From: Deltaproteobacteria bacterium | GTDB taxonomy: Bacteria > Myxococcota_A > Polyangia > Polyangiales > Sandaracinaceae | Assembly (NCBI GenBank): GCA_017303575.1 | Contig: JAFLCL010000017.1 | Coordinates: forward strand, 1 to 64,000 | Direction of reading: 5' to 3' | DNA: 64,000 bases | The notes under the pieces: model-generated | What the model was told of the DNA's origin: nothing | What the model saw: only the letters and a program-made list of their open reading frames with translations | Database searches by the model: none | Shown: one piece after another, positions 1 to 64,000 of the stretch | Layout: each line of letters begins with the position of its first letter | Numbering within the stretch: position 1 is the stretch's first letter | Translations under genes and position numbers: made by a program

Positions 1-601
1 GCGTCCATACGGGGACGGGCGCCGCGGGCGGCGGGGTGATGGGCGACATCGCGGGCGAGCGCGCGGGCGACATCGCAGGTCGCGCCGAAGGGCCGGCCAT
101 GGTCGGCGCGTAGGCGGGCGTGTGGGGTGTCACCGCGCTCGGTGGGGGTGCCGGCGTGGGCGCGGGCGTCTGTCCCGCAGAGCTCGGGCTCGGTGGATCG
201 GCCACGAGCGCACCGAGCGCGAGCGCATCGATCACCGCGCGATCTGCGCGCCCCTTGCCGATCAAGGCGACGAGCGCGTTGCGATCGAGCAGTCGTCGAT
301 CGTTCATGCACGCGAGCAGGGCCTCGATCGCCTCGCCGCGTCGCATCTCGCGGAGCGCGGCGACGAACGCGCCTCCTGCGGCCGCCATCGGCATCACGAA
401 GCCGAAGAAGCCGCAGCACGCGAGCATCGCGTAGTCCCCGCTGCGGTGGACGGGGTTCTGCGGATCGAACATCGCGACGAGCACGAACGCGAGGCCGCCG
501 ATGCCGAGCACCAGCGGCAGGAGCGCGCCGCCGATCCAGAGGCCGCCTCGGAAGCGGTGCGACTGCACGGCCACGGCAGTCTTCGTCGGATCGACGTGCA
601 C
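1..601 (-). CDS. Hypothetical two-TM membrane protein (partial, C-terminus off window)
   Basis: Read on the minus strand from a GTG at 601, the frame stays open to the window edge, so only the first 200 or so residues are present. After a short polar N-terminus (HVDPTKTAVAV) there are two hydrophobic stretches, GGLWIGGALLPLVLGIGGLAFVL and, about 25 residues later, LACCGFFGFVMPMAAAGGAFVAAL (written here with natural breaks). A soluble helical segment follows (MRRGEAIEALLACMNDRRLL), then a Pro/Ala/Ser/Met-rich low-complexity tail. I do not recognise the family. The start is uncertain because no ATG lies upstream in frame; GTG 601 is the only conventional start before the first membrane segment. 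Codon third-position GC fits a real gene, unlike the overlapping plus-strand frames. Confidence 0.55.
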   Translation of the reverse strand, partial: MHVDPTKTAVAVQSHRFRGGLWIGGALLPLVLGIGGLAFVLVAMFDPQNPVHRSGDYAMLACCGFFGFVMPMAAAGGAFVAALREMRRGEAIEALLACMNDRRLLDRNALVALIGKGRADRAVIDALALGALVADPPSPSSAGQTPAPTPAPPPSAVTPHTPAYAPTMAGPSARPAMSPARSPAMSPITPPPAAPVPVWT

Positions 602-789
602 GGGCGCACGGTATCGCAGATCCCGCGGCCTCGATGGTCGATCCTGTGTGGCAGGACTCGCCCGTCCGCCGTGTGCGGGGCGTGCTCCGAATGGAGCGTG
701 CTGCCGACGTGCTTTCTCGACGCGTCGAGGTCCGCTACCCTCGACCTTCCGCTGGGCACACCGCCCTCCGCGCCTCTTCGGAGGAGTCG

Positions 790-2388
790 ATGCAGAGATT
801 CCGACGCTCCACGGCCGTGCTGCTGTCTGCCGGCCTGACGCTCGCTCCGCTCACCGCGTGCACCGGTGACCTCGATGCACCGCCGATCTCGGGCGGAGGC
901 TCGATCGCGCGCGACGATCGCCTGCCCGTGCGCGTGTGGCGCCTCAGCCCCTCCCAGCTCGACCGCGAGATCGAGCGCGTGCTCGGGCCCGGTGCGCCGG
1001 ACGTCATCCTCCCCGAAGGCGCACCCGATCACGGGATCACCAACATCGCGACGGGCGCGCAGATCGACGACGGCAACGCGTCGGTGCTCGCCGAGGGCAT
1101 CCGCGGCGTGGGCGTGTGGGCCGCCGACAACGGCGCCACGACCTCGCGCTGCGGCGCGACGTTCGGCACCGACGCGTGCATCGACACCTTCCTCGGTTGG
1201 TTCCCCGAGAGCGCCTACCGACGGCCGCTCGAGGCCGACGAGCGCGCAGAGCTGCGCACGCTCTACGACGAGCTGCGCACCGCCATCGACGCCGACTTCG
1301 CGTACGCGGGCCTGGTGCGTGCGGTGCTGCTCTCGCCCGACTTCCTCTACCGCACCGAGCTCGGCCCCGTGGGATCGAGCGAGGCACGCACCACACTCAC
1401 CGATCACGAGATCGCGACGCTGCTCGCGTTCACCGTCACGGATCAGGCGCCCGACGCGGAGCTGCTCGCGGCCGCGGAGGCTGGCGATCTCTCGGATCCC
1501 GACGCGCGCGAGGCGCAGCTGCGGCGCTTGCTCCCGAGCTCGGGCGCTGTGTGGCAGCGCTTCTTCTGGGAGTGGCTCCACATGGACACGCTTCGATCGC
1601 AGGCGATCGAGGTGGACCTCTCCGACGCGCTGCGCGAGCAGATGGAAGAGGAGTACGCCGCGTTCGTCGACCACGTGATCGTGGAGCAGCACGGCAGCTT
1701 CGGAGAGCTCTTCTCCGCGTCGTACACGTTCGCGCAGCCCGAGCTCGCGATGCACTACGGCGCGACGCACCCCGGCAGCGGCCTCCAGCGCATCGACCTC
1801 GACCCGATGGAGCGCGGCGGCCTCCTCACGCAGGGCGCGTGGCTCGTGGCGCACGGAAAGCTCGGTCGCGACAACGTCGTGCGCCGAGGCATGAACGTGT
1901 ACCGCGAGATCATGTGCAACGAGGTGATGGCCCCGGGCATCGACGTGGACGCGGCGCTCGCGGCGCTGGTGCCTGCGGGCGCGAGCGTGCGCGAGATCGC
2001 ACGCATCCGAGGGACGTCGGGCACGTGCGCGGGCTGTCACCACCTCGCCGATCCCGCGGGCCTGGTGTTCGAGACGTACGCGAGCGACGGCAGCTGGCGG
2101 ACCACCTACTCGGACGGTCGACCCGTCGAGCCCTCGATCGATCTCGAGGGCTTCGGCGCGTTCGAGCGCGCGCCCGACTTCACGATGGCGCTCACCGAGG
2201 ACAGCGCGGTGCGCTTCTGCATGGTGCGTCGCTTCGCGGCCTTCACGCTCGGCCGCGACCTCGGCCCCGCCCATCAGCTCACCTGGACCCGCGACGCGCA
2301 GCGCGCGATGCGCGAGAACGACGATCGGCTCGAGGAGCTGCTCGTCGCGATGGTCCGTCATCCCGCGTTCGTGGAGAGGCAGCGATGA
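790..2388 (+). CDS. DUF1592/DUF1588/DUF1585-type secreted c-haem-motif lipoprotein
   Basis: A 532-residue protein whose start is set by a strong GGAGGAG ribosome-binding site just before ATG 790. The N-terminus is a lipoprotein signal (LTLAPLTAC, lipid cysteine C24). The body matches the planctomycete/myxobacterial DUF1592-DUF1588-DUF1585 group. The DUF1588-like part carries RRGMNVYREIMC and then a single haem motif CAGCH (C413, C416, H417) in CAGCHHLADPAGLVFETY. The C-terminal DUF1585-like part has RFCMVRRFAAFTLGR. In other genomes this family sits next to DUF1552 genes, as here (2444-3922). The molecular function is unknown. The haem motif and export suggest an extracytoplasmic redox role, which is inference. 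Confidence 0.9.
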   Translation: MQRFRRSTAVLLSAGLTLAPLTACTGDLDAPPISGGGSIARDDRLPVRVWRLSPSQLDREIERVLGPGAPDVILPEGAPDHGITNIATGAQIDDGNASVLAEGIRGVGVWAADNGATTSRCGATFGTDACIDTFLGWFPESAYRRPLEADERAELRTLYDELRTAIDADFAYAGLVRAVLLSPDFLYRTELGPVGSSEARTTLTDHEIATLLAFTVTDQAPDAELLAAAEAGDLSDPDAREAQLRRLLPSSGAVWQRFFWEWLHMDTLRSQAIEVDLSDALREQMEEEYAAFVDHVIVEQHGSFGELFSASYTFAQPELAMHYGATHPGSGLQRIDLDPMERGGLLTQGAWLVAHGKLGRDNVVRRGMNVYREIMCNEVMAPGIDVDAALAALVPAGASVREIARIRGTSGTCAGCHHLADPAGLVFETYASDGSWRTTYSDGRPVEPSIDLEGFGAFERAPDFTMALTEDSAVRFCMVRRFAAFTLGRDLGPAHQLTWTRDAQRAMRENDDRLEELLVAMVRHPAFVERQR

Positions 2389-2447
2389 AGAAGCTCTCTG
2401 TTTCCGACGGGTCGCTCGGGTCTGGTCATCGCGGCGGTGCGCGATGA
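2385..2447 (+). other. Possible 20-codon coupling ORF between the DUF1592 and DUF1552 genes
   Basis: An ATG at 2385 overlaps the TGA of the upstream gene (ATGA, 2385-2388). Its 20-codon frame (begins MKKLSVSDGS) ends in a TGA at 2445-2447 that overlaps the ATG of the next gene (ATGA, 2444-2447). It therefore bridges the 55-bp gap exactly. It may be a translational-coupling minicistron or chance. No separate function is claimed. Confidence 0.35.
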
Positions 2448-3922
2448 CCCGACTCTCTCGCCGCGTCTTCGGCACGCTCTTCGGTGGCACCGCAGCTGCC
2501 GCTGCGCTGAGCCCCGGGTTCTTCCGCTGGCTCGAGCGCGATCTCGCGAGCGTGGCTTCGGCGCAGGACATGCGCGGACCGCCGCGCTTCTTGGCGGTGC
2601 GCACGCCGCACGGTGTCGATCGCGACTACTGGGTCCCCAAGGAGACGGCGGGCCACATCGACCCGCGGGGCACGGACGTGGCGCTCGGCGATCTCACGTT
2701 CGAGTACGACAACGCGATCCTCACGCCGCTCATGCCGTGGCGATCCCAGATCACCGTGCTCGACGGTCTCGACACGCAGGTCTGCAAAGAGGGCACGCGC
2801 GCCGACCGACGCACGTTCCACGGTCATCAAGAGCAGGGCTCGCTGCTCACCGGCGCGCAGCCGCCCGCCGACCGTGAGAGCGCGAACTACGACCATCACC
2901 ACTCGCTCGACTTCTATCTCCACGGCCGCATCGGCGCGCCGGCCCTGCTCACCGCGTGCGTCGAGGGCACCGGCGGCTGGAAGGCGATGAGCTACGACGA
3001 CAACGGCCTGCCCCGCGATCCGCAGTCGGATCCGGCCACAGTGTTCCGTGCGGCGTTCCCCGCCGACTACGACCCGGGCACGCCGATGGTCGACACCAGC
3101 GCGGGCGAGCGCTTGATCCTCGAGCACAACATCGCGCGCCTCACGCGCTTGCGGGATCGACTGACGGGGGCCGAGCGCATGCGTGTCGAGGCGCACCTGG
3201 CGGCGATGATGCGCCTCTTGCCGACGGGCACGATCGGCGGCTCGGGCGTGTGCACGACCCGCGGCTCCGACGTGCCCACGATCGGCGGCAGCGTTCGCTC
3301 GCTCGCCGATGTCGAGGCCGTGACGCGTGCCCATGCGCGCACGATCGCGCAGGCCTTCGCGTGCAACCGCTCGCGCGTCGCCACGCTGCAGATCCTGAAC
3401 GACTATCCGAACTGGCCCACGCTCTTGCCCGAGGTCGCGGCCGCCGCGAGCGCTGCGGGCTACGCCGCCGACTACCGCTTCCACGAGAACCTCGTGCACG
3501 ACTACTGGGGTGCGGCGGGACCGACGGTGCGCGCGGGCTACACGAGCGGGCTTCGCTGGCTCGCCTCGATGTTCGCGGCGGTGCTCGAAGAGCTCGACGG
3601 CATCGCCGATCCGCAGGACCCCAGCGGCGGCTCGATCCTCGCGAACACCGTGGTGTTCTGGCACAACGAGTTCGGGCACGACGGACACGACAACCAGCAC
3701 ACGCGTCATCCCGCCGTGATCGCCGGCGGCGGCGGACAGGTGCTCAAGCTCGGGCGCTACCTGCGTCTGCGCGACATCGCGAGCGATGCGCGCGTGCCTC
3801 ACAACCTCTTGCTCACGAGCATCGCGCATGCGATGGGCTTCGACGACGTCGACTACTTCGGCGATCGCGATCTCGCGGGTCGCGCGCAGTACCAGGGCCC
3901 GCTCGTCCCGCTGATGGTGTGA
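2444..3922 (+). CDS. DUF1552 family Tat-exported protein
   Basis: A 492-residue protein starting MTRLSRRVFGTLFGG. The twin arginine in SRRVFG, followed by a hydrophobic Ala-rich stretch and ending near VASAQ, is a typical Tat signal. The remainder matches the DUF1552 family: FLAVRTPHGVDRDYW, the TFHGHQEQGSLLTG region, and the C-terminal TVVFWHNEFGHDGHDN segment, which resembles DUF1501/sulfatase-like proteins. It lies directly after the DUF1592 gene and is probably cotranscribed with it, since the pair is conserved in Planctomycetes and Myxococcota. The catalytic role is unknown. The His-rich segments could bind metal, but that is inference. Confidence 0.88.
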   Translation: MTRLSRRVFGTLFGGTAAAAALSPGFFRWLERDLASVASAQDMRGPPRFLAVRTPHGVDRDYWVPKETAGHIDPRGTDVALGDLTFEYDNAILTPLMPWRSQITVLDGLDTQVCKEGTRADRRTFHGHQEQGSLLTGAQPPADRESANYDHHHSLDFYLHGRIGAPALLTACVEGTGGWKAMSYDDNGLPRDPQSDPATVFRAAFPADYDPGTPMVDTSAGERLILEHNIARLTRLRDRLTGAERMRVEAHLAAMMRLLPTGTIGGSGVCTTRGSDVPTIGGSVRSLADVEAVTRAHARTIAQAFACNRSRVATLQILNDYPNWPTLLPEVAAAASAAGYAADYRFHENLVHDYWGAAGPTVRAGYTSGLRWLASMFAAVLEELDGIADPQDPSGGSILANTVVFWHNEFGHDGHDNQHTRHPAVIAGGGGQVLKLGRYLRLRDIASDARVPHNLLLTSIAHAMGFDDVDYFGDRDLAGRAQYQGPLVPLMV

Positions 3923-3925
3923 GCC

Positions 3926-6541
3926 TCAGCGACGACGCGTGGCGCGCCACGGATCGTCGCGATCGCCTCGGGGGATCATCTTCCGCTCGAGCGACTCGCG
4001 CTTGGCGAAGGCGACGAGCACGGCCAGCACGATCGCGAGGAGGAGGCCGGTCCAGAACCAGGGGACGCCGCTGGCGCGCGCGACCACGCGATGCCGGCCT
4101 GCGCCGACGCGCACCGAGAGGAAGCCCGGCGCGACGAGGCGCACATCGTCGATCTCGGTTCCATCGACGAGCACGCCCCAGCTCCGGAACGCCGTCACCC
4201 GCAGCACCACGTCGATCGGTGTCGCGCTCTCGATCTCTGCCTCGAGGGCGCCCGACTCGCGCGGGACCTCGTTCACCCGCGCGCGCGACGCGTCGCAGTC
4301 GTCCTGCGGCTCCACGGTGACGACGAGGCCGCCGCGGCTCCGGTCGAGCGCGACGAGGGCTGTGGGCGAGAGCACGCGATCGGCGCCCGCCGCGGTGGAG
4401 AGCTCCTCGCGCAGGTGCTCACGCAGCGCCTCGTCGTCTCCGCGCCACGTCTCGATCACGCAGCCCACGCCGACGAGCGTGGTCGCCGGCGCATGGCTGA
4501 GGACACGCAGGCCTCCGCGCGGCTCGCTCGCGGTCCACGAGGGCGGCGGTTCGACGTCCGAGGTCTCGAGCACGTGACGCACGCCGAGCGCCTCGGCGCG
4601 CGCGCTCGCTCCTTCGCGCGAGGGCTCGAGCCGTGAGAACGCGAGCCACGTCGAGCCCACGTGGGATCCTGCGCTGGGGCTCGCAGCCAGGGGCACGGCG
4701 CTGTCGAGCGCGAGGCCATCGAGCTCCACGCACTGCGCCAGCGCGAGCGAGTCGCTGGCGTACCAGAGCCGACCGCCCTCGAGAGAGCCGAGCAACGCAG
4801 CCACGTCGCCGTGCACGTAGCCCTCGGGCGTGACCGCACCGCAAGGGAGCTCACGCCGCGAGTCCAGCGCGCCGCGTGTCCTCGTCGCGAACGCGATGCG
4901 CTCGGGGAGCGCCAGCGCGAGCACGCCGCCCACGACCGCGAGCGCGGCGATCCCCGCGATGCGATCCAGCGCGGGTGCCCACGCCTCGACGATCTGCTCG
5001 AGCCTCGGCGCGGCCTCTTCGAGCACGATCGAGAGCGAGAGCGCGATCATCACCGGCGCGATCGCGATGGCGTGAACGGGGACGAGCCAGGAGATGGCGG
5101 CCGTTGCCATCGGGCCACCGCTCTCGCCGAAGAGCATCCGCGCGAGAACGGGCCACGCGAGCGCGACGCCGACGAGCACGAGGCCTGCGCGCGCGCTCGG
5201 GCGCTTGATCAAGAGAACGAGCGCGAGGATCGCTGCGATCGCGACGTAGCTGAGGACGGGCGTGCGCGCGTGGTCGAGCAGATCACCACCGAGCAGCCAT
5301 GCGTCGAGCCGCTCGATCGGGAAGCCGACCCGACGCCACGCGAGCTCCGGCGGCGGTCCGAACGGAACCCCGAGATCGAGGAAGCCCTGGCCATAGATCG
5401 CCACCGAGATCGCGAGCGTGGCGAGGCTCGCGCGCAGGGTCTCGCGGAGACCCGCGCCGTGGCCTCCCACGGCGTTCCCGAGCGCCGTGAGGACCAGCGT
5501 GAACACCACCAGCGGCGGCGAGAGCAGCACGCCGATCACGAGAAGCAGCGGGGCGATCCATCGCACCTCGGCGCGCACGATCTCCGCCGCAGCGATCATG
5601 CAGAGCGGCAGCGCGAGCGTGCTCCCGAGCAAGCCCGCTTCGAAGAACGCCTCGAAACCTCCCGCGAACGGCGTGTTCGGCGCTGTCCACGCGAGGAGCA
5701 TCGCGCCGAGCAGCGCGTACACGGGGCGGACGCTCGCGCGCACAGCGGCGACGTAGGCCGCGAGCGGCGTCAGGAGCGCGCCGAGGGTCCCGAGCGCGTG
5801 CGTCGCGCCGATCGGCGTGAGCCCGAGTGCGATCAGCGCTCGCACGAGGAGGGGAACGAGACCGGGCTCGTGAAGACCGAAGGGAAAGCCTGCGAGCGGC
5901 CCCGCGACCCAGCCGCGCGACAGACCCGAGCGCGCGAGCTCCACCGCGACCTCGGCGTGACCGAGCTCGTCGCCGAAGATCGAGGGCTCCACCGCCGCGA
6001 ACGGCGCGAGCAGCGCGAGCGGCGCCGCGGTGAGCAGGGCGAGCGCGCCGCAGATCACGAGCGTGGTCGGTGACGACTCGCTCCTGAACGCCGACTCCGA
6101 GGCCTGCGATCCCTCGCGCTCGAGGAACACCACGCTCGCGCCCAGCACGAGCGCGTACAGCGTGGAGAGCCCGACGACGCGCAGATCGAGGCGCTCTCCA
6201 CCCTCGAGCCCGAGCGAGATCAGGAGGCCGATCGCCGCGATCGCGACGAGCACCAGCAAGCCCGTGCGCGCCGCGAGCAGCATGCGCGTGCGTCGATCGA
6301 GCGCCGCGCGGGCCGCGCGCCCCGCTTCCTGTGCGACGACGCGCCGACGATCCTCCAGCGCGCGCTGCACGCCGGGCCACTGCGACACGGGCTTGGCCTC
6401 GCGCGTCTTCACGTCGAGCAGCTCGTGCTCGGGACCGAGCTCTCCCTTGCGGATCAAGACGAGGATCTCGAGCGCCGCGAAGGGACCGTGATCCTGTCCC
6501 TCCTTGCGCACGAGCCATCGCTTGCCGTCGTCGCCTCTCAC
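3926..6541 (-). CDS. Large multi-pass membrane protein with N-terminal GYF_2-like domain and YfhO/GT-C-like body
   Basis: An 871-residue protein with a GTG start (6541), the first start before a recognisable domain. Residues 4-60 (KRWLVRKEGQDHGPF and on to a conserved W) resemble the GYF_2/DUF4339 domain found on many bacterial membrane proteins. From about residue 95 there are at least ten hydrophobic helices, a long extracytoplasmic region (about 590-820), and a last helix before a basic tail. The motif GFPFGLHEPGLVPLLVRAL and the end (SWGVLVDGTEIDD then VRVGAGRHRVVARASG) resemble the YfhO or 6-pyruvoyl-tetrahydropterin-synthase-related GT-C-like families, which use lipid-linked sugars. Substrate unknown. 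The gene converges on the DUF1552 gene with a 3-bp gap. Confidence 0.75.
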   Translation of the reverse strand: MRGDDGKRWLVRKEGQDHGPFAALEILVLIRKGELGPEHELLDVKTREAKPVSQWPGVQRALEDRRRVVAQEAGRAARAALDRRTRMLLAARTGLLVLVAIAAIGLLISLGLEGGERLDLRVVGLSTLYALVLGASVVFLEREGSQASESAFRSESSPTTLVICGALALLTAAPLALLAPFAAVEPSIFGDELGHAEVAVELARSGLSRGWVAGPLAGFPFGLHEPGLVPLLVRALIALGLTPIGATHALGTLGALLTPLAAYVAAVRASVRPVYALLGAMLLAWTAPNTPFAGGFEAFFEAGLLGSTLALPLCMIAAAEIVRAEVRWIAPLLLVIGVLLSPPLVVFTLVLTALGNAVGGHGAGLRETLRASLATLAISVAIYGQGFLDLGVPFGPPPELAWRRVGFPIERLDAWLLGGDLLDHARTPVLSYVAIAAILALVLLIKRPSARAGLVLVGVALAWPVLARMLFGESGGPMATAAISWLVPVHAIAIAPVMIALSLSIVLEEAAPRLEQIVEAWAPALDRIAGIAALAVVGGVLALALPERIAFATRTRGALDSRRELPCGAVTPEGYVHGDVAALLGSLEGGRLWYASDSLALAQCVELDGLALDSAVPLAASPSAGSHVGSTWLAFSRLEPSREGASARAEALGVRHVLETSDVEPPPSWTASEPRGGLRVLSHAPATTLVGVGCVIETWRGDDEALREHLREELSTAAGADRVLSPTALVALDRSRGGLVVTVEPQDDCDASRARVNEVPRESGALEAEIESATPIDVVLRVTAFRSWGVLVDGTEIDDVRLVAPGFLSVRVGAGRHRVVARASGVPWFWTGLLLAIVLAVLVAFAKRESLERKMIPRGDRDDPWRATRRR

Positions 6542-6616
6542 GCGAAAAGGGTCGCACGTGCCCCCGAGCGCCCGCGAGAATGTCGCCGCTCGGAGGGCGC
6601 CGCGCGGCTCGAGGGC

Positions 6617-7198
6617 TCACACGACGAACTGGAACGTCATGCGGTGCGGTTGGTTCGGTACGTAGCAGCAGGGCGAGGGGCCCGACGCCAAGAGGAGGGA
6701 CGGTCGAAACCAGGGGTCGCTGTCGTTCTGCGGATCCCCAGGGAAATACAGCTGGGTCGTGAGCACGGGCCGGCCGTTCGCGTGCACCTTCGCGTGAAGA
6801 TGCGCAGGCCGGTACGCGCCGCCGTTGAGGTAGCGACCGGGCACGATCGTCTCGACCCGGAAGATGCCGTTCGCGTCGCAGCGGACGATGCCCCGGTAGC
6901 GATCGCCGTCGAGGTCGTACTCGCCGTGCTCGTCCGCCTGCCACAGCTCGATCGTGGTGCCGCGCAGCGGGCGGCACGCGGCGTCCGTGACCCTGCCGCT
7001 GATCACGAGCGGCGCGCTCGCCATCTCACCGACCAACCGTGATCGAAAGGGCGCGCCCGGGCGATAGAACGGTCCCTCGATGTTGGGCTCGGTCGGCGCG
7101 GCGGCGCAGGCCTGCGCGAGCACGAGCCGCGAAGGACCGACGAGCGCGAGGCCTGCGAGCGATCCGAGCCCTGCGAGGAGGAGATGGCGACGTTGCAT
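6617..7198 (-). CDS. Secreted intradiol ring-cleavage dioxygenase-like protein
   Basis: A 193-residue protein. ATG 7198 is chosen because an AAGGAG site precedes it and a signal-like sequence follows (MQRRHLLLAGLGSLAGLALV, with a twin arginine, ending near LAQA). The mature part is the compact intradiol dioxygenase fold: TEPNIEGPFYRPGAPFRS, ELWQADEHGEYDLDG, and PGRYLNGGAYRPAHLHAKV. Expected ferric ligands are present: Y94 (or Y101), Y123, H133 and H135. Cytoplasmic catechol dioxygenases are longer, and exported forms of this size are common in Myxococcota and actinobacteria. Substrate unknown. Its upstream region carries an element (7218-7253) shared with the small secreted protein gene at 10969-11301. 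Confidence 0.88.
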   Translation of the reverse strand: MQRRHLLLAGLGSLAGLALVGPSRLVLAQACAAAPTEPNIEGPFYRPGAPFRSRLVGEMASAPLVISGRVTDAACRPLRGTTIELWQADEHGEYDLDGDRYRGIVRCDANGIFRVETIVPGRYLNGGAYRPAHLHAKVHANGRPVLTTQLYFPGDPQNDSDPWFRPSLLLASGPSPCCYVPNQPHRMTFQFVV

Positions 7199-7217
7199 GA
7201 GGAGCTCCTTTCGCTCT

Positions 7218-7253
7218 CCGAACGCACACGCTCCGCGACCGGCGCACGAAAAG
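7218..7253 (-). promoter_or_regulatory. Conserved upstream element, copy A (putative alternative-sigma promoter)
   Basis: Read on the minus strand: block 1 CTTTTCGTGCGCCGGTCG, 8 variable bases, block 2 GTGCGTTCGG, then 19 bases including AAGGAG to ATG 7198. The same two blocks, spacer length and distance to ATG occur at 11321-11356. The block separation fits -35/-10 elements of an ECF-type promoter. Confidence 0.6.
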
Positions 7254-7259
7254 AGACCG

Positions 7260-10109
7260 TCACTCCCACGGAACACGAGCGCCGTACGCGCCCGAGCCAG
7301 CCGGGTGGTAGACCTGGGCCGCTGGCGGCGTGATCGCCGCATCAGGGGGCTCGGGGCTGGGCGGGGCCGCGGGTGCGATCACTGGCTCGACCACGGTCGC
7401 TGTGACGCCTGCGTCGGCGGGCGCGAGATCGATCGACGGCGTGGTGTCGTCGGGCCGCGCGACGAGGATCCGCGGACGCTGCGCCGTCGTGACGAGGCTC
7501 TGTGGGCTCGGGCTCGGAGCCCTCGCGTCGAGGCGCGCGAGCTCGGCGCGCACGTCCGCCTCGAGCTCGAGCTCGTGCAGCGCCTGCGCGGACTCGAGCG
7601 TCCTGAGCAGCGCCTCGCGGGCCTCGGTGAGGCGACCGAGCGCGGCGAGCGCGCGTCCGAGCACCAGATCCTCGCTCGCCACGCGCTTGGCCTCCACGCC
7701 CACGCGGCTCCGATCGATCGCGAGCGCGGCGCGGATCTGTACGAGCGCGACATCGGCGTTGCCCTCGTCGAGCTCGAGCAGCGCGAGGTTGTGGTGCACG
7801 AGCGCAGCGTCACCGTGATCGGCCGCCACGAGATCGGGCAGCGCCTCCGCCCAGAGCGCGCGTGCAGCCCCGAGGTCGTGGCGATCGAAGGCGACGAGGC
7901 CGAGGCTGTTGCGCGTGAGGGCCGCCTCGGGGTGATGGGTGCCCAGCGATGCCGCAGCGATCGCGAGCGCGCGCTCGTAGCGCGCGGTGGCCTCGTCGAG
8001 ACGGCCCAGACGACGGAGGATGCCTCCGACGTTGTGGAGGTCGCGCCCCACGCGCGGATGCGCCTGCCCGAGGGTCGCCTCGTCGATCGACAGCGCCTGC
8101 TCGTGCTCCGCGAGCGCGTCCTCGAAGCGCCCCTCGAGGCGCGCGAGGTTGCCGAGGCTCGCGTGCACCACCGCACGCTCGAGCGAGCGTGGTCCGAGGC
8201 GCGCGTCGATCGCGCGCGCTGCCTCGTCGAGATCCATGTGTGCCTGCGCGAGCTCGCCGAGCCCGATCCGGATCGTCGCGCGGACGCGGAGAAACGCCTC
8301 GACGTCGTCGTCGCGCTGCGGGCCACGCTGGCGCGCAGCCTCCGCGTGCGCGAGGAAGTCGCGCGCCTCCATGTAGCGACCGCTCGCCCCCAGCACGCGG
8401 AGCACCTCGAGCCACGCGGCGCTCGTGCCGGTCGCATCTCGCTCGTCCTCGGCGAGGAACAGCGCGGCTCGGGCGGCCGAGAGCGCGTCGTCGTAGCGCG
8501 CCTCGGCGCGGAGGGCGCTCGCGCGGAGGAGTTCCCGCTCGATGCGGATCGCGGCTGGGAGCGTGGTCGCGTCGCGCTCGCTCACGAATTTTAGCGCCTC
8601 TCTGGCCTCTCCGCGTGCGAGCGACAGCGTCGCGCGATCGATCTCGGCGCGGGCTCGGCGTGCGGCTTCGTCCTCTGCTGGTCCCACGGGGATCGCACCG
8701 CCGCAGGCCTCGGGCGCCGGGAGCGCCGCGAGCAGCTCGGGCGCGCTCGCGAAGCCCTCCGCAGTGAGAAGGTCCTCGACGATCGCGCTCGCGCGGCTCG
8801 CGCCTCGATCGAGGCACTGCACACGCGCGTCGAGAAGCGCCGGCGACTGCTCGTGGCGCACGTGCGTCGCCTCGCAGGCGTCGCGCCGCGCGTCGATCCA
8901 TCGAGCGGACCACCGCGCGAGGCTCGGCTGCAGGGTCTGAGGCACGCGCTCCCGCTGCGACCCGTCGAGTTGCGTCTCGAGCGCGTGCTCGCTCGCGCGG
9001 CAGAGCGCCTCGCCCTCGAGCGGCGCGCCGCGCGAGGCGATCGCCAGAACGCCCAGCACGCCCAGACCGACCGCGCCGGCCACGACCCAGCGTCCATGCG
9101 TCTCTCTCGGTTCGAGCGCAGCGAGCAGCACATGCATCGTGGGAAAGCGGGCTTCGGGCCGGGGCGAGAGGGCACGACGCAGCGCTCGGTGCATCGCGCG
9201 CGGCATGCGACGCGGTGTGGGAGGACCGGCCTCGATCCTCGTTCGCAGCTCGGAGACGCGCTGCGCGCCTGCGAACGGCCGCGTCCCCTCGATCGCCTCC
9301 CACAGCGTCACTGCGAACGCGAACTGATCGGCGCGCGCGTCGCTGGCCGCACCGCGTACGTCGCCGTCGCGGGTGATCGCCCGATCGATCTGCTCGGGCG
9401 CCATGTACGCAGGGGTCCCGATCAGCGCGCCTGTCTGGGTCAGCGTGCCGGACAGCATCGAGCGGTCGAGACGAACGCTCGCCTCGGTCGCGTCCTCGTG
9501 CGCGAGCCCGAAGTCGACGACCTTCACCCGACCGTCGTCACCGAGCAGCACGTTCTCGGGCTTGAAGTCTCGGTGCACGATGCCGGCGCCGTGCGCTGCC
9601 GCCAGACCTCGTCCTGCGGGCAGGAGGATGGCGAGCGCCTCCGCGGGCTCGTGCGGCCTCGACATCCACGGGCGCAGGCTCGCGCCGCGCACGAGCTCCA
9701 TCGCGAGGTAGAGCGTGTCGTCCTCCACGCCGACGTCGAAGACGGTGACGACGTTCGGATGTGTGAGGCGTGCGAGCGCCTGCGCCTCGCGGAGCAAGCG
9801 TGCGCGCTGGGTCGGGTCGTCTGCGGTGCGGAGGCGCTTGATGGCGATCTCGCGATCGAGCTCCGGATCGTAGGCGACGTGCACCGTGCCCATCGCACCT
9901 TCGCCCAGAACCTCTCGTAGCTCGAAGCGACCGAGGCGCGTGGGCGCGGCGCGTGTGCGCCCCGTGGCGACGATGCCGGACGCGAGCGTCGCCACCACGT
10001 CCTGACAGCTCTCGCACCCGTCGAGGTGCAGATCAGCCGCGGCCAGCGAGTCGCCGTCGAGGCGACCTTCGAGGAGCGCGAGCAGGATCTCGTCGTCGGG
10101 ACACACCAC
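7260..10109 (-). CDS. Ser/Thr protein kinase with N-terminal anti-sigma-type zinc motif and TPR-rich C-terminus
   Basis: A 949-residue protein starting at GTG 10109 (GTG 10106 also possible). Residues 1-45 carry H28-x3-C32-x2-C35 in DLHLDGCESCQ, the zinc signature of ZAS anti-sigma domains. The kinase domain spans about 60-320: G-loop GEGAMG, K91, catalytic HRDFKPEN (D181) and DFG (D199), so it looks active. A membrane helix (WVVAGAVGLGVLGVLAIA) lies near residue 340, followed by about 500 residues of TPR-like helical repeats (for example HPRVGRDLHNVGGILRRLGRLDEA) and a Pro-rich tail. It is divergent from a sigma-70-like gene with only 27 bp between the starts. I infer a kinase/anti-sigma fusion acting on that sigma factor. 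Confidence 0.9.
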   Translation of the reverse strand: MVCPDDEILLALLEGRLDGDSLAAADLHLDGCESCQDVVATLASGIVATGRTRAAPTRLGRFELREVLGEGAMGTVHVAYDPELDREIAIKRLRTADDPTQRARLLREAQALARLTHPNVVTVFDVGVEDDTLYLAMELVRGASLRPWMSRPHEPAEALAILLPAGRGLAAAHGAGIVHRDFKPENVLLGDDGRVKVVDFGLAHEDATEASVRLDRSMLSGTLTQTGALIGTPAYMAPEQIDRAITRDGDVRGAASDARADQFAFAVTLWEAIEGTRPFAGAQRVSELRTRIEAGPPTPRRMPRAMHRALRRALSPRPEARFPTMHVLLAALEPRETHGRWVVAGAVGLGVLGVLAIASRGAPLEGEALCRASEHALETQLDGSQRERVPQTLQPSLARWSARWIDARRDACEATHVRHEQSPALLDARVQCLDRGASRASAIVEDLLTAEGFASAPELLAALPAPEACGGAIPVGPAEDEAARRARAEIDRATLSLARGEAREALKFVSERDATTLPAAIRIERELLRASALRAEARYDDALSAARAALFLAEDERDATGTSAAWLEVLRVLGASGRYMEARDFLAHAEAARQRGPQRDDDVEAFLRVRATIRIGLGELAQAHMDLDEAARAIDARLGPRSLERAVVHASLGNLARLEGRFEDALAEHEQALSIDEATLGQAHPRVGRDLHNVGGILRRLGRLDEATARYERALAIAAASLGTHHPEAALTRNSLGLVAFDRHDLGAARALWAEALPDLVAADHGDAALVHHNLALLELDEGNADVALVQIRAALAIDRSRVGVEAKRVASEDLVLGRALAALGRLTEAREALLRTLESAQALHELELEADVRAELARLDARAPSPSPQSLVTTAQRPRILVARPDDTTPSIDLAPADAGVTATVVEPVIAPAAPPSPEPPDAAITPPAAQVYHPAGSGAYGARVPWE

Positions 10110-10136
10110 GTCGGCCTCGTTCTATCGTAGGGGGAA

Positions 10137-10985
10137 ATGAACGACCCCGTGCGCGCCTATGCCGAGGCCCGAGGGCTGCCGGCGCTGTCCGTCGAGGACG
10201 AAGCGCGCCTGGGGGCGCTGCTCGCCGTGGGCGCGGAGAGCGAGCTCGCGGGCGATCCGCGCGAGCTCGCGATCGCCCTCGCTCACCTGCCCGCGGAGCC
10301 CAGCGCGATGCGCGACGACGACGTGCGAGAGCTGGTGCTCGCCCTCGCTTGCGATCGAGGCGAGCCCGCGGCCCTGCGCGAGCTCGAGCGTGCGTATGCC
10401 CCCGCTGTGGAGGCGGCGCTGCGCGCGATGAAGCTCGACGACGACGCGCGCGCCGACGTCTGGCAGGAGGTGAAGGCCAAGCTCCTCGTGCGCGAAGGCG
10501 GCCCCATCCGTCTCGTGTCCTACGCGGGCCGCGGCACGCTGCGTGGTTTGCTGAAGGTCACCGCGACGCGAACGGCGCTCACGATGATGCGTGACAGCCG
10601 ACGCGAGCGACCCCACGAGCCGCACACGATGGAGGCGGCTGCGGGCGAGGCCGCGGAGCTCGACTTCGTGAAGGTCGGCGCGCGCGCGGCGTTCCGCGAG
10701 GCCTTCGCGAGCGCGATCGAGACGCTCGATCCGCATGCACGCAACCTCTTGCGCCTGCACCACTTGCGTAAGGTCGGTCTCGAGCAGCTCGCGACGATGT
10801 ACGGCGTGCACCGCGCGACGATCGTGCGGCAGCTCGCGGCCGCGCGCGCGCAGGTGGAGCGCGAGACCGGCAAGGCTCTGCGTGCGCGCCTCGACCTCGA
10901 GCGCGGCGAGGTCGAGGACGTGATCGATCTCGTGCGGAGCCACTTCGACGCGAGCGTCGAGCGCCTGCTCAAGACCCAGACGTAG
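10137..10985 (+). CDS. Sigma-70 family-like RNA polymerase sigma factor
   Basis: A 282-residue protein with a GGGGG purine run just before ATG 10137. The middle part (LRELERAYAPAVEAALRAMK and ARADVWQEVKAKLLV) resembles sigma region 2. The C-terminal HTH (LEQLATMYGVHRATIVRQL, preceded by ETLDPHARNLLRLHHLRKVG) resembles region 4 of ECF-like factors. It is longer than typical ECF factors (about 190 aa), with an N-terminal extension of about 75 residues and a C-terminal tail. This form is common in Myxococcota. It is divergent from a kinase with an anti-sigma zinc motif. Genes on both outer flanks carry the same 36-bp upstream element, which I infer to be its target promoter. Confidence 0.82.
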   Translation: MNDPVRAYAEARGLPALSVEDEARLGALLAVGAESELAGDPRELAIALAHLPAEPSAMRDDDVRELVLALACDRGEPAALRELERAYAPAVEAALRAMKLDDDARADVWQEVKAKLLVREGGPIRLVSYAGRGTLRGLLKVTATRTALTMMRDSRRERPHEPHTMEAAAGEAAELDFVKVGARAAFREAFASAIETLDPHARNLLRLHHLRKVGLEQLATMYGVHRATIVRQLAAARAQVERETGKALRARLDLERGEVEDVIDLVRSHFDASVERLLKTQT

Positions 10986-11301
10986 GCGCGACGGGTGAAG
11001 GGCGCGCGCGCCAGCCTGTGACCGTCCAGCGACCCTGGGCCTCGGTCAGCGTCAGCGTGTGCAGCCTTCCGTTCCAGCGGATGAGCGTGTGCGCCGTCCC
11101 CTCTGCGATCGACACGGACTCCACCGACCACGACGTGTCGGTGCCCCTCGGCTCGTGCTGGGCGAGGTATTGGTAGGCCGCGCCCGTCACGAAGTCCTCG
11201 GGCGACATCGAGTACGAGCCCCCACAGGCCTGAGCCCGAGGCAGCGGCGAGAGAACGAGCGAAACGAGCAGAGCGACGGCGATCGTGGTGATGGTCCGCA
11301 T
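10969..11301 (-). CDS. Small secreted hypothetical protein
   Basis: A 110-residue protein starting at ATG 11301 behind a clear AAGGAGG. A Sec signal (MRTITTIAVALLVSLVLSPL) ends near PRAQA, and the mature part begins CGGSYSMSPEDFVTGAAYQYL. The rest (SWSVESVSIAEGTAHTLIRW, then a short Pro-rich tail) is likely a small beta-rich domain, possibly SnoaL/NTF2-like, but I do not recognise it. Its 3' end overlaps the sigma gene by 17 bp on the other strand. Its upstream element (11321-11356) matches that of the dioxygenase-like gene, so the two are probably co-regulated. Confidence 0.75.
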   Translation of the reverse strand: MRTITTIAVALLVSLVLSPLPRAQACGGSYSMSPEDFVTGAAYQYLAQHEPRGTDTSWSVESVSIAEGTAHTLIRWNGRLHTLTLTEAQGRWTVTGWRARPSPVAPTSGS

Positions 11302-11320
11302 GGGAACCTCCTTCTGATCG

Positions 11321-11356
11321 CCGAACGCACGCCCCACCCGACCGGCGCACGAAAAG
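11321..11356 (-). promoter_or_regulatory. Conserved upstream element, copy B (putative alternative-sigma promoter)
   Basis: Minus strand: CTTTTCGTGCGCCGGTCG, 8 variable bases, GTGCGTTCGG, then 19 bases to ATG 11301. All 28 block bases match copy A at 7218-7253, while the 8-base spacer differs at most positions. That pattern indicates selection on the blocks rather than recent duplication. Confidence 0.6.
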
Positions 11357-11533
11357 TGATGCCTGGGCGAGGGCCGGGTGCCCTGGGTGAGGGATTGGCA
11401 GCTCGCAGGCAGCCGAGGCCTGCGAAAACCCCCCCGGTTCTTCGCGATCTCTCACAGGCAGAGAGAGACCGACCGGCAGACCGTTGCGATTTCCAGACAC
11501 TGGCCACAGTGTCTCCGCTCGGAGGTCCGGGCG

Positions 11534-11953
11534 ATGCGCCACGCGACGTTCGAGGTCTTCTTCGATGGTGACTGCCCGCTGTGCGTGCGCGAGATCCGCA
11601 TGCTCAGGCGGCTCGATCGACACGGCCGCGTGCGCTTCACCGACATCGCGGATCCTCGTTTCGACCCCGCGCGCGTAGGGCTTCCTCCCTGGCAGACGCT
11701 CATGGATCGCATCCATGGACGACGCCTCGACACCGGCGAGGTGGTGGAGGGCGTCGAGGTCTTTCGTGCGCTCTACGAGGCGGTCGGCCTGGGCGTGCTG
11801 GTCCGGCTGACGCGGCTCGGCGTGGTCGATCGACTGCTCGATCGCGCCTACCACGCGTTCGCCTCCCGCCGCCTTCGGCTCACGGGGCGCTGCGACGATC
11901 GAGGGTGCGCGCTCCCGCGTCGGGCGCCGCTCGGGGAGCTCGCCCCCCGATGA
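11534..11953 (+). CDS. DCC family (DUF393) thiol-disulfide oxidoreductase-like protein
   Basis: A 139-residue protein starting at ATG 11534, eight bases after GGAGGT. The opening [23 protein letters not shown] is the diagnostic DxxCxxC of the DCC/DUF393 family, a predicted thioredoxin-fold oxidoreductase. The remainder ([36 protein letters not shown]) matches family structure. The substrate of this family is generally unknown. The stop overlaps the start of the next gene (ATGA, 11950-11953), so it is translationally coupled to the CarH-like regulator. Confidence 0.9.
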
Positions 11954-12852
11954 AGCCCGACCGCGCGCAGACGTTTCCGATGCGTGTCGTCACACGCATG
12001 ACGGGCCTCACGGCCGACGTGGTCCGCGTGTGGGAGCGACGGTACGGCGCGATCACACCCGCCCGCACCGAGGGCAACGCGCGCCGCTACTCCTCGCACG
12101 ACATCGAGCGACTGACGCGTCTCCGAGACGCGATCGCTGCGGGCCACTCCATCGGAGACATCGCGAACCTCGCGGACGCACGCCTCACCGCGCTGGCCGC
12201 ATCGCGCGATCCGATCACCGAGACGCGGCCGATCCTCGCGCCGTACCTCGAGGCGATGTCGGAGCTCGATCTCCCACGCGGCGAGGCTCTCCTCGCGCGA
12301 GCCTCGCAGCTCCTGGGCCCGCGGGCGATGGTGCTCGACGTCGTGCTCCCGCTGCTGCGTGAGGTGGGCGACCGCTGGGTCGCCGGCAAGCTCACCGTCG
12401 CGGAGGAGCACGCGGTGAGCGCGCAGATCCGCGCGCACCTGGCGGTCCTCTTGCGAACCACGGTGCTCCCCACGGGTGCGCCACGCGTGGTGTTCGCGAC
12501 GCCGCCAGGCCATCGCCACGAGCTCGGTGCGATGATGGCCGCCGTGCTCGCGAGCGCCCGCGGGGTGAGCCCCATCTATCTCGGCCCCGACGTTCCGTTC
12601 GAGGAGGTCGAGGGCGCCTGCCTCCGATCGCGCGCCACCGTCGTGGTGCTGTCGGTGCTGACGCTGCACGAGAGCGCCGTCGATCGTCGACACGAGCTCC
12701 GAGCGATGGAGAAACTCTCGGAGCGCATCGAGACGTGGGTGGGCGCCCCCCCTGGCCATCCCGCGCTGGACGCGAAGGGTGTTCGTCCGATGAGCGACTT
12801 CGCGGCGTTCGAGGCCGCGCTCACGCATCGCTTCGGCGTCGCTGGCAGCTGA
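11950..12852 (+). CDS. MerR-family B12-binding regulator (CarA/CarH-like light-sensing repressor)
   Basis: A 300-residue protein. Residues 9-75 form a MerR winged helix ([43 protein letters not shown]). Residues 95-170 are the helical cobalamin cap with the W-x9-E-H signature (W143, E153, H154 in [14 protein letters not shown]). Residues 178-295 are a Rossmann-type B12-binding domain with the lower-ligand motif GHRHELG (H190). CarH/CarA proteins bind adenosylcobalamin in the dark, repress target promoters and release DNA in light. All B12 residues checked here are present, so a photoreceptor role is likely. No carotenoid genes lie nearby. The only coupled gene is the DCC-family one. Confidence 0.9.
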
Positions 12853-12858
12853 GCGCGC

Positions 12859-14325
12859 TCAGGGATAGTCGCGGTCGATCCCCCTGCCGATGCTGGCGCG
12901 CTCGCGAGGGCGTGTGCGTACGCCGCTGCGCGTGCGCGTGATCGGAGTCGCTCCTGCGTCCGGCTCCTCTGTCTCCACCACCGGCGTCTGCACCGCCGGT
13001 GCGGGGTCGATCGGCTCGTGTGCGATCGACGCGGGCTCGTCCGTGCTGCGCGCGACGATCGTGTCGTCGTCGCGCTCCGTCGAGGCTGGAGGCAGCGTCG
13101 CCACGACCGCGATGCCGAGCGCGATCAGCGTCGAGCTCGCCGCGACGATCCACGGCCAGCGCGCTGCGGGCGGCTGCACGGGGAGGGCGGGTGGTGGGTC
13201 TGCGATCTCGTCCTCGCTGCCGTCGTCGTCGTCGCGACCGAGCGCGTCGTCGATCGTGGCGCGATCGAGGCGTGCGCTCGCGCCGACGGCGACATCGAGC
13301 ACGATCGGGGGGGCGTCGCGCACGTCGCTGTCCGGCTCGGCAGGCGTCGTCGGGGTGTTCTCCTCGGGGGACACGTCTTCGACGAGGCGCGCGACGAGCG
13401 CGGTCGCGGTCTCGTCCGTGAGATCGGCACGCGCGCGTGCGAGCGCGGCGGCGAGATCGCGCCCACGAGGCCACCGCTGGGTGGGCTCGCGCGCGAGCGT
13501 CTTCAGCACGATCGCGTCGAGCTCGGGTGGGACGTTCACGATCGTGCTCGGCGCTCGGATGGGCGCGTGCAACAAGGCCTGCAGCGTCTCGGCGGGCGAG
13601 GCCCCACGGAACAAGCGCTTGCCGGTCAGCAGCTCCCAGAGCACCACGCCGAGCGCGAAGAGATCGGTGCGCTGATCGATGGGTCGACGGAACGCCTGCT
13701 CGGGCGCCATGTAGGCGAGCTTGCCCTTCACCGAGCCGGTCGCCGTCTCTTCGAGCCGGCTCCGCGCGACGCCGAAGTCGAGCACCTTCACCACACCCTG
13801 CCGGGTGAGGAACACGTTGTGAGGAGAGACGTCGCGGTGGACGATCCCGAGCGCCGCACCCGACTCGTCGGTGGCGTGGTGAGCGTGATCGAGACCGAGC
13901 GCGACCTGCTCGGCGATCGCGATGGCGGTGGCAGGATCGAGCCCCTTGCCGCGCTGCGAGGCCGCACGGAACGCAGCGCGCGCGTCGATGCCGCGGAGGT
14001 GCTCCATGACGATCGCCGCGCGCCCCGAGAGCGACGCGACGTCGTGGATCTGCACCACGTTGGGGTGCTGGAGCTGCGAGGCCAGGCGCGCCTCGCGCAC
14101 GAAGAGGCGCACGAACTTCGTGTCGTCCGCGAGGTGCGGGAGCATGCGCTTCACCACGACCGTACGCTCGCCCATGCCGCCTGCGCCGAGGCGCTGCTTG
14201 GCGAGGAAGACCTCGGCCATGCCGCCCGCACCGATACGTCGGAGCAAGCGGTAGCGAGAGTCGTCGGACGACGCGCTCGACGCGGCGCTCGACGGGTCCG
14301 GTGACGGCACGGACGACGACGTCAC
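12859..14325 (-). CDS. Transmembrane Ser/Thr protein kinase
   Basis: A 488-residue protein. A Ser/Pro-rich N-terminus leads into a kinase domain (residues 24-290): G-loop GAGGMAEVF, catalytic lysine K59, HRDVSPHN (D165), DFG (D183) and the APE motif in AYMAPEQAF, so activity is expected. A low-complexity acidic/Pro linker follows, then one membrane helix at about 385-406 (WPWIVAASSTLIALGIAVVA). A short extracytoplasmic tail ends in RGIDRDYP with no recognised sensor. It converges on the CarH-like gene with a 6-bp gap and is the last gene of a leftward run of lipoprotein and TPR/PEGA genes, so a role in envelope sensing is plausible. Confidence 0.92.
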   Translation of the reverse strand: MTSSSVPSPDPSSAASSASSDDSRYRLLRRIGAGGMAEVFLAKQRLGAGGMGERTVVVKRMLPHLADDTKFVRLFVREARLASQLQHPNVVQIHDVASLSGRAAIVMEHLRGIDARAAFRAASQRGKGLDPATAIAIAEQVALGLDHAHHATDESGAALGIVHRDVSPHNVFLTRQGVVKVLDFGVARSRLEETATGSVKGKLAYMAPEQAFRRPIDQRTDLFALGVVLWELLTGKRLFRGASPAETLQALLHAPIRAPSTIVNVPPELDAIVLKTLAREPTQRWPRGRDLAAALARARADLTDETATALVARLVEDVSPEENTPTTPAEPDSDVRDAPPIVLDVAVGASARLDRATIDDALGRDDDDGSEDEIADPPPALPVQPPAARWPWIVAASSTLIALGIAVVATLPPASTERDDDTIVARSTDEPASIAHEPIDPAPAVQTPVVETEEPDAGATPITRTRSGVRTRPRERASIGRGIDRDYP

Positions 14326-14377
14326 GCCGCGAGCGTCTCACGAACGCCTCGCGCTGTCCCACGCCCGCGTGAGGTGA

Positions 14378-15334
14378 TCAGATCTCGATGTGACCCACGA
14401 GGCTGCGCCCCGCGATCGGCGCCGCCTCCGTCGGGTTCGTCGCGATCACCACGCCCGCGACCACACCGCCCGCGACCACGACGCCGAGGGTGGTCCAGAA
14501 CCACCACTGCTCGGTGATCTCGGGCGATCGTGTGGTCTCGAGGCGCAGGTGGAGCTCGAGCTCCTGGTGGTCCGCGAGCTCCACGCTCGCGAGGTAGGGG
14601 ACGTAGCCTTCGAGGCGCGCCTCGATCACGTGACCGCCGCTCGTGACGCGTCGCTCGGTGGGTTCGCTGCCCACGTCGAGCCCGTCGACGAACATCACGG
14701 CCTCCGCGGGGACCACGTCGAGCCGCAGCGTGGCCGCGCTCTCCACCCGCGCGAGACGGATCTCCACGCGACGGGTCTCGCGACCCACCACCACGAGCTC
14801 GTCCTCCACCGTGACGAAGCCGTCGGCCTCGATGCGCAGCGCGCGATGTCCCGCGGCCAGCCGAAGCGGCGCGATGGGCGTGACGCCGACCGGTCGACCA
14901 TCGACGCTCACCCGCGCACCCGGCTCTCGGATCTCGAGCGTCACGGTGGCGGTCTGCGCCTCGAGCGCGGCGATCTCCTGCTCCACCCCGCGTCGTCGAT
15001 CGGCCGCGACGCCCGCGCCACCGATCGCGAGGTAGCGACGAAACGCCTCGATTGCATCGTCGTTGCGGAGCAGGCGCCGGTAACACTGCGCGAGGTTGAA
15101 CAGCACGACGGGCACCTCGCGCAGCGCGAAGCTCCGCTCGAACTCGGCCGCGGCGGCGTCGAACCGCTCGGCGTCGAAGTGCTCCGCGCCGGCCATGAAG
15201 CGAGCGCGTGCGTCCACGCTCGGATCGGGCGTCGTGGCAGCGGAGGGCTCGACACGCACCGAGCGATCGCTCGAGCGCTGCGCGGACGCGATGCACGGCG
15301 TGACGAAGACGAGCAGGAAGACGAGAGCGCGCAT
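14378..15334 (-). CDS. Secreted TPR and PEGA domain protein with C-terminal membrane anchor
   Basis: A 318-residue protein; ATG 15334 is chosen because a Sec signal follows (MRALVFLLVFVTPCIASA). Residues 48-115 look like TPR helices (ARFMAGAEHFDAERFDAAAAEFERSF and VVLFNLAQCYRRL). Residues 125-200 and 200-275 form two PEGA-like beta units (GARVSVDGRPVGVTPIAPLRLAAG and VMFVDGLDVG with HVIEARLEGY). A membrane helix lies near the end (WTTLGVVVAGGVVAGVVIAT). The start overlaps the stop of the upstream lipoprotein gene (TGATG), and the kinase gene lies 52 bp downstream, so the protein may be a partner or sensor of that kinase (inference). Confidence 0.82.
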   Translation of the reverse strand: MRALVFLLVFVTPCIASAQRSSDRSVRVEPSAATTPDPSVDARARFMAGAEHFDAERFDAAAAEFERSFALREVPVVLFNLAQCYRRLLRNDDAIEAFRRYLAIGGAGVAADRRRGVEQEIAALEAQTATVTLEIREPGARVSVDGRPVGVTPIAPLRLAAGHRALRIEADGFVTVEDELVVVGRETRRVEIRLARVESAATLRLDVVPAEAVMFVDGLDVGSEPTERRVTSGGHVIEARLEGYVPYLASVELADHQELELHLRLETTRSPEITEQWWFWTTLGVVVAGGVVAGVVIATNPTEAAPIAGRSLVGHIEI

Positions 15335-15855
15335 CACGGTCCGACCTCGATCGTGTGGGAGGACTGAGGACAGCGGAATGCATCGACGCCTGCGGCATCG
15401 ATGGCGGGCAGCGCGTCGACGTCGAGGCTCGCGTCGATGCACCGACCCGCCGCGCACGTGCCTTCGGCGCAGACAACGCCGCGACACGCGTCGTCGAGGC
15501 GGAGGCAGATCGCGCGCGCTCGCTCGGGGACGAAGCGCACGCGCGCTGACTGCGAGACGACGTCTCCATCACGGTTGGCGGCGGTGGCGGTGATCTCGAT
15601 CAGGTCCTCGCCCACGGTTCGGTTCGTGAGGCCCAGCGAGATCGGGAGCTCGCGCGCGTCCGAGCGGGCGGGATCGACGATGTCGCTGAACGGACCGAGC
15701 TCACGCTCGCCGTGACGCACCGAGATCGTGACGCGCGAGAGCGGATCGGGGCGCGCGAGATCGCTCTCGACGAACACGACGAGCTCCGTGCGCGGCGTGC
15801 TCACGCAGCCGTGCCCGAGGAGCATCGCGGTCAACGGGAGGAGAAGCCGATCCAT
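15334..15855 (-). CDS. Secreted/lipoprotein-like hypothetical protein
   Basis: A 173-residue protein starting MDRLLLPLTAMLLGHGC, a short signal with a weak lipobox (LLGHGC, C17). The mature part starts STPRTELVVFVESDLARPDPLS, then a beta-rich region, then a Cys-containing end (CLRLDDACRGVVCAEGTCAAGRC). A domain with the same layout opens the larger upstream lipoprotein (15831-17450), whose VPATQLLVSIDTDF and CADIACPAESTCGAGGAC segments align by eye, so the two are probably paralogues. The reading frame overlaps the upstream gene by 25 bp and the downstream gene by 1 bp. Confidence 0.7.
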   Translation of the reverse strand: MDRLLLPLTAMLLGHGCVSTPRTELVVFVESDLARPDPLSRVTISVRHGERELGPFSDIVDPARSDARELPISLGLTNRTVGEDLIEITATAANRDGDVVSQSARVRFVPERARAICLRLDDACRGVVCAEGTCAAGRCIDASLDVDALPAIDAAGVDAFRCPQSSHTIEVGP

Positions 15856-17450
15856 CGGGTGGTGGGCAGGATGCCATCGACGACCCACCGCGCGGAGGGC
15901 TCCCCGTTGGTGCTCGCGCAGAGACTGCGGCTCCCAGGCGTTCCTGGCGTGGCCTGCGCGCAGTCGCCCGTCGGTGGGCCACCGCAGGCGAGGACGCGTG
16001 TCGCGACGACCGCCTCGTCGTCCGAGCTCACGAGTAGACAGTTCACGTGCGGTAGCGACGCGGGTGTGGGCTCGTCGAACCACAGCTCTGCGCCCGCTGC
16101 GCCTGCGCATCGCCCACCCGCACCGTCGACGTCGAGGGTATCCATCTCTGTCCCCGCGATGTCGAGAAGCAATCCCGTCGCGTCGGTCACGATCGGATCG
16201 GCGCACGTTCCCGTCCCCGTGAGCGGCATGGCGGCCTCGAGGACGAAGTCGTAGGCGCTCGCGTAGTCGGTGGGAGCGACCTCGTCGAGGATCACGTAGA
16301 GCAGGCCGGACATGCCGTGCGCCTCGACGTCGCCGTCGGAGATGTGGGTCTCGGTGCACGCCCCTCCGTTGAACCTCGGCTCCGCGCCGGTCGTCGGGCA
16401 CGTGGGGCTCAGCGTGATCGACGCGCCTGCGAGCATGAGACGCGCGCGGACGTCGCTGGGGGTCGCTCCGAGATCCACCGCATAGACGACGTCGCGTCCC
16501 CACTCGCTCATCCCGGCGATGCATCCGGTCAGGAGCGAGTCGCGTCGGCCCTCGAAGGTGCCCGACTGCCTCCCGCTCCACGTGGGCAAGAGGATCGGGC
16601 TCGCGCACGTCCCTTCGACTGGCGGCGTGCGGAGTCGACACGCGCCATCGCAGTCGGCGCTGCCATCGCACTCCTCGGTCTCGGGCGCCCAGACTCCATC
16701 GCCGCAGCGCGCGGGCGCATCGACGCGGAACGCGTCGCGGGCGGGCGCATCGGGCAGGCGCGGGGCGTCGATCATCGCGATCGACGCGTCCTCGCGCGCA
16801 GCGTCGCGTGGAGGCGCGGACGCATCGAGGCAGAGGCGGGGATCGTCGAGGCAGCTCGGATCGATCTGGTTCGGGATGCACGCGCCGCCCGCGCCGCAGG
16901 TGGACTCGGCGGGACATGCGATGTCGGCGCAGGCGACGAAGACGAACACCGACACCCGCGCGGTGCGATGACGCGCGAAGCGGCTGCGCACGCTGCCGAT
17001 CGCGCGGACCACGCCGTCCTTCATCCCGAACGCCTCGATCAGCGCGACGCGCTCGTCGTCGCCGCTCGCAGGTACGAGCGAGAGCTCGATCGGAAGCCCC
17101 GACGCGCCTTCGCCGAGCAGGAAGTCGACCGTGCGACGCACGGTGTGCGCGCGGCCTCCGATCACCACCTCGCTGCCGGGCGCGACCTCGAGCGGCGGCG
17201 GCGTCGTGAACGCCCTCGTCTCCTCCGGCGAGCCCTCGACGTCCGACGCGTAGAGCACCCGCACGCGGATCGTGTCGAGCTCGCCCGGCACGTAGAAGTC
17301 CGTGTCGATCGACACCAACAGCTGCGTCGCGGGCACCGTGCAGCTCGCGGCCAGGACGCACACGATCGACGCGCAGACGGTGAGCACTGCGTGTCGCACG
17401 AACGAGAGGACCGAGCGCGAGGCGGCCACTGGCGACGACGATACGATCAC
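15831..17450 (-). CDS. Cysteine-containing lipoprotein, hypothetical
   Basis: A 539-residue protein. No ATG fits. GTG 17450 precedes a convincing lipoprotein signal (VLTVCASIVCVLAASC, C37), although later GTGs are possible. Residues 40-190 form a beta-rich domain shared with the 173-residue neighbour. A Cys-rich stretch follows (CPAESTCGAGGACIPNQ), then a low-complexity Asp/Ala/Arg linker with DAPAR repeats, a CGDGVWAPETEECDGSADCDG motif common in myxobacterial secreted proteins, and about 280 residues of beta-rich extracellular sequence resembling pre-peptidase C-terminal or jelly-roll modules. Function unknown. It begins 15 bp after the redoxin lipoprotein stop, consistent with an operon. 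Confidence 0.72.
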   Translation of the reverse strand: MIVSSSPVAASRSVLSFVRHAVLTVCASIVCVLAASCTVPATQLLVSIDTDFYVPGELDTIRVRVLYASDVEGSPEETRAFTTPPPLEVAPGSEVVIGGRAHTVRRTVDFLLGEGASGLPIELSLVPASGDDERVALIEAFGMKDGVVRAIGSVRSRFARHRTARVSVFVFVACADIACPAESTCGAGGACIPNQIDPSCLDDPRLCLDASAPPRDAAREDASIAMIDAPRLPDAPARDAFRVDAPARCGDGVWAPETEECDGSADCDGACRLRTPPVEGTCASPILLPTWSGRQSGTFEGRRDSLLTGCIAGMSEWGRDVVYAVDLGATPSDVRARLMLAGASITLSPTCPTTGAEPRFNGGACTETHISDGDVEAHGMSGLLYVILDEVAPTDYASAYDFVLEAAMPLTGTGTCADPIVTDATGLLLDIAGTEMDTLDVDGAGGRCAGAAGAELWFDEPTPASLPHVNCLLVSSDDEAVVATRVLACGGPPTGDCAQATPGTPGSRSLCASTNGEPSARWVVDGILPTTRWIGFSSR

Positions 17451-17464
17451 TTCGTGATCGCCGT

Positions 17465-18172
17465 TCAGATTCCGTCGGCCTGCATCGACGCGATCAGCGC
17501 GCGCAGCGCAGGCTCCTCGATGCGGCCATAGCGCGCGGCGAGCACGTTGCCCCGGCGGAGCGCGAGCACGTAGCGCGACCCCTGTCGGTAGAAGAGGTTG
17601 CGGGTCACGCCCACGTCCACCGCGATCGGGATCTCGGTGTCGACCGAGAATTCTTCGCGGATGCGCCGCGCGTCCTCGAGCGTCGCGGTCCTCGCCACAC
17701 CATCGACGGTGAGCGCGGTCCCGAACACGACGACGAAGTCGCCGCCCATCGCACGCACCGAAGCCGCCATCTCGTTCACGTCCTCGCGGAGCACGCGGCG
17801 GCAGATGCCGCAGTTCTCCGAGAACCTCCACACGATCACGGGCCGATCGCAGCTGGCTCGCACCGAGAACGTTCTGCCGTCGTCGGTGGGCAGCGTGAAG
17901 TCGGGGCTGACCTGCCCGAGCTCACCGCCCGTCGCGCCCGTGGGAGGGCACAGACCCTCGCTCGGCAGCACCGTCGGCGTGTCGCTCGGTGACGTGCCCG
18001 CAGGCTCGTCTCCATCGAGCACGGGCACCTCGGGCACGTCGCTGGGCATCTGGGTGGGCTGCGTGTCTGCGTCGTTCGCGGTCGGCGCGTCGATCACGGC
18101 GAGCCGTCCGTCGCAGGCGGCGAGGCTGAGCGTGAGCAGGGCGAACGTGAGCGTGATGTGCGTGTGCTTCAT
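17465..18172 (-). CDS. Redoxin (thioredoxin-fold) lipoprotein
   Basis: A 235-residue protein. ATG 18172 opens a lipoprotein signal (MKHTHITLTFALLTLSLAAC, C20). A Thr/Pro/Asp-rich spacer leads to an AhpC/TSA-Redoxin-type domain (residues 82-235). Its landmarks are VSPDFTLPTDDGRTFSV, then RFSENCGICRRVLREDV with a CxxC active site (C121, C124), and the end ALRRGNVLAARYGRIEEPAL. It should act as an outer-surface or periplasmic thiol oxidoreductase; the partner is unknown. The gene just upstream (18205-19656) carries a related redoxin domain at its C-terminus, so the pair probably arose by duplication. The two are 32 bp apart. Confidence 0.85.
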   Translation of the reverse strand: MKHTHITLTFALLTLSLAACDGRLAVIDAPTANDADTQPTQMPSDVPEVPVLDGDEPAGTSPSDTPTVLPSEGLCPPTGATGGELGQVSPDFTLPTDDGRTFSVRASCDRPVIVWRFSENCGICRRVLREDVNEMAASVRAMGGDFVVVFGTALTVDGVARTATLEDARRIREEFSVDTEIPIAVDVGVTRNLFYRQGSRYVLALRRGNVLAARYGRIEEPALRALIASMQADGI

Positions 18173-18204
18173 GGGGTTCCTCGCGGCAGTCGTTCGTCGT
18201 TCGT

Positions 18205-19656
18205 TCACTCGGCCTCGAGGGCGCTCATCACGTCGCGTACCGTCGCCGAGACGCGGCTGCCGTAGCCGGCCCACGGGTGCGCGATCACGTTGCCGCGGCG
18301 CAGGAAGAGCACGTACGAGGGACCGCTGCGCGAGAACGCGGAGAGCAGCGCACGCGAGTCGTCGACCACCACCGGCATCGCGAGCCCGAGCTCGTCACGC
18401 ACGCGACGCGCGTCCTCGATCGTCGGCTCGCGGCTCGTGCCGTCGAGATCGTTCACACGGGCCACTGCGACGACGAATCGGTATCCGCGCGCCTCGACCT
18501 CGGCGGCGAGCGCGTTGCCCTCGGTGGCGAGGAACGACGCGCACGATCCGCAGCCATCGACGTAGTGGTAGACCACCAAGAGCTCGTCCTCGCAGTGATC
18601 GCGCACCGCGAACGTGGAGCCGTCGACGTTCGGGAACGACAGCTCGGCGATCACGTCGCCCACGTCGCGTCCGCTCGCGATCGCAGGACAGCTCCCCTGC
18701 GCGGGCAGCTCGATGCTGGCGCTCGGCGTGGTGCCGCCGCCAGCGGGCGCGGGGATCGTCGGCTCCGTCGGCGTCGTCGTCGCCTCGTCGACGACGCGGT
18801 AGCCGACCCACGAGAGGATCGGGAGACCGCTCACGGTCACACGACCGCTCCTCACGACGCTCGTCGCGACGCGTGCGAAGCGACCCTCGGGGATCTGTGC
18901 GCCGTCGAGCACCGTGTAGGTGCCGCCGATCGTGAAGAGCTCGACGCGGCTCCCCTCGGGCGCCTCGACGGGCAGGCCGAGCGTCGCGTCACCGTCGAGC
19001 TCCACCTCGGGGCCGAAGGCGACGAGGCCATCGAAGCCCACGCCCGACGGTGCGCCGATCGAACACGGTGCCTCGCTCGTCGTGACGTGCCTCGCGCGGA
19101 GCAGCGGGTACGCGTCTTCACGCACCAGCGCCTCAGGGCTCAGCGACAGCGCGATGCCGTCCATGAACAGCACGCTGCGTGTCGCGCTCGCGGTGCCGAC
19201 CGGCGGCAGCGAGAGCGCGGCGGGGAGCTCGACGATCGTCGCGTCGTAGGCGAGCGAGAGCGCGCCGTCCTCGATCGCACCTTCGACCGCGCAGTACGTC
19301 GTCGCGTAGCGACCCGCCTCGCCCGGCCTCGTGATGCGGACCATCGCCTCGGCGAAGCAGCGACCGTCCTCGGGGACCTCGATCACGAAGGCACCGCGCG
19401 CGTCGCTCTCGACCGGCTCGAGACAGAACGCACGGCCGTCGACGTCGGTCACACACGCCTGCACGAAGGTGCCCGCGAGCGCGGCACCCGCCTCGTCGAG
19501 GACGCGTCCCTCGAGGCTCGACGCGTACGTGGCCTCACACAGACCCGCCTCGGAGCTCGCGCCACCCGTGGACGTCATGGAGCCCGTGCAACCGCCCGCG
19601 AGCGAGACCGCGAGCACCGAGCCACCGACCGAGAGCACCACGTCGCGCAACGTCAT
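18205..19656 (-). CDS. Lipoprotein with beta-rich N-terminal region and C-terminal redoxin domain
   Basis: A 483-residue protein starting at ATG 19656 behind GGAGG. The lipoprotein signal is VLSVGGSVLAVSLAGGC (C23). Residues 40-330 are beta-rich, beginning with a carboxypeptidase-regulatory-like segment (SLEGRVLDEAGAALAGTFVQ). Residues 340-483 form a redoxin domain: AELSFPNVDGSTFAVRDHC, then VDGCGSCASF with C369 and C372, and LFLRRGNVIAHPWAGYG. It is the first gene of the leftward run. A near-consensus sigma-54 promoter (19679-19694) sits about 12 bases upstream of the RBS region. The neighbour across the gap is an FHA/sigma-54 activator. Confidence 0.85.
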   Translation of the reverse strand: MTLRDVVLSVGGSVLAVSLAGGCTGSMTSTGGASSEAGLCEATYASSLEGRVLDEAGAALAGTFVQACVTDVDGRAFCLEPVESDARGAFVIEVPEDGRCFAEAMVRITRPGEAGRYATTYCAVEGAIEDGALSLAYDATIVELPAALSLPPVGTASATRSVLFMDGIALSLSPEALVREDAYPLLRARHVTTSEAPCSIGAPSGVGFDGLVAFGPEVELDGDATLGLPVEAPEGSRVELFTIGGTYTVLDGAQIPEGRFARVATSVVRSGRVTVSGLPILSWVGYRVVDEATTTPTEPTIPAPAGGGTTPSASIELPAQGSCPAIASGRDVGDVIAELSFPNVDGSTFAVRDHCEDELLVVYHYVDGCGSCASFLATEGNALAAEVEARGYRFVVAVARVNDLDGTSREPTIEDARRVRDELGLAMPVVVDDSRALLSAFSRSGPSYVLFLRRGNVIAHPWAGYGSRVSATVRDVMSALEAE

Positions 19657-19678
19657 CGTCGACCTCCACCAGCTCTTC

Positions 19679-19694
19679 AGCAGAGGCCGTGCCA
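19679..19694 (-). promoter_or_regulatory. Candidate sigma-54 (-24/-12) promoter of the redoxin-lipoprotein operon
   Basis: Minus strand reads TGGCACGGCCTCTGCT. This matches the sigma-54 consensus TGGCACG, four bases, TTGCW with one mismatch (T to C in the -12 box). GG and GC are separated by the required 10 bases. The predicted start is near 19668, with GGAGG at about 19662-19666 and ATG at 19656. An inverted repeat GTCCG, 7 bases, CGGAC lies upstream at 19778-19794. Confidence 0.65.
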
Positions 19695-19835
19695 CGCACG
19701 GATCTCCCTGTTTCGAGGCGAATTCAGAGGTGACCGGCCGATCGCCGCGCGCGAGGTGTCTCCTGGCAGGCGACAGTGTCCGCCTCAGACGGACGGTCGG
19801 CGTCTCGCGCGCTCGCGGTAGCATCGCCTCGCTCG

Positions 19836-21185
<1,350 letters not shown>

Positions 21186-21755
21186 TCAGCGGCGCTCGAC
21201 GGGGAAGCCTGGGTTCTCGATGAAGTCGGCGGTCGGCGAGATCACGCCGGGGTCGACGGCCTCGCTCGGGTGCGCATGGTCGCTCGGTCCCGTGTCGTCG
21301 ATCACGCCTGCATCGATCGCCGCGTCGTCGCTCGGGCCTGCGTCGTCGACCGCGGCGTCGTCGAGCGGGGCGATCGCGACGTCTGCGCCGAAGCGCGCGC
21401 GGAGGAAGCCGAGCACCTCCCTCGATCGTTCTTCACCGAGCACGTCGCGGTGCGCGGGCATCACACCGATCTCGCCGCGGCGTCCCTCGATGATCGACAC
21501 GAGCAGCACATCGTCGGGTCGCGTCAGCGGGCCCTCGGGCGACGTGAAGTTCGCGCCCGTCGCGCCGCCTGCGCCGCGGCCATCGACGCCGTGGCACGCG
21601 ATGCAGTGCGCGCGGTAGGTGCGCTCACCCGGATCGTCGGTGGGGATCGCGCGCTCGATCTCCACGCGCGAGATCGGCCACTGCGACGGATCGCGCTCGG
21701 TGGCCTCACCGCAGCCTGCGAGCACGAGCGCGAGCGTGACGATCGCGCGCCTCAT
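21186..21755 (-). CDS. c-type cytochrome lipoprotein, subunit of a GMC dehydrogenase
   Basis: A 189-residue protein. The signal MRRAIVTLALVLAGC gives a lipid cysteine at C15. One haem c motif CIACH lies in ERTYRAHCIACHGVDGRGAGG, with a probable methionine ligand in IGVMPAHRDVL. After the cytochrome domain (to about residue 125) comes an Asp/Ala-rich low-complexity tail of some 60 residues. It should accept electrons from the GMC flavoprotein encoded just upstream and pass them to the respiratory chain. Its start overlaps the GMC stop (ATGA, 21752-21755). The stop codon directly abuts that of the convergent activator gene. Confidence 0.88.
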   Translation of the reverse strand: MRRAIVTLALVLAGCGEATERDPSQWPISRVEIERAIPTDDPGERTYRAHCIACHGVDGRGAGGATGANFTSPEGPLTRPDDVLLVSIIEGRRGEIGVMPAHRDVLGEERSREVLGFLRARFGADVAIAPLDDAAVDDAGPSDDAAIDAGVIDDTGPSDHAHPSEAVDPGVISPTADFIENPGFPVERR

Positions 21756-23293
21756 CCGAGCGCCTCACGCACGTGATCGGCGCCCCAGCTCGCGAGCCCG
21801 TAGATCGAGATCTGCGGGTTCACGCTGCACGAGGTCGGGAAGACCGAGCCATCGATCACGAAGAGATCGTCCCTCGCGTGGTGACGCAGCGTGCGGGAGT
21901 CCACGACGCTCGTGCGCTCGTCGGTGCCCATCGCGCAGCCGCCCATGCAGTGCGCGACGAAGACGGGCACCTCACACGGTCCCCAGCGTCCGCGCGCGAG
22001 CGCCGCGTCGATCTCGTCGGCGCTGCGTACATAGAGGCCGTTCGACGTGTAGGCCTGGCGTGCGCCGGCCGCGAGCTGGATACGCAGCGCCGCGCCGCAC
22101 GCGTCGCGCAGGCCGTTCGAGAGCCGCTCGGTCCACTTGTAGTCGATCTTCGCGCGGCCTCCGCTCGTGAGCGTGATGGTCGCGCCCTCGTCGCGATCGT
22201 TCACGTCGAAGCCGTCGTGGCCGAGCACGCCCGTGAGCGACGAGTACGGCAAGAGCTCCATCTGCGCTTGTCGCTCGGTGCCGAGCGCCATGCCGATGCT
22301 GCCGAGCGTCATGGGGAACATCGGCGCGCCCTCGATCAAGAACGGCATGCCGTCCTCGCGCGCGACGAACTCGTCCGAGTACACGTACTGCGGCGATCCG
22401 ACGAAGGGCTGGATGCGCTCCGCGTGCACGCCCACCGCGCCGACCGCGGGATGGAAGAACGTGCGCTTGCCGGTGCGACCGCTGGGATCGATCTCGCTCC
22501 GCAAGAGGACCGCGGGCGAGTTGATCGCCCCGCCGGCGAGCACCGTGATGCGCGGGCGCACCGTGATCGTGTGGCCCGTGAAGCTGTCGGTCTCGGTGCT
22601 GCGGACCTTCGCGATCACGCCCGTGATGCGGCGTCCCTCGGAGACGAGGCGCTCGACCCACGCGTTCGCGTACAGCTCCGCGCCCGCCTGCACGGCCTCG
22701 GGGATGTACGTGACGAGCATGCTCTGCTTGGCGTCGATCACGCAGCCCGTGCCGCAGTAGCCGGTGTGCGCGCAGCCCTTCACGTTGCGGAAGAGGAGAT
22801 CCTTGTGCCAGCCGAGCGCATCGAGGCCGCGCCACGTCACGAGGTTGTTCGCGTTCACCTGATCGAGCCGCATCTGCTGCACGTTCAGCCGTCGCTCGAT
22901 CGCCTCCCAGTGCGGCACGAGCGCCGCGTGCGTGATGCCTTCGACGCCGTGGTGCTCGGACCAGTGATCGAAGACGCGCTCGGGTGTACGGAAGCACGTG
23001 GTCCAGTTGACGACGGTGGTGCCACCGACGGCGCGGCCCTGGAGGATCGCCATCGATTGATCGGCCGTCGCGCGACCGCCGCCCTCTTGGTACAGGCGCG
23101 GGAACATCGTGCCCTCGCTCATCTCGAAGCGCGCGCTCACGTGGTAGCCGCCGTCCTCGAGGATGATCACGCGCTTGCCCGCGGTCGCGAGGCGCTGCGC
23201 GACGACCGCGCCGCCCGCGCCCGAGCCGATCACGCAGACGTCGCACTCGAGCTCGAGATCGGAGGTGACGTGGGCGCCGGTGTGGATGCTCAC
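21752..23293 (-). CDS. GMC family FAD-dependent oxidoreductase (catalytic subunit)
   Basis: A 513-residue protein starting at GTG 23293 behind GGAGG; no ATG is available before the cofactor motif. The Rossmann FAD motif is CDVCVIGSGAGGAVVAQRLA with the acidic ILEDGG at the strand-2 end. The GMC signature regions are present (GRAVGGTTVVNWTTCFRTP, AGGAINSPAVLL). The C-terminal catalytic block VDSRTLRHHARDDLFVIDGSVFPTSCSVNPQ and the HCMGGCAMG motif match cholesterol oxidase/gluconate-dehydrogenase-type proteins. With a Tat small subunit upstream and a cytochrome c downstream, it resembles three-component gluconate/fructose dehydrogenases. The alcohol substrate cannot be told from sequence. Confidence 0.92.
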   Translation of the reverse strand: MSIHTGAHVTSDLELECDVCVIGSGAGGAVVAQRLATAGKRVIILEDGGYHVSARFEMSEGTMFPRLYQEGGGRATADQSMAILQGRAVGGTTVVNWTTCFRTPERVFDHWSEHHGVEGITHAALVPHWEAIERRLNVQQMRLDQVNANNLVTWRGLDALGWHKDLLFRNVKGCAHTGYCGTGCVIDAKQSMLVTYIPEAVQAGAELYANAWVERLVSEGRRITGVIAKVRSTETDSFTGHTITVRPRITVLAGGAINSPAVLLRSEIDPSGRTGKRTFFHPAVGAVGVHAERIQPFVGSPQYVYSDEFVAREDGMPFLIEGAPMFPMTLGSIGMALGTERQAQMELLPYSSLTGVLGHDGFDVNDRDEGATITLTSGGRAKIDYKWTERLSNGLRDACGAALRIQLAAGARQAYTSNGLYVRSADEIDAALARGRWGPCEVPVFVAHCMGGCAMGTDERTSVVDSRTLRHHARDDLFVIDGSVFPTSCSVNPQISIYGLASWGADHVREALG

Positions 23294-23931
23294 GAGGCCT
23301 CCGTGGTCGGTGCGACGAGCGCATCGAGATCGACGAGCTGATCGACGTATGCGCGCCGCAGCGCCTCGTGATCGGGCGGGCCTGGGTAGCCGAGGCCCGG
23401 CCAGGTACGCGGATCGCCGTAGTAGAGCGAGGTGGTGAGGGACGAGAGCGCGCGCGCGATCGTGCGACGGAGCGCGACCGACGAGTCTCGCCACGCGTAG
23501 AGCACGCGATCCTGTGAGTCGGGATCGAGCTGCGTGAACGGTCGCACGCGCTCGAAGAAGAGCGCGCCCGTGAGCCCGCTCTCGAAGATCGCCAGCACGG
23601 TCTTCACGTCGGCCACGGCCTCCGGCTCGGCGCGCGCGAGCAGGCGATCGGCCTTGAGACCGACGTCGATCGCGTCGGCGCCCGGCACGTCGGGACCGGC
23701 AGCCGGGCACGTGCGCGAGGCCACGGCCGCCACGATCGCGTGCTCGTCGAGCGTGAGCACCGAGAGCGCCTCGCTCGGCGCCGGCGGACGTCGCGTCGAC
23801 TGGAGCGCGAGGCCTGCGGCGCCGAGCCCGACGATCGCAGCACCGCCGAGACCACCGAGCGCGAGCCGTCGACGGGAGAACAGCGGGAGCGTGCTCGCTG
23901 CGTCCGCGGTCCTGTTCGGGATGTCGGTCAC
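23290..23931 (-). CDS. Tat-exported small subunit (gluconate 2-dehydrogenase subunit 3-like)
   Basis: About 213 residues from GTG 23931. An ATG at 23988 would add 19 residues with no better ribosome site; I prefer the GTG because it places SRRRLALGGLGGAAIVGLG near the N-terminus as a Tat signal. The mature part (LTLDEHAIVAAVASRTCPAAGPDVPGAD through LGYPGPPDHEALRRAYVD) matches gluconate 2-dehydrogenase subunit 3-type chaperone/small subunits, which accompany GMC flavoproteins through the Tat pathway. Its stop overlaps the GMC start (GTGA, 23290-23293), so the three genes are translationally coupled. Confidence 0.8.
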   Translation of the reverse strand: MTDIPNRTADAASTLPLFSRRRLALGGLGGAAIVGLGAAGLALQSTRRPPAPSEALSVLTLDEHAIVAAVASRTCPAAGPDVPGADAIDVGLKADRLLARAEPEAVADVKTVLAIFESGLTGALFFERVRPFTQLDPDSQDRVLYAWRDSSVALRRTIARALSSLTTSLYYGDPRTWPGLGYPGPPDHEALRRAYVDQLVDLDALVAPTTEAS

Positions 23932-23990
23932 GGGGCACCAGTGTCTGGGGCGCGACCATCGAGCGTCAACGCTCGCGCGCTCTGTCATGA

Positions 23991-24024
23991 CTCGTGCACG
24001 AGCGCTCCTGGTGCGGGCCGCACC
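23991..24024. promoter_or_regulatory. Two palindromes in the divergent promoter region
   Basis: CTCGTGCACGAG (23991-24002) is a perfect 12-bp palindrome. GGTGCGG, one base, CCGCACC (24010-24024) is a second perfect inverted repeat. They sit between the divergent GMC operon and DUF1428 genes and could be operators. No regulator is identified. Confidence 0.35.
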
Positions 24025-24062
24025 GATCGTCGGCTGCTAGGCACGATCGCAAGGAGGCAGTC

Positions 24063-24416
24063 ATGAGCTACGTGGATGGATACGTGGTCCCGGTGCCGAA
24101 GGCGAACAAAGAGGCGTACCGCGCGCTCGCGCAGAAGATGACGGCGACGTTCAAGAAGCACGGCGCTCTCCACGTCGTCGAGGCGTGGGGCGACGACGTG
24201 CCGCGCGGCAAGGTCACGGACTTCTACGGCGCGGTGAAGGCGACGGACGACGAGGCGGTGGTCTTCTCGTGGATCGTGTGGCCATCGAAGGCCGTTCGCG
24301 ACGCAGCGAACGAGGCGATGAAGACGGACCCGAGCATGCAGCCCTCGGGCGAGGAGCCGTTCGACGGCAAGCGCATGATCTTCGGCGGCTTCCAGACGAT
24401 CGTCGACGAGAGGTGA
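24063..24416 (+). CDS. DUF1428 family protein
   Basis: A 117-residue cytoplasmic protein with AAGGAGG before ATG 24063. It opens MSYVDGYVVPVPKANKEAYR and contains FKKHGALHVVEAWGDDVPRGK, FSWIVWPSKAVRD and EEPFDGKRMIFGGF. These are the hallmarks of the DUF1428 (YbaA-like) family, a ferredoxin-like alpha/beta dimer fold. The biochemical role of the family is not established. It is divergent from the GMC dehydrogenase operon and appears monocistronic. Confidence 0.92.
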   Translation: MSYVDGYVVPVPKANKEAYRALAQKMTATFKKHGALHVVEAWGDDVPRGKVTDFYGAVKATDDEAVVFSWIVWPSKAVRDAANEAMKTDPSMQPSGEEPFDGKRMIFGGFQTIVDER

Positions 24417-24445
24417 TCGCGCACTGACGGGCGACGCCTCGCGCG

Positions 24446-25255
24446 CTACGGCCGCACGGATCGACGTGCCCCGGCCGTCAGCGCGCGAAGGCGCGCGTAC
24501 TCGCCGGGGGTCGCGACGTCGAAGCCCTCGCACTCCATGGCGAGACAGAGCGACGCGAGCTTGCCGCGCGCGCCGCGGGGGAACACACGCGCCGTGAGGG
24601 CCTTGACGCGCGGCAGCTCGAGCGCGCGCGTGAGCACGAGCGCGTCGTTGGGCGCGGCGTCGGTGACAGCGAGCGGCGTCAGTCGCATCGCGCCCGCGCG
24701 CCCTGCGTGGAGCGCGAGCGCCTGCATCACGTGCTCGTGCTCGGGGCCTGGCACCGACACGGCGGCCACGTCGGCGCGATCGTCGAGCACCGCCTCGAGC
24801 GCGGCGGGATGCGTGCCGAGGAAGCGCTCCTCCGCGAACGTGAGGCCCGGATCGATCCCGCGATCGACGAGGTGCTGCCTCACGAGCAGGTAGCCCCCGA
24901 TCGAGAGCGCATCGACCCACGCCGCGCGCTTGCCGTTCAGGCGCTCGAGCGCGAGCCGAGCGTCTGCGCGCGCGACCAACGCCGAGCGGTACTCGGAGCG
25001 TCCCTCGCGCACGGTTTTCCAGATCGCGCGCGTGTCGTCCTCGATCTCCGCACAAGCCGCCGAGGGCGCCCACACCAGCTCGACGCGCGCCTCGCGCACG
25101 GCGCGCACGATGCTCTGGTAGTCCTCCGCGACCTCGACGGCGAGTGGCTCGCCCATCTCGATCGACAGCGACGACTCGAGCAGCTCGCCTCGCGCTTTCG
25201 CACGGGCGACTCCCACCGAGGGCGGCATGAGCAACCGCAGCACGGCCGCGAGCAT
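24446..25255 (-). CDS. PhnD-like phosphate/phosphonate-binding fold protein
   Basis: A 269-residue protein with the layout of the phosphonate ABC transporter substrate-binding fold (PF12974): YQSIVRAVREARVELVWAPSAAC, VARADARLALERLNGKRAAWVD, GGYLLVRQHLVDRGIDP, THPAALEAVLDDRADVAAVSVPG. It has no convincing signal peptide: the N-terminus MLAAVLRLLMPPSVG is short and followed at once by charged residues. It also has no transporter genes beside it. It may therefore be a cytoplasmic ligand-binding or stand-alone protein, or the start may lie elsewhere. A tandem 20-bp repeat (25279-25318) lies 24 bp upstream of the start. Confidence 0.7.
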   Translation of the reverse strand: MLAAVLRLLMPPSVGVARAKARGELLESSLSIEMGEPLAVEVAEDYQSIVRAVREARVELVWAPSAACAEIEDDTRAIWKTVREGRSEYRSALVARADARLALERLNGKRAAWVDALSIGGYLLVRQHLVDRGIDPGLTFAEERFLGTHPAALEAVLDDRADVAAVSVPGPEHEHVMQALALHAGRAGAMRLTPLAVTDAAPNDALVLTRALELPRVKALTARVFPRGARGKLASLCLAMECEGFDVATPGEYARLRALTAGARRSVRP

Positions 25256-25278
25256 CGCACGTCGCGCAGGTACGACCC

Positions 25279-25318
25279 AGTGCTCTCGTGAGATGCGCAG
25301 TGCTCTCGTGAGATGCGC
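25279..25318. repeat. Perfect tandem 20-bp repeat upstream of the PhnD-like gene
   Basis: AGTGCTCTCGTGAGATGCGC occurs twice back to back (25279-25298 and 25299-25318) with no mismatch. Each unit contains the inverted repeat TCTC, two bases, GAGA. The copies are two helical turns apart, which would suit a regulator binding side by side. Confidence 0.7.
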
Positions 25319-25369
25319 GTGTGTATGCCGTGTGACGTGATCGTGGCGAGCTGGCGGGGATGTCCCCCC

Positions 25370-26365
25370 TCACTCGCCGGTGCAGGCCATCTCACAAGGC
25401 TGTGTGTCGAAGGCCATCGGCACGTCCATGTAGGGCGAGCACGAGCCTGCGATCGCCTCGTCGAAGCGCACGGGGAACGTGCTCCCGACGACGAGCGCGT
25501 TGTCCGCGAGACAGCGCTCGGGAGGCGCGTAGCCGGCGACGTCGAGGGTCATCGTACGCGTCGGCGTTCGCGCGCAGTCGCGGTACGGCTCGTCGACCGT
25601 CAGCTCGTACTCGACGATCTGCGCAGGGCTCGAAGATGCGGGACAGGTGGGCTGGAAGTCGTCCGCGGTGCGGGCACGGATCGACGTGATGCGGCCGGTC
25701 GCGGGGAGCTGTCGGTACACGCAGCCCATGCCCGTCGTCGGTAGCGCGTCGCAGTGCTCGGGCACGCTGGGGACGATCACGAGATCGAGGGTGCCGTGCG
25801 CAGCGCCACGACTGCCGCGCATCGTGACGTCGAGCGTGATGGGCGTGTCGCGCGGGATCGCGCTCCACCCGATCTGATCGAACACGCCGTACATCTCGAG
25901 GCGATCGCCGGTGGTCGTCGCGTCCAGGCGCACGACGAAGCGCGGGAACTCCGCGAACACGCTCGCGCCCTCGGGCTCGAGGTTCTGGATGTCGAGGACG
26001 ACGCAGGTCTCGCCGGCCCCCGAGATCGCGGAGGGCGCGGAGATCGAGGGCGTGATCATCACGCCGCCCTGAAAGCCCCACGCGAACGCGATCTCTTGTC
26101 CGTCGACGAACGGCACGAACGCGCCCTCGGCGCTCTGTCCTCCGATCGCGAGCTCGAGCGAGGGCTCGCCCGCGAACACGGGGTTGCCGTTGCAGAAGAG
26201 CGGACCGCCGTCGCCGCTGCCGGGCGAGTCGACGTACGCGATGTCACCATCGCTCGAAGGCACGTCTGCGTCGGCCGCGTCGCTGGGCCCATCGGGACAT
26301 CCGAGCGCCAGCGCGACGACGAGACCGGAAGAGACGTGTGCCAACGTGTGGCGAGCGAAGCGCAT
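25370..26365 (-). CDS. Lipoprotein of unknown function
   Basis: A 331-residue protein with a lipoprotein signal (VSSGLVVALALGC, C23) and an Asp/Ser/Gly-rich linker. A beta-rich domain of about 280 residues follows with scattered cysteines (for example GAGETCVVLDIQNLEPEG, VPEHCDALPTTGMGCVYRQLP and a C-terminal CEMACTGE). I do not recognise the fold. A 16-bp sigma-54-like element lies immediately upstream (26378-26393). The gene follows cysD on the same strand with a 39-bp gap, so it could also be cotranscribed with it. Confidence 0.75.
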   Translation of the reverse strand: MRFARHTLAHVSSGLVVALALGCPDGPSDAADADVPSSDGDIAYVDSPGSGDGGPLFCNGNPVFAGEPSLELAIGGQSAEGAFVPFVDGQEIAFAWGFQGGVMITPSISAPSAISGAGETCVVLDIQNLEPEGASVFAEFPRFVVRLDATTTGDRLEMYGVFDQIGWSAIPRDTPITLDVTMRGSRGAAHGTLDLVIVPSVPEHCDALPTTGMGCVYRQLPATGRITSIRARTADDFQPTCPASSSPAQIVEYELTVDEPYRDCARTPTRTMTLDVAGYAPPERCLADNALVVGSTFPVRFDEAIAGSCSPYMDVPMAFDTQPCEMACTGE

Positions 26366-26377
26366 CGCGCGAGCATG

Positions 26378-26393
26378 AGCGAGGCTCGTGCCA
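26378..26393 (-). promoter_or_regulatory. Candidate sigma-54 promoter of the lipoprotein gene
   Basis: Minus strand TGGCACGAGCCTCGCT matches TGGCACG, four bases, TTGCW with one mismatch. The predicted start (about 26367) is only 1-2 bases before ATG 26365, so the transcript would be nearly leaderless. That lowers confidence. Confidence 0.45.
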
Positions 26394-26404
26394 GCTGCAC
26401 TCGA

Positions 26405-27313
26405 TCAGAAGTAGCCCTCGCGCTTGCGGTCTTCCATCGCGGCCTCGGTCGCGCGGTCGTCGGCGCGTGTCGCGCCACGCTCGGTGATGCGCGAGCCCGC
26501 GATCTCCTCGATCACGTCGTCGAGCTCGATCGCGCGGCTGCGTACGGCGCCGGTGCACGTCATGTCGCCGACCGTGCGGAAGCGGACCCACTCCTTCACG
26601 ACCTTCTCGCCGGGCAGGTGCTCGATGAAGGGCGCGGGCGAGTAGAGCATTCCGTCGCGCGAGAAGACGTCGCGCTCGTGCGCGAAGTAGATGCTCGGGA
26701 GCTCGATCTTCTCGAGCTTGATGTACTGCCAGACGTCGAGCTCGGTCCAGTTGGAGATCGGGAAGACGCGGAAGTGCTCGCCCTTCTTGAGGCGCGCGTT
26801 GTAGAGGCTCCAGAGCTCGGGGCGCTGGTTCTTCGGATCCCACTGACCGAAGTCGTCGCGGTGGCTGAAGATGCGCTCCTTCGCGCGCGCACGTTCCTCG
26901 TCGCGACGTGCGCCGCCGATGCACGCGTCGAACTGATGCTCCTCGATCGCGTCGAGCAGTGTGGCGGTCTGGAGGCGATTGCGCGACGCGCGCGGGCCCT
27001 TGTCCTCGACCGAGCGTCCCTTCTTGATCGACTCCTCCACGGACGCGACGATCAGGCGCTCGCCGAGGTTCTTCACCGCGCGATCGCGGTACTCGATCAC
27101 CTCGGGGAAGTTGTGCCCGGTGTCGACATGCATGATCGGGAAGGGGAACTTCGCCGGTCGGAACGCCTTCTCCGCGAGCTTCAAGAGGACGATCGAGTCC
27201 TTGCCGCCCGAGAAGAGGAGGCACGGGCGCTCTCGCTCGGCGGCCATCTCGCGGAGGATGTGGATGGCTTCGTGCTCGAGCGCGCGCAGGTGGGAGAGCT
27301 GATAGCGGATCAC
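26405..27313 (-). CDS. cysD: Sulfate adenylyltransferase subunit 2 (CysD)
   Basis: A 302-residue protein, the usual CysD length, starting at GTG 27313 (MIRYQLSHLRALEHEAIHILRE). The PP-loop is FSGGKDSIVLL (residues 34-44). Other CysD landmarks follow: FPIMHVDTGHNFPEVIEYRD, GGARRDEERARAKERIFSHRD, FPISNWTELDVWQYI and the end MEDRKREGYF. CysD with the GTPase CysN makes adenosine phosphosulfate from ATP and sulfate in assimilation. No cysN or other sulfate gene is in the window, so the partner must lie elsewhere. A longer frame runs upstream but lacks conservation with CysD. Confidence 0.95.
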   Translation of the reverse strand: MIRYQLSHLRALEHEAIHILREMAAERERPCLLFSGGKDSIVLLKLAEKAFRPAKFPFPIMHVDTGHNFPEVIEYRDRAVKNLGERLIVASVEESIKKGRSVEDKGPRASRNRLQTATLLDAIEEHQFDACIGGARRDEERARAKERIFSHRDDFGQWDPKNQRPELWSLYNARLKKGEHFRVFPISNWTELDVWQYIKLEKIELPSIYFAHERDVFSRDGMLYSPAPFIEHLPGEKVVKEWVRFRTVGDMTCTGAVRSRAIELDDVIEEIAGSRITERGATRADDRATEAAMEDRKREGYF

Positions 27314-27413
27314 GCGAGCTGAGTAGCCGTTCGCTCGAATCCAATCAAGCAGGGCGATCGGTGAGCCCGCGCGGATTCCTGCGTACGCCGCGGGAGTTTC
27401 GTACCATCGGTGG

Positions 27414-29843
27414 ATGCTCGTCGGTGTGCGCGCGTCGTTCGCCGTCGTCGTGATCGTGATCGCGGCGCTCGCGAGCTCGTGCGCGCTCTCGCCGGCGCCT
27501 CTGTCGTGGCGCATCGAGGCCGAGAACGAGGCGCTGGCCGTACGGATCGAGACCGTCGAGGCGCGCATCCTGCGTGGCGGATGCGGGGGCGTGCCCGTCT
27601 TCCGCGTCGTGGTGCACCGCGGCGGTGCGATGGGCCCCGTGCCTCCGGTGCTCGCGCCGGGCGTGTGGGGCTTCGACGTCCGCGCGAACGATCGCAGCTG
27701 CCTCTGGATCGGCGAGAGCTGCCAGGAGCTCACGCTGCCAGGTGCGCGCGAGGTCGTGAGCACACTCCGCGCTCGCAGCGCATCGCAGGCGTGCCCCGCC
27801 GCGCGCTGCGAAGCTGGCGAGTGCCAGAACGAAGACATGGACTTCGACGGGGCGACAGCGTGCGGAGAGGGAGAGCCTGCCGGCACCTGCGACTGCGACG
27901 ACGGCGACGCGAGCGTCCGTCCCGGCGCCGAAGATGCGTGCGGCGACGGCGACGATCAGGACTGCGACGAGAACGACGACGCGTGCGACGCGGACTGCGA
28001 TGGCTTCCCGGAAGGCACGGGCGCGGTCGACGGCCTCGACTGCGACGACGATGATGCGACCGTGCACCCCAACGGATCGCCGCGTGATCTGTGGGGCCTG
28101 GCCGATGGCGATCGCCTCGCGCGCGGCTGCGACGCGATGCCCATGCCTCCCGCCGCGAGCGATGCGTGCACGATGGGCGGCTCGGGCGAGCCGATGGGGG
28201 ACGCGATCGATCAGGACTGCAACGGCTTCGTCGACGACGGTCCGGGCTGCACCGATCCCGACGATCGTGATCGTGACGGAGCGATCGCGTGCAGCGGCAG
28301 CACGACCACAGACTGCGACACGAACGACTGCGATCCCGGCATCGCGCCCAACCGCGAGGAACGTTGCGGCAACGGCATCGACGAAGACGGCGACGACGCG
28401 ACCGCCGACGCGTGCGATCCCACGGACACCGACGGTGATGGGCAACGTCCGAGCGCGATGGGCGGGACGGACTGCGACGACACCAACGCGCAGGTGTTCC
28501 TGGGTGCGCCCGACGACTGCAGCACGCCCCTCGACGAGAGCTGCGGATCGCCCGTGGACTGCGCGGGCGACGAGGACGGCGACGGCTACGTCGGGAGGCC
28601 CGCCTCGGGGCGCGGCGACTGCAACGATCGTGATCCGGCGGTACGGCCCTTCGCCGACGAGGATCCGTGCGACGGCGACGACGACGACTGCGATGGGATC
28701 GTCGACGAGGTCGTGCGCGCGCGCGACGCGACGCCCGGTGTCTCCGATGGCTGTGTGCGCGCAGCGGGCGCCGCGGTGCCCGTCGACTACGACATCACCC
28801 GCGCGAGCACCGAGCACTGCGGCGCGTGCGGCGCAGCGACGGCAGCGAACGAGGACTGCTGCGCGGGCGTGCGCACGGCCATCGACGTGCCCGAGTCGTG
28901 CGGGGCGTGCGCCTTCGCGTGTGGCGAGCGCACGACGTGCGTCGCGACCGGATCGAACGAGGACGGCGGGACGTTCGAGTGCGAGTGCGCCTCGGATCCG
29001 ATGGGCGCGGCGACCTGGGCGGACTGCGACGGATCGCTCGGGCGCGGCGGCGGCGACGGCTGTGAGACCGACACCGAGAGCGACCCACGCCACTGCGGCG
29101 CGTGTGGCAACGCGTGTGGCCCGCAGCAGCAGTGCGTCGACGGTACCTGTACGTGTGAAGGCAGCCACCTCGACTGCGACGGCACGGACACGACCGGCTG
29201 CGAGATCAACGGCGCGAACGACCTCGCGCACTGCGGTCGGTGCAGCATGGCGTGCAGCTTCGCCAACGCGGCGGCCGCCTGCACGATGGGCACGTGCGAG
29301 CTCGGCACGTGCGCGACCGACTTCGGCGACTGTGACGGCATGGACTCGACGGGCTGCGAGGTCTCCTTCAGCAGCCTCCCGAACTGCGGTCGCTGCGGAG
29401 AGACGTGCGCGGGCGTGCTGCGCGCGACCGAGGCGTGCGTCATGCGCCGGTGCGACTACACGAGCTGCGACGCGACCTATGGCGACTGCGACGGCAACCG
29501 CGTGAACGGCTGCGAGACGTTGCTCCGCAGCGTCACGGTGTGCGGCACGTGCGGCACCAACTGCAACACGACGGTCGCCAGCGCGGTGGGCCGCTCGTGC
29601 ACGGGCGCAGGCCTCTGCGACTACGCGTCGTGCCTCTCGGGGTTCGGCGACTGCGACGGCACCCGCGTGAACGGCTGCGAGAGCGCGCTCAACACCGCGA
29701 CGCGCTGTGGCGCCTGCGGCACCGTCTGCGGCGCGGGCGAGACGTGCAGCGCTGGCGGCGACTGCACCTGCGGCGCGACCGTCGCGCCGACGGGCGAGGC
29801 ATGTCCAGGCGCGCTCAGTTGCGTCGCTGGCGCCTGTGCGTGA
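27414..29843 (+). CDS. Cysteine/aspartate-rich lipoprotein with MopE-type metal-binding repeats
   Basis: An 809-residue protein with a lipoprotein signal (VVVIVIAALASSC, C23). Residues 25-135 are a small beta domain. Residues 135-440 contain repeats of the MopE "putative metal-binding motif" (for example CDCDDGDASVRPGAEDACGDG and DCDDDDATVHPNG), rich in D-C-D. Residues 440-800 hold Cys-rich units of about 45 residues in which CGACG or CGRC alternates with DCDG and GCE (GDCDGNRVNGCET). Such proteins are abundant in Myxococcota, and the calcium- or copper-binding role is known only for MopE itself. The gene is divergent from cysD with a 100-bp gap. Confidence 0.85.
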   Translation: MLVGVRASFAVVVIVIAALASSCALSPAPLSWRIEAENEALAVRIETVEARILRGGCGGVPVFRVVVHRGGAMGPVPPVLAPGVWGFDVRANDRSCLWIGESCQELTLPGAREVVSTLRARSASQACPAARCEAGECQNEDMDFDGATACGEGEPAGTCDCDDGDASVRPGAEDACGDGDDQDCDENDDACDADCDGFPEGTGAVDGLDCDDDDATVHPNGSPRDLWGLADGDRLARGCDAMPMPPAASDACTMGGSGEPMGDAIDQDCNGFVDDGPGCTDPDDRDRDGAIACSGSTTTDCDTNDCDPGIAPNREERCGNGIDEDGDDATADACDPTDTDGDGQRPSAMGGTDCDDTNAQVFLGAPDDCSTPLDESCGSPVDCAGDEDGDGYVGRPASGRGDCNDRDPAVRPFADEDPCDGDDDDCDGIVDEVVRARDATPGVSDGCVRAAGAAVPVDYDITRASTEHCGACGAATAANEDCCAGVRTAIDVPESCGACAFACGERTTCVATGSNEDGGTFECECASDPMGAATWADCDGSLGRGGGDGCETDTESDPRHCGACGNACGPQQQCVDGTCTCEGSHLDCDGTDTTGCEINGANDLAHCGRCSMACSFANAAAACTMGTCELGTCATDFGDCDGMDSTGCEVSFSSLPNCGRCGETCAGVLRATEACVMRRCDYTSCDATYGDCDGNRVNGCETLLRSVTVCGTCGTNCNTTVASAVGRSCTGAGLCDYASCLSGFGDCDGTRVNGCESALNTATRCGACGTVCGAGETCSAGGDCTCGATVAPTGEACPGALSCVAGACA

Positions 29844-29946
29844 CGGCGCCGCGCGGCTCGGCCAGGTGTTCGGTGGGCGTCGATCGCGCGACGACGCGGT
29901 GTGATTCGTGATCTCCGGGGCTCGATTCGATAGCATTCGGCTGCGC

Positions 29947-30803
29947 ATGCTCGCTCGGCGAATCGGCTCGCTCGCCGTGCTCGTGGCCACGATGGTCGCG
30001 ACCACGCTGGGCCTCGCCACGCCCGCGAGCGCACAGCTCGATGCGGGCCGTCGCGCGCTCGCGCAGGCAGATTTCCAGCGCGCCATCCGCGCGTTCGATC
30101 GCGCCGAGCGGACCGAGACGCTCGATCGAGAGGGCCTGATCTCGCTCTACGAGGGGCGCGTGATCGCGCGCTTCGCGGTGGGGACACGATCGCGCGCGCA
30201 GCGGGACCTGCAGATCCTCGGCGCGCTCGACCCCGATCACGGCTTCCCCGTCGAGGTGCCCCCCGAGGTCGGTGAGGCGCTCGCGGCGGTGGTGCGCGCG
30301 TCGGGCGGTGGCCTCGGCGCCGACCTGGCTTGGTCCGACGACGCCGATGGATCCGTGCTGCGAGTGACGGTGCTTCGCGACGTCGCCGACATCGTGCGTG
30401 ACGTGCGCGTGCACACGCGCGTCGGCGACGGTGCGTGGAGCACGTCGAGCGTGCGCGAGGTGCGCGTGCCGCACGGCGAGGGCGTCGTCGTCTCGGCGTG
30501 GGTCGAGCTGCTCGGCGCGCACGGCGTCGTGCTCGCCGCCGAGGCCAGCGAGTCCGCCCCGAGCACGCATGGTGAGGTGACGCCGACATCGTCATCGGTC
30601 AGCGCGGCGACCGAGCCTGTCGCTGCCGGCCCACCGCTCCTGCGCGACGCGGACACGAACGAGGGTGACGACGGGCTCGCGCTTGGCCTGGGCCTCGGTC
30701 TCGGCGGCGCGGCGCTCGTCGCGGCGGCCCTGGTCCTCGGCGTGGTCTTCGGAACGCAGACGAGCTCCGACACGCAGCCGACGCTGACCGTGGTGGCGTT
30801 CTG

Positions 30804-30804
<1 letters not shown>
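29947..30804 (+). CDS. Secreted TPR-like protein with C-terminal membrane helix
   Basis: A 285-residue protein. ATG 29947 is preferred because it places a Sec signal (LAVLVATMVATTLGLATPASA) near the N-terminus. Residues 32-110 look like TPR helices (GRRALAQADFQRAIRAFDRAE), then comes a beta-rich segment (SVLRVTVLRDVADIVRDVRV) and, near the end, a glycine-rich membrane helix (LGLGLGGAALVAAALVLGVVFG). Its stop overlaps the ATG of the kinase gene (TGATG). The same arrangement, a TPR protein with C-terminal anchor next to a kinase, is seen at 12859-15334, so it is probably the kinase's envelope partner (inference). Confidence 0.75.
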
Positions 30805-32789
<1,985 letters not shown>

Positions 32790-32878
32790 GCGCGGGATCG
32801 CGACCGTTGGTCAAGGAATCGTAAAGTGACGCGGGGCAGGCGGTATTCGCCACAGCCTGGCGCGTACCATCGGGCACC

Positions 32879-35800
32879 ATGCCCCAGCGATCCCTGTCCG
32901 CTCGGTCGCGCACGCGCGTGATCACCAGCCTCGCGCTCGCGCTGTTCGCGTGCTCGTTCGTGAACCGCGCGTTCGCGCAGCCGCTGCCCGAAGCGGACGT
33001 GCCGCCTGCGCTGCGGCCCTGGATCCCGTGGGCGCTCGAGGGATCCGCGCACCAGTGCGCCGCGCGCGACGGTGCGCTCGGCAACGATGCCAACCCTGCG
33101 TACGGCTCCGGCGAGCCGGTGTGCGTGTGGCCAGGCGAGATGAGCCTCGTCGTCGGCAACGACGGGGGCAGCTTCACGCTCGAGGTGACGACGGATCGTC
33201 GATCCGCGCAGCCGCTCCCCGGACGCGGCCGCCACTGGCCCATCGAGGTGCGTGTCGATGGACGCGCGGCCGTGGTGCTCGCGCTCGGAGGTCAGCCGGT
33301 GCTGTGGCTCGAGCCAGGCACGCACCGCGTCGAAGGTCGCTTCGTCTGGGACGCCCCGCCCGACACGCTCGCTGTGCCCGACACGATCGCGCGCATCTCG
33401 CTCGTGCGCGATGGCACCACGACCACGGGCGCGCGCGGCGCGGGCGGCGAGGTGTGGCTGCGAGGGACGGCCGCCGAGCCGACGGGCGAAGAAGAGGTGG
33501 GCCTCGAGGTGCACCGACGCATCCAGGACGGCTCCCCGCTGGAGCTCTCGACCCGCATCGTGGTGCGCGCAGCAGGTCGCGCGCGCGAGCTGCGCCTCCC
33601 GAACGTGCTGCCTGCGGGTGTGGTGCCCGTCGAAGTCAGCGCCGACCTCCCGGTGCGTCTGCTCGCGTCGGGCGAGCTCTCGATCCAGCTCCGCGCGGGC
33701 ACGTTCGAGATCTCGATCCGCGCGCTCGCGGCCAACCCCGAGACGGTGTTCCGGCGGCCCAATCTTCCCGCCCCGTGGCCCGATCAAGAGGTGTGGGTGT
33801 GGTCGCCCGACGAGGCGTTCCGCCAAGTCGAGATCCAGGGCGCCGCGGGGATCGACCCGCAGCGCACGTCGCTCCCCGACGCGTGGCGCACGAGCTCCGC
33901 GTACCTCGTGGACCCGAGCACGGAGCTCACGCTCCACACGGTGCGCCGAGGCCAGGCCACACCGCCGCCGAACCGTCTCGATCTCACGCGCGAGGCGTGG
34001 CTCGACGTCGATGGCAGCGGGTACACCGTGCGCGACAGCCTCGGCGTCGAGATGCACACGGCGCACCGCCTCGAGCTCGTGCGGGGAGAGCTCGGTCGCG
34101 TGAGCCTCGACGGGCAAGATCAGCTCGTGACGCGCGCGAGCGAGGGCGGACGCGCGGGGATCGAGCTGCGCGACACCCGCCGATCGTTCGTCGCCGAGTG
34201 GCGTATGGATCGCGAGGGCTCGCGGCTGCCCGCGGTGAACTGGTCCGAGGACGCAGCGAGCTCGTCGACGACGCTGCACCTGCCACCGGGCTGGACGCTC
34301 GTTCACGCGAGCGGCGTCGATCGCGCGCCAGGCACGTGGCTCGATCACTGGACGCTGCTCGGCGTCTTCGCGCTGTTGTTGATCTCCGCGGCCGTCGGTC
34401 GGGCCTACGGCTGGCCGTGGGGCGTGGTCGCCCTGGCTGGCGTGGGCCTGGCGTTCCACGAGACGGGGGCACCGCAGTGGCTCTGGCTCCTGCTCGCAGC
34501 GCTCGTGGCGCTGCACCGCGCCCTCGGTGCGCGTGCGATCGAGCGCGTGGTGCGCTGGGTCTATGTTGCCGTCGGGCTCTTCGCGGTCGCCGTCGTGGTG
34601 TGGTTCTCGGCGACGCAGCTGACCCACGCCCTCTATCCCCAGCTCGCGACGCCGGACGCTCCGTGGTCGGGCGGCGACCTGTTGGATCTCACGCTCTCGC
34701 GTAGTCAGAGCGTCGAGGCCGTGGCGGAGGAGTCGCCCGCGTGGCTGCAGGCCTCGGACGACATGGAGGGCGGCCGCGGCGGCGCCAACCGCTACGGCAT
34801 CCTCGGCGGCTCGGACGGCTACGACGCGCGAAGCGTGCAGACGAACTCCTATTGGCTCGATCCCAACGCCATCGTGCAGACCGGCTTCGGTCTGCCGACC
34901 TGGTCGTGGTCGAGATACGAGCTGTCGTTCGGTGGCCCGGTGACCGCCGATCACGAGATCACGGTGCATCTGCTGCCTCCGTGGGGCTTTCGTCTCGCCG
35001 CGTTCTTGCGCGCCGCGCTGCTGCTCGCGCTGCTCGGCGTGATCGTCGTGCGACGCCCTCAGAAGCCCGCTTCTCCGACCGGGCCCGTGGGGCCTCGCGG
35101 TGACGAGGAAGGGCCGAGCGCGACCGAGGTCCCGGGCGGGAACGAGGTGCAGAGTGCCAGTGACGGCGCGAATGCCAGTGACGGCCCGACTGCCAGTGTT
35201 GCCCAGGGTGCCAATGACGGCGAGGGTGCCAATGAAGGCGAGGGTGCCAGTGATATCCAGGGTGCCAGTGATACCCAGGGTGCCAATGAAGCCGAGGGTC
35301 CCAAGGAAGCTGGAGCCGCGCCCCGCGTCCTCCTCGGCGCCATCTCGGTCGCACTCGCGCTCATCCTGACCGCGTCGGCCCAGGCCCAGGAGATCCCGAG
35401 CTCGACGACTCTGGACGCGCTGCGCGAGCGGCTCACGCGGCCGGCGCCGTGTGGCGAGCGCTGCAGCGAGGCGAACCGCATGCAGATCGACGTGTCGAAC
35501 GACGCGCTCGTCATCCGCATGGACGTCTCTGCCGCGAACGTGTCTGCCTATCCGCTGCCGGGGCCCAGCGACACGTGGGTGCCCACGTCGGTCACGATCG
35601 ACGGCGCGCCCACGCGCTCGCTCGTGCGCCTCGACAACGGCTTTCTCCACGTGCGTGTGCCCCCGGGCTCGCACGCGATCGTCCTGACGGGATCGGTCGC
35701 CGGTCGAGATGCGGTGACGCTCGCGCTCGGCCGTCCGCCGCGCTCGCTCGAGGTGGTCGCGGAGGGTTGGGAAGCATCGGGCCACGTCTCCGACGATCGC

Positions 35801-37273
35801 GTCGCAGAGTCCATCCAGCTGCGCCGCACGCTCGAGAGCGAGACCGTCGACACCCAGGCGCGCTCGGATCTCCCAGCGTGGCTCGAGGTGCAGCGCACGC
35901 TCGAGATCGGTGTGCGCTGGACCGTGCGCACGACGGTGGTCCGTCGCTCACCCGCCAATGCGCCCACCGTCTCTCGCGTTCCGCTCCTCGCGGGTGAGCG
36001 CGTCACCGACTCGGGCGTGACCGTCGAGAACGGGCACGTGCTCGTCACGCTCGGACAGCAAGACACGCAGGCGAGCTGGACCTCGGTGCTCGAGCCGAGC
36101 GACACGATCACGCTGCACGCTCGAGAGGTGGGCGCGCCGACGGAGGGCCCGACGAACGAGGTGTGGGTGCTCGCGTGCACGCCGCTGTGGCACTGCGAGA
36201 CGCCGAGCGTGGCGGAGGGCGGCATCGCGCCGACCAACGAGGGCAGCACGGGCACCTGGCAGCCCACGTTCCATCCGTGGCCGGGCGAGTCGCTCACCGT
36301 GACGCTCACGCGCCCCGAGGCGGCCGAGGGTCAGTCGCTCACCGTCGACAGCGCGCGCCTCGACGTGACGCCGGGCGTTCGGCTCACGAGCTCGAGCCTC
36401 ACCGTGAGCGTGCGATCGAGCGTGAGCGCGTCCTTCGCGATCGAGCTGCCTTCGGGCGCCGACGTGCAGTCGCTGACCGTCGATGGGCAGGCGCGCCCGC
36501 TCCAGCGCGAAGGCGATCGGGTGACCGTCTCGCTCCAGCCGGGGCATCACGATCTGACGCTCGCGTGGCAGGCAGACACGGGCTGGAGCACGGTGCTCGA
36601 GACGCCACGCGTCACGCTCGGCAGCCAAGCTGTCAACGTCGAGCTGCACGTGATGCTGTCGTCCGATCGCTGGGTGCTCTGGCTCGGTGGGCCCGACTGG
36701 GGCCCGGCCGTTCTCTTCTGGCCGTACCTCGCGCTCACCATCGTGATCGCGTTCGCGCTCTCACGGCGCAAGGACGTACCGCTCCAGCCGCACCAGTGGG
36801 TGCTGCTCCTCGTGGGGCTCACCCAGATCCCTGCTGTCGCAGCGCTCGTCGTGGTGCTGTGGTTCTTCCTCCTCTCGAACCGGCGCACGGATCTCGCGGT
36901 GCACGATCTCTACTTCGCCGCGCGCCAGATCGTGATCGTCGGCTACACGCTGCTCGCGTTCGCGTGTCTCGTGTGGGCCGTGGATGCGGGCCTGCTCGGG
37001 GATCCCGCGATGGAGATCGCAGGACCTCAGTGCTCGAGCGGTAGCGTGCGCTTCTTCGTGGATCGGACCGCCGACGCGCTCCCCACGGCGACCGTCGTGA
37101 GCCTGCCTCTGTGGGTCTACCGCGTGCTCATGTTCGTCTGGGCGCTGTGGCTCGCGATCTCGCTGCTGCGCTGGACGAAGTGGGGATGGCAGTCGTTCAA
37201 GGAGGGCGGCCTCTTCCGCTTCCCCTCGTCCCGACCGCGCGCGCCCGCGCGGCCCCCGCAGACGCGCGGGTGA
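32879..37273 (+). CDS. Large internally duplicated secreted/membrane protein with hexapeptide-repeat linker
   Basis: A 1464-residue protein with an N-terminal Sec signal (VITSLALALFACSFVNRAFA). Each half carries a similar beta-rich extracytoplasmic domain: compare PLPGRGRHWPIEVRVDGRAA with PLPGPSDTWVPTSVTIDGAP, and WLEPGTHRVEGRF with RVPPGSHAIVLTGS. Each half then ends in several membrane helices. The halves are joined by nine hexapeptide repeats (residues 759-812). The second half opens with an internal signal-like stretch (LLGAISVALALILTASAQA), which would be a cleavage site if the gene were split. I do not recognise the family. It follows the kinase operon by 89 bp. Confidence 0.8.
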   Translation: MPQRSLSARSRTRVITSLALALFACSFVNRAFAQPLPEADVPPALRPWIPWALEGSAHQCAARDGALGNDANPAYGSGEPVCVWPGEMSLVVGNDGGSFTLEVTTDRRSAQPLPGRGRHWPIEVRVDGRAAVVLALGGQPVLWLEPGTHRVEGRFVWDAPPDTLAVPDTIARISLVRDGTTTTGARGAGGEVWLRGTAAEPTGEEEVGLEVHRRIQDGSPLELSTRIVVRAAGRARELRLPNVLPAGVVPVEVSADLPVRLLASGELSIQLRAGTFEISIRALAANPETVFRRPNLPAPWPDQEVWVWSPDEAFRQVEIQGAAGIDPQRTSLPDAWRTSSAYLVDPSTELTLHTVRRGQATPPPNRLDLTREAWLDVDGSGYTVRDSLGVEMHTAHRLELVRGELGRVSLDGQDQLVTRASEGGRAGIELRDTRRSFVAEWRMDREGSRLPAVNWSEDAASSSTTLHLPPGWTLVHASGVDRAPGTWLDHWTLLGVFALLLISAAVGRAYGWPWGVVALAGVGLAFHETGAPQWLWLLLAALVALHRALGARAIERVVRWVYVAVGLFAVAVVVWFSATQLTHALYPQLATPDAPWSGGDLLDLTLSRSQSVEAVAEESPAWLQASDDMEGGRGGANRYGILGGSDGYDARSVQTNSYWLDPNAIVQTGFGLPTWSWSRYELSFGGPVTADHEITVHLLPPWGFRLAAFLRAALLLALLGVIVVRRPQKPASPTGPVGPRGDEEGPSATEVPGGNEVQSASDGANASDGPTASVAQGANDGEGANEGEGASDIQGASDTQGANEAEGPKEAGAAPRVLLGAISVALALILTASAQAQEIPSSTTLDALRERLTRPAPCGERCSEANRMQIDVSNDALVIRMDVSAANVSAYPLPGPSDTWVPTSVTIDGAPTRSLVRLDNGFLHVRVPPGSHAIVLTGSVAGRDAVTLALGRPPRSLEVVAEGWEASGHVSDDRVAESIQLRRTLESETVDTQARSDLPAWLEVQRTLEIGVRWTVRTTVVRRSPANAPTVSRVPLLAGERVTDSGVTVENGHVLVTLGQQDTQASWTSVLEPSDTITLHAREVGAPTEGPTNEVWVLACTPLWHCETPSVAEGGIAPTNEGSTGTWQPTFHPWPGESLTVTLTRPEAAEGQSLTVDSARLDVTPGVRLTSSSLTVSVRSSVSASFAIELPSGADVQSLTVDGQARPLQREGDRVTVSLQPGHHDLTLAWQADTGWSTVLETPRVTLGSQAVNVELHVMLSSDRWVLWLGGPDWGPAVLFWPYLALTIVIAFALSRRKDVPLQPHQWVLLLVGLTQIPAVAALVVVLWFFLLSNRRTDLAVHDLYFAARQIVIVGYTLLAFACLVWAVDAGLLGDPAMEIAGPQCSSGSVRFFVDRTADALPTATVVSLPLWVYRVLMFVWALWLAISLLRWTKWGWQSFKEGGLFRFPSSRPRAPARPPQTRG
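35153..35314 (+). repeat. Nine in-frame 18-bp tandem repeats (hexapeptide GA[NS][DE]xx)
   Basis: Nine degenerate 18-bp units run without gap, for example GGTGCCAATGACGGCGAG and GGTGCCAGTGATATCCAG. They encode six-residue units such as GANDGE, GANEGE, GASDIQ, GASDTQ and GANEAE (residues 759-812). Local GC is visibly lower than in the flanks. The repeats form the linker between the two halves of the 1464-residue protein. Confidence 0.85.
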
Positions 37274-37287
37274 TCGAACCGTGAGCC

Positions 37288-38067
37288 TCAGCCCGCGTGG
37301 CGCGCGACGAAGTCGTCGATCAACGCGCGGGCGATGCTCAGCTTCGGAGGCACGACGGGCAGCGCGTTCGGCGCGAACCAGTCGGCCTCCGCGAGCTCGG
37401 CGTCCTCGAGCACGATCTCTCCTGCCGCCCAGTCGCAGTTGAAGCCGACCATCAGCGAGCCCCCCAGTGGCCAGGGCTGGCTGCCGAAGTAGCGCACGTT
37501 CGTGACGGTGATCCCCGCCTCTTCGTGGACCTCACGCACCACTGTCTCCTCGAGCGTCTCGCCCAGCTCCACGAAGCCCGCGAGGGCCGAGAAGAACGGG
37601 ACGGGAAAACGATGGCTGCGCGCCAGCAAGGCCTTGCCCTCGCGCTCGACGAGCATGATCACCGCGGGCGAGATGCGCGGATACACGCCGAAGCCGCACT
37701 TCGTGCACACGCGACTTCGCTCCGTCTGCGAGCGCTCCGTGGGAGCGCCACAGCGCCCGCAGTGACGGTGATCCTGGTCCCACGCCACGAGCCCGAGCGC
37801 GCGCTGGGCCACGGCGAACTCCTCGTCGTGGAGCGCGCCGAAGAGGTGTCGCAGCGAGATGATCTCGAGCTCGGGGCCTTCGCTCGCATCGGCAGCGAAG
37901 TAGGCCTCGTCTCCGATCGTGCCGAGGAAGATCGCGCCCACAGGCGCACGTCCGACAGGGACGTGCGGCGCGCCATCTCTGCGCTCGATGGCCAACGACT
38001 GACCCTTCGACACGAAGAACAGGCGTCCCTCGGTCGCCTCGGTGCGGATCCCTCCGACGAATCTCAT
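37288..38067 (-). CDS. nudC: NAD+/NADH pyrophosphatase (NudC-like Nudix hydrolase)
   Basis: A 259-residue protein starting at ATG 38067. It has the NudC order: an N-terminal domain; a zinc ribbon with C103/C106 (CGRC) and C121/C124 (CTKC); and a Nudix box GFVELGETLEETVVREVHEE (164-183) completed by AG. The NudC-specific SQPWPLGGSLM follows (196-206), where classical NudC has SQPWPFPxS. The enzyme hydrolyses NADH to NMNH and AMP and in bacteria also removes NAD caps from RNA. The start overlaps the stop of the GST gene (ATGA). Confidence 0.93.
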   Translation of the reverse strand: MRFVGGIRTEATEGRLFFVSKGQSLAIERRDGAPHVPVGRAPVGAIFLGTIGDEAYFAADASEGPELEIISLRHLFGALHDEEFAVAQRALGLVAWDQDHRHCGRCGAPTERSQTERSRVCTKCGFGVYPRISPAVIMLVEREGKALLARSHRFPVPFFSALAGFVELGETLEETVVREVHEEAGITVTNVRYFGSQPWPLGGSLMVGFNCDWAAGEIVLEDAELAEADWFAPNALPVVPPKLSIARALIDDFVARHAG

Positions 38068-38879
38068 CGCACTTCGCTCACGCGCGTCAGGCCGAGCTCG
38101 ACGTCGCTCGCCGAGTGCCCGTACTTGTCGGCCGGTGGCCACGGCCGCTCGCGCCAGTGCGGCTCGAACACGAAGGACGATCGGGTGCGCCCTGCGACGA
38201 GCGCGCCGTTACCCGCGCCCTTCGCGTAGTCGTAGTAGCTCTTCACGATCTCCTCGCGGCTCGTCTGCTGCGCGGCTGGGTGCTCGAGGCAGGCGTCGCG
38301 GAACCGACGCACACGCGCGAAGGTCTCGGTGTCGGGGAGCGTGAAGCCCTCGTAGTAGTCGAGGAACCAGAAGCGCATGAACATCGGCGTGAACACAGCC
38401 TCCGCCCAGCCGAACGACTCGAAGAGGAACGTGTCGCCCTTCGCGAACTGCACGAGGTACGCGTCGAGCGCGGCGTACTGCGCGAGCAGCGCCTCGGTGA
38501 GGCTCTGTCGCTTCGTGAGGTCCTGGTTGAGCACGAGCCTGTAGCCCGCGTTCACGAACGGGCCCTCCAAGCTCGTCATGAGGTTCTCGATCGCGCGCTC
38601 GGTCACGTCGTGGCGCGCGACGGGGCGCTCGGGGAAGAGCTCGTCGAGGTAGCGCATGAGCACGAGGCTCTCGCGCAGGACGGTGCCGTCCGTCGTCTCG
38701 AGGATCGGCATGGCTGTGGTGCCTCGGGTCTTGGCGAGCAGCTCGGGCGTCCGTGGTCGCGTGATGTCGACGACGTGGAAGTCGACGTCGGCGCGTCGCC
38801 CCTTCAGCTCGAGCACGATCTCGAGGCGCTGACAGAAAGGGCACACGGGGATGTGATGAACGGCGGGTCGAGCGAGCAC
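38064..38879 (-). CDS. Glutathione S-transferase family protein
   Basis: A 271-residue cytoplasmic protein from GTG 38879; no ATG lies before the active site. The N-terminal thioredoxin-like domain contains HHIPVCPFCQRLEIVLELKG with a CPFC motif, and the cis-Pro/GSH segment TAMPILETTDGTVLRESLVLMRYLDELFP. A helical C-terminal domain follows (YAALDAYLVQFAKGDTFLFESFGWAEAVFTPMFMR). The CxxC suggests an omega/glutaredoxin-like or glutathionyl-reductase type rather than a classical transferase. It is cotranscribed with nudC downstream (4-bp overlap) and divergent from the dehydrogenase at 38974. Confidence 0.88.
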   Translation of the reverse strand: MLARPAVHHIPVCPFCQRLEIVLELKGRRADVDFHVVDITRPRTPELLAKTRGTTAMPILETTDGTVLRESLVLMRYLDELFPERPVARHDVTERAIENLMTSLEGPFVNAGYRLVLNQDLTKRQSLTEALLAQYAALDAYLVQFAKGDTFLFESFGWAEAVFTPMFMRFWFLDYYEGFTLPDTETFARVRRFRDACLEHPAAQQTSREEIVKSYYDYAKGAGNGALVAGRTRSSFVFEPHWRERPWPPADKYGHSASDVELGLTRVSEVR

Positions 38880-38973
38880 GCGCGGAGCGTAGGCCAACGC
38901 GCCCCGACATGCCGCTGATCGACGGCGGAGGTGGATGGGACGGCGCAGGCTCGCTCCCGTACGATCGCGGTCC

Positions 38974-40281
38974 ATGCCGTCAGGGTGTCAGCACGATCTC
39001 GATCTCGGGCCCGAGTCCTCGTTCTCCATCGACGCGTCCGCGATCGTCTTCGGTCGCGGCGCGCTGCACGAGCTCGGCGATCACCTGCGCACGCTCACGA
39101 GCGGCTCGCGCGTCGTTCTCTTCACCGATGCGCGCCTCGCCTCGCTCGTGCACCTCGACTGCGCCAAGACCTCGCTGTCGCGCGCGGGCCTCGACGTCGT
39201 CGTCTACGACCGCGTGCACGTGGAGCCCACCGACCGCTCGTTCCTCGAAGCCACGGCGTTCGCGAAGGACGGTCGCTTCGACGCGTACGTGTCGCTCGGC
39301 GGTGGCTCGGTGATCGACACGACCAAGGCGGCCGCGCTCTACGCGACGTACCCCGCGGAGCTCCTCGCGTACGTGAACGCACCGCTCGGCGAGGGCAGGG
39401 CGGTGCCGGGTCCGCTGCCGCCGCACGTCGCGTGTCCCACGACCTGCGGTACCGGCTCGGAGTGCACGGGCATCGCGGTCTTCGATCTGCTCGCGACGAG
39501 GGTGAAGACTGGCATCGCCTCGCGACGTCTACGGCCTTCGCTCGCGATCGTCGATCCCGAGGTCACGCGTACGCTGCCGCCCGAGGTCGTCGCGGCGAGC
39601 GGCTTCGACGTGCTCTGTCACGCGATCGAGTCCTATACCGCGCGCCCCTTCACGAGCCGCGCGAGGCCGCGCCCGTTCACGACGCGACCGATGAGCCAGG
39701 GACAGAACCCGTGGAGCGATCTCGGCAGCCTGGAGGCGCTGCGGCTGGCCGGTCGATCGCTGGTTCGCGCGTTCGAGGACGCGAACGACGACGAAGCGCG
39801 CGGTGATCTCCTGTGGGCTGCGACGCTCGCGGGCATCGCGTTCGGCAACGCTGGCGTGCACCTGCCACACGCGATGAGCTACGCCGTCGCCGGCCTCGTG
39901 AAGGGCTACATGGCGCCCGGCTATCCCGACGACGAGCCACGCGTCCCCCACGGGACGAGCGTGGTGCTCAACGCGCCGAGCGTGTTCCGTTGGACGGCGA
40001 AGACGAGCCCCGCGCGTCACCTCGCGTGTGCCGAAGCGCTCGGAGCCGACGTGCGCGGCGCCTCACCCGACGATGCGGGCGAGATCCTCGCGCGCACGCT
40101 GCTCGGCCTCATGCGCGCCACTCGCTTGCCCGTTGGCCTGACGGCCGTCGGCTATGCCTCGAGCGATCTCGACGCCCTCGCCGACCGCGCGATCGTGCAG
40201 AAGCGTCTCGTCGACAACGCGCCCTGCGCCGTCGATCGTGAGCGCATGCGCGCGCTCTTCGAGGGCGCGCTCTCCTACTGA
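38974..40281 (+). CDS. Hydroxyacid-oxoacid transhydrogenase-like iron-containing alcohol dehydrogenase
   Basis: A 435-residue protein starting at ATG 38974. The group III iron-ADH landmarks are there: [14 protein letters not shown] (NAD phosphate loop), [17 protein letters not shown], and metal ligands in [17 protein letters not shown] and [17 protein letters not shown]. The block [20 protein letters not shown] with [15 protein letters not shown] matches the ADHFE1/HOT subfamily, which couples 4-hydroxybutyrate oxidation to 2-oxoglutarate reduction. Substrate assignment rests on family similarity only. It is followed convergently by the acyl-CoA dehydrogenase gene with a 4-bp gap. Confidence 0.88.
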
Positions 40282-40285
40282 CCGA

Positions 40286-41470
40286 TCAATAGCTGCGAGG
40301 CAGACGCAGCACGTGCTCGGCGACCTGGTTGAGGATCATCTCGCGCGAGATGGGTGCGGTGCGGAGCAGGCGTGTGTCCACGAACGACTGGATGAGCCCG
40401 TAGTCGCGATCGAAGCCGTTGCCTCCGTGGGTCTGCAGGGCCTGATCGGCGGCGCGGATCGCGAGCTCGCCCGCGAGGTACTTGGCCATCGTCGCGATCG
40501 GACCGATCTCTTGGGGCGGCGCGTTCTGATCGAAGAGCACCGCGGCCTTGTAGAAGAGCAGGCGCACGGCCTCGAGCTCGCTCTTGATCTCTGCGAGCGG
40601 GTGCTGGATCGCCTGGTAGCTGCCGATCGCGCGATCGCCGAACACCTTGCGCTCGCGCGCGTAGCTGCACGCGCGATCGAGGAGGCGGTCGGTCATCCCG
40701 ATCGCGCTCGCGGTGGCGAGCGTGCGCTCCGCGTTGAGCACGTCGAACATCGGCACGATGCCCTGGTGCTCCTCGCCGATCAGCTGCTCGACGATCACGT
40801 CGTCGAAGTGGAGCGTCCACTGCTTGAGACCCTCGATGCCCTCGGTGTTGAGCTCGGTCATGGTGAAGCCCTTCGCCTTCGGATCGACGATCACCACGTT
40901 GAAGCCCGCGATCTTCGGCAGGCCCTTCTCCTCGCGCTCGGCGGAGGTCATCGAGCGCGCGATGACGAGCACGCGGTCCGCGACGTCGACACCCGTGATG
41001 AAGGTCTTGGTGCCGTTCAGCACGATCTCGTTGCCGCGACGCACCGCGGTCGTCCGCATCTTGAAGCTGTTCGACCCCGCGTCGGGCTCGGTGATGGCGA
41101 ACGCCATCTTCATCTCACCCTTCGCGATCGCGGGCAGGTAGCGCCTGCGCGCCTCGTCGGGCCCCGCGCGCAGGATGCAGAGCGCGTCCATCATCGTCAG
41201 CATCACGAGCGCGCTGCCGCAGCCCTGACCGGCCATGGCCTCCATCGCGATCGCCATCGCGGCCATGCCCATGTTCGAGCCGCCGTACTCCTCGGGGAGG
41301 AGCGCACCGGTGAAGCCCGCTGCCGCGAAGTCTCTCCACCACTCGTCGGGGAACGCGCCCTCCGCGATCGTCCGCTTCTTGATCTCCTCCATGCGCGGGC
41401 CCCACTTCTTGCCGAAGCGGATCGCGGTCTCTTGGATCAAGGCCTGCTCGTCGGTCAGTCGGAAGTCCAT
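40286..41470 (-). CDS. Acyl-CoA dehydrogenase family protein
   Basis: A 394-residue protein; ATG 41470 opens MDFRLTDEQALIQETAIRF. ACAD hallmarks: FAAAGFTGALLPEEYGGSNM, MAFAITEPDAGSNSFKMRTTA, GTKTFITGVDVADRVLVIAR, RKVFGDRAIGSYQAIQHPLAE and LQTHGGNGFDRDYG. Where MCAD-type enzymes have the catalytic Glu in IYEGTN, this protein has LLRTAPISREM, so the usual base is missing there. It belongs to a subfamily in which the base must be elsewhere or the reaction differs. Acyl substrate unknown. It is divergent from the thioesterase gene, which suggests a shared acyl-CoA theme. Confidence 0.92.
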   Translation of the reverse strand: MDFRLTDEQALIQETAIRFGKKWGPRMEEIKKRTIAEGAFPDEWWRDFAAAGFTGALLPEEYGGSNMGMAAMAIAMEAMAGQGCGSALVMLTMMDALCILRAGPDEARRRYLPAIAKGEMKMAFAITEPDAGSNSFKMRTTAVRRGNEIVLNGTKTFITGVDVADRVLVIARSMTSAEREEKGLPKIAGFNVVIVDPKAKGFTMTELNTEGIEGLKQWTLHFDDVIVEQLIGEEHQGIVPMFDVLNAERTLATASAIGMTDRLLDRACSYARERKVFGDRAIGSYQAIQHPLAEIKSELEAVRLLFYKAAVLFDQNAPPQEIGPIATMAKYLAGELAIRAADQALQTHGGNGFDRDYGLIQSFVDTRLLRTAPISREMILNQVAEHVLRLPRSY

Positions 41471-41559
41471 CGTGCGCGCTCCTGGTGAGACTGGAGCATC
41501 GCCCTGGGCCCGCACGAGGCCAAGGTGCTTCGCGCGATCGCGCGGCGAGGCGTGCGACG

Positions 41560-42018
41560 ATGCGCTCGATGAGCACGCGCCCCACGCCCACGCTGCGCGA
41601 GCAGTACCTCTGGCAGATCCCGATCACGACGCGTTGGGCCGACAACGACGTCTACGGTCACGTGAACAACGTCGTCTACTACGCGTTCTTCGACACCGTC
41701 ATCAACCGCTACCTCATCGAGGTCGGCGGCCTCGACATCCATCGAGGCGACACGATCGGTCTCTGTGTCGCGAGCGGCTGCAGCTACCACGCTCCCGTCG
41801 CGTACCCCGACGCGCTCGAGGGGCACCTCCGTGTCGTGCACCTCGGCACGAGCAGCGTTCGTTACGAGATCGGGATCTTCCGCGCGGGCGACGAGCGATC
41901 GGTGGCGGACGGCCACTTCACGCACGTCTTCGTCGGTCGCAGTGATCGGAAGCCGATGCCCATCCCCAGCGGGACGCGCGATGCGCTCGAGCGCGTGCTC
42001 GTGCGAGGTGCATCGTGA
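41560..42018 (+). CDS. Hotdog-fold acyl-CoA thioesterase (4HBT type)
   Basis: A 152-residue protein from ATG 41560 (ATG 41569, MSTRPTP, is equally possible). The 4HBT signature is TRWADNDVYGHVNNVVYYAFFD, with the catalytic Asp in TRWAD/ND and the GHVNN turn. VINRYLIEVGGLDI and ASGCSYHAPVAYPDALEGHLRV follow. Family members hydrolyse acyl-CoA or acyl-ACP thioesters. The stop overlaps the GTG start of the next gene (GTGA, 42015-42018), and the gene is divergent from an acyl-CoA dehydrogenase. Confidence 0.9.
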   Translation: MRSMSTRPTPTLREQYLWQIPITTRWADNDVYGHVNNVVYYAFFDTVINRYLIEVGGLDIHRGDTIGLCVASGCSYHAPVAYPDALEGHLRVVHLGTSSVRYEIGIFRAGDERSVADGHFTHVFVGRSDRKPMPIPSGTRDALERVLVRGAS

Positions 42019-43355
42019 GCGTCACGGTCGTCCTCGAGGGTCCCGGGATCTCCGTCGAGCGCGGGGTCGAGCTGATCCGCGCTGCGGCGCCGCTCGTGAT
42101 CGGCAGGGCCCTCGATCTGCGAGAGGTGGAGCGCGTGAGGCTCGACGACCAGGACGGTCGCTCTGCGTGTTGGGCAGCGCGGTGGGTCGACGGCGACGTG
42201 GAGCTCGCCGCGAGCGTGATGAACGGCGATGGCAATCCACGCGACGGCTACGGCTACTCGATGTCGGTGAAGCTCCTCGCGTCGTACGAAGGTCGCTCGC
42301 CAGGGTGGCGCGCCGAGCTCATCGACGGTGGCTGGGAGCCCATGTTTCGCGGACCGATCCGCCTCCGTCTCCTCGGCGTCACGCCCGAGGCGCTCGACGC
42401 GATCCGTGTGCAGGCCGTCGCGCTCCTCGGCGCGCACCGCGACGTCACCTTCGACGATCCGTACGCGCTTCGCGAGGTCGTCGAGACCTTCGATCGCGAG
42501 GGCCATCACGCGTGGGTCCGCGACTTCCTCGCGCGACCGCTTCGGTCGACCGACACGTGGGTGAGCGCGAGCCTCTGCGCGCGCAAGATGGCGCTCCTCG
42601 GCGCCGACCCCGAGACGGCCCGCACGTGGCTCACGATCGAGCCGTTCGCGTCGCTCGCGTGGTCTGCGCTCGCGGAGGCAGGCGGTGACGCGACGAGCAG
42701 CGAAGGCGACGCACGCATTCTCGCGGCGCTGACGAATCCGTTCTCACCGTGCGCGATCGAGCGCGCCGCGAGCGCGCGCCCGATCGACGCGTCCGCGCTG
42801 TCGGCTGCGATGTCGCACGTGTTCGCCGATCCCGCGTGGCGATGGCTCGACGCGAACGACCGAGACGCGTACGCGGCCCGACCCGACGCGTGGCAGCCGA
42901 GCGCCTGCGTGAGCGCGACGTGGGAGCGACCGGGTCACGTGCCGAGCGCCGCTGTCGATCGAGAGATCGCCACGTTCTTCGAGGCGAAGGGCGCGGCGAG
43001 GCTCGAGACGAGCTACGTGCACTCGGGCCCGCCGCTCGCAGAGCGAGGCACGCTCTCGCACCACTGCGGCATCGGCACGGGACACTCCGTGCGTCGCGCC
43101 ATCGTCGAGCTCGCACCGATCGCGGCGCGCAGCCGTGTCGTGGCTGCGTGTCAGACCAACGCCGAGGATCGCCTCGCGTGCTTCGGCCTCGTGTGGCTCG
43201 ACGCGACGAGGCACGTCGTGTGGCGCTACGTCGTTCATCACGAAGGCGAGAAGCTCGTGCGCTCCCCGATCACGTTCCACCTGATCGACCACGGCACCGA
43301 AGGCTGGGGCGCGCAGATCGAAGCGAGCCTCGGGCTCCGAGCGGCGAGCACGTAG
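42015..43355 (+). CDS. Hypothetical protein coupled to the thioesterase gene
   Basis: A 446-residue protein from a GTG that overlaps the upstream stop. It has no signal peptide or membrane helix, so it is probably cytoplasmic. Residues 1-130 look like an alpha/beta domain (MSVTVVLEGPGISVERGVELIR, WVDGDVELAASVMNGDG). The middle is helical and Ala-rich, possibly HEAT/TPR-like scaffolding (WVRDFLARPLRSTDTWVSASLC). The C-terminal 130 residues contain RGTLSHHCGIGTGHSVRRAIVE and RLACFGLVWLDATRHVVWRYV. I do not recognise a family. Codon usage fits the neighbours. Confidence 0.7.
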   Translation: MSVTVVLEGPGISVERGVELIRAAAPLVIGRALDLREVERVRLDDQDGRSACWAARWVDGDVELAASVMNGDGNPRDGYGYSMSVKLLASYEGRSPGWRAELIDGGWEPMFRGPIRLRLLGVTPEALDAIRVQAVALLGAHRDVTFDDPYALREVVETFDREGHHAWVRDFLARPLRSTDTWVSASLCARKMALLGADPETARTWLTIEPFASLAWSALAEAGGDATSSEGDARILAALTNPFSPCAIERAASARPIDASALSAAMSHVFADPAWRWLDANDRDAYAARPDAWQPSACVSATWERPGHVPSAAVDREIATFFEAKGAARLETSYVHSGPPLAERGTLSHHCGIGTGHSVRRAIVELAPIAARSRVVAACQTNAEDRLACFGLVWLDATRHVVWRYVVHHEGEKLVRSPITFHLIDHGTEGWGAQIEASLGLRAAST

Positions 43356-43405
43356 CCATGTGTGCTCGTCTCGATCGGAGTCGCCATGACTTCGGCAGCC
43401 CGTGA

Positions 43406-44671
43406 TCAGAAGAGCACGGGATCCGTCGCGACGATGCCGGGGTCTTCGACCAGCCACTCGAAGCCGTCGATCAGCGCGAGTGAGTCGAGATCGGGATCGC
43501 TCGAGTCCCAGATGGCGAAGCGCAGTGTGATCTCCGCGCCACCCGTCACGGGCACTTCGGTCGAGAGCCAGCCGGTGGATGCGCCGATGGTGCCGTCGCT
43601 CCAGCCGAACGGATCGACGCCGCACTCCGCGCTGCCGTCGAAGCTCGTGCCCGAGAGCGGGCCGCGACCGAGCGGGCATGCGAACGCACGACCGCCGTGG
43701 GTGCCGGGCTCGCACGCGCGCAAGAGGCTGTTGTTCACGCTGACCTTGTTGCCGTCGGCGTCGAACACGAGGTTGCCGTCCGGCGAGCCTGCGGGGCGCG
43801 GCTCCATCAGCACCACGAAGAAGTCGTTGTACTCGGAGCAGATGAAGTCCGGGTACTCGTAGGTGAAGAAGCTCGAGCTGAAACGGAAGCCGCGTGCGTT
43901 GCTCGGCGCGCGCACGCGCAGCTCGAGCGCGATCGGATCGTAGACGGGCCCGGTGCGCACGCCGGGGCACGCGCGCGACTCGGGATCGAGCCCGCTCGGA
44001 CGGCCGCCCTGCGGATCGTCGCCCATCCAGTCGCAGCTCGACGTGTAGCCCGGCTGCCCGCTCGCACGCGCGACACCGGACGACAGCGCGAGCATCGATC
44101 GCCCCGCGCGTGGCGTGAGCGCGCCGAAGCTCGTGACGTTGCCCTGCTGCAGCATGCTCGCGGGCGTGCCGGTTCCATCGGCACGCGTCCATCGCGCGTC
44201 GAGCACGCCCCAGCCTCGCGCGCCCTCAGCGAAGCGGCAGAGACCGATCGATCGCGCTGCGTCGCGAGGATCGGTCGAGGCCATCGCGACCGATCCATCG
44301 CAGGTCTCGACCTCCGTCGCGATCGTTCCGTCGCAGTCCTCGTCCACGTCGTTGGTGGGGTCGTCGAACGCCCCCGGATTGACCTGAGGACTGCAGTCCA
44401 GGCAATCGCCGTCCCCAGGTGTCCAGCCGTCACCGTCGAGGTCTTCGGTCGCCGCGCCCGGGGTGCACGGGCCCGAGTCGGGAAGCGGGCCGACGTCGGG
44501 GAGCGGCCCGAACGGCGCATCCGGCGTGCTCGACACCGAGCCCGCGTCCGTCTCGCGCATCGTTGACGGAGGACGGCGTCCGCCGCGTGTCTCCTCGCAT
44601 GCGGAGAGAGCTGCGATCAGACCGACCACCGTCACCACCGACCACGACTGCTTCGACCTTCGCGCGCTCAT
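43406..44671 (-). CDS. Choice-of-anchor L-type lipoprotein with a MopE-like metal-binding segment
   Basis: A 421-residue protein from ATG 44671. Lipoprotein signal WSVVTVVGLIAALSAC (C25), then a Pro/Asp linker and one MopE-like motif (LDGDGWTPGDGDCLDCSPQV, DDPTNDVDEDCDGT). The body (residues 130-421) matches the choice-of-anchor L domain of large surface proteins: GNVTSFGALTPRAGRSMLAL, FRFSSSFFTYEYPDFICSEY and a C-terminal ITLRFAIWDSSDPDLDSLAL. These domains are extracellular and often sit on adhesins or matrix proteins; the ligand is unknown. A weaker sigma-54-like element is at 44694-44709. Confidence 0.82.
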   Translation of the reverse strand: MSARRSKQSWSVVTVVGLIAALSACEETRGGRRPPSTMRETDAGSVSSTPDAPFGPLPDVGPLPDSGPCTPGAATEDLDGDGWTPGDGDCLDCSPQVNPGAFDDPTNDVDEDCDGTIATEVETCDGSVAMASTDPRDAARSIGLCRFAEGARGWGVLDARWTRADGTGTPASMLQQGNVTSFGALTPRAGRSMLALSSGVARASGQPGYTSSCDWMGDDPQGGRPSGLDPESRACPGVRTGPVYDPIALELRVRAPSNARGFRFSSSFFTYEYPDFICSEYNDFFVVLMEPRPAGSPDGNLVFDADGNKVSVNNSLLRACEPGTHGGRAFACPLGRGPLSGTSFDGSAECGVDPFGWSDGTIGASTGWLSTEVPVTGGAEITLRFAIWDSSDPDLDSLALIDGFEWLVEDPGIVATDPVLF

Positions 44672-44693
44672 GCACACCTCGAGCGGGCTCGTC

Positions 44694-44709
44694 CGCAAGG
44701 TGCATGCCC
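44694..44709 (-). promoter_or_regulatory. Weak candidate sigma-54 promoter
   Basis: Minus strand GGGCATGCACCTTGCG has GG and GC at the exact sigma-54 spacing and a perfect TTGC -12 box, but three mismatches to TGGCACG, four bases, TTGCW overall. The predicted start is about 12 bases before ATG 44671. Confidence 0.35.
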
Positions 44710-44766
44710 GAGACACGGCGCGAGACGTCGGAGGTCGGCGTCACGCCAGCGGGGTCGGTCGTCCCC

Positions 44767-45477
44767 TCAGGTCGTGGGGTGCACGCAGCGCTCTGCGATG
44801 TGCGTCCAGCTCGTCGCGTCGGCGATCGACGTGAGCGCGGCCGCGTCGCCGCCATCGAACGTCACCATGCAGCGATCGCCGACCCACACACGCACCGAGG
44901 CGCCACCGCCCGCGCGCGACTCGACCAGGCCCGGTGATCCTCCGAACGCACGCGCGGCGCGCTCCGTCGTGTTGCCGCTCACGTCACGATCGCGAAGCGC
45001 GAGCCCATCTCCTTCGTGGCAACGACACACGTGCATCAGATCGATCAGCCCGACGACGACACGATCTTCGCCGCGCGTCATCGGCCCGCTGATCTGCGAC
45101 GACGCATGGCCCGCCATGCCGCGCCCGATGAAGCTCATCTCACCGAGCGTCCAGCCCTCGGGCGCGACGAACGCATCGGCGAGCGCCTGCACGTCCACCT
45201 CGGACGCGTCGGGGTTCACGCTGGGGCCCGTGCCCCCGATCGGTCGCGTGTCCGCGAGCACGGGGCAGAGCGTGGCGTAGTCAGCGCTGGCCGCGGGCGT
45301 GGCGGTGGTCGCGGGCGCGGGCGTCGTCGGAGGCGGTGCTTCGTTCGCGATCGTCTCGCTGCTCGTCGTGGCCGGTGTGGCGGGCGTCGTCGTCGCCGGC
45401 CCGTCGGCAGGTGAGGAGCACGCGGCTGTCAGCGTGCTCGCGATCACGACACCGCCGACGGTCAGCGTGTTCGTCAT
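44767..45477 (-). CDS. Small lipoprotein, hypothetical
   Basis: A 236-residue protein with a lipoprotein signal (VGGVVIASTLTAAC, C20), a Thr/Pro/Ala-rich spacer of about 50 residues, and a domain beginning YATLCPVLADTRPIGG. It continues APEGWTLGEMSFIGRGMAGH and ends with VWVGDRCMVTFDGGDAAALTSI and CVHPTT. Four cysteines in the mature part could form two disulfides. I do not recognise the family. The gene lies directly after the SDR gene with an ATGA overlap (45474-45477), so it is cotranscribed with it. Confidence 0.72.
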   Translation of the reverse strand: MTNTLTVGGVVIASTLTAACSSPADGPATTTPATPATTSSETIANEAPPPTTPAPATTATPAASADYATLCPVLADTRPIGGTGPSVNPDASEVDVQALADAFVAPEGWTLGEMSFIGRGMAGHASSQISGPMTRGEDRVVVGLIDLMHVCRCHEGDGLALRDRDVSGNTTERAARAFGGSPGLVESRAGGGASVRVWVGDRCMVTFDGGDAAALTSIADATSWTHIAERCVHPTT

Positions 45478-46754
45478 GCGGTCTCCAGCACGGCCTTCAC
45501 GGTGTCCTCGATCCCGAAGCGCGGTGTGAAGCCGAGCTCGCGTCGCGCTCGTGTGTCGTCGACCATGCAGACGTAGCGGATGTGATCGAGCTCGGGGCTC
45601 GGGAACGACGTCATGCGGTAGCGGAACGCGCGCTTGAGGCCCGCCTCGAGCAGGCCGCCCGGCACCGAGACCGGCCTTCGCCCGAGGATGCGGAACACGT
45701 GGCTCAGCGGCACCTCACCGGGACCTCGAAGGTTGAAGATGCCGCGCACGCCGCGTCGCACCGACAGCCGCACGGCCTCGGCGACGTCGCGCTCGTGGAT
45801 CACCTGCACCATCGGATCGAAGCCGAGCGCCTTGAGCGGCCGCTCGAGACGCAGGTAGTTCGAGGGCGCGTTCCGCACGCTGCCCAGGATGTGGCAGGGC
45901 CGCAGGATCACGGTCTCCACCTGCGGGTTCTTCCAGAAGAAGCTCTGCGCGAGGTGATCGACCTCGACGAGATCGCGGATCTCCGAGAAGGCCTGCGCAC
46001 CGAGCAGCGGCGCGTCCTCGGTGAGGAACTGCGGATTCTCGGGGCTCGGTCCGTAGACGTTGGCGCTCGAGAGCACGACGAGCTTGGGCACGCCGTACTG
46101 CGTCATGTACTCGAGCACCTTCTGGAAGCCGACGACGTTCCAGGTGTGGTGCTCCTTCGGGCTCGCGCGGAGGTCGTGCATGATGCCGAGGTGCACGACC
46201 GCGCGGATGCCGCCCGCGCGGAACACGTCGCGCGTCTTCTTGCGACGCAGATCGAATTGGTGGTGGACGATGTCCTTCGGCTTGCCGACGAAGGGGCGTC
46301 GGTCGATCCCGATCACGCGATCTTCGCGGTGCACGAGGCGCGCGACGAGGCGACCGAGTCGTCCGCAGATGCCGGTGACGAGCACCGCGCCATCCCAGTC
46401 GTTCGGCACGCGCGGCGTCGACAGATCGCCCGCGCTCGTCGGTCGGATCGAGGGGCTCTTCTCGCTGCCCGTGATCGCCAGCGGGTCGGGCACGGGCGCA
46501 GCATCGAGCGACACGCTCGTCTCGAAGAACGCACGCAGCTCGCCCGACGCGCTCGGAACTGAGACAGCGGGTGCGCGGAGCGATCCGCTCGACGTGGTCT
46601 CGTGGTTGGCCTGCGAGGGGGATGCCCCCTCGCGCTCCCCCGCACTGCGACTCAGCCCTCTCCGCTCCGCTCCGAGGTCTTCGGGCTTCCGCGGCGCGCG
46701 TGCGGCGGGCCTCGGCCCCGAGGGCCTCTTCGGCATCGTATCGTCGTCGCTCAT
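45474..46754 (-). CDS. NAD-dependent epimerase/dehydratase (extended SDR) with long N-terminal extension
   Basis: A 426-residue protein. Residues 1-115 are a low-complexity Pro/Arg/Ser-rich extension not found in ordinary epimerases. The Rossmann domain starts at about 120 with VLVTGICGRLGRLVARLVH (GxxGxxG-type) and continues IRAVVHLGIMHDL, LVVLSSANVYGPSP and CHILGSVRNAPSNYLR. The usual catalytic Y-x3-K is not evident: the equivalent place reads AFSEIRDLVEVD, with Phe and Arg. The protein may bind a nucleotide sugar or NAD without classical epimerase chemistry. Substrate unknown. Confidence 0.82.
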   Translation of the reverse strand: MSDDDTMPKRPSGPRPAARAPRKPEDLGAERRGLSRSAGEREGASPSQANHETTSSGSLRAPAVSVPSASGELRAFFETSVSLDAAPVPDPLAITGSEKSPSIRPTSAGDLSTPRVPNDWDGAVLVTGICGRLGRLVARLVHREDRVIGIDRRPFVGKPKDIVHHQFDLRRKKTRDVFRAGGIRAVVHLGIMHDLRASPKEHHTWNVVGFQKVLEYMTQYGVPKLVVLSSANVYGPSPENPQFLTEDAPLLGAQAFSEIRDLVEVDHLAQSFFWKNPQVETVILRPCHILGSVRNAPSNYLRLERPLKALGFDPMVQVIHERDVAEAVRLSVRRGVRGIFNLRGPGEVPLSHVFRILGRRPVSVPGGLLEAGLKRAFRYRMTSFPSPELDHIRYVCMVDDTRARRELGFTPRFGIEDTVKAVLETA

Positions 46755-46770
46755 CGATCCCTCGGGGGGC

Positions 46771-49700
46771 TCATTCGAGCCTTCGATAGTAGATGTCGCC
46801 GTTCGAGCACGAGGTATCGCCCGCCGTGCCCGTCGGGCAGTCCGTGCCGCGGCGGTGATCGGTCCACGCCACGTGGATGCGGCTGCCGGAGACGGCGATC
46901 GTCGGCTCCTGGCTGTCGCTCGTGCCGACCGTCGAGCTGTCGAGGCGGTAGTCCTGCGGCTGCCACGTCGCGCCCTGATCGAGCGAGAAGTTCGTGTAGA
47001 CGTCGAGCAGGCCCGAGCGATCGTCGGACCACGCGATGCCGATCACGTTGCCCACGCCCGCAATGGCGAGGTCGTAGCTGCCCGACGCGCCCGGGGCCGT
47101 GCCGGTGTCGACGCGCTCGACCGTGCCGAAGGTCGCGCCCGCCGTGGTCGATCGCACGACGTACGGATCGGGGAAGCCCGAGCGGTAGTCGATCCACGAC
47201 ACGAGCACGTCGCCCGTGTCGGGCGCGATCGCGTGCGGCTCGATCGAGTCGTGATCGAGCGTGTCGCCATCGAGCTTCACGGCGTTCGACAACCACGTGC
47301 TGCCGCTGTTGGTCGAGCGGTTCAGCCAGATGTCGAAGGAGCCGCGATCACGATCGTCGACCCACACGACGTACGCGTTGGTGCCCTCCGCGGCGACATC
47401 GGCGGAGAAGCTCGACGAGCTGCCAGCGGTGGTGCCCGTGTCCATGCGCTGCTCGGTCGCGACGAACGCCGCTGTCGTCACGTTCCATGCGCGGAGGAAC
47501 ACGTCGAGCGAGCCCGAGCGGTTGTCGCGCCACACCACGTAGACGCGATCGGCCGTGGCCGCGATGCGCGGCTGCGCGGCGATGAAGTCCGGCAGGGCGC
47601 TCGTCGAGACCTGCGACGGGGCGCTCCACGTCGCGCCCGAGTCGGTCGAGTGCGAGAGGAAGATGTGGCGGCTGCGCGCGGTGGTGAACGCCTCGTAGGC
47701 CGCGAACATCGTCGTGCCCGCCAACGCGATGCGGACGTTGTACGAGTCGGTCGTGGCTGTCGTCCCGCTGGCGTTCGCGCGGATCTCCGTCGCCGCCGGC
47801 GTGCTGCCTGCGGCGTCGGTCGAGCGGCGCGTCCAGATCTCTCGGTAGTTGGTGCCGCCGCGGAAGTCGGCCCACGCCCAGAGGACGTTGCTCGCGCTGA
47901 ACATCACCTGCGGTCCGAAGGTGTCGCCGTTCGTCGTGTTGAGCCGTGTCGCGGCGTTGAACGACCCGCCGTTGTCGATCGAGCGCGCGTAGTAGACGCG
48001 CGCGTCGAGATCGGGGTCGCGGAAGATCGTCTCGGTCCAAATGACCTGCACGTTGGCGCCGCTCGAGGCGATCACGGGACGGAGCGAGTTCGTCTGGCTC
48101 TGCGTGGACTGGGTGTCGAGACGCCGATCCGTGCCCGTCGGTCGTAGACAACCCTCGTCCGCCGTTCCGTCGCAGTCGTTGTCGAGCGTGTCGCAGCGCG
48201 TCTCGACCATCTGGTAGAGCGCCGGCAGGTCGCAGGCCCATCCCACCGCGCCGCGACACGTGGGCGTTCGGCCCGCGCACACACCGCGTGTCTCTGCGCA
48301 GCTCGGTACGCTCGCGGCGGAGGGCGTCGTCAGGCTGTCGTCCGCCGCGCCGTCGCAGTCGTCGTCCAAGCCGTTGCAGCTCTCGGTGCCCGCGCGCACC
48401 TCGCCCGAGCACACGAACGCCCCGCCTGCGCCACACGCGACAGCGCCGTAGCTGCAGATGCCGACATCCGTCGCGCCGCAGCGATCACCGACACCGCGGA
48501 TCGGCGTGGGCGCGACCGACTCGTCCGTCCGCCCGTCGCAGTCGTCGTCGACGGCGTTGCAGAGCTCGTCGATCGCGCCGATGCCACCGACGCACGTGAG
48601 CGCGCCGCGAACGCACGCGGTCGTGCCCGAGTCGCACGCGCCCGTCGCCACGCCGCAGGTCGAGCCCACCATCGGGTCGGCTTCGTCGATCGCGCCGTCG
48701 CAGTCGTCGTCCACGCGGTTGCACGTGTCGGCCGCGCCGCTCGGCGTGCACATGTACTCGCAGCCCGTGCGCGGATCACCGTCCACGTCGAACCAGCCCG
48801 GATCGCAGTCGGCCGGCCCGAACGTGCACGCGCTCGCGACGCAGCGGCCGCTGGCGTTGGGGAACACGCACGTGCGTCCGCACGCGCCGCAGTTCATCGC
48901 GTCCGTCGCCGTGTCGAAGCCGTCGTCGATCATGCGATCGCAGTCGTCGTCGACGCCGTTGCACACCTCGACGCCGCCTGCGCCCGGCGTGCACGCGTAC
49001 TCGCAGCCGTTGCTCGGATCACCGTCGGAGTCGACGTAGCCCGAGTTGCACGCCGTCAACACGCACACGCTGTCCACGCAGTCGGGCGTGCCGTTGGGGA
49101 ACTGGCACTGCGTCGCGCAGGTGCCGCAGTGCGCGATCTCGCTCGTGAGATCGAAGCCCTCGTCGGTGCGACCGTCGCAGTCGTTGTCGCGCTCGTCACA
49201 GAGCTCGTCGCCGTCGGGCGGACAGCCGTACTCGCAGCCGTTCGCGGGCACACCGTCCAGATCGACCCAGCCGATCTCACAGCGCTCGACGGCGCACTCG
49301 CCCATCGTGCAGCCGGGGAACGCGTGATCGAGCGTACACACCTGACCGCAGCGGCCGCAGTTGCGGGGGTCGCCTTCGAGGTCGAACTCTTCGTCGGTGA
49401 GGCCGTCGCAGTCGTTGTCGATCGCGTCGCAGATCTCGTCACCCGAGATCGTGCAGCCATCGACCGAGCCGCCACCGCCGGTGTCGGGGCGCCCCGCGTC
49501 GGTGAAGACTGCTGCGTCGAGGCGCTCTTCGTCGCAGCCCGAGAAGCAGAAAGGGTCGACGGCGCAGCCCTCCGCGCCGATCGCGAGCACCGTCGTGATC
49601 GCGATGCCCGAGAGCTGTTTCACACGCGTGCGGCCGATCGACGCGCGACGCAGCGAGACCCGACGTCGCGACAGACCGAGCAGCAGGAGGCCCGCGATCA

Positions 49701-52251
49701 CCCAGAGCGCGCGGCTGCTCGTGCTGGGTGCGGAGGGCGCGCCGACCACGCTGCAGAGGCATCCACCGCCGCCCGCCGCGAGACCACGCATCGCGTCGGG
49801 TCGGGGCAGGATGGCGGGATCGATGCACTCGCCCTCGTCGCAGACGAGCGCGCCGGGGCAGCTGATCGCGCGGCAAGGATCATCGACGCAGCTGCCCGCG
49901 CGGCAGACGCGGCCGCGCCCACAGCCCGGCGTGCACGTGTCGGCGACGCAGCGTCCTTCGACACACGTCCGGTTCGCGCCGCACTCGCCGTCGCAGGCAT
50001 CGTCGACGCAGACGCCGTCCTCGCAGAGCGTGCCGATGTCGCAGACCACGTCGCACGTCGCGACGCACGCGCCGTCGCGACAGAACTCGCCGGTCGCGCA
50101 GCTCGTGGTCATGCACGCATCCTCGACGCAGGCGGGCGTGCCGCCCGCTTCGGTGCGGCAGATCTGACCGGCGGGGCAGCCGCGGCCGTAGCAGTTGTCC
50201 TCGACACACGTTCCGCGCACGCAGCCGTAGCCACTGGGGCACATCACGTCGTCGCAGAGGTTCTCGCACTCGCCCGTCTCGGGGTTGCAGACGGACTCCA
50301 TGTCGCACGCCACGCCCGAGCATCGACCCGCGACGCAGTAGCCGCGGATGCCCATGCCCGGATCTCCGATCGACTCGTCGCAGACGCGGCCTGGGGGACA
50401 GGGGAATTCGCCCGGATCACAAGGCGATGCGCAGGTGCACTCGGTCGCGACGCAGGCGCCGCCGGGGCACAGCGGATCGGCCGAGGTCTCTTCGTCGACG
50501 TTGCCGTCGCAGTCGTCGTCGAGGCAGTTGCAGAGCTCGCTGCCGCCGCTCGCTGCGCCCTGACACGCGAGCTCACCCATCAAGCAGCGCGTCGTGCCGG
50601 CGCGGCAGATCACGCCGCCATCGACGTCCGGTCCCGCATCGGGCGGCGGCTCGAAGCCTCCGCCGGGCAGCGGCACACACGAGTCACCGCCGCCGGGGTT
50701 GCCGTCATCGATCACTCCGTCGCAGTCGTCGTCGACGTTGTTGCAGATCTCGTCCGCGGGCAGCGGCGCGTCGCAGTCGACGAACATGCCGGCCACGCAG
50801 CGCTCGCTGCCCACGCCGCACGCCGTCGAGCACGCGCGTGTGATGCCCTCGTCGATCATGCCGTCGCAGTCGTCGTCGAGGTTGTTGCAGGCCTCGACGC
50901 CCGCGGCCGGTGCGGTGCATCCGGAGAACACGCCTCCGCGGCACACCTCGGTGCCCGTGCCGCAGCTGTTGCTGCAGTCGCGCACGAGGCCTTCGTCCAC
51001 GCGGCCGTCGCAGTCGTCGTCGTCCGCGTTGCACACCTCGACGTCGGGCGGCGGTGCCGAGCACGCGCCGAACACGCCGGCCACGCACGTCTCGGTGCCG
51101 CTGCCGCAGTCGCTCGCGCACGCGCGCGAGATGCCTTCGTCGACACGACCATCGCAGTCGTCGTCGGTGTTGTTGCAGGTCTCGAGCGTCGGGGTTCGCG
51201 CCGTGCAGCCGCCGAACGTGCCGCTGAGACAGATCTCGGTGCCAGTGCCGCACGCGTTCGAGCACGCGCGCGAGAGGCCCTCGTCGGTCGAGGCGTCGCA
51301 GTCGTCATCGACCGTGTTGCACGTCTCGCTCGAGGGAACGCGCGCGCTGCACGCGCCGAAGCTGCCCGCCATGCAGCGACGCGTGCCCGCGCCGCACGCC
51401 GTCGAGCAGGCCATCGTGAGGCCTTCGTCGATCATGCCGTCGCAGTCGTCGTCGTCGTTGTCGCAGGCCTCGGGGCGCGGATCGCACTCCGGCACGAGGC
51501 CCGAGCCGCGCACCAGCATGTCCTCGTAGTCGTTGTCGCCGCCGCGGTAGAGATCCTCGAAGCCGAAGTAGAAGGTGTTCACGCGCGTCGCGCTGCGGTG
51601 CACGAGGAAGTGCACGAAGTCGCCGTCGTCGTTGAGCGCCGCGCTCGTGAAGTAGATGCGGTTGTTCGTGTCGAGGCGCCCACCGCACGAGTCGTTCACG
51701 TTCGCGCCCGCGGGATCGCAGCCCACGTCCATCGGACAGCCGGAGGGGAACGTGCCGTCCTCGCTCGTGCCGCCGGTGAGCCGCTCGGGTGAGCGCAGCC
51801 AGAAGCCGATCTGGCGACCGACGCTGAAGCCGGACTGGAGATCGAAGTCCACCGACACGGTGCGCGTGGTCGTGCACGGGCAGTTGCAGGTGGGGTAGGT
51901 GCGGCACCCGAAGATGGTGCGGAGGTTCGCGGGGTTGGTGACGTCCTCCCCGACCCAGAACCAACCGAACGTGTTGCGGTAGCCCGCGCCCTCGCCGATG
52001 TCCGTGAAGCTCACGCGGTAGTGGCCGCTCACCGCGTCGAAGACCGGGCGGTACGCCTCGGGCAGGATCGCCGCGTCGGCGATGGCATCGACCGCCATCG
52101 GCGTTCCCTCCGAGAGGTCGAGGCACTGCTGGAGGCGCGTCGTGACGGGCACGACCGTGCCGTCCGCCTGGTTGATGTAGGCGTGCGAGGCGCTCGGCGT
52201 GGCGACGATCGCGGCGAGGGTGGCGAGAAGAAAGACTGCGGTGCGACGCAT
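46771..52251 (-). CDS. Giant Cys-rich surface protein: DUF4114-like + MopE repeats + MYXO-CTERM, fused to lipoprotein-like MopE/BNR segment
   Basis: A single open frame of 1826 residues from ATG 52251. Signal peptide 1-24 (MRRTAVFLLATLAAIVA). A DUF4114-like domain ends in FYFGFEDLYRGGDNDYEDML (about 235-255). Six MopE-type units follow (EACDNDDDDCDGMIDEG and relatives), then EGF-like C-x-C repeats (to about 815). A MYXO-CTERM-like sorting signal lies at about 827-864: GCLCS, then a hydrophobic stretch, then SRRR. Immediately after comes a second export-like start (V877-KQLSGIAITTVLAIGAEGC), more MopE units, and about 450 residues of sialidase/BNR-like repeats (1375-1826: VIWTETIF, VYYARSIDNGGSF). 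See findings: this may be two fused genes. Confidence 0.8.
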   Translation of the reverse strand: MRRTAVFLLATLAAIVATPSASHAYINQADGTVVPVTTRLQQCLDLSEGTPMAVDAIADAAILPEAYRPVFDAVSGHYRVSFTDIGEGAGYRNTFGWFWVGEDVTNPANLRTIFGCRTYPTCNCPCTTTRTVSVDFDLQSGFSVGRQIGFWLRSPERLTGGTSEDGTFPSGCPMDVGCDPAGANVNDSCGGRLDTNNRIYFTSAALNDDGDFVHFLVHRSATRVNTFYFGFEDLYRGGDNDYEDMLVRGSGLVPECDPRPEACDNDDDDCDGMIDEGLTMACSTACGAGTRRCMAGSFGACSARVPSSETCNTVDDDCDASTDEGLSRACSNACGTGTEICLSGTFGGCTARTPTLETCNNTDDDCDGRVDEGISRACASDCGSGTETCVAGVFGACSAPPPDVEVCNADDDDCDGRVDEGLVRDCSNSCGTGTEVCRGGVFSGCTAPAAGVEACNNLDDDCDGMIDEGITRACSTACGVGSERCVAGMFVDCDAPLPADEICNNVDDDCDGVIDDGNPGGGDSCVPLPGGGFEPPPDAGPDVDGGVICRAGTTRCLMGELACQGAASGGSELCNCLDDDCDGNVDEETSADPLCPGGACVATECTCASPCDPGEFPCPPGRVCDESIGDPGMGIRGYCVAGRCSGVACDMESVCNPETGECENLCDDVMCPSGYGCVRGTCVEDNCYGRGCPAGQICRTEAGGTPACVEDACMTTSCATGEFCRDGACVATCDVVCDIGTLCEDGVCVDDACDGECGANRTCVEGRCVADTCTPGCGRGRVCRAGSCVDDPCRAISCPGALVCDEGECIDPAILPRPDAMRGLAAGGGGCLCSVVGAPSAPSTSSRALWVIAGLLLLGLSRRRVSLRRASIGRTRVKQLSGIAITTVLAIGAEGCAVDPFCFSGCDEERLDAAVFTDAGRPDTGGGGSVDGCTISGDEICDAIDNDCDGLTDEEFDLEGDPRNCGRCGQVCTLDHAFPGCTMGECAVERCEIGWVDLDGVPANGCEYGCPPDGDELCDERDNDCDGRTDEGFDLTSEIAHCGTCATQCQFPNGTPDCVDSVCVLTACNSGYVDSDGDPSNGCEYACTPGAGGVEVCNGVDDDCDRMIDDGFDTATDAMNCGACGRTCVFPNASGRCVASACTFGPADCDPGWFDVDGDPRTGCEYMCTPSGAADTCNRVDDDCDGAIDEADPMVGSTCGVATGACDSGTTACVRGALTCVGGIGAIDELCNAVDDDCDGRTDESVAPTPIRGVGDRCGATDVGICSYGAVACGAGGAFVCSGEVRAGTESCNGLDDDCDGAADDSLTTPSAASVPSCAETRGVCAGRTPTCRGAVGWACDLPALYQMVETRCDTLDNDCDGTADEGCLRPTGTDRRLDTQSTQSQTNSLRPVIASSGANVQVIWTETIFRDPDLDARVYYARSIDNGGSFNAATRLNTTNGDTFGPQVMFSASNVLWAWADFRGGTNYREIWTRRSTDAAGSTPAATEIRANASGTTATTDSYNVRIALAGTTMFAAYEAFTTARSRHIFLSHSTDSGATWSAPSQVSTSALPDFIAAQPRIAATADRVYVVWRDNRSGSLDVFLRAWNVTTAAFVATEQRMDTGTTAGSSSSFSADVAAEGTNAYVVWVDDRDRGSFDIWLNRSTNSGSTWLSNAVKLDGDTLDHDSIEPHAIAPDTGDVLVSWIDYRSGFPDPYVVRSTTAGATFGTVERVDTGTAPGASGSYDLAIAGVGNVIGIAWSDDRSGLLDVYTNFSLDQGATWQPQDYRLDSSTVGTSDSQEPTIAVSGSRIHVAWTDHRRGTDCPTGTAGDTSCSNGDIYYRRLE

Positions 52252-52325
52252 GCGCCGATGGTATCGGAATGCGTACGGGATCGGGCTGCCGAAACCCGCG
52301 CGTCCCCGCGTCGTGACGTGACGAA

Positions 52326-52363
52326 AACGACGCGAGCCCCGGTGGCTGCCGGGGCTCGTCGTC
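52326..52363 (-). terminator. Rho-independent-type terminator of the Cys-rich lipoprotein gene
   Basis: Minus strand forms a hairpin with arms GAGCCCCGG and CCGGGGCTC around a 6-base loop, extended by ACGACG/CGTCGT-type pairing with a 2-base bulge, and followed by TTTTCGT. It lies 55 bases after the stop of the 52418-53440 gene. Confidence 0.7.
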
Positions 52364-52417
52364 AAGCTAGGGTCGGTCGGTGGTGCGGGAGTCGGAGAGT
52401 CGGTCGAGACGAGATCT

Positions 52418-53440
52418 TCAGCGCGCGCGGCACTGGCCGTTCACACAGTCGCGGCCCGCGCCGCAGCCTGCTGCCGACGTGCACTCGGGCGTGACGAGGT
52501 CGGACATCGAGAAGCACAGGTAGTCGCCGGTGCTGCCCATGCGGCAGAGCGGGAGCTGCGAGTCGATGGCCATGCACTCGCTGTCTGCCATCGTGCTGCA
52601 GGGGGTGCGGCACACGCCCTCGCGGCAGAGGCGGCCCATCGCGCAGTCCGAGTCCACGCTGCAGAACGGGGTCGGCTCCCACGTGGGTCGGCAGAAGCCG
52701 TCGGTCGCGCAGCTCGCGACCTCGCTGTCGCAGGTGTCGCTGGTCTGGCAGTCGGGGAGGCAGCGTCCCGAGACACAGTGCGAGCCGGCGTCGCAGTCGT
52801 CCGTGGAAGAACAGTCCTCCTGGGGGCGGCAGAACGAGCCGATGCAGACGTCGCCGGACGCGCAGTCCGAGTTGCCCGAGCACACCACGGTGCACTCGTT
52901 GTTCAGGCAGACCTGGCCGCCGGGGCACTCGCGATCGAGCGTGCAGGTGTTCGCCGGATCGACGCACGTGTTCTCGACGCAGAGCTGGCTCGCGCAGTCA
53001 CCGCCCGAGCGGCACTCGTCCGGACCGTGCGGGACGCAGGTCGAGCGGAAGTCACACCAGAAACCTGGCGTCGTGCACTCGGCGTCGCCCGCGCAGGTCG
53101 TCGAGCCGCGACAGAAGCCCTCCTCGCAATACGCGCCCTCGGCGCAGTCGCCGTTCGTGCGGCAAGCCTCGCGAGGCACGCAGGTTCCGCCCGCACAGAT
53201 GTCGGTGCCCGTGCAGGGATCCTCGGTCGAGCAGCTCACGTCCGGGATGCACTCGCCGCCGACGCAGGCCTCGCCGTCGGCGCAGTCTTCGGCCACGTCG
53301 CACTCGGCGCAGCGTCCAGCGCGGCATTCCTCGCCATCGCCCCAGTACACGGGGCAGCCCGAGAGCACGCCGGCGAGACCCATCATCGCGAGGGTGAGAC
53401 CCGCGCCAGGCAGGCCGGACCGAGTACCGTGGGTGCGCAT
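52418..53440 (-). CDS. Cysteine-rich lipoprotein (tandem Dickkopf/EGF-like units)
   Basis: A 340-residue protein; ATG 53440 is preferred because AAGGAG lies six bases upstream. Lipoprotein signal LTLAMMGLAGVLSGC (C29). The mature part is a tandem array of about ten Cys-rich units of 25-35 residues with the pattern CxxDxDCxxGxxCxxGxC, for example ECDVAEDCADGEACVGGEC and CNGDCAEGAYCEEGFC-like units. These resemble Dickkopf N-terminal or EGF-like repeats common in myxobacterial surface proteins. Function unknown, probably structural or adhesive. It has a good sigma-54 promoter candidate (53490-53505) with an upstream palindrome, and a terminator at 52326-52363, so it is probably monocistronic. 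Confidence 0.82.
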   Translation of the reverse strand: MRTHGTRSGLPGAGLTLAMMGLAGVLSGCPVYWGDGEECRAGRCAECDVAEDCADGEACVGGECIPDVSCSTEDPCTGTDICAGGTCVPREACRTNGDCAEGAYCEEGFCRGSTTCAGDAECTTPGFWCDFRSTCVPHGPDECRSGGDCASQLCVENTCVDPANTCTLDRECPGGQVCLNNECTVVCSGNSDCASGDVCIGSFCRPQEDCSSTDDCDAGSHCVSGRCLPDCQTSDTCDSEVASCATDGFCRPTWEPTPFCSVDSDCAMGRLCREGVCRTPCSTMADSECMAIDSQLPLCRMGSTGDYLCFSMSDLVTPECTSAAGCGAGRDCVNGQCRAR

Positions 53441-53489
53441 GATCGACTCCTTCATCGCGGCGAGCTGGCCGCCAGTGGTCGCAGGCCAA

Positions 53490-53505
53490 AGCGATGACCG
53501 TGCCA
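53490..53505 (-). promoter_or_regulatory. Candidate sigma-54 promoter of the Cys-rich lipoprotein gene
   Basis: Minus strand TGGCACGGTCATCGCT matches TGGCACG, four bases, TTGCW with one mismatch in the -12 box. The predicted start near 53479 gives a leader of about 39 bases containing AAGGAG before ATG 53440. Confidence 0.6.
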
Positions 53506-53603
53506 GGAAGGCATCGTGCGCGATCCGCACTGGGAATGCAGCGTTTCCCGCGAGGATCGTCGCTCCCGCCGCCGCCGCGCCCCGCGGGGCCCTCCGAGCG
53601 CCA

Positions 53604-53619
53604 GTGAACCCAGGTTCAC
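53604..53619. promoter_or_regulatory. Perfect palindrome, possible activator (enhancer) site
   Basis: GTGAACC, two bases, GGTTCAC is a perfect 7+7 inverted repeat about 100-115 bp upstream of the sigma-54-like promoter at 53490-53505, a usual distance for binding sites of sigma-54 activators. Confidence 0.45.
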
Positions 53620-53669
53620 GAGAGCCCTTCGAACGATGACCGTACTTCACGGCCCGACTCGGCCCGCCC

Positions 53670-54623
53670 TCACGGCTCGGGGTCGTGGGCGGTGTCCGCG
53701 GGCGGCTCGGCCGGCTGGGTCGACGTCACGGCGGGGACCGCCACCTCGACGTCGGTCTCGGCGATGCGCGGATCAGTGTCGGGCCGGGTGCGCCGTCCCC
53801 GCGCGAGAGGAGGCAGATCGGGGATCGAGGTGAACAGCCGGTAGGGGTCCACCACGTGGCCGTTCTGTCGGTACTCGAAGTGAAGGTGCGCTCCGTGCGC
53901 GATGCCCGTCTGCCCGACGGCGGCGATCACGTCGCCGCGATGCACCACCTGGCCAGGGATCACGTAGGTCTCGACGCAGTGGGCATACATGCTCACCGCC
54001 CCATCGGCGTGAACGAGCAGCACGGCGTTGCCGTAGCCGCTCATGCGGTTGTCGCTGAAGGCCACCAGCCCGTCGGCGACCGCGACGATGACCGCCCCCT
54101 CGTGAGCGCCGATGTCGACGCCCTGGTGCATGTGCCTGCGTCGGGTCCGGACGAGGAGGCCACGTGTCGTACGGCGGAACCCCTGCCGCGGTCCGAAGCC
54201 TCGCCAGAGACGCCCCTCGGGCACGGGCCACAGCAGGTCGCTCGGCGCACGTGCACCCCCGGCGCGGGCCGCTTCCAGCCAGTTCGCCGGGACCGCCGCC
54301 GTGGTGGCGAGCCGTGCGACACGAGGTCCCACCAAGCCGAGGGACTCGGCGCGTCGGAGCGCTTCGCCCTCGAGCAACGGCACGCGCCGCGGGCCCTCGC
54401 ACATGCGGCGTCCATGGAAGACGTGGCAGTCGCGCCCGCTCGAGGGGCCCCACTGGATGCCCTCGGGCCGCGCAGGCACAGCGGTGGGTGCGGGGCTGCT
54501 CGATGCGCTCGGCGCGCTGGTGCTGCTCGGCGTCACGGCCGCGTGCTCTTGCGCGTGCACGGTGGCGATCGCGAGGAGCAGCGAGGCTCCTGACATCACC
54601 AGTGTCCACGACCCGCGCTTCAT
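53670..54623 (-). CDS. M23 (LytM) family metallopeptidase
   Basis: A 317-residue protein from ATG 54623 with a Sec signal (WTLVMSGASLLLAIATVHA) and a Ser/Pro/Ala-rich spacer. Residues 60-80 contain a Cys pair (GRDCHVFHGRRMCEG). The C-terminal LytM domain (about 130-285) has the zinc ligands H166 and D170 (HMHQGVDIG) and H248 with H246 (GAHLHFEY), plus the conserved H215 in SMYAHC, so it should be an active peptidoglycan endopeptidase acting in the periplasm or outside the cell. A Pro/Thr-rich tail follows. It is downstream of trmL on the same strand with a 62-bp gap. Confidence 0.92.
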   Translation of the reverse strand: MKRGSWTLVMSGASLLLAIATVHAQEHAAVTPSSTSAPSASSSPAPTAVPARPEGIQWGPSSGRDCHVFHGRRMCEGPRRVPLLEGEALRRAESLGLVGPRVARLATTAAVPANWLEAARAGGARAPSDLLWPVPEGRLWRGFGPRQGFRRTTRGLLVRTRRRHMHQGVDIGAHEGAVIVAVADGLVAFSDNRMSGYGNAVLLVHADGAVSMYAHCVETYVIPGQVVHRGDVIAAVGQTGIAHGAHLHFEYRQNGHVVDPYRLFTSIPDLPPLARGRRTRPDTDPRIAETDVEVAVPAVTSTQPAEPPADTAHDPEP

Positions 54624-54685
54624 CGTGGGCCGCAGCCTCGCCTCGGACGATCCGGTGTGCAAGCCCCGAACGTCACAGATTCGCC

Positions 54686-55207
54686 CTATTTCTCTTGCGG
54701 ATCAGCCACGAGACATGGGCTGCGGAGCCCACCGGCCTGACGTAGAGCCTCGAAAACAACGACGGAAACGGCATTCGAGAGGTTGAGAGAGCGGACCCCT
54801 CCGCTCGTCGGGAGGCTCCACATCGAGGCGGAAAAGCGCTCGCAGAGCGAATTCGGGAGGCCCACGGACTCGCGTCCGAACACGAACGCGTCCCCTGCAC
54901 GGAGCTCCGCGTCGAAGAGCGACTTGGTCCCATTGGCGCTCAGCAGATGGATGCGGGCCTCCGGATGCGCGGCCTCGAACGCGTCGAAGGACGCGTGCAC
55001 GTGGAGGTCGACGAGGTGCCAGTAGTCGATGCCCGCGCGCTTCACCGAGCGATCGTCGATGCGGAAGCCCAGTGGCTCGATGAGGTGGAGCGCGCTCTGC
55101 GTCGCTGCACACGTGCGCGCGATGGAGCCCGTGTTCGGGGGGATCTCGGGCTCGACCAGCACCACGCGCAGCGGCGGAGCGAGCGGCGGTACGCGGAGCT
55201 TGCTCAC
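54686..55207 (-). CDS. trmL: tRNA (cytidine(34)/uridine(34)-2'-O)-methyltransferase TrmL
   Basis: A 173-residue SPOUT methyltransferase. Motifs: VVLVEPEIPPNTGSIARTCA at the N-terminus, FVFGRESVGLP, and the C-terminal knot NLSNAVSVVVFEALRQ. TrmL methylates the 2'-OH of nucleotide 34 in tRNA-Leu isoacceptors. I start at GTG 55207 because the sequence upstream to ATG 55258 has A/T in many third codon positions, unlike coding sequence here, and TrmL normally begins a few residues before the VEPEIPPNTG motif. The longer start cannot be excluded. Confidence 0.9.
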   Translation of the reverse strand: MSKLRVPPLAPPLRVVLVEPEIPPNTGSIARTCAATQSALHLIEPLGFRIDDRSVKRAGIDYWHLVDLHVHASFDAFEAAHPEARIHLLSANGTKSLFDAELRAGDAFVFGRESVGLPNSLCERFSASMWSLPTSGGVRSLNLSNAVSVVVFEALRQAGGLRSPCLVADPQEK

Positions 55208-55314
55208 AGAAGAACGCTCGTAGCCGACGAGATGATCGTGCTTCCTTGATCCCTGCATCCGCGCGAGGCTAGCCTTGTTCTTTCCCTTCGCGTCCCGCCT
55301 TCGTCGAGGTTCCC

Positions 55315-56082
55315 ATGCGAACGTGGCTCGCCCCGCTGCTCGTCCTCTCCATCGTGATCTCGTCGTCCGGCTTGGGCGCGTGCGCGAGCGGTGGTGACGG
55401 TGGTCGCGACGCGGGTCGCGTCGGAACGCCGGACGCGCGCGTCGTCGGCTTCGATGCGCCGTTCCCGCGCGACACGGGCCCGGTCCCCGACGCGAACGTG
55501 CGCCCCGACACCGGTGCTCCTCGCGACGGAGGCTCGTCGTGCACGCCAGCGTGCGACACCGGTGAGACGTGCGTGTCGGGCACGTGCCGCTGCGGCGCGG
55601 GCGCCGCCTGCACGGGCACGCAGACGTGTTGTGGTGGCGGCTGCGTCGACACGCGCACCAACGCCGCGCACTGCGGCATGTGCGGCATGGCCTGCACGTC
55701 GGGTCGCTCGTGCACGGCCGGTAGCTGCGAGGTCGCGTGCACTGTGAGCTGCCCCGCGGGCACGACGTGCATGGGGACCCAGTGTCTGTGCGGTACGGGC
55801 GCGGGCGCGCGCGCGTGCAGCAGCGGCGAGACCTGCTGCAGCGGCAGCTGCACGCGCACCGACACCGTCGCGAACTGCGGCGCGTGTGGCCGCGTGTGCT
55901 CGGGCTCGCAGTCGTGCTGCTCGGGCGCCTGCCGCGACACGCAGAACGACGAGAGCAATTGCGGCAGCTGCGGCAACTCGTGCGACGACACCGCCGATGG
56001 CTGCACCGGCGGCAACTGCACGTGCGGCGGCGGGTCCGAGTGCCTGATCATGTGCCTCATCGGCACCTGCTTCCCTCTCTAG
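55315..56082 (+). CDS. Cysteine-rich lipoprotein, hypothetical
   Basis: A 255-residue protein from ATG 55315. Lipoprotein signal WLAPLLVLSIVISSSGLGAC (C23), an Asp/Arg/Pro-rich linker (PDARVVGFDAPFPRDTG), and then Cys-rich repeats from residue 75. Two unit types alternate: CxxGxxCxxGxC (GETCVSGTC, SCTAGSC) and CGxCG/CCSGxC (CGMCGMACTSG, CCSGSC, CGSCGNSC). These resemble the Cys-rich units of the larger MopE-type lipoproteins in the window, without their D-C-D metal motifs. Function unknown. The kynureninase-like gene starts 7 bp after the stop. Confidence 0.78.
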   Translation: MRTWLAPLLVLSIVISSSGLGACASGGDGGRDAGRVGTPDARVVGFDAPFPRDTGPVPDANVRPDTGAPRDGGSSCTPACDTGETCVSGTCRCGAGAACTGTQTCCGGGCVDTRTNAAHCGMCGMACTSGRSCTAGSCEVACTVSCPAGTTCMGTQCLCGTGAGARACSSGETCCSGSCTRTDTVANCGACGRVCSGSQSCCSGACRDTQNDESNCGSCGNSCDDTADGCTGGNCTCGGGSECLIMCLIGTCFPL

Positions 56083-56089
56083 AGGCGCG

Positions 56090-57238
56090 ATGGATCCGCG
56101 CTCCCTGCGCCCGCACTACGGAGCCTTCCTCCGCGACGGTCGCATCCTCCTGACCGGCCACTCGCACCAGGCGTGGCCCGACGTGGCGCGCGCCGCGCAG
56201 CTCGAGGCGTTCGACGACGCGGCCGAGCACGTCGATCACAAGTGGGGCAAGGCGTTCGAGGCCGCGGACGCCGTGCGTTCTGCCGTCGCCTCGCGTATCG
56301 CATGCAGCGCCGAGGAGGTCGCGCTCGGCGCGAGCACACACGAGCTCGTCGCCCGCTTTCTCTCGGCGTTGCCGCTGCGCACGCGACAGCGCGTCGTCAC
56401 CACGCGCGGCGAGTTCCACACCATCCACCGACAGCTCTCGCGCCTCGCCGAAGAGGGTGTCGAGGTCGTGATGATCGATCCCGGTCCGATCGACTCGCTC
56501 GCCTCGCGCCTCGCCGACGCGCTCGACGATCGGACCGCGGCGGTGCTGGTCTCGAGCGTGCTGTTCGAGACCTCGAGCGCCGTGCCCCACCTCGCTTCGC
56601 TCGCCGAACGAGCTCGCGCGCGAGGCGTCGCGATGCTCGTCGACGCGTACCACGCGTTCTGCGTCGTCCCGTTCACCGTGGACGAGCTCGGGGGCGACGT
56701 CTTCGTCACCGCGGGCGGTTACAAGTACGCGCAGTGGGGCGAGGGCAACTGCTTCCTCCGTGTGCCGCCGTCGTTCGACGGCCGCCCTGCGTACACCGGA
56801 TGGTTCTCCGACTTCGCGCAACTCTCGGCGCCGCGCGACGGACGCGCCGTGAGCTATGGCAGCCGTCCGTGCGATCGCTTCGCGGGCAGCACCTACGATC
56901 CGACGAGCCACTACCGCGCACGCGCGGTCACGCGCTTCTTCGACGCACACGGCCTCGACGTGCCGACGCTGCGCGCGATCTCGCTGAAGCAGACGTCACG
57001 CCTGCTCGCGAGCCTCGAGGGGCTGGACGTCGCGACACCTCGCAGCGACGCGCGTGGCGGCTTCGTGTCTGTCCGCGTGAAGGACGCGGCCGCCATCGTC
57101 GCCATCCTCGCCTCGCGCGGCGTGATGACCGACGCGCGCGGCGATCTGCTGCGCCTGGGGCCCGCGCCCTACGTGACCGACGAGGAGCTCGAGGTCGCGA
57201 TCGGCCTCGTGCGAGAGGTGATAGCGTCGCGGCCATGA
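56090..57238 (+). CDS. Kynureninase-like PLP-dependent class V aminotransferase-fold enzyme
   Basis: A 382-residue cytoplasmic protein. Class V fold-type I features: TGHSHQAWPDVARAAQ near the N-terminus, TTRGEFHTIHRQLSRLAEEG, the PLP-ring Asp region LVDAYHAFCVVPF, and the PLP lysine K212 in TAGGYKYAQWGEGNCFLRVP, which is the kynureninase-type layout. The C-terminal small domain (GGFVSVRVKDAAAIVAILASRG) is normal. Kynureninases are about 410-460 aa and this is shorter, so the true substrate may differ. It begins an operon with the PPK2 gene (4-bp overlap) and the DUF6986 gene. Confidence 0.8.
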   Translation: MDPRSLRPHYGAFLRDGRILLTGHSHQAWPDVARAAQLEAFDDAAEHVDHKWGKAFEAADAVRSAVASRIACSAEEVALGASTHELVARFLSALPLRTRQRVVTTRGEFHTIHRQLSRLAEEGVEVVMIDPGPIDSLASRLADALDDRTAAVLVSSVLFETSSAVPHLASLAERARARGVAMLVDAYHAFCVVPFTVDELGGDVFVTAGGYKYAQWGEGNCFLRVPPSFDGRPAYTGWFSDFAQLSAPRDGRAVSYGSRPCDRFAGSTYDPTSHYRARAVTRFFDAHGLDVPTLRAISLKQTSRLLASLEGLDVATPRSDARGGFVSVRVKDAAAIVAILASRGVMTDARGDLLRLGPAPYVTDEELEVAIGLVREVIASRP

Positions 57239-58116
57239 GCGCGCGCTTCGTCACGGTCGACAGCCCCTACCTCGTGCCCTTCGACGGCGGCTTCCGTATC
57301 GAGAAGGCAGACACCGCCCCCGCGAAGAAGAAGCGCGACGACGAGGCGAACGACGCGGCCCTCGCGAAGACCATCCTCCGCATGCGCAAGCTCCAGGGCC
57401 GACTGCTCGCGAGCGATCGACGCTCGCTGCTCGTCGTGTTCCAGGCCATGGACGCCGCGGGCAAGGACGGAACGATCAAGGCCGTCATGTCGGGCATCAA
57501 CCCCGCTGGCTGCGAAGTGCACAACTTCAAGCGACCGAGCGATGCCGAGCTCGATCACGACTTTCTCTGGCGCATCCACCAGCGCGCGCCCGAGCGGGGG
57601 CGCATCGGCATCTTCAACCGCAGCCACTACGAGGAGGTCATCGTGGTGCGCGTGCACCCGACCATCCTCGAAGGCCAGCGTTTGCCCGCGATGCCGAGCG
57701 AGAAGAAGGTCTGGCAAGAGCGCTTCGAGTCGATCCGCGACTTCGAGAGGCACCTCGCGCGCAACGGCACGACGATCGTGAAGTTCTTCCTCCACGTCTC
57801 GAAGAGCGAGCAGAAGAAGCGCTTGCTCGAGCGCATCGCCGACCCCGAGGCCAACTGGAAGTTCGAGGCCGCGGACGTGAACGAGCGCGATCACTTCGGC
57901 GATTACATGGACGCGTACCAGGACGCGCTGAACGAGACATCGCGCGCGTGGGCGCCCTGGTACACGATCCCCGCGGACGACAAGCGCTTCATGCGACGCA
58001 CCGTCGCGGACATCCTCGTCCAGACGCTCGAGGGCATGGACCTCGACTACCCCGAGATCTCGGCGCCGAGCAGGGCTGCGATGCTCGAAGCGAAGAAGAA
58101 GCTCGAGAGCGAGTGA
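57235..58116 (+). CDS. ppk2: Polyphosphate:nucleotide phosphotransferase (PPK2 family)
   Basis: A 293-residue cytoplasmic protein with a single PPK2 domain. Walker A is AMDAAGKDGTIK (71-82), followed by the lid-side motif NFKRPSDAELDHDFLWR. Walker B is GIFNRSHYEEVIVVRVHP (125-142). SKSEQKKRLLERIADPEANWKF and RAWAPWYTIPADDKRFMR follow. PPK2 enzymes use polyphosphate to phosphorylate nucleoside mono- or diphosphates. The order of motifs and length fit class I or III; which nucleotide is used cannot be told. ATG overlaps the stop of the kynureninase-like gene. Confidence 0.93.
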   Translation: MSARFVTVDSPYLVPFDGGFRIEKADTAPAKKKRDDEANDAALAKTILRMRKLQGRLLASDRRSLLVVFQAMDAAGKDGTIKAVMSGINPAGCEVHNFKRPSDAELDHDFLWRIHQRAPERGRIGIFNRSHYEEVIVVRVHPTILEGQRLPAMPSEKKVWQERFESIRDFERHLARNGTTIVKFFLHVSKSEQKKRLLERIADPEANWKFEAADVNERDHFGDYMDAYQDALNETSRAWAPWYTIPADDKRFMRRTVADILVQTLEGMDLDYPEISAPSRAAMLEAKKKLESE

Positions 58117-58146
58117 TCCCGCGGCGCCCGTCGGAGGTTCGCTTCC

Positions 58147-59364
58147 ATGCAGCTCCACGTGCTCTATGCCGGTGCCGATCGCTTCGTCGCGTCGATCGTG
58201 CCCAAGGTCGGTCGCCTCGCGCGTGACGCGTTCGAGACGCACCTCGCGAGCGACGACGATCTCGCACGTCTGGTGGCGTCCGAGGTGCGCCGCCTCGAGC
58301 TCGGTGAGCTGCGCGCGCGCGTGCGGGCGCGGCTCGCGGCACGGCCGGTCGACGACTTCCGCGTCGACTTCGAGGACGGCTACGGCGTGCGACCCGACGC
58401 CGAGCACGACGAGCACGCACGTGCCGTAGGGCGCGCGATCGCCGAAGGGCACAGGGCTGACACGCTGCCGCCGTGGCTCGGGATCCGCATCGCTCCGCTC
58501 GACGCGGACACACGCGCGCGAGGCCTCCGGACGCTCGAGCTCGTGATCGAGGCGATGTGCGCGGCCCGTGGCGCGCGGCCGCTTCGCATCACGCTGCCGA
58601 AGGTGCGGAGCGTGCGCGAGGTGGACGAGCTCGCGGGCGCGCTCGAGGCTCACGAGCGCGAGAAGGCGCTGCCGCGCGGCTCGCTCGTGATCGAGCTGAT
58701 GCTCGAGGACCCGGCGGCGTTCCTCGACGCGAGCGGTCGCGTGCCGATCCGCGCGCTCGTCGAGGCGGGACGCGGCCGTGTGAGCTCGTGTCACCTCGGA
58801 AGCTACGACCTCACGGCCGCGCTCGACGTGCCTGGCTGGGCGCAGCGCCCCGATCACCCTGCGTGCGGCACCGCGCGCATGCTCGCCAAGCTCGCGCTCG
58901 CGGGCACGGGCGTGCCGCTCTTCGATGGAGCGACCACGCGGCTTCCGCTCGCCGCGAGCCGCGCGGGCGCGAGCGAGGCGGAGCGCGCGCGCGATCACGA
59001 GGAGATCGTCGGGGCCATGGCCGAGCACGCGGCGAGCGTGCGTCGCGCGCTCTCCGAGGGGATCGACGCCGGCTGGGATCTCCACCCGGCGCAGATCCCG
59101 GCGCGCCTCTGCGCAGTGTTCGCGACCTACCTCGGTGCGCGTGAAGCGATGACGGAGCGCCTCTCTCGCTTCCTCGACCGGCACGCGCGCGCCACTGCCA
59201 CGGGCAGCGCGTTCGACGACGCGGCGACCGGACGCGCGCTCGTGTCGTTCTTCGATCGAGGCCACGCGTGCGGTGCCCTCGACGCGCACGATCTCGCGGC
59301 GGTGGGCATCGAGCGAGCCCCACGCTCGTGGCGCCTCCCGCGCACCGAGCGGAGTGATCACTAG
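58147..59364 (+). CDS. DUF6986 family HpcH/HpaI aldolase-like protein
   Basis: A 405-residue protein from ATG 58147. It has the features of the citrate-lyase/HpcH-HpaI superfamily: VDDFRVDFEDGYGVRPDAEHDEH (metal-binding acidic motif), RITLPKVRSVREVDELAGAL, LVIELMLEDPAAF and VSSCHLGSYDLTAALDVP, then GTGVPLFDGATTRLPLA and WDLHPAQIPARLCAVF. The N-terminal 60 residues are helical. It matches the uncharacterised DUF6986 group, whose members are predicted aldolases or lyases. Substrate unknown. It follows ppk2 by 30 bp and ends 29 bp from a convergent gene. Confidence 0.85.
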   Translation: MQLHVLYAGADRFVASIVPKVGRLARDAFETHLASDDDLARLVASEVRRLELGELRARVRARLAARPVDDFRVDFEDGYGVRPDAEHDEHARAVGRAIAEGHRADTLPPWLGIRIAPLDADTRARGLRTLELVIEAMCAARGARPLRITLPKVRSVREVDELAGALEAHEREKALPRGSLVIELMLEDPAAFLDASGRVPIRALVEAGRGRVSSCHLGSYDLTAALDVPGWAQRPDHPACGTARMLAKLALAGTGVPLFDGATTRLPLAASRAGASEAERARDHEEIVGAMAEHAASVRRALSEGIDAGWDLHPAQIPARLCAVFATYLGAREAMTERLSRFLDRHARATATGSAFDDAATGRALVSFFDRGHACGALDAHDLAAVGIERAPRSWRLPRTERSDH

Positions 59365-59393
59365 GCGTCGATCGCGTTCGAAGCTCGCGAGCG

Positions 59394-59885
59394 TCAGGTC
59401 GAGGGCGCGAGCGCGAAGGGCGCGCTGTACGCGGTTCGCGGGTGTTGGCAGTGGCAGCTCTGGATCACGAAGCGGTAGCGACCCGCGGGTGCGGGGGCGC
59501 ATCGCGTGCAGACACACTGCGCGTCGCCGAGCATTCCATCCCACGGCACGACGGTGATCGAGCTGTCACGAGTCAGTGAGATGCACGTGTCGGGCGTGTC
59601 CTCGCACCGCGTCCGCAGGAGCAAGCCGGCGACGCCTACGCGCTGCCACCGACCACCGATCTCTTGCTCGACGACGATCGACGACTGGAGGTGCGCCGTG
59701 AAATCACCCGGGTCGACGTTCGTCACGCGCAGGCCCATCCCGCGGCCCTGCGTGAGTGGCACGAGATCGATGCGCACGTCCTCACAGGCCTGTTCCGGGA
59801 TGGCGATGTGGTCCTGTGCGGGCGCCCCGCTCGCGAACAGCGTCAGCAGGGCGACGAGGACCGGAAAGAGTCGCCACGCGTTCAT
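59394..59885 (-). CDS. Secreted hypothetical protein
   Basis: A 163-residue protein from ATG 59885 with a Sec signal (LFPVLVALLTLFASGAPA). The mature part (HIAIPEQACEDVRIDLVPL, LRVTNVDPGDFTAHLQSSIV, PAGRYRFVIQSCHCQHPR) reads as an immunoglobulin-like beta sandwich with three Cys clusters, including CEDTPDTC and CVCTRC. It may be a small metal-binding or surface protein, but there is no recognised family. Upstream lies the EamA transporter gene on the same strand with a 35-bp gap. Confidence 0.7.
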   Translation of the reverse strand: MNAWRLFPVLVALLTLFASGAPAQDHIAIPEQACEDVRIDLVPLTQGRGMGLRVTNVDPGDFTAHLQSSIVVEQEIGGRWQRVGVAGLLLRTRCEDTPDTCISLTRDSSITVVPWDGMLGDAQCVCTRCAPAPAGRYRFVIQSCHCQHPRTAYSAPFALAPST

Positions 59886-59920
59886 CACGCGATCGTGCGC
59901 GGTGCAGACGCAGCGGGCAA

Positions 59921-60826
59921 TCACCCCTGTTTCGTGGGCGACCGCGCGACGAGCAGCGTGCCCGCGAAGACGAGCAAGGCGCCGAGCCACGTCAGGGGCG
60001 TCGGGATCTCGTGGAACACCAGCACCGCGAAGCCCATCGCGAACGCGACCTGCGCGAAGCTCACCGCGGTCGCGCGCGCCGCCGTCTCCTGTTGCAAGGC
60101 CTCGGTCATCTTCACCTGACCGATCTGCGTCGCGACGCCCACGCCGAGGAGCACGAGCCACTCGGAGCCTTCAGGCCACACCCAGATCGGCCACGCGATG
60201 GGCAACGTCAGCGGGATGACGAGCAGCGGCAGCTGGAACACGACGACGCGCGCGTCCTCGTCCTTGAGCCTGCGCACCACGAGGTACACGAGCGCGCTGA
60301 CGAGCGCACCGAGCAAGCCCACGATCACGCCCGCGCTCGAGAGCACGACGTCGCCTTCCTCGTGAGCCCCGAAGATCGTCGACGGGCGCGCGATCAAGAG
60401 CACACCCGCGAAGCCCGCGAGCGTACCGAGCACGTCGCGCGGTCCCGGCTTCTCCCCGAGCGCGAAGGGCGCCAGCGCCGCGACGAGGACGGGATTCAGG
60501 AACTGGATGACCGTGGCCTCGGCCAGCGGGAGCTCGGTGAGCGCGAAGTAATAACAGTGCAGACCGATGCACCCGAGGAGGCCACGCACGAGGAGCCAGC
60601 GCGTGTCCTTGCCCCACGGCGAGATCTTGGCGCGCCAGATCATGACGCCGCTGATCACGAGCGTGATCGCGCCGCGGAAGATGGCGATCTCGGCGCTCGG
60701 GATGCGCGAGCCCGCCATCTTCACCATCGCCGACATCACGCTGAACGCGAGCGCGCTCCACAACATCGCGCGCAGGCCCGGCGAGAGCAGCGGCGCGTCG
60801 TTCGAGCTCTGGGTGGGCGAAGACAT
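59921..60826 (-). CDS. EamA/DMT family transporter
   Basis: A 301-residue inner-membrane protein with ten hydrophobic segments in the 5+5 arrangement of drug/metabolite transporters. Landmarks: AMLWSALAFSVMSAMVKMAG, IAIFRGAITLVISGVMIWR, YYFALTELPLAEATVIQFL (EamA signature), LNPVLVAALAPFALGEKPG and, in the second repeat, SFAQVAFAMGFAVLVFHEIPTPL. Members export amino acids, purines or other small metabolites; the substrate cannot be predicted. Confidence 0.92.
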   Translation of the reverse strand: MSSPTQSSNDAPLLSPGLRAMLWSALAFSVMSAMVKMAGSRIPSAEIAIFRGAITLVISGVMIWRAKISPWGKDTRWLLVRGLLGCIGLHCYYFALTELPLAEATVIQFLNPVLVAALAPFALGEKPGPRDVLGTLAGFAGVLLIARPSTIFGAHEEGDVVLSSAGVIVGLLGALVSALVYLVVRRLKDEDARVVVFQLPLLVIPLTLPIAWPIWVWPEGSEWLVLLGVGVATQIGQVKMTEALQQETAARATAVSFAQVAFAMGFAVLVFHEIPTPLTWLGALLVFAGTLLVARSPTKQG

Positions 60827-60898
60827 CCGCGTACGCGGCTCTCTCCCACGAAGCCCCGCTCACGCCAGGCTCCAACCCCGACGAGCGCGTGGCTCCGC

Positions 60899-61177
60899 TC
60901 AGCGACAGAGCACGATGGCGCTCGACCAGTTGCCGATTTGCCCGCCGCCTCCACCCACGACCGTGAAGCCAGGCGGCACGCGCACCGTGCGGTCAGGCCC
61001 GTGGGCCTGAATCTCTCCTGAGTCGTTCGTATCCACTGTCTCCTGCCGGGCGATGAAGCACTCAGAGAATGGACGCTGCTGAGCCCACGCGGAGTCCGTC
61101 CCGAACATCCAACCGCCGACGGCCACGCCGCCGAGCGCGACCGCACCCGTCACCGCCGCGAGCTTCCACTGTTCCAT
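60899..61177 (-). CDS. Small secreted hypothetical protein
   Basis: A 92-residue protein with AGGAGGG just before ATG 61177. The N-terminus MEQWKLAAVTGAVALGGVAVGG is a signal peptide or single anchor. The mature part (QQRPFSECFIARQETVDTND through VPPGFTVVGGGGGQIGNWSSAIVLC) has two cysteines that may pair. No family recognised. Confidence 0.7.
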   Translation of the reverse strand: MEQWKLAAVTGAVALGGVAVGGWMFGTDSAWAQQRPFSECFIARQETVDTNDSGEIQAHGPDRTVRVPPGFTVVGGGGGQIGNWSSAIVLCR

Positions 61178-61281
61178 CGCACCCTCCTGTGTGAGTGCGA
61201 GCGTAGAAGAACATCGTGCGAGGCGATGCGGCTTTCGCGCAGCTCATGTGCTCGCAGATCCTGCCGCGGAACGCCGAGGGA

Positions 61282-61362
61282 CGTGGGGGGTGGGGGGTCC
61301 AGGGCGAGTTCCGCAGGCCGCAGGCCGAGGATGTCTGAGCATCGGACCCCCCACCCCCCGCG
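61282..61362. repeat. Long G-rich imperfect inverted repeat between small genes
   Basis: Arms CGTGGGGGGTGGGGGGTCC (61282-61300) and its complement at 61344-61362 match at 18 of 19 bases around a 43-base loop. It lies 35 bases after the stop of the minus-strand gene at 61397-61756 and could act as a strong 3' hairpin. There is no T-run. The G6-T-G6 arms could also form non-B DNA. Confidence 0.7.
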
Positions 61363-61396
61363 GCCCGTCACGAAGCGAGTGTGATCGCGCGTGCGA

Positions 61397-61756
61397 TCAC
61401 ATCGCGGGCTTGTAGTAGAAGCGCTCGTGCACGACCTGGCCGTTCTTCCAACGGCGCACGCCGACCTGGCGCATGCGCGTCGCGAAGCCGCCCTTGAAGA
61501 CGACGTCCCAGTCCCACTCCGAGAAGCCTGCCCCGGTCGCCTCGTCGTAGCTCTGCGCGAGCAGCTCGGCGCTGTTCACCTTCTCGACTTTGCCGAAGAA
61601 CTCGTACTCGCGCTTGCGGTTCGCGTCCTTGCCGACGCACGGCGGGTCGAAGTTCTCGGACATCTCCACGCCGTCTGCGTAGAACTTCTCGAAGGCGTCC
61701 ATCGCCTTGCCCTGCTTGATGAGCTCGTTGACCTCGCGGTCCAGTGCTGCCGACAT
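61397..61756 (-). CDS. SnoaL/NTF2-like protein
   Basis: A 119-residue cytoplasmic protein with AGGAGGA before ATG 61756. It opens MSAALDREVNELIKQGKAMDAFEKFYADGVEMSEN, a SnoaL-like helix-rich start. It continues CVGKDANRKREYEFFGKVEKV, YDEATGAGFSEWDWDVVFKGG and VGVRRWKNGQVVHERFYYKP, matching the cone-shaped SnoaL/NTF2 fold. These proteins bind small ligands or act as cyclases/isomerases. No specific role can be given. Confidence 0.82.
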   Translation of the reverse strand: MSAALDREVNELIKQGKAMDAFEKFYADGVEMSENFDPPCVGKDANRKREYEFFGKVEKVNSAELLAQSYDEATGAGFSEWDWDVVFKGGFATRMRQVGVRRWKNGQVVHERFYYKPAM

Positions 61757-61863
61757 GTGCTTCCTCCTGAGTGAGAGGCGCGCAGCCTAGACCCCACGGT
61801 GTGCGCGACGGCGTTGCGAGGGAGCGACGTTGCGTTGTCGTGCGAGGGCTCGACGTGACCGCG

Positions 61864-61897
61864 AAAAAAGGCCCGCGCAGCGATCGCCGCGCGGGCC
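61864..61897 (-). terminator. Rho-independent terminator of the glycosyltransferase gene
   Basis: Minus strand: GGCCCGCGC, 10-base loop, GCGCGGGCC, followed directly by TTTTTT. A nine-pair GC stem and a clean U-tract, starting 26 bases after the stop at 61924, form a classic terminator. Confidence 0.9.
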
Positions 61898-61923
61898 GTT
61901 CCAGGCGAGAGAGTCGGTAGGGC

Positions 61924-63384
61924 TCAGCGCGCCTGATGCACGGAAAGCGTTCCGACGTAGAGGAAGCCGACCATGAAGAGCAGCACGAAGGGCACGCTGG
62001 CCCATGCGCCGATGAACATGCCGATGCCGATCGTCGCGATGAAGTAGAGCCCGAGGCCCACCTCGATCCACGAGAAGAGCTCCTTGCTCGCGCGGTACTT
62101 CTTCTTCGTCCAGCTCTCGCTCTTGAGCGTCACGCCGTGCTTGGGCGTGCGCACGAACTCGCTGTCCGAGCCGAAGAGACCCTCGACCACGGCGCGCGCG
62201 TTGTTGAGCGAGAGGCCGATGCCGAGCGCCATCATGAGCGGCAGGCGCGTGATCGCCTCCCAGAGGTTGCCGTACAGCGCGCGGTGCGTCGTCAGGTAGA
62301 AGAGGACGATCGAGCCGCTCGTGAGCGCGAAGAGAGGCACGTCGAGGAGCAAGAGCTCGGGACGGTTCATCTCCTGGCGCAGCATCATGTTCGGCAGCTG
62401 CAGGAGCGCGAGCGCGAGGAGGAAGAGGTACGCGAAGTTGTCCGTGAGGTGGAAGACGACCTCGAGCTTCACCTTCCACGGGATGTCCGCGCGGAGGATG
62501 GTGGGGATGAGCTTCTTCGCGGTCTGCGCCGAGCCCTTGGCCCAGCGGAACTGCTGCGTCTTGAAGCTGTTCATCTCGCAGGGCAGCTCGGCCGGCGCGA
62601 GCGCGTCGGGCACGTACACGAAGCGCCAGCCCTTGAGCTGCGCGCGGAACGAGAGGTCCATGTCCTCCGTCAGCGTGTCGTGCTGCCAGCCGCCGGCGTC
62701 GATGATCGTGCTCTTGCGCCAGATGCCCGCGGTGCCGTTGAAGTTGAAGAAGCGGCCCGAGCGGTTGCGCGCGATGTGCTCCACCACGAAGTGACCGTCG
62801 AGCATCATCGACTGCACGCGCGTGAGCATGGAGTAGTCGCGGTTCAGGTGGCCCCAGCGCGCCTGCACCATGCCGACCTTGGGATCGGTGAAGTGATGCA
62901 CGAGGTCGAGCACGATCGTGCGCGTCGGGACGAAGTCCGCATCGAACACGAGGAGGTAGTCGCCCTTGGCGACCTTGTGCCCCGCCTCGAGCGCGCCGGC
63001 CTTGAAGCCGGTGCGATCGACGCGGTGGATGTAGACGGCGTCGTAGCCGCGCTCGACGAGCTCTTCGACCTTCGCCTTCGCGATGTTCTGCGTCTCGTCG
63101 GTCGAGTCGTCGAGGACCTGGATCTCCAGCTTGTCCTTCGGGTAGTCGAGCGCCGCGACGCTCTCGATGAGCCGCTCGGCGACGTACATCTCGTTGAACA
63201 TCGGCAGCTGTACGGTGACCTTCGGCAGCTCCACGAACTTCGCGGGAGCCTGGGGCGCGCTGCTCTTGTGCTTCCAGTAGAGGTAGAGGAGCTGCGCGCG
63301 ATGGAAGCCGTAGACGGCGAGGACCGTCAGGATTCCCATGTAGAGCGCGATCACGACGAGCTGGAGGATCTCGGTGGCAGTCAT
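61924..63384 (-). CDS. Processive family-2 glycosyltransferase (cellulose/glucomannan synthase-like)
   Basis: A 486-residue inner-membrane protein. One N-terminal helix (LQLVVIALYMGILTVLAVYG) precedes the cytoplasmic GT-A domain with the processive beta-glycosyltransferase motifs: VLDDSTD (90-96), DAD (148-150), TED (239-241) and QQFRW (277-281). Four or five helices follow in the C-terminal half. The order and length fit cellulose synthase-like CslA/glucomannan-synthase proteins better than bacterial BcsA (no PilZ domain). It probably polymerises and exports a surface polysaccharide. A strong terminator follows at 61864-61897. The promoter region is shared with the divergent spermidine-synthase-like gene. 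Confidence 0.92.
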   Translation of the reverse strand: MTATEILQLVVIALYMGILTVLAVYGFHRAQLLYLYWKHKSSAPQAPAKFVELPKVTVQLPMFNEMYVAERLIESVAALDYPKDKLEIQVLDDSTDETQNIAKAKVEELVERGYDAVYIHRVDRTGFKAGALEAGHKVAKGDYLLVFDADFVPTRTIVLDLVHHFTDPKVGMVQARWGHLNRDYSMLTRVQSMMLDGHFVVEHIARNRSGRFFNFNGTAGIWRKSTIIDAGGWQHDTLTEDMDLSFRAQLKGWRFVYVPDALAPAELPCEMNSFKTQQFRWAKGSAQTAKKLIPTILRADIPWKVKLEVVFHLTDNFAYLFLLALALLQLPNMMLRQEMNRPELLLLDVPLFALTSGSIVLFYLTTHRALYGNLWEAITRLPLMMALGIGLSLNNARAVVEGLFGSDSEFVRTPKHGVTLKSESWTKKKYRASKELFSWIEVGLGLYFIATIGIGMFIGAWASVPFVLLFMVGFLYVGTLSVHQAR

Positions 63385-63591
63385 CGGTTCCTTCGCGTCG
63401 CTCGGAGGCTTGGTCGTTCGTCGAGCCGGCGCAGAGGCCGTCTCTCACGATTCCTGAACGGGTGACCAAGAAGGTGTCGAGCGCGCGACCTATGCCACGG
63501 CGATTGTCACGCGAATGTATTTCCTCGTGATTCATCGTCGGATCCGGTCGTGCGTGATCACGAGCCTCGCGAACACCGCGTACACAGCGGC

Positions 63592-64000
63592 GTGACTGTC
63601 TTCGAGGTCCTCGATTCGTCGCGCACCCCCGACGGAAAACACCTCGTGCTCACGCGCGAGAAGGGCGAGCTGACGATCTACGTGGAGGAGCGCGTGCTCA
63701 TGTCGAGCCGCCTCCACGGCTCCGAGGACGCGCTCGCCGAGGTGGGCTGCGCGCACCTCGAGATCGATCACGGCAAGAGAGCGAAGAAGAAGCGCGCGCC
63801 TGCGCGTGTGATCGTCGGAGGCCTCGGCTGCGGCTACACGCTGCGTCGCACGCTCGATCTCGTGGGGCCCGACGACATCGTGGAGATCTGCGAGGTGATC
63901 CCCGCGATCGTGACGTGGCATCGCGAGGGCCCGCTAGGCGCGCTCGCGCAGAAGCCGCTCGACGATCCGCGCAGCAAGCTCGTGCTCGGCGATCTCGGTG
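63592..64000 (+). CDS. Spermidine-synthase-like SAM-dependent protein (partial, C-terminus off window)
   Basis: The frame is open from GTG 63592 to the window edge (about 136 residues); a GTG at 63550 would add 14 residues. It reads VFEVLDSSRTPDGKHLVLTREKGELTIYVEE, then LMSSRLHGSEDALAEVGCAHLE and the SAM-binding glycine loop RVIVGGLGCGYTLRRTLDLVG followed by an acidic EICEVIPAIV. These match the spermidine-synthase-like methyltransferase fold in short bacterial proteins annotated that way. The catalytic part is mostly outside the window, so the reaction cannot be called. Confidence 0.75.
   Translation, partial: MTVFEVLDSSRTPDGKHLVLTREKGELTIYVEERVLMSSRLHGSEDALAEVGCAHLEIDHGKRAKKKRAPARVIVGGLGCGYTLRRTLDLVGPDDIVEICEVIPAIVTWHREGPLGALAQKPLDDPRSKLVLGDLG

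Follow-up and report, generated by a model that had tools for sequence, protein, structure and literature searches.

A TIGR03001 sigma factor, a divergent kinase with a predicted zinc anti-sigma domain and two putative exported targets in a relative of the myxobacteria

The locus analysed here lies in a 64,000-nucleotide stretch of DNA, referred to as the window, from a soil-type bacterium related to the myxobacteria. It comprises four genes, which a preliminary description had called a dioxygenase, a Ser/Thr kinase, a divergent sigma-70-family gene and a small secreted protein; all four assignments were right. The dioxygenase gene (6617..7198, minus strand) encodes a Tat-exported intradiol ring-cleavage dioxygenase of 193 amino acids that scores above the cut-off for Pfam Dioxygenase_C (E 2.6e-23). 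Its twin arginine (R3 R4) and the iron-ligand positions Y45, Y123, H133 and H135, corresponding to the two tyrosines and two histidines of intradiol enzymes, are invariant in nine orthologues, and the nearest solved structures are 9yh9, 4ilv and 4ilt. The small exported protein (10969..11301, minus strand) has 110 amino acids, a signal peptide and, at low similarity, an NTF2-like fold. It has no Pfam match; its AF2 model (pLDDT 79) yields weak NTF2-like matches and a profile search also matches NTF2-like chains. The sequence A-x-A-C-G, in which the AxA end of the signal peptide is followed by Cys-Gly, is invariant in 11 orthologues, and the orthologues have only this signal peptide/Cys-Gly feature and the low-similarity NTF2-like fold in common. 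The two exported proteins are unrelated in sequence, as had been claimed. Flanking open reading frames on the minus strand had no Pfam match and are probably called on the wrong strand; the plus strand gave real genes.

The sigma gene (10137..10985, plus strand) encodes an ECF-type (group 4) sigma factor of 282 amino acids that belongs to TIGR03001 (Sig-70_gmx1; 188.2 bits against a cut-off of 154.6) and is the sole member above this cut-off in its genome. It also matches the ECF profile TIGR02937 (46.4 bits, cut-off 42.9) and stays below the cut-offs of Pfam Sigma70_r4 and Sigma70_ECF. The kinase gene (7260..10109, minus strand) encodes a 949 amino acid protein with an N-terminal zinc anti-sigma domain, a Hanks-type kinase domain (Pkinase 2e-39) that keeps the HRD and DFG motifs, a single transmembrane segment at residues 341-359 and a TPR region (TPR_12 8.7e-22). 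Only 27 bp (10110..10136) separate the divergent start codons of kinase and sigma factor. TAnnnT-like elements are present in this interval, and a TAnnnT element lies a few nucleotides 5' of the sigma start in most of the loci compared, which suggests constant, housekeeping expression, possibly from a leaderless start.

Upstream of each exported-protein gene, on the minus strand and 19 nt 5' of the ATG, lies the two-block element CTTTTCGTGCGCCGGTCG-N8-GTGCGTTCGG. The copies before the dioxygenase gene (predicted promoter 1, 7218-7253) and the small gene (predicted promoter 2, 11321-11356) are 36 bases long and identical in 28 of 28 block bases, with different 8-nt spacers and flanks, exactly as first described. 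Each contains TGCGCC (7241-7246 and 11344-11349, respectively), a 16-nt spacer and CGTTC (7220-7224 and 11323-11327), which we read as the -35 and -10 boxes, and each is preceded by an AT-rich tract. No third copy exists in the window at up to three mismatches (none expected from shuffles), in agreement with the earlier inspection by eye. The genome-wide search that had been proposed showed the full motif to be unique to the locus: the assembly (9,386,669 bases) holds no further copy, exact or with up to three mismatches, although a missed copy is possible because the assembly, about 94% complete, is split into 540 contigs. The loose core TGCGCC-N16-CGTTC matches about as often in this genome as in reversed controls (16 versus 15), and thus the core alone cannot extend the regulon or pick targets outside the locus.

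The proposed comparison with relatives was made as well. In regions around relatives of the sigma factor, near-identical elements lie 5' of the small gene and/or the dioxygenase gene in several families; the motif follows the sigma orthologues and sits just 5' of start codons. Over 16 sites, the invariant part is TGCGCC-N16-CGTTC (CATTC at one site) with an A/T tract immediately before TGCGCC. A weight matrix trained on these 16 sites, with a score of at least 15 defining a positive locus, revealed further sites, often in pairs facing away from each other in the interval that separates the small gene from the dioxygenase gene. Because spacing and matrix were derived from the first loci, the fair tests are the spacing count, the new loci, the phylogeny, the targets encoded in trans and the G056 locus. 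With k varied from 8 to 24, TGCGCC-N(k)-CGTT gave, at loci of the sigma clade delimited below and at their unlinked dioxygenases, 45 sites at k=16, a few of them double-counted in overlapping contigs or loci and including those that first showed the spacing, and 0-5 at any other k. The same N16 core occurs three times in 572 kb of non-clade TIGR03001 loci. A tighter core gave 27 matches in 184 genomes versus 12 in reversed controls; 13 of the 27 belong to sigma loci or to targets of these, with one site counted twice in overlapping contigs (G003 C162/C278), and the other 14 are about background. Among the rejected matches, at least two (G038 C9 and G109 C416) are antisense within dioxygenase genes, near the RPAHIH codons, and one (G068 C25) is a chance hit at which the weight matrix found nothing. 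Variants occur as well, namely an altered -35, GCGTC, at both targets of G056 and CATT at the -10 of G167.

In the sigma factor tree, all 14 motif loci found first fall into one clade (support 96/91) and none outside it. The G181 sigma factor, added later, was placed within the clade, and two sites were subsequently found at its locus; the unlinked dioxygenase of G181 is without the motif. An alignment-based scan yielded 47 loci, many of them new, and in a blind test of the new ones 11 of 12 were positive at a sigma identity of at least 40% and 0 of 24 at 38% or less (Fisher 2.0e-8, a P value that serves only as a guide because loci that share ancestry do not count as independent observations). 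A single weak site is present in G096, which neighbours the clade on a long branch; the weak site next to the sigma gene of G003 is followed by no gene; and two clade members, G130 and L229, are without the motif on contigs of only 6.8 and 3.4 kb. In four genomes with a clade sigma factor (G045, G052, G128 and G056), the motif is found at dioxygenase genes located on contigs other than that of the sigma gene, and no motif was found at the dioxygenases of 15 genomes in which no clade sigma factor was detected, three of which (G133, G138 and G015) have TIGR03001 sigma factors not placed in the tree. The preliminary view of a self-contained signalling unit thus holds for the locus in the window but not for these four relatives, where a target lies on another contig. 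Across 15 loci compared, no motif copy occurs in the kinase-sigma start region; with both genes lacking the motif, nothing points to autoregulation of the unit.

At least 150 kinase matches were found in the genome, and therefore the proximity of a kinase gene by itself means little. The predicted zinc-binding anti-sigma domain at residues 1-36 of the kinase (10002..10109, minus strand) is more telling. Its residues C3, H28, C32 and C35 (C3-x24-H28-x3-C32-x2-C35) are invariant, and H-x3-C-x2-C is the signature of class-I zinc anti-sigma factors (as defined in PMC7406223). All 17 orthologous kinase N-termini match zf-HC2, and their profile matches RslA (3hug, 8e-7) and ChrR (2q1z, 0.008) in the PDB. 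In the AF2 model, helices span residues 19-31 and 33-48, with H-x3-C-x2-C lying over helices 2 and 3, and the top 14 Foldseek matches are all anti-sigma factors or their complexes with sigma factors, with E-values that are weak (0.05 upward) owing to the shortness of the domain. Wherever the N-terminus of a clade kinase was readable, the signature is present (30 of 30 loci), and it also occurs at 26 non-clade TIGR03001 loci; eight more have a kinase without it and 11 have no readable kinase. Among the 29 next-best kinases of the same genome, none carries it. The shared anti-sigma domain and the conserved divergent gene order are meaningful in supporting a link between kinase and sigma factor, and the domain lends support to the original proposal that the kinase controls the sigma factor.

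How this control would be exerted allows for two readings, as the domain may either inhibit the sigma factor or merely dock it for phosphorylation. In the ECF43 pairs EcfP-PknT of Vibrio parahaemolyticus and EcfK-PknS of Xanthomonas citri, the sigma gene adjoins a gene for a transmembrane Hanks kinase, and the sigma factors are without the acidic motif of region 2.2, having a threonine in its place (PMC8999054, PMC13147305). Such known gene pairs, and the retention of HRD and DFG in the kinase described here, are in line with activation by direct phosphorylation as in EcfP/PknT, with the zinc domain serving only for docking. We consider this reading rather unlikely, perhaps the case in a minority of conceivable outcomes, because the matches of the zinc domain fused to the kinase are to anti-sigma factors of the inhibitory kind and because the acidic residues of region 2.2 are kept across the sigma clade (ADVWQE, DEVxQ) with no conserved Ser/Thr there, unlike in ECF43; an activation mode in which a phosphothreonine replaces these residues is consequently not supported.

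The reading of the element as a promoter is favoured by its position. Nine targets have their start codon exactly 7 nt past the -10 pentamer CGTTC (CGTTT or CGTTG in several), a distance as expected for leaderless mRNAs whose transcription begins at the start codon, while in most other targets 18-40 nt and a purine-rich Shine-Dalgarno sequence separate the -10 from the start codon. This twofold pattern of distances fits transcription starting about 7-8 nt beyond CGTT; for an operator it would be unexpected. In ECF promoters, AAC is usually part of the -35 box, and the GC-rich TGCGCC would be unusual for such a promoter, which counts against the promoter reading. The geometry of TGCGCC-N16-CGTT, on the other hand, is shared with the EcfG promoter GGAAC-N16-CGTT, which tolerates CATT at the -10 (PMC7083833). 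The two blocks could instead form the operator of an ordinary DNA-binding repressor or activator, since the second block also starts with GTGCG in this genome and in some f1 relatives, giving a direct repeat (GTGCG-N15-GTGCG). Outside f1, however, GTG is not retained ahead of CGTT (CTCGTTC, CGCGTTC, TTCGTTC). The asymmetry of the element, its rigid 16-nt spacer, its placement at promoter distance, with start codons 7 nt downstream in nine cases, and its association with the sigma clade likewise speak against an operator, which we regard as very improbable. That the identity of 28 of 28 block bases in the window reflects a recent, functionless duplication or repeat is hardly credible, because spacers and flanks differ, orthologous genes in several families have the element although their flanks have diverged, and in G122 it is still found upstream of the small gene, which is decayed there. 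As the preliminary description had proposed, the elements would be target promoters of the adjacent sigma factor, which is supported by the spacing, the clade linkage and the targets in trans, and the comparisons indicate that both are almost certainly read by it.

Taken together, we hold it highly probable that the element is the promoter of the adjacent TIGR03001 sigma factor, that the divergently encoded kinase with its anti-sigma domain belongs to the same system and that its targets are the two exported proteins. Comparison of related sequences yields the motif, with its spacing and linkage to the sigma clade, the targets and the anti-sigma domain; from these we infer promoter activity, sequestration, a role for phosphorylation and the existence of a signal. 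In the proposed mechanism, the sigma factor would recognize TGCGCC as the -35 and CGTT(C) as the -10, separated by exactly 16 bases and with the AT-rich tract just upstream, and would drive production of the Tat-exported intradiol dioxygenase and of the small NTF2-like exported protein with its N-terminal Cys-Gly. Most likely, the cytoplasmic N-terminal zinc domain of the kinase keeps the sigma factor membrane-bound until it is released or activated by an extracytoplasmic signal passing through the transmembrane/TPR part and the kinase domain. Judging from the dioxygenase, the signal or substrate might be an aromatic or catechol-like compound, but this is only a guess.

The unit would represent a small switch with a very small regulon, in a family in which kinase-linked control and anti-sigma control appear to be fused. 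The chances seem evenly balanced that it stands for a distinct ECF class, in which one membrane protein combines zinc anti-sigma factor and Hanks kinase and frees the sigma factor by its own activity, the clades have their own promoter code and the exported regulon is minimal. If so, two signalling mechanisms that are usually described apart would be joined. Given a concrete promoter sequence that is conserved and two genes as predicted output, the mechanism is testable with a simple reporter, and relatives of the sigma-kinase pair also exist in Myxococcus strains, where genetics is possible. The case also illustrates how a motif spotted by eye in raw sequence can lead to a regulon via comparison.

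Several known systems share parts of this arrangement. The EcfG-type promoters of alphaproteobacteria are likewise asymmetric two-box elements with a 16-nt spacer and a -10 CGTT with CATT tolerated (PMC7083833), but the -35 here is TGCGCC instead of GGAAC, the sigma factor belongs to a different family, targets are few, there is no sign of autoregulation and no NepR/PhyR was seen. Secreted intradiol dioxygenases, such as PDB 4ilt/4ilv and the spider-mite enzymes (PMC9167512), are also exported, single-domain proteins with four ligand residues; different from these, the enzyme described here is under predicted ECF sigma control. The sigma factor is a member of NCBIfam TIGR03001 (RNA polymerase sigma-70 factor, Myxococcales family 1), an entry that defines a sequence family; a literature search found no paper naming TIGR03001 and no published promoter or target for its sigma factors.

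As in ECF43, the kinase is encoded beside the sigma factor, here divergently with 27 bp between the start codons, but it has an anti-sigma domain and its partner keeps the acidic residues of region 2.2. Kinase-linked ECF sigma factors have been described as being without an anti-sigma factor (PMC8999054). With the class-I zinc anti-sigma factors RslA, ChrR and RsiW, the kinase N-terminus shares H-x3-C-x2-C and the three-helix fold, but here the domain is fused to a Ser/Thr kinase, a transmembrane segment and TPRs in one protein. No such fusion of zinc anti-sigma domain and kinase was found described in the literature searched, which did not include the 2021 ECF re-classification, so that a prior description is possible. 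By analogy, the system would work like an ECF sigma factor with a membrane-bound anti-sigma factor and shows the gene pairing of kinase-linked ECFs; its unusual part is that both controls are fused in one protein.

The Cys-Gly family extends beyond the small exported protein of the locus, since larger proteins whose genes carry the predicted promoter motif (TGCGCC-N16-CGTT) share its N-terminal features. At four loci around relatives of the sigma factor (L221, L225, L226 and L228), these motif-bearing genes encode exported proteins of 146-246 aa, in which an N-terminal signal peptide is followed by Cys-Gly.

The related genomes hold further genes with the motif. In G007, an additional predicted target with its own motif copy lies downstream of the kinase gene (L049:11570-12475, forward strand) and encodes a 301-aa exported protein. 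The motif also occurs on the forward strand upstream of a gene for a 261-aa protein in G182 (L121:3768), which sits ahead of the dioxygenase gene, and of a gene for a 183-aa protein in G181 (L211:8152); neither of these two products has a Pfam match. In G122, the small target gene (L119:7700-8035, reverse strand) looks decayed, as judged from its broken reading frame, despite which its promoter-like element is still present.

The kinase of the window ends in GSGAYGARVPWE (7260-7320, reverse strand), and this end, as read from the sequences, is similar to those of the kinases in the relatives G067 (GSGSYGAGQPWE) and G037 (GSGSYGPSQRWTP). The C-terminus is possibly a conserved extracytoplasmic tail. 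Across the whole genome that holds the window, there are at least 150 Ser/Thr kinase matches.

Elsewhere in the window, two forward-strand genes at 127-3922 encode planctomycete-type domains by Pfam, namely PSD4/PSCyt3/PSD5/PSD2 (DUF1592, DUF1588, DUF1595, DUF1585) and HXXSHH (DUF1552). At its sigma side, the locus is adjoined by a forward-strand gene (11581-12852) whose product combines, according to Pfam, a MerR-type HTH with two B12-binding domains, which is the domain make-up of CarH-like B12 photoreceptor regulators.

Follow-up and report, generated by a model that had tools for sequence, protein, structure and literature searches.

A probable two-product polyprotein with head-to-tail sorting signals, formed by an old in-frame gene fusion in Myxococcota

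A single open reading frame on the minus strand of the window, the 64,000-nucleotide stretch of DNA that was analysed, is best read as an old in-frame fusion that is made as one polypeptide and acts as a polyprotein of two products, in which two sorting signals stand head to tail; the probability given to this reading is about 0.66. The frame runs through a MYXO-CTERM-like signal into a lipoprotein-type signal, as the first-pass annotation had noticed, and the first signal's Arg cluster directly adjoins the hydrophobic core of the second; neither this nor the recurrence in other genes is part of that annotation. The junction is conserved among relatives, most fused members lack a re-initiation signal, both cysteines are kept, genes for MrtC, LspA and Lgt-like proteins are present in the source assembly (G000, 540 contigs) and the same arrangement recurs in other genes. 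Since many related species retain it and unrelated genes show it again, the arrangement appears to be a built-in polyprotein and not a sequencing error. The parts of the gene are as follows.

46771..52251, minus strand: the single ORF, 1826 aa plus stop
52180..52251, minus strand: N-terminal signal peptide, residues 1-24, MRRTAVFLLATLAAIVATPSASHA, found by eye from the sequence
51478..52179, minus strand: N-terminal domain, residues 25-258, with DUF4114 (Pfam, structure prediction)
50422..51483, minus strand: MopE-type repeats of the first half, about residues 257-610 (Pfam, sequence)
49792..50421, minus strand: Cys-rich repeats, about residues 611-820 (sequence)
49660..49770, minus strand: internal MYXO-CTERM-like signal, residues 828-864, with the Cys831/Cys833 motif, helix and Arg cluster (TIGR03901, 18.2 bits, cut-off 20)
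49672..49710, minus strand: first hydrophobic helix, residues 848-860, presumed to run from outside to inside (sequence)
49618..49668, minus strand: Arg-rich loop, residues 862-878, with GTG 49623 (sequence)
49573..49614, minus strand: hydrophobic core of the second, lipoprotein-type signal, residues 880-893 (sequence, rough signal detector)
49564..49566, minus strand: lipobox Cys896 (AEGC), residue 1 of the predicted second mature protein (sequence comparison)
48151..49464, minus strand: MopE-type repeats of the second half, about residues 930-1367 (Pfam, sequence)
46774..48126, minus strand: C-terminal domain, residues 1376-1826, a predicted beta-propeller resembling sialidases (structure prediction, Foldseek)

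The frame begins with ATG at 52251, ends with TGA at 46773-46771 and contains no internal stop on the minus strand. Along it, GGGCLCS (828-834) is followed by ALWVIAGLLLLGL (848-860), SRRR (861-864), VSLRRASIGRTR and V877, which is encoded by the GTG at 49623, and then by KQLSGIAITTVLAIGAEGC up to Cys896. The Arg-rich loop 862-878, which reads VSLRRASIGRTRVK, is both the tail of signal 1 and the n-region of signal 2. Two plus-strand ORFs, 49129-51792 (887 aa) and 46060-48147 (695 aa), lie antisense to the fused gene and are probably shadows of high G+C coding.

The MopE repeats noticed earlier behind the second signal are recognised by Pfam in both halves of the protein (nine stretches, 103.9 bits, cut-off 27), and DUF4114 is found in the first half (34.8 bits, cut-off 27). 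For the BNR-like repeats that had been proposed, the Pfam BNR models stay under their cut-off across the fused protein, but the C-terminal domain is predicted to be a beta-propeller resembling sialidases: its model (pLDDT 87.8, pTM 0.89) finds sialidases as the top hits in the PDB (Foldseek E 8.8e-12, TMq 0.41). The model of the N-terminal domain is weaker (pLDDT 69.5) and resembles, weakly, the fold of calcium-dependent lectins of the PA-IIL type (Z up to 7.9), from which a lectin function is not adopted.

The internal signal has the three parts of a MYXO-CTERM, which are a Cys motif, a hydrophobic helix and an Arg cluster, and it lacks the C-terminal position of one, as 962 residues come after it. 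The TIGR03901 (MYXO-CTERM) model is absent from the NCBIfam hmmscan listing of the whole protein, so the match of the genome-level profile search was taken instead, which scores 18.2 bits against a curated cut-off of 20. The orthologue in G002 is also under this cut-off (14.6 bits), and other back-to-back genes pass it, among them the amidase gene of G002 (31.6 bits) and C6 of G000 (20.1 bits). By score and position the fused gene is outside TIGR03901, yet it probably works like a member. The second half has the basic n-region, hydrophobic core, small residue at -1 and Cys of a lipoprotein. The lipobox rule has an uncharged residue at -2, and the fused gene departs from it by Glu894 at -2 of Cys896; Glu stands at this position in 3 of the 31 fused rows compared, and also in free-standing lipoproteins of G236 and G237. 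This signal is internal in the fused gene and N-terminal in the separate orthologues of the second half, which look like ordinary lipoproteins.

From these parts we infer a topology, lipidation and cleavage at both sites, with equal output of the two products as the benefit. Sec would export the first half, the MYXO-CTERM helix would act as a stop-transfer sequence whose Arg cluster stays cytoplasmic, and the second hydrophobic core would restart transfer, so that the chain would cross the membrane as a hairpin and both halves would lie outside. Processing at Cys896 by Lgt and LspA would then release the second half with a lipid at its N terminus, processing at Cys831/833 by a lipidating enzyme and the myxosortase (MrtC) would release the first half as a surface protein with a lipid at its C terminus, and the hairpin would be left over as waste. 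Of the ten CPBP genes of G000, one scores above the cut-off of the MrtC model (226.1 bits against 195), two genes are over the cut-off for LspA, and nine Lgt-like genes, all under the TIGR00544 cut-off, are located on contigs C508, C229, C114, C239, C116, C30, C52, C59 and C268. The nine-gene Lgt-like expansion may be a lead toward the enzyme that lipidates MYXO-CTERM. The Lgt-like gene on C116 adjoins an LspA. The CPBP protease L206 (G000:C434:39149-40371) resembles the archaeomyxosortase MrtA (86 bits, cut-off 200), and its gene lies just upstream of the genome's best MYXO-CTERM match.

In a first search of relatives, 33 of 38 genomes gave some match, which was near full length and without internal stop in G000, G006, G004, G011, G016, G030, G037 and G032, and in two frames instead of one in G027 and G013. 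A scan of named genomes kept 79 loci, and a class-wide search with the second half covered 317 genomes, of which 93 match with an E value no higher than 1e-40. Some named loci appear identical to loci with G handles, their contigs being equally long, and one locus per genome was therefore retained. The junction is open in 28 of the 40 tree rows (family f1 3, f3 1, f4 7, f5 4, f8 1, f18 1, f21 1, f22 9, uncoded 1) and two genes are present in 12, so a fused orthologue, proposed earlier as a test in all relatives, is found in most of them. The single-contig genome G002 also has the open junction. One frame runs throughout in 26 of the 28 fused tree rows; G187 and G087, with a frameshift outside the junction, are counted as fused. 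These frameshifts, in the second half of L162 (G187) and the first half of L135 (G087), are assembly errors or decay. G001, G180, G091, G228, G186 and L041, where one half is missing from the contig, are outside the tree, and G253, in which the lipobox was not found, is in the tree only.

The tree, whose root was not inferred and which therefore does not distinguish fusion from fission, needs 2 state changes, when shuffled labels average 10.5 and 0 of 500 are as low; the open junction is more than chance. The two genes are separate in f12 and in part of f5, where they overlap at ATGA after a GGAGGTGCGCG-like stretch, with a Shine-Dalgarno sequence, and this separate f5 clade adjoins the fused f5 clade. 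The orthologue in G002 (L369, just after the MYXO-CTERM at G002:C1:9990039-9990149) has ANAGT three times in its inter-signal loop, which looks as if it were free to vary.

The arrangement is not confined to one gene. TIGR03901 matches, 203 in three genomes, were followed to their stop: the best 71 of 89 in G000 (down to E 0.975), 82 of 82 at E <=1 in G002, which is one contig, and 50 of 50 at E <=0.05 in G106, which belongs to another order. A match with a Cys motif runs on for at least 200 codons in four cases in G000, of which three (the fused gene, C80 and C6) reach a lipoprotein-type signal and C90 an SPI-type signal; in seven cases in G002, six lipoprotein-type and one SPI-type; and in five in G106, four lipoprotein-type and one SPI-type. 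Thus a second signal peptide follows all 16 of these long internal MYXO-CTERMs, 13 of them of lipoprotein type, the type being assigned by eye in every case; the 16 cases are at most 14 different genes, since G000 and G002 share two orthologous pairs (the fused gene and the amidase). A rough signal detector responds in 11/11 of the G000 and G002 cases, against 788/9620 random positions. In C2 of G106 the second lipobox is about 61 residues further on, as counted by eye. Judged to be short noise or no MYXO-CTERM, and so left out of the 16, were C84 (129 codons) and C526 (88) in G000, neither with a Cys motif, although the rough SPI detector does respond to C526; 10108873 (no Cys motif), 7047552 (117 codons), 7084542 (44) and 857673 (39) in G002; and C32 (87 codons), C3:66801 (79, no Cys motif) and C47 (32) in G106.

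Gene C6, an amidase fused to a lipoprotein, is matched in 15 of the 183 genomes searched from the order. The frame was recovered at 13 of 14 loci, and all 13, which include the single-contig G002 and the two-contig G007, are the same kind of fusion, in which a single frame holds the Cys motif, the helix, the Arg cluster and a further hydrophobic stretch; the spacer between the two hydrophobic segments is much longer at three of them (L264, L268, L269). Ahead of the second signal, a start codon is missing from 5 of 12 loci of this family, and none of the 12 has a Shine-Dalgarno run of at least 4. C80 has no full-length fused homologue among 38 genomes, its second half stands alone in G001 and G037 as a normal lipoprotein that starts at an ATG of its own, and its fusion looks lineage-specific. 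It seems that head-to-tail fusions form repeatedly and that some of them persist.

A single protein that is never cut, in which the hairpin would be a permanent inner-membrane anchor and the halves would stay joined, fits the hairpin topology equally well and is the least improbable of the alternatives. Nothing in such a protein would preserve both cysteines and a small residue ahead of the second one, yet the residue at -1 of the lipobox Cys is G in 25, A in 3 and S in 3 of the 31 fused rows, and a Cys stands ahead of helix 1 in at least 29 of the 31, the other two being G001, which is cut by the contig end, and G093, which was unparsed and reads GGSGC. This retention argues for use of both sites and against a plain anchor. 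The separate-gene relatives also have the same two signals on two proteins. The net charge of the loop is +2 to +13 in 30/30 parsed fused rows.

Translation of the second half from its own start at GTG 49623, with the open frame being a mere missing stop, is unlikely, and somewhat more so than the uncut protein. That GTG sits 19 codons before Cys896, and when the segment 14-30 codons ahead of the lipobox Cys was searched, a start codon of some kind was found in 21/31 fused rows and an ATG in 8/31, so that individual fused members may still use an internal start (G186, at a contig edge, is outside this test). There is no ATG, GTG or TTG in that segment in the other 10/31; the same-genus genome G001 has no start codon there, and C80 has none from its Arg cluster to its lipobox Cys. 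With a Shine-Dalgarno sequence taken as a run of at least 4, one is found together with a start codon in 13/13 separate rows, at a spacing of 6-7 bases, and in 3/31 fused rows, with a spacing of 12 bases in G016 and G187 and in front of a GTG 28 codons ahead in G174, while GTG 49623 itself has a run of 2; the Fisher p values of the second-start comparison, 1e-8 and 4e-6, ignore relatedness and are descriptive only.

A fusion that is processed as in the polyprotein and brings no benefit is less probable again. The two signals would already separate the products, and the loss of a stop would therefore be harmless; the separate f5 relatives, with their ATGA overlap and Shine-Dalgarno sequence, have coupling either way, and the lineage-specific look of C80 fits as well. 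The 2 state changes on a deep tree suggest that the fused state has been held, which weighs weakly against neutrality. An assembly or sequencing error that joined two genes, which a 540-contig assembly might suggest, is refuted by the same junction in the 28 tree rows and in the single-contig G002. The choice put forward in the first-pass annotation, between one large protein and two genes lacking a stop, most likely ends in a mixture, with one old fused chain that its internal signals probably split in two.

Beyond this gene, we see even odds that head-to-tail sorting signals are a regular polyprotein route of Myxococcota, used by several genes per genome, in which the Arg cluster doubles as the next n-region, stop and start codons are dispensable, and myxosortase and LspA, one per hairpin helix, release two surface proteins in equal number. 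To our knowledge, there is hardly any description of bacterial polyproteins from which sorting and signal peptidases release several envelope proteins. If the polyprotein reading is true, the annotation of such genes changes, natural substrates with large, easily separated products become available for testing the myxosortase, the enzyme that adds the lipid and the order in which the cuts are made, and the fusion shows how two secreted genes can join and yet remain two proteins.

A precedent for a fusion cut at a central sorting site, as proposed here, is HVO_0405 of Haloferax volcanii (see also Abdul Halim 2017). This protein has a central tripartite sorting signal, and its cleavage depends on the archaeosortase pathway (PMC7157517). 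Unlike the fused gene, it is archaeal, has another enzyme and motif and is called strain-specific, and the passages on it in that source mention no second signal peptide (PMC7157517). In bacteria, MrtX cuts MYXO-CTERM, and internal MYXO-CTERMs in ORFs are described as rare, with MXAN_5598 named as a case whose first part is proposed to be processed (Guo, Haft and Wall 2025, PMC11980579). MXAN_5598 is similar in that its ORF has a MYXO-CTERM inside, may be two genes fused and has a first part for which surface anchoring is proposed; it differs in its second part, an outer-membrane barrel with an OmpA domain, and the passages on it in that source describe no lipoprotein signal and treat it as atypical and rare, where here a second signal marks a class that recurs (PMC11980579). 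The traA-traB genes, a MYXO-CTERM protein gene overlapping the next envelope protein gene, resemble the relatives with the ATGA overlap and differ from the fused gene in having two reading frames and not one chain (PMC11980579). A literature search of limited full-text reach found no prior report of a directly following second signal, its wide conservation or its recurrence; the internal MYXO-CTERM is already published (MXAN_5598), and these three elements are new. In the 2548-codon frame of the G002 locus L347 (G002:C1:867999-868106), an SPI-type signal and a barrel-like sequence come after an internal MYXO-CTERM, an arrangement that recalls MXAN_5598.
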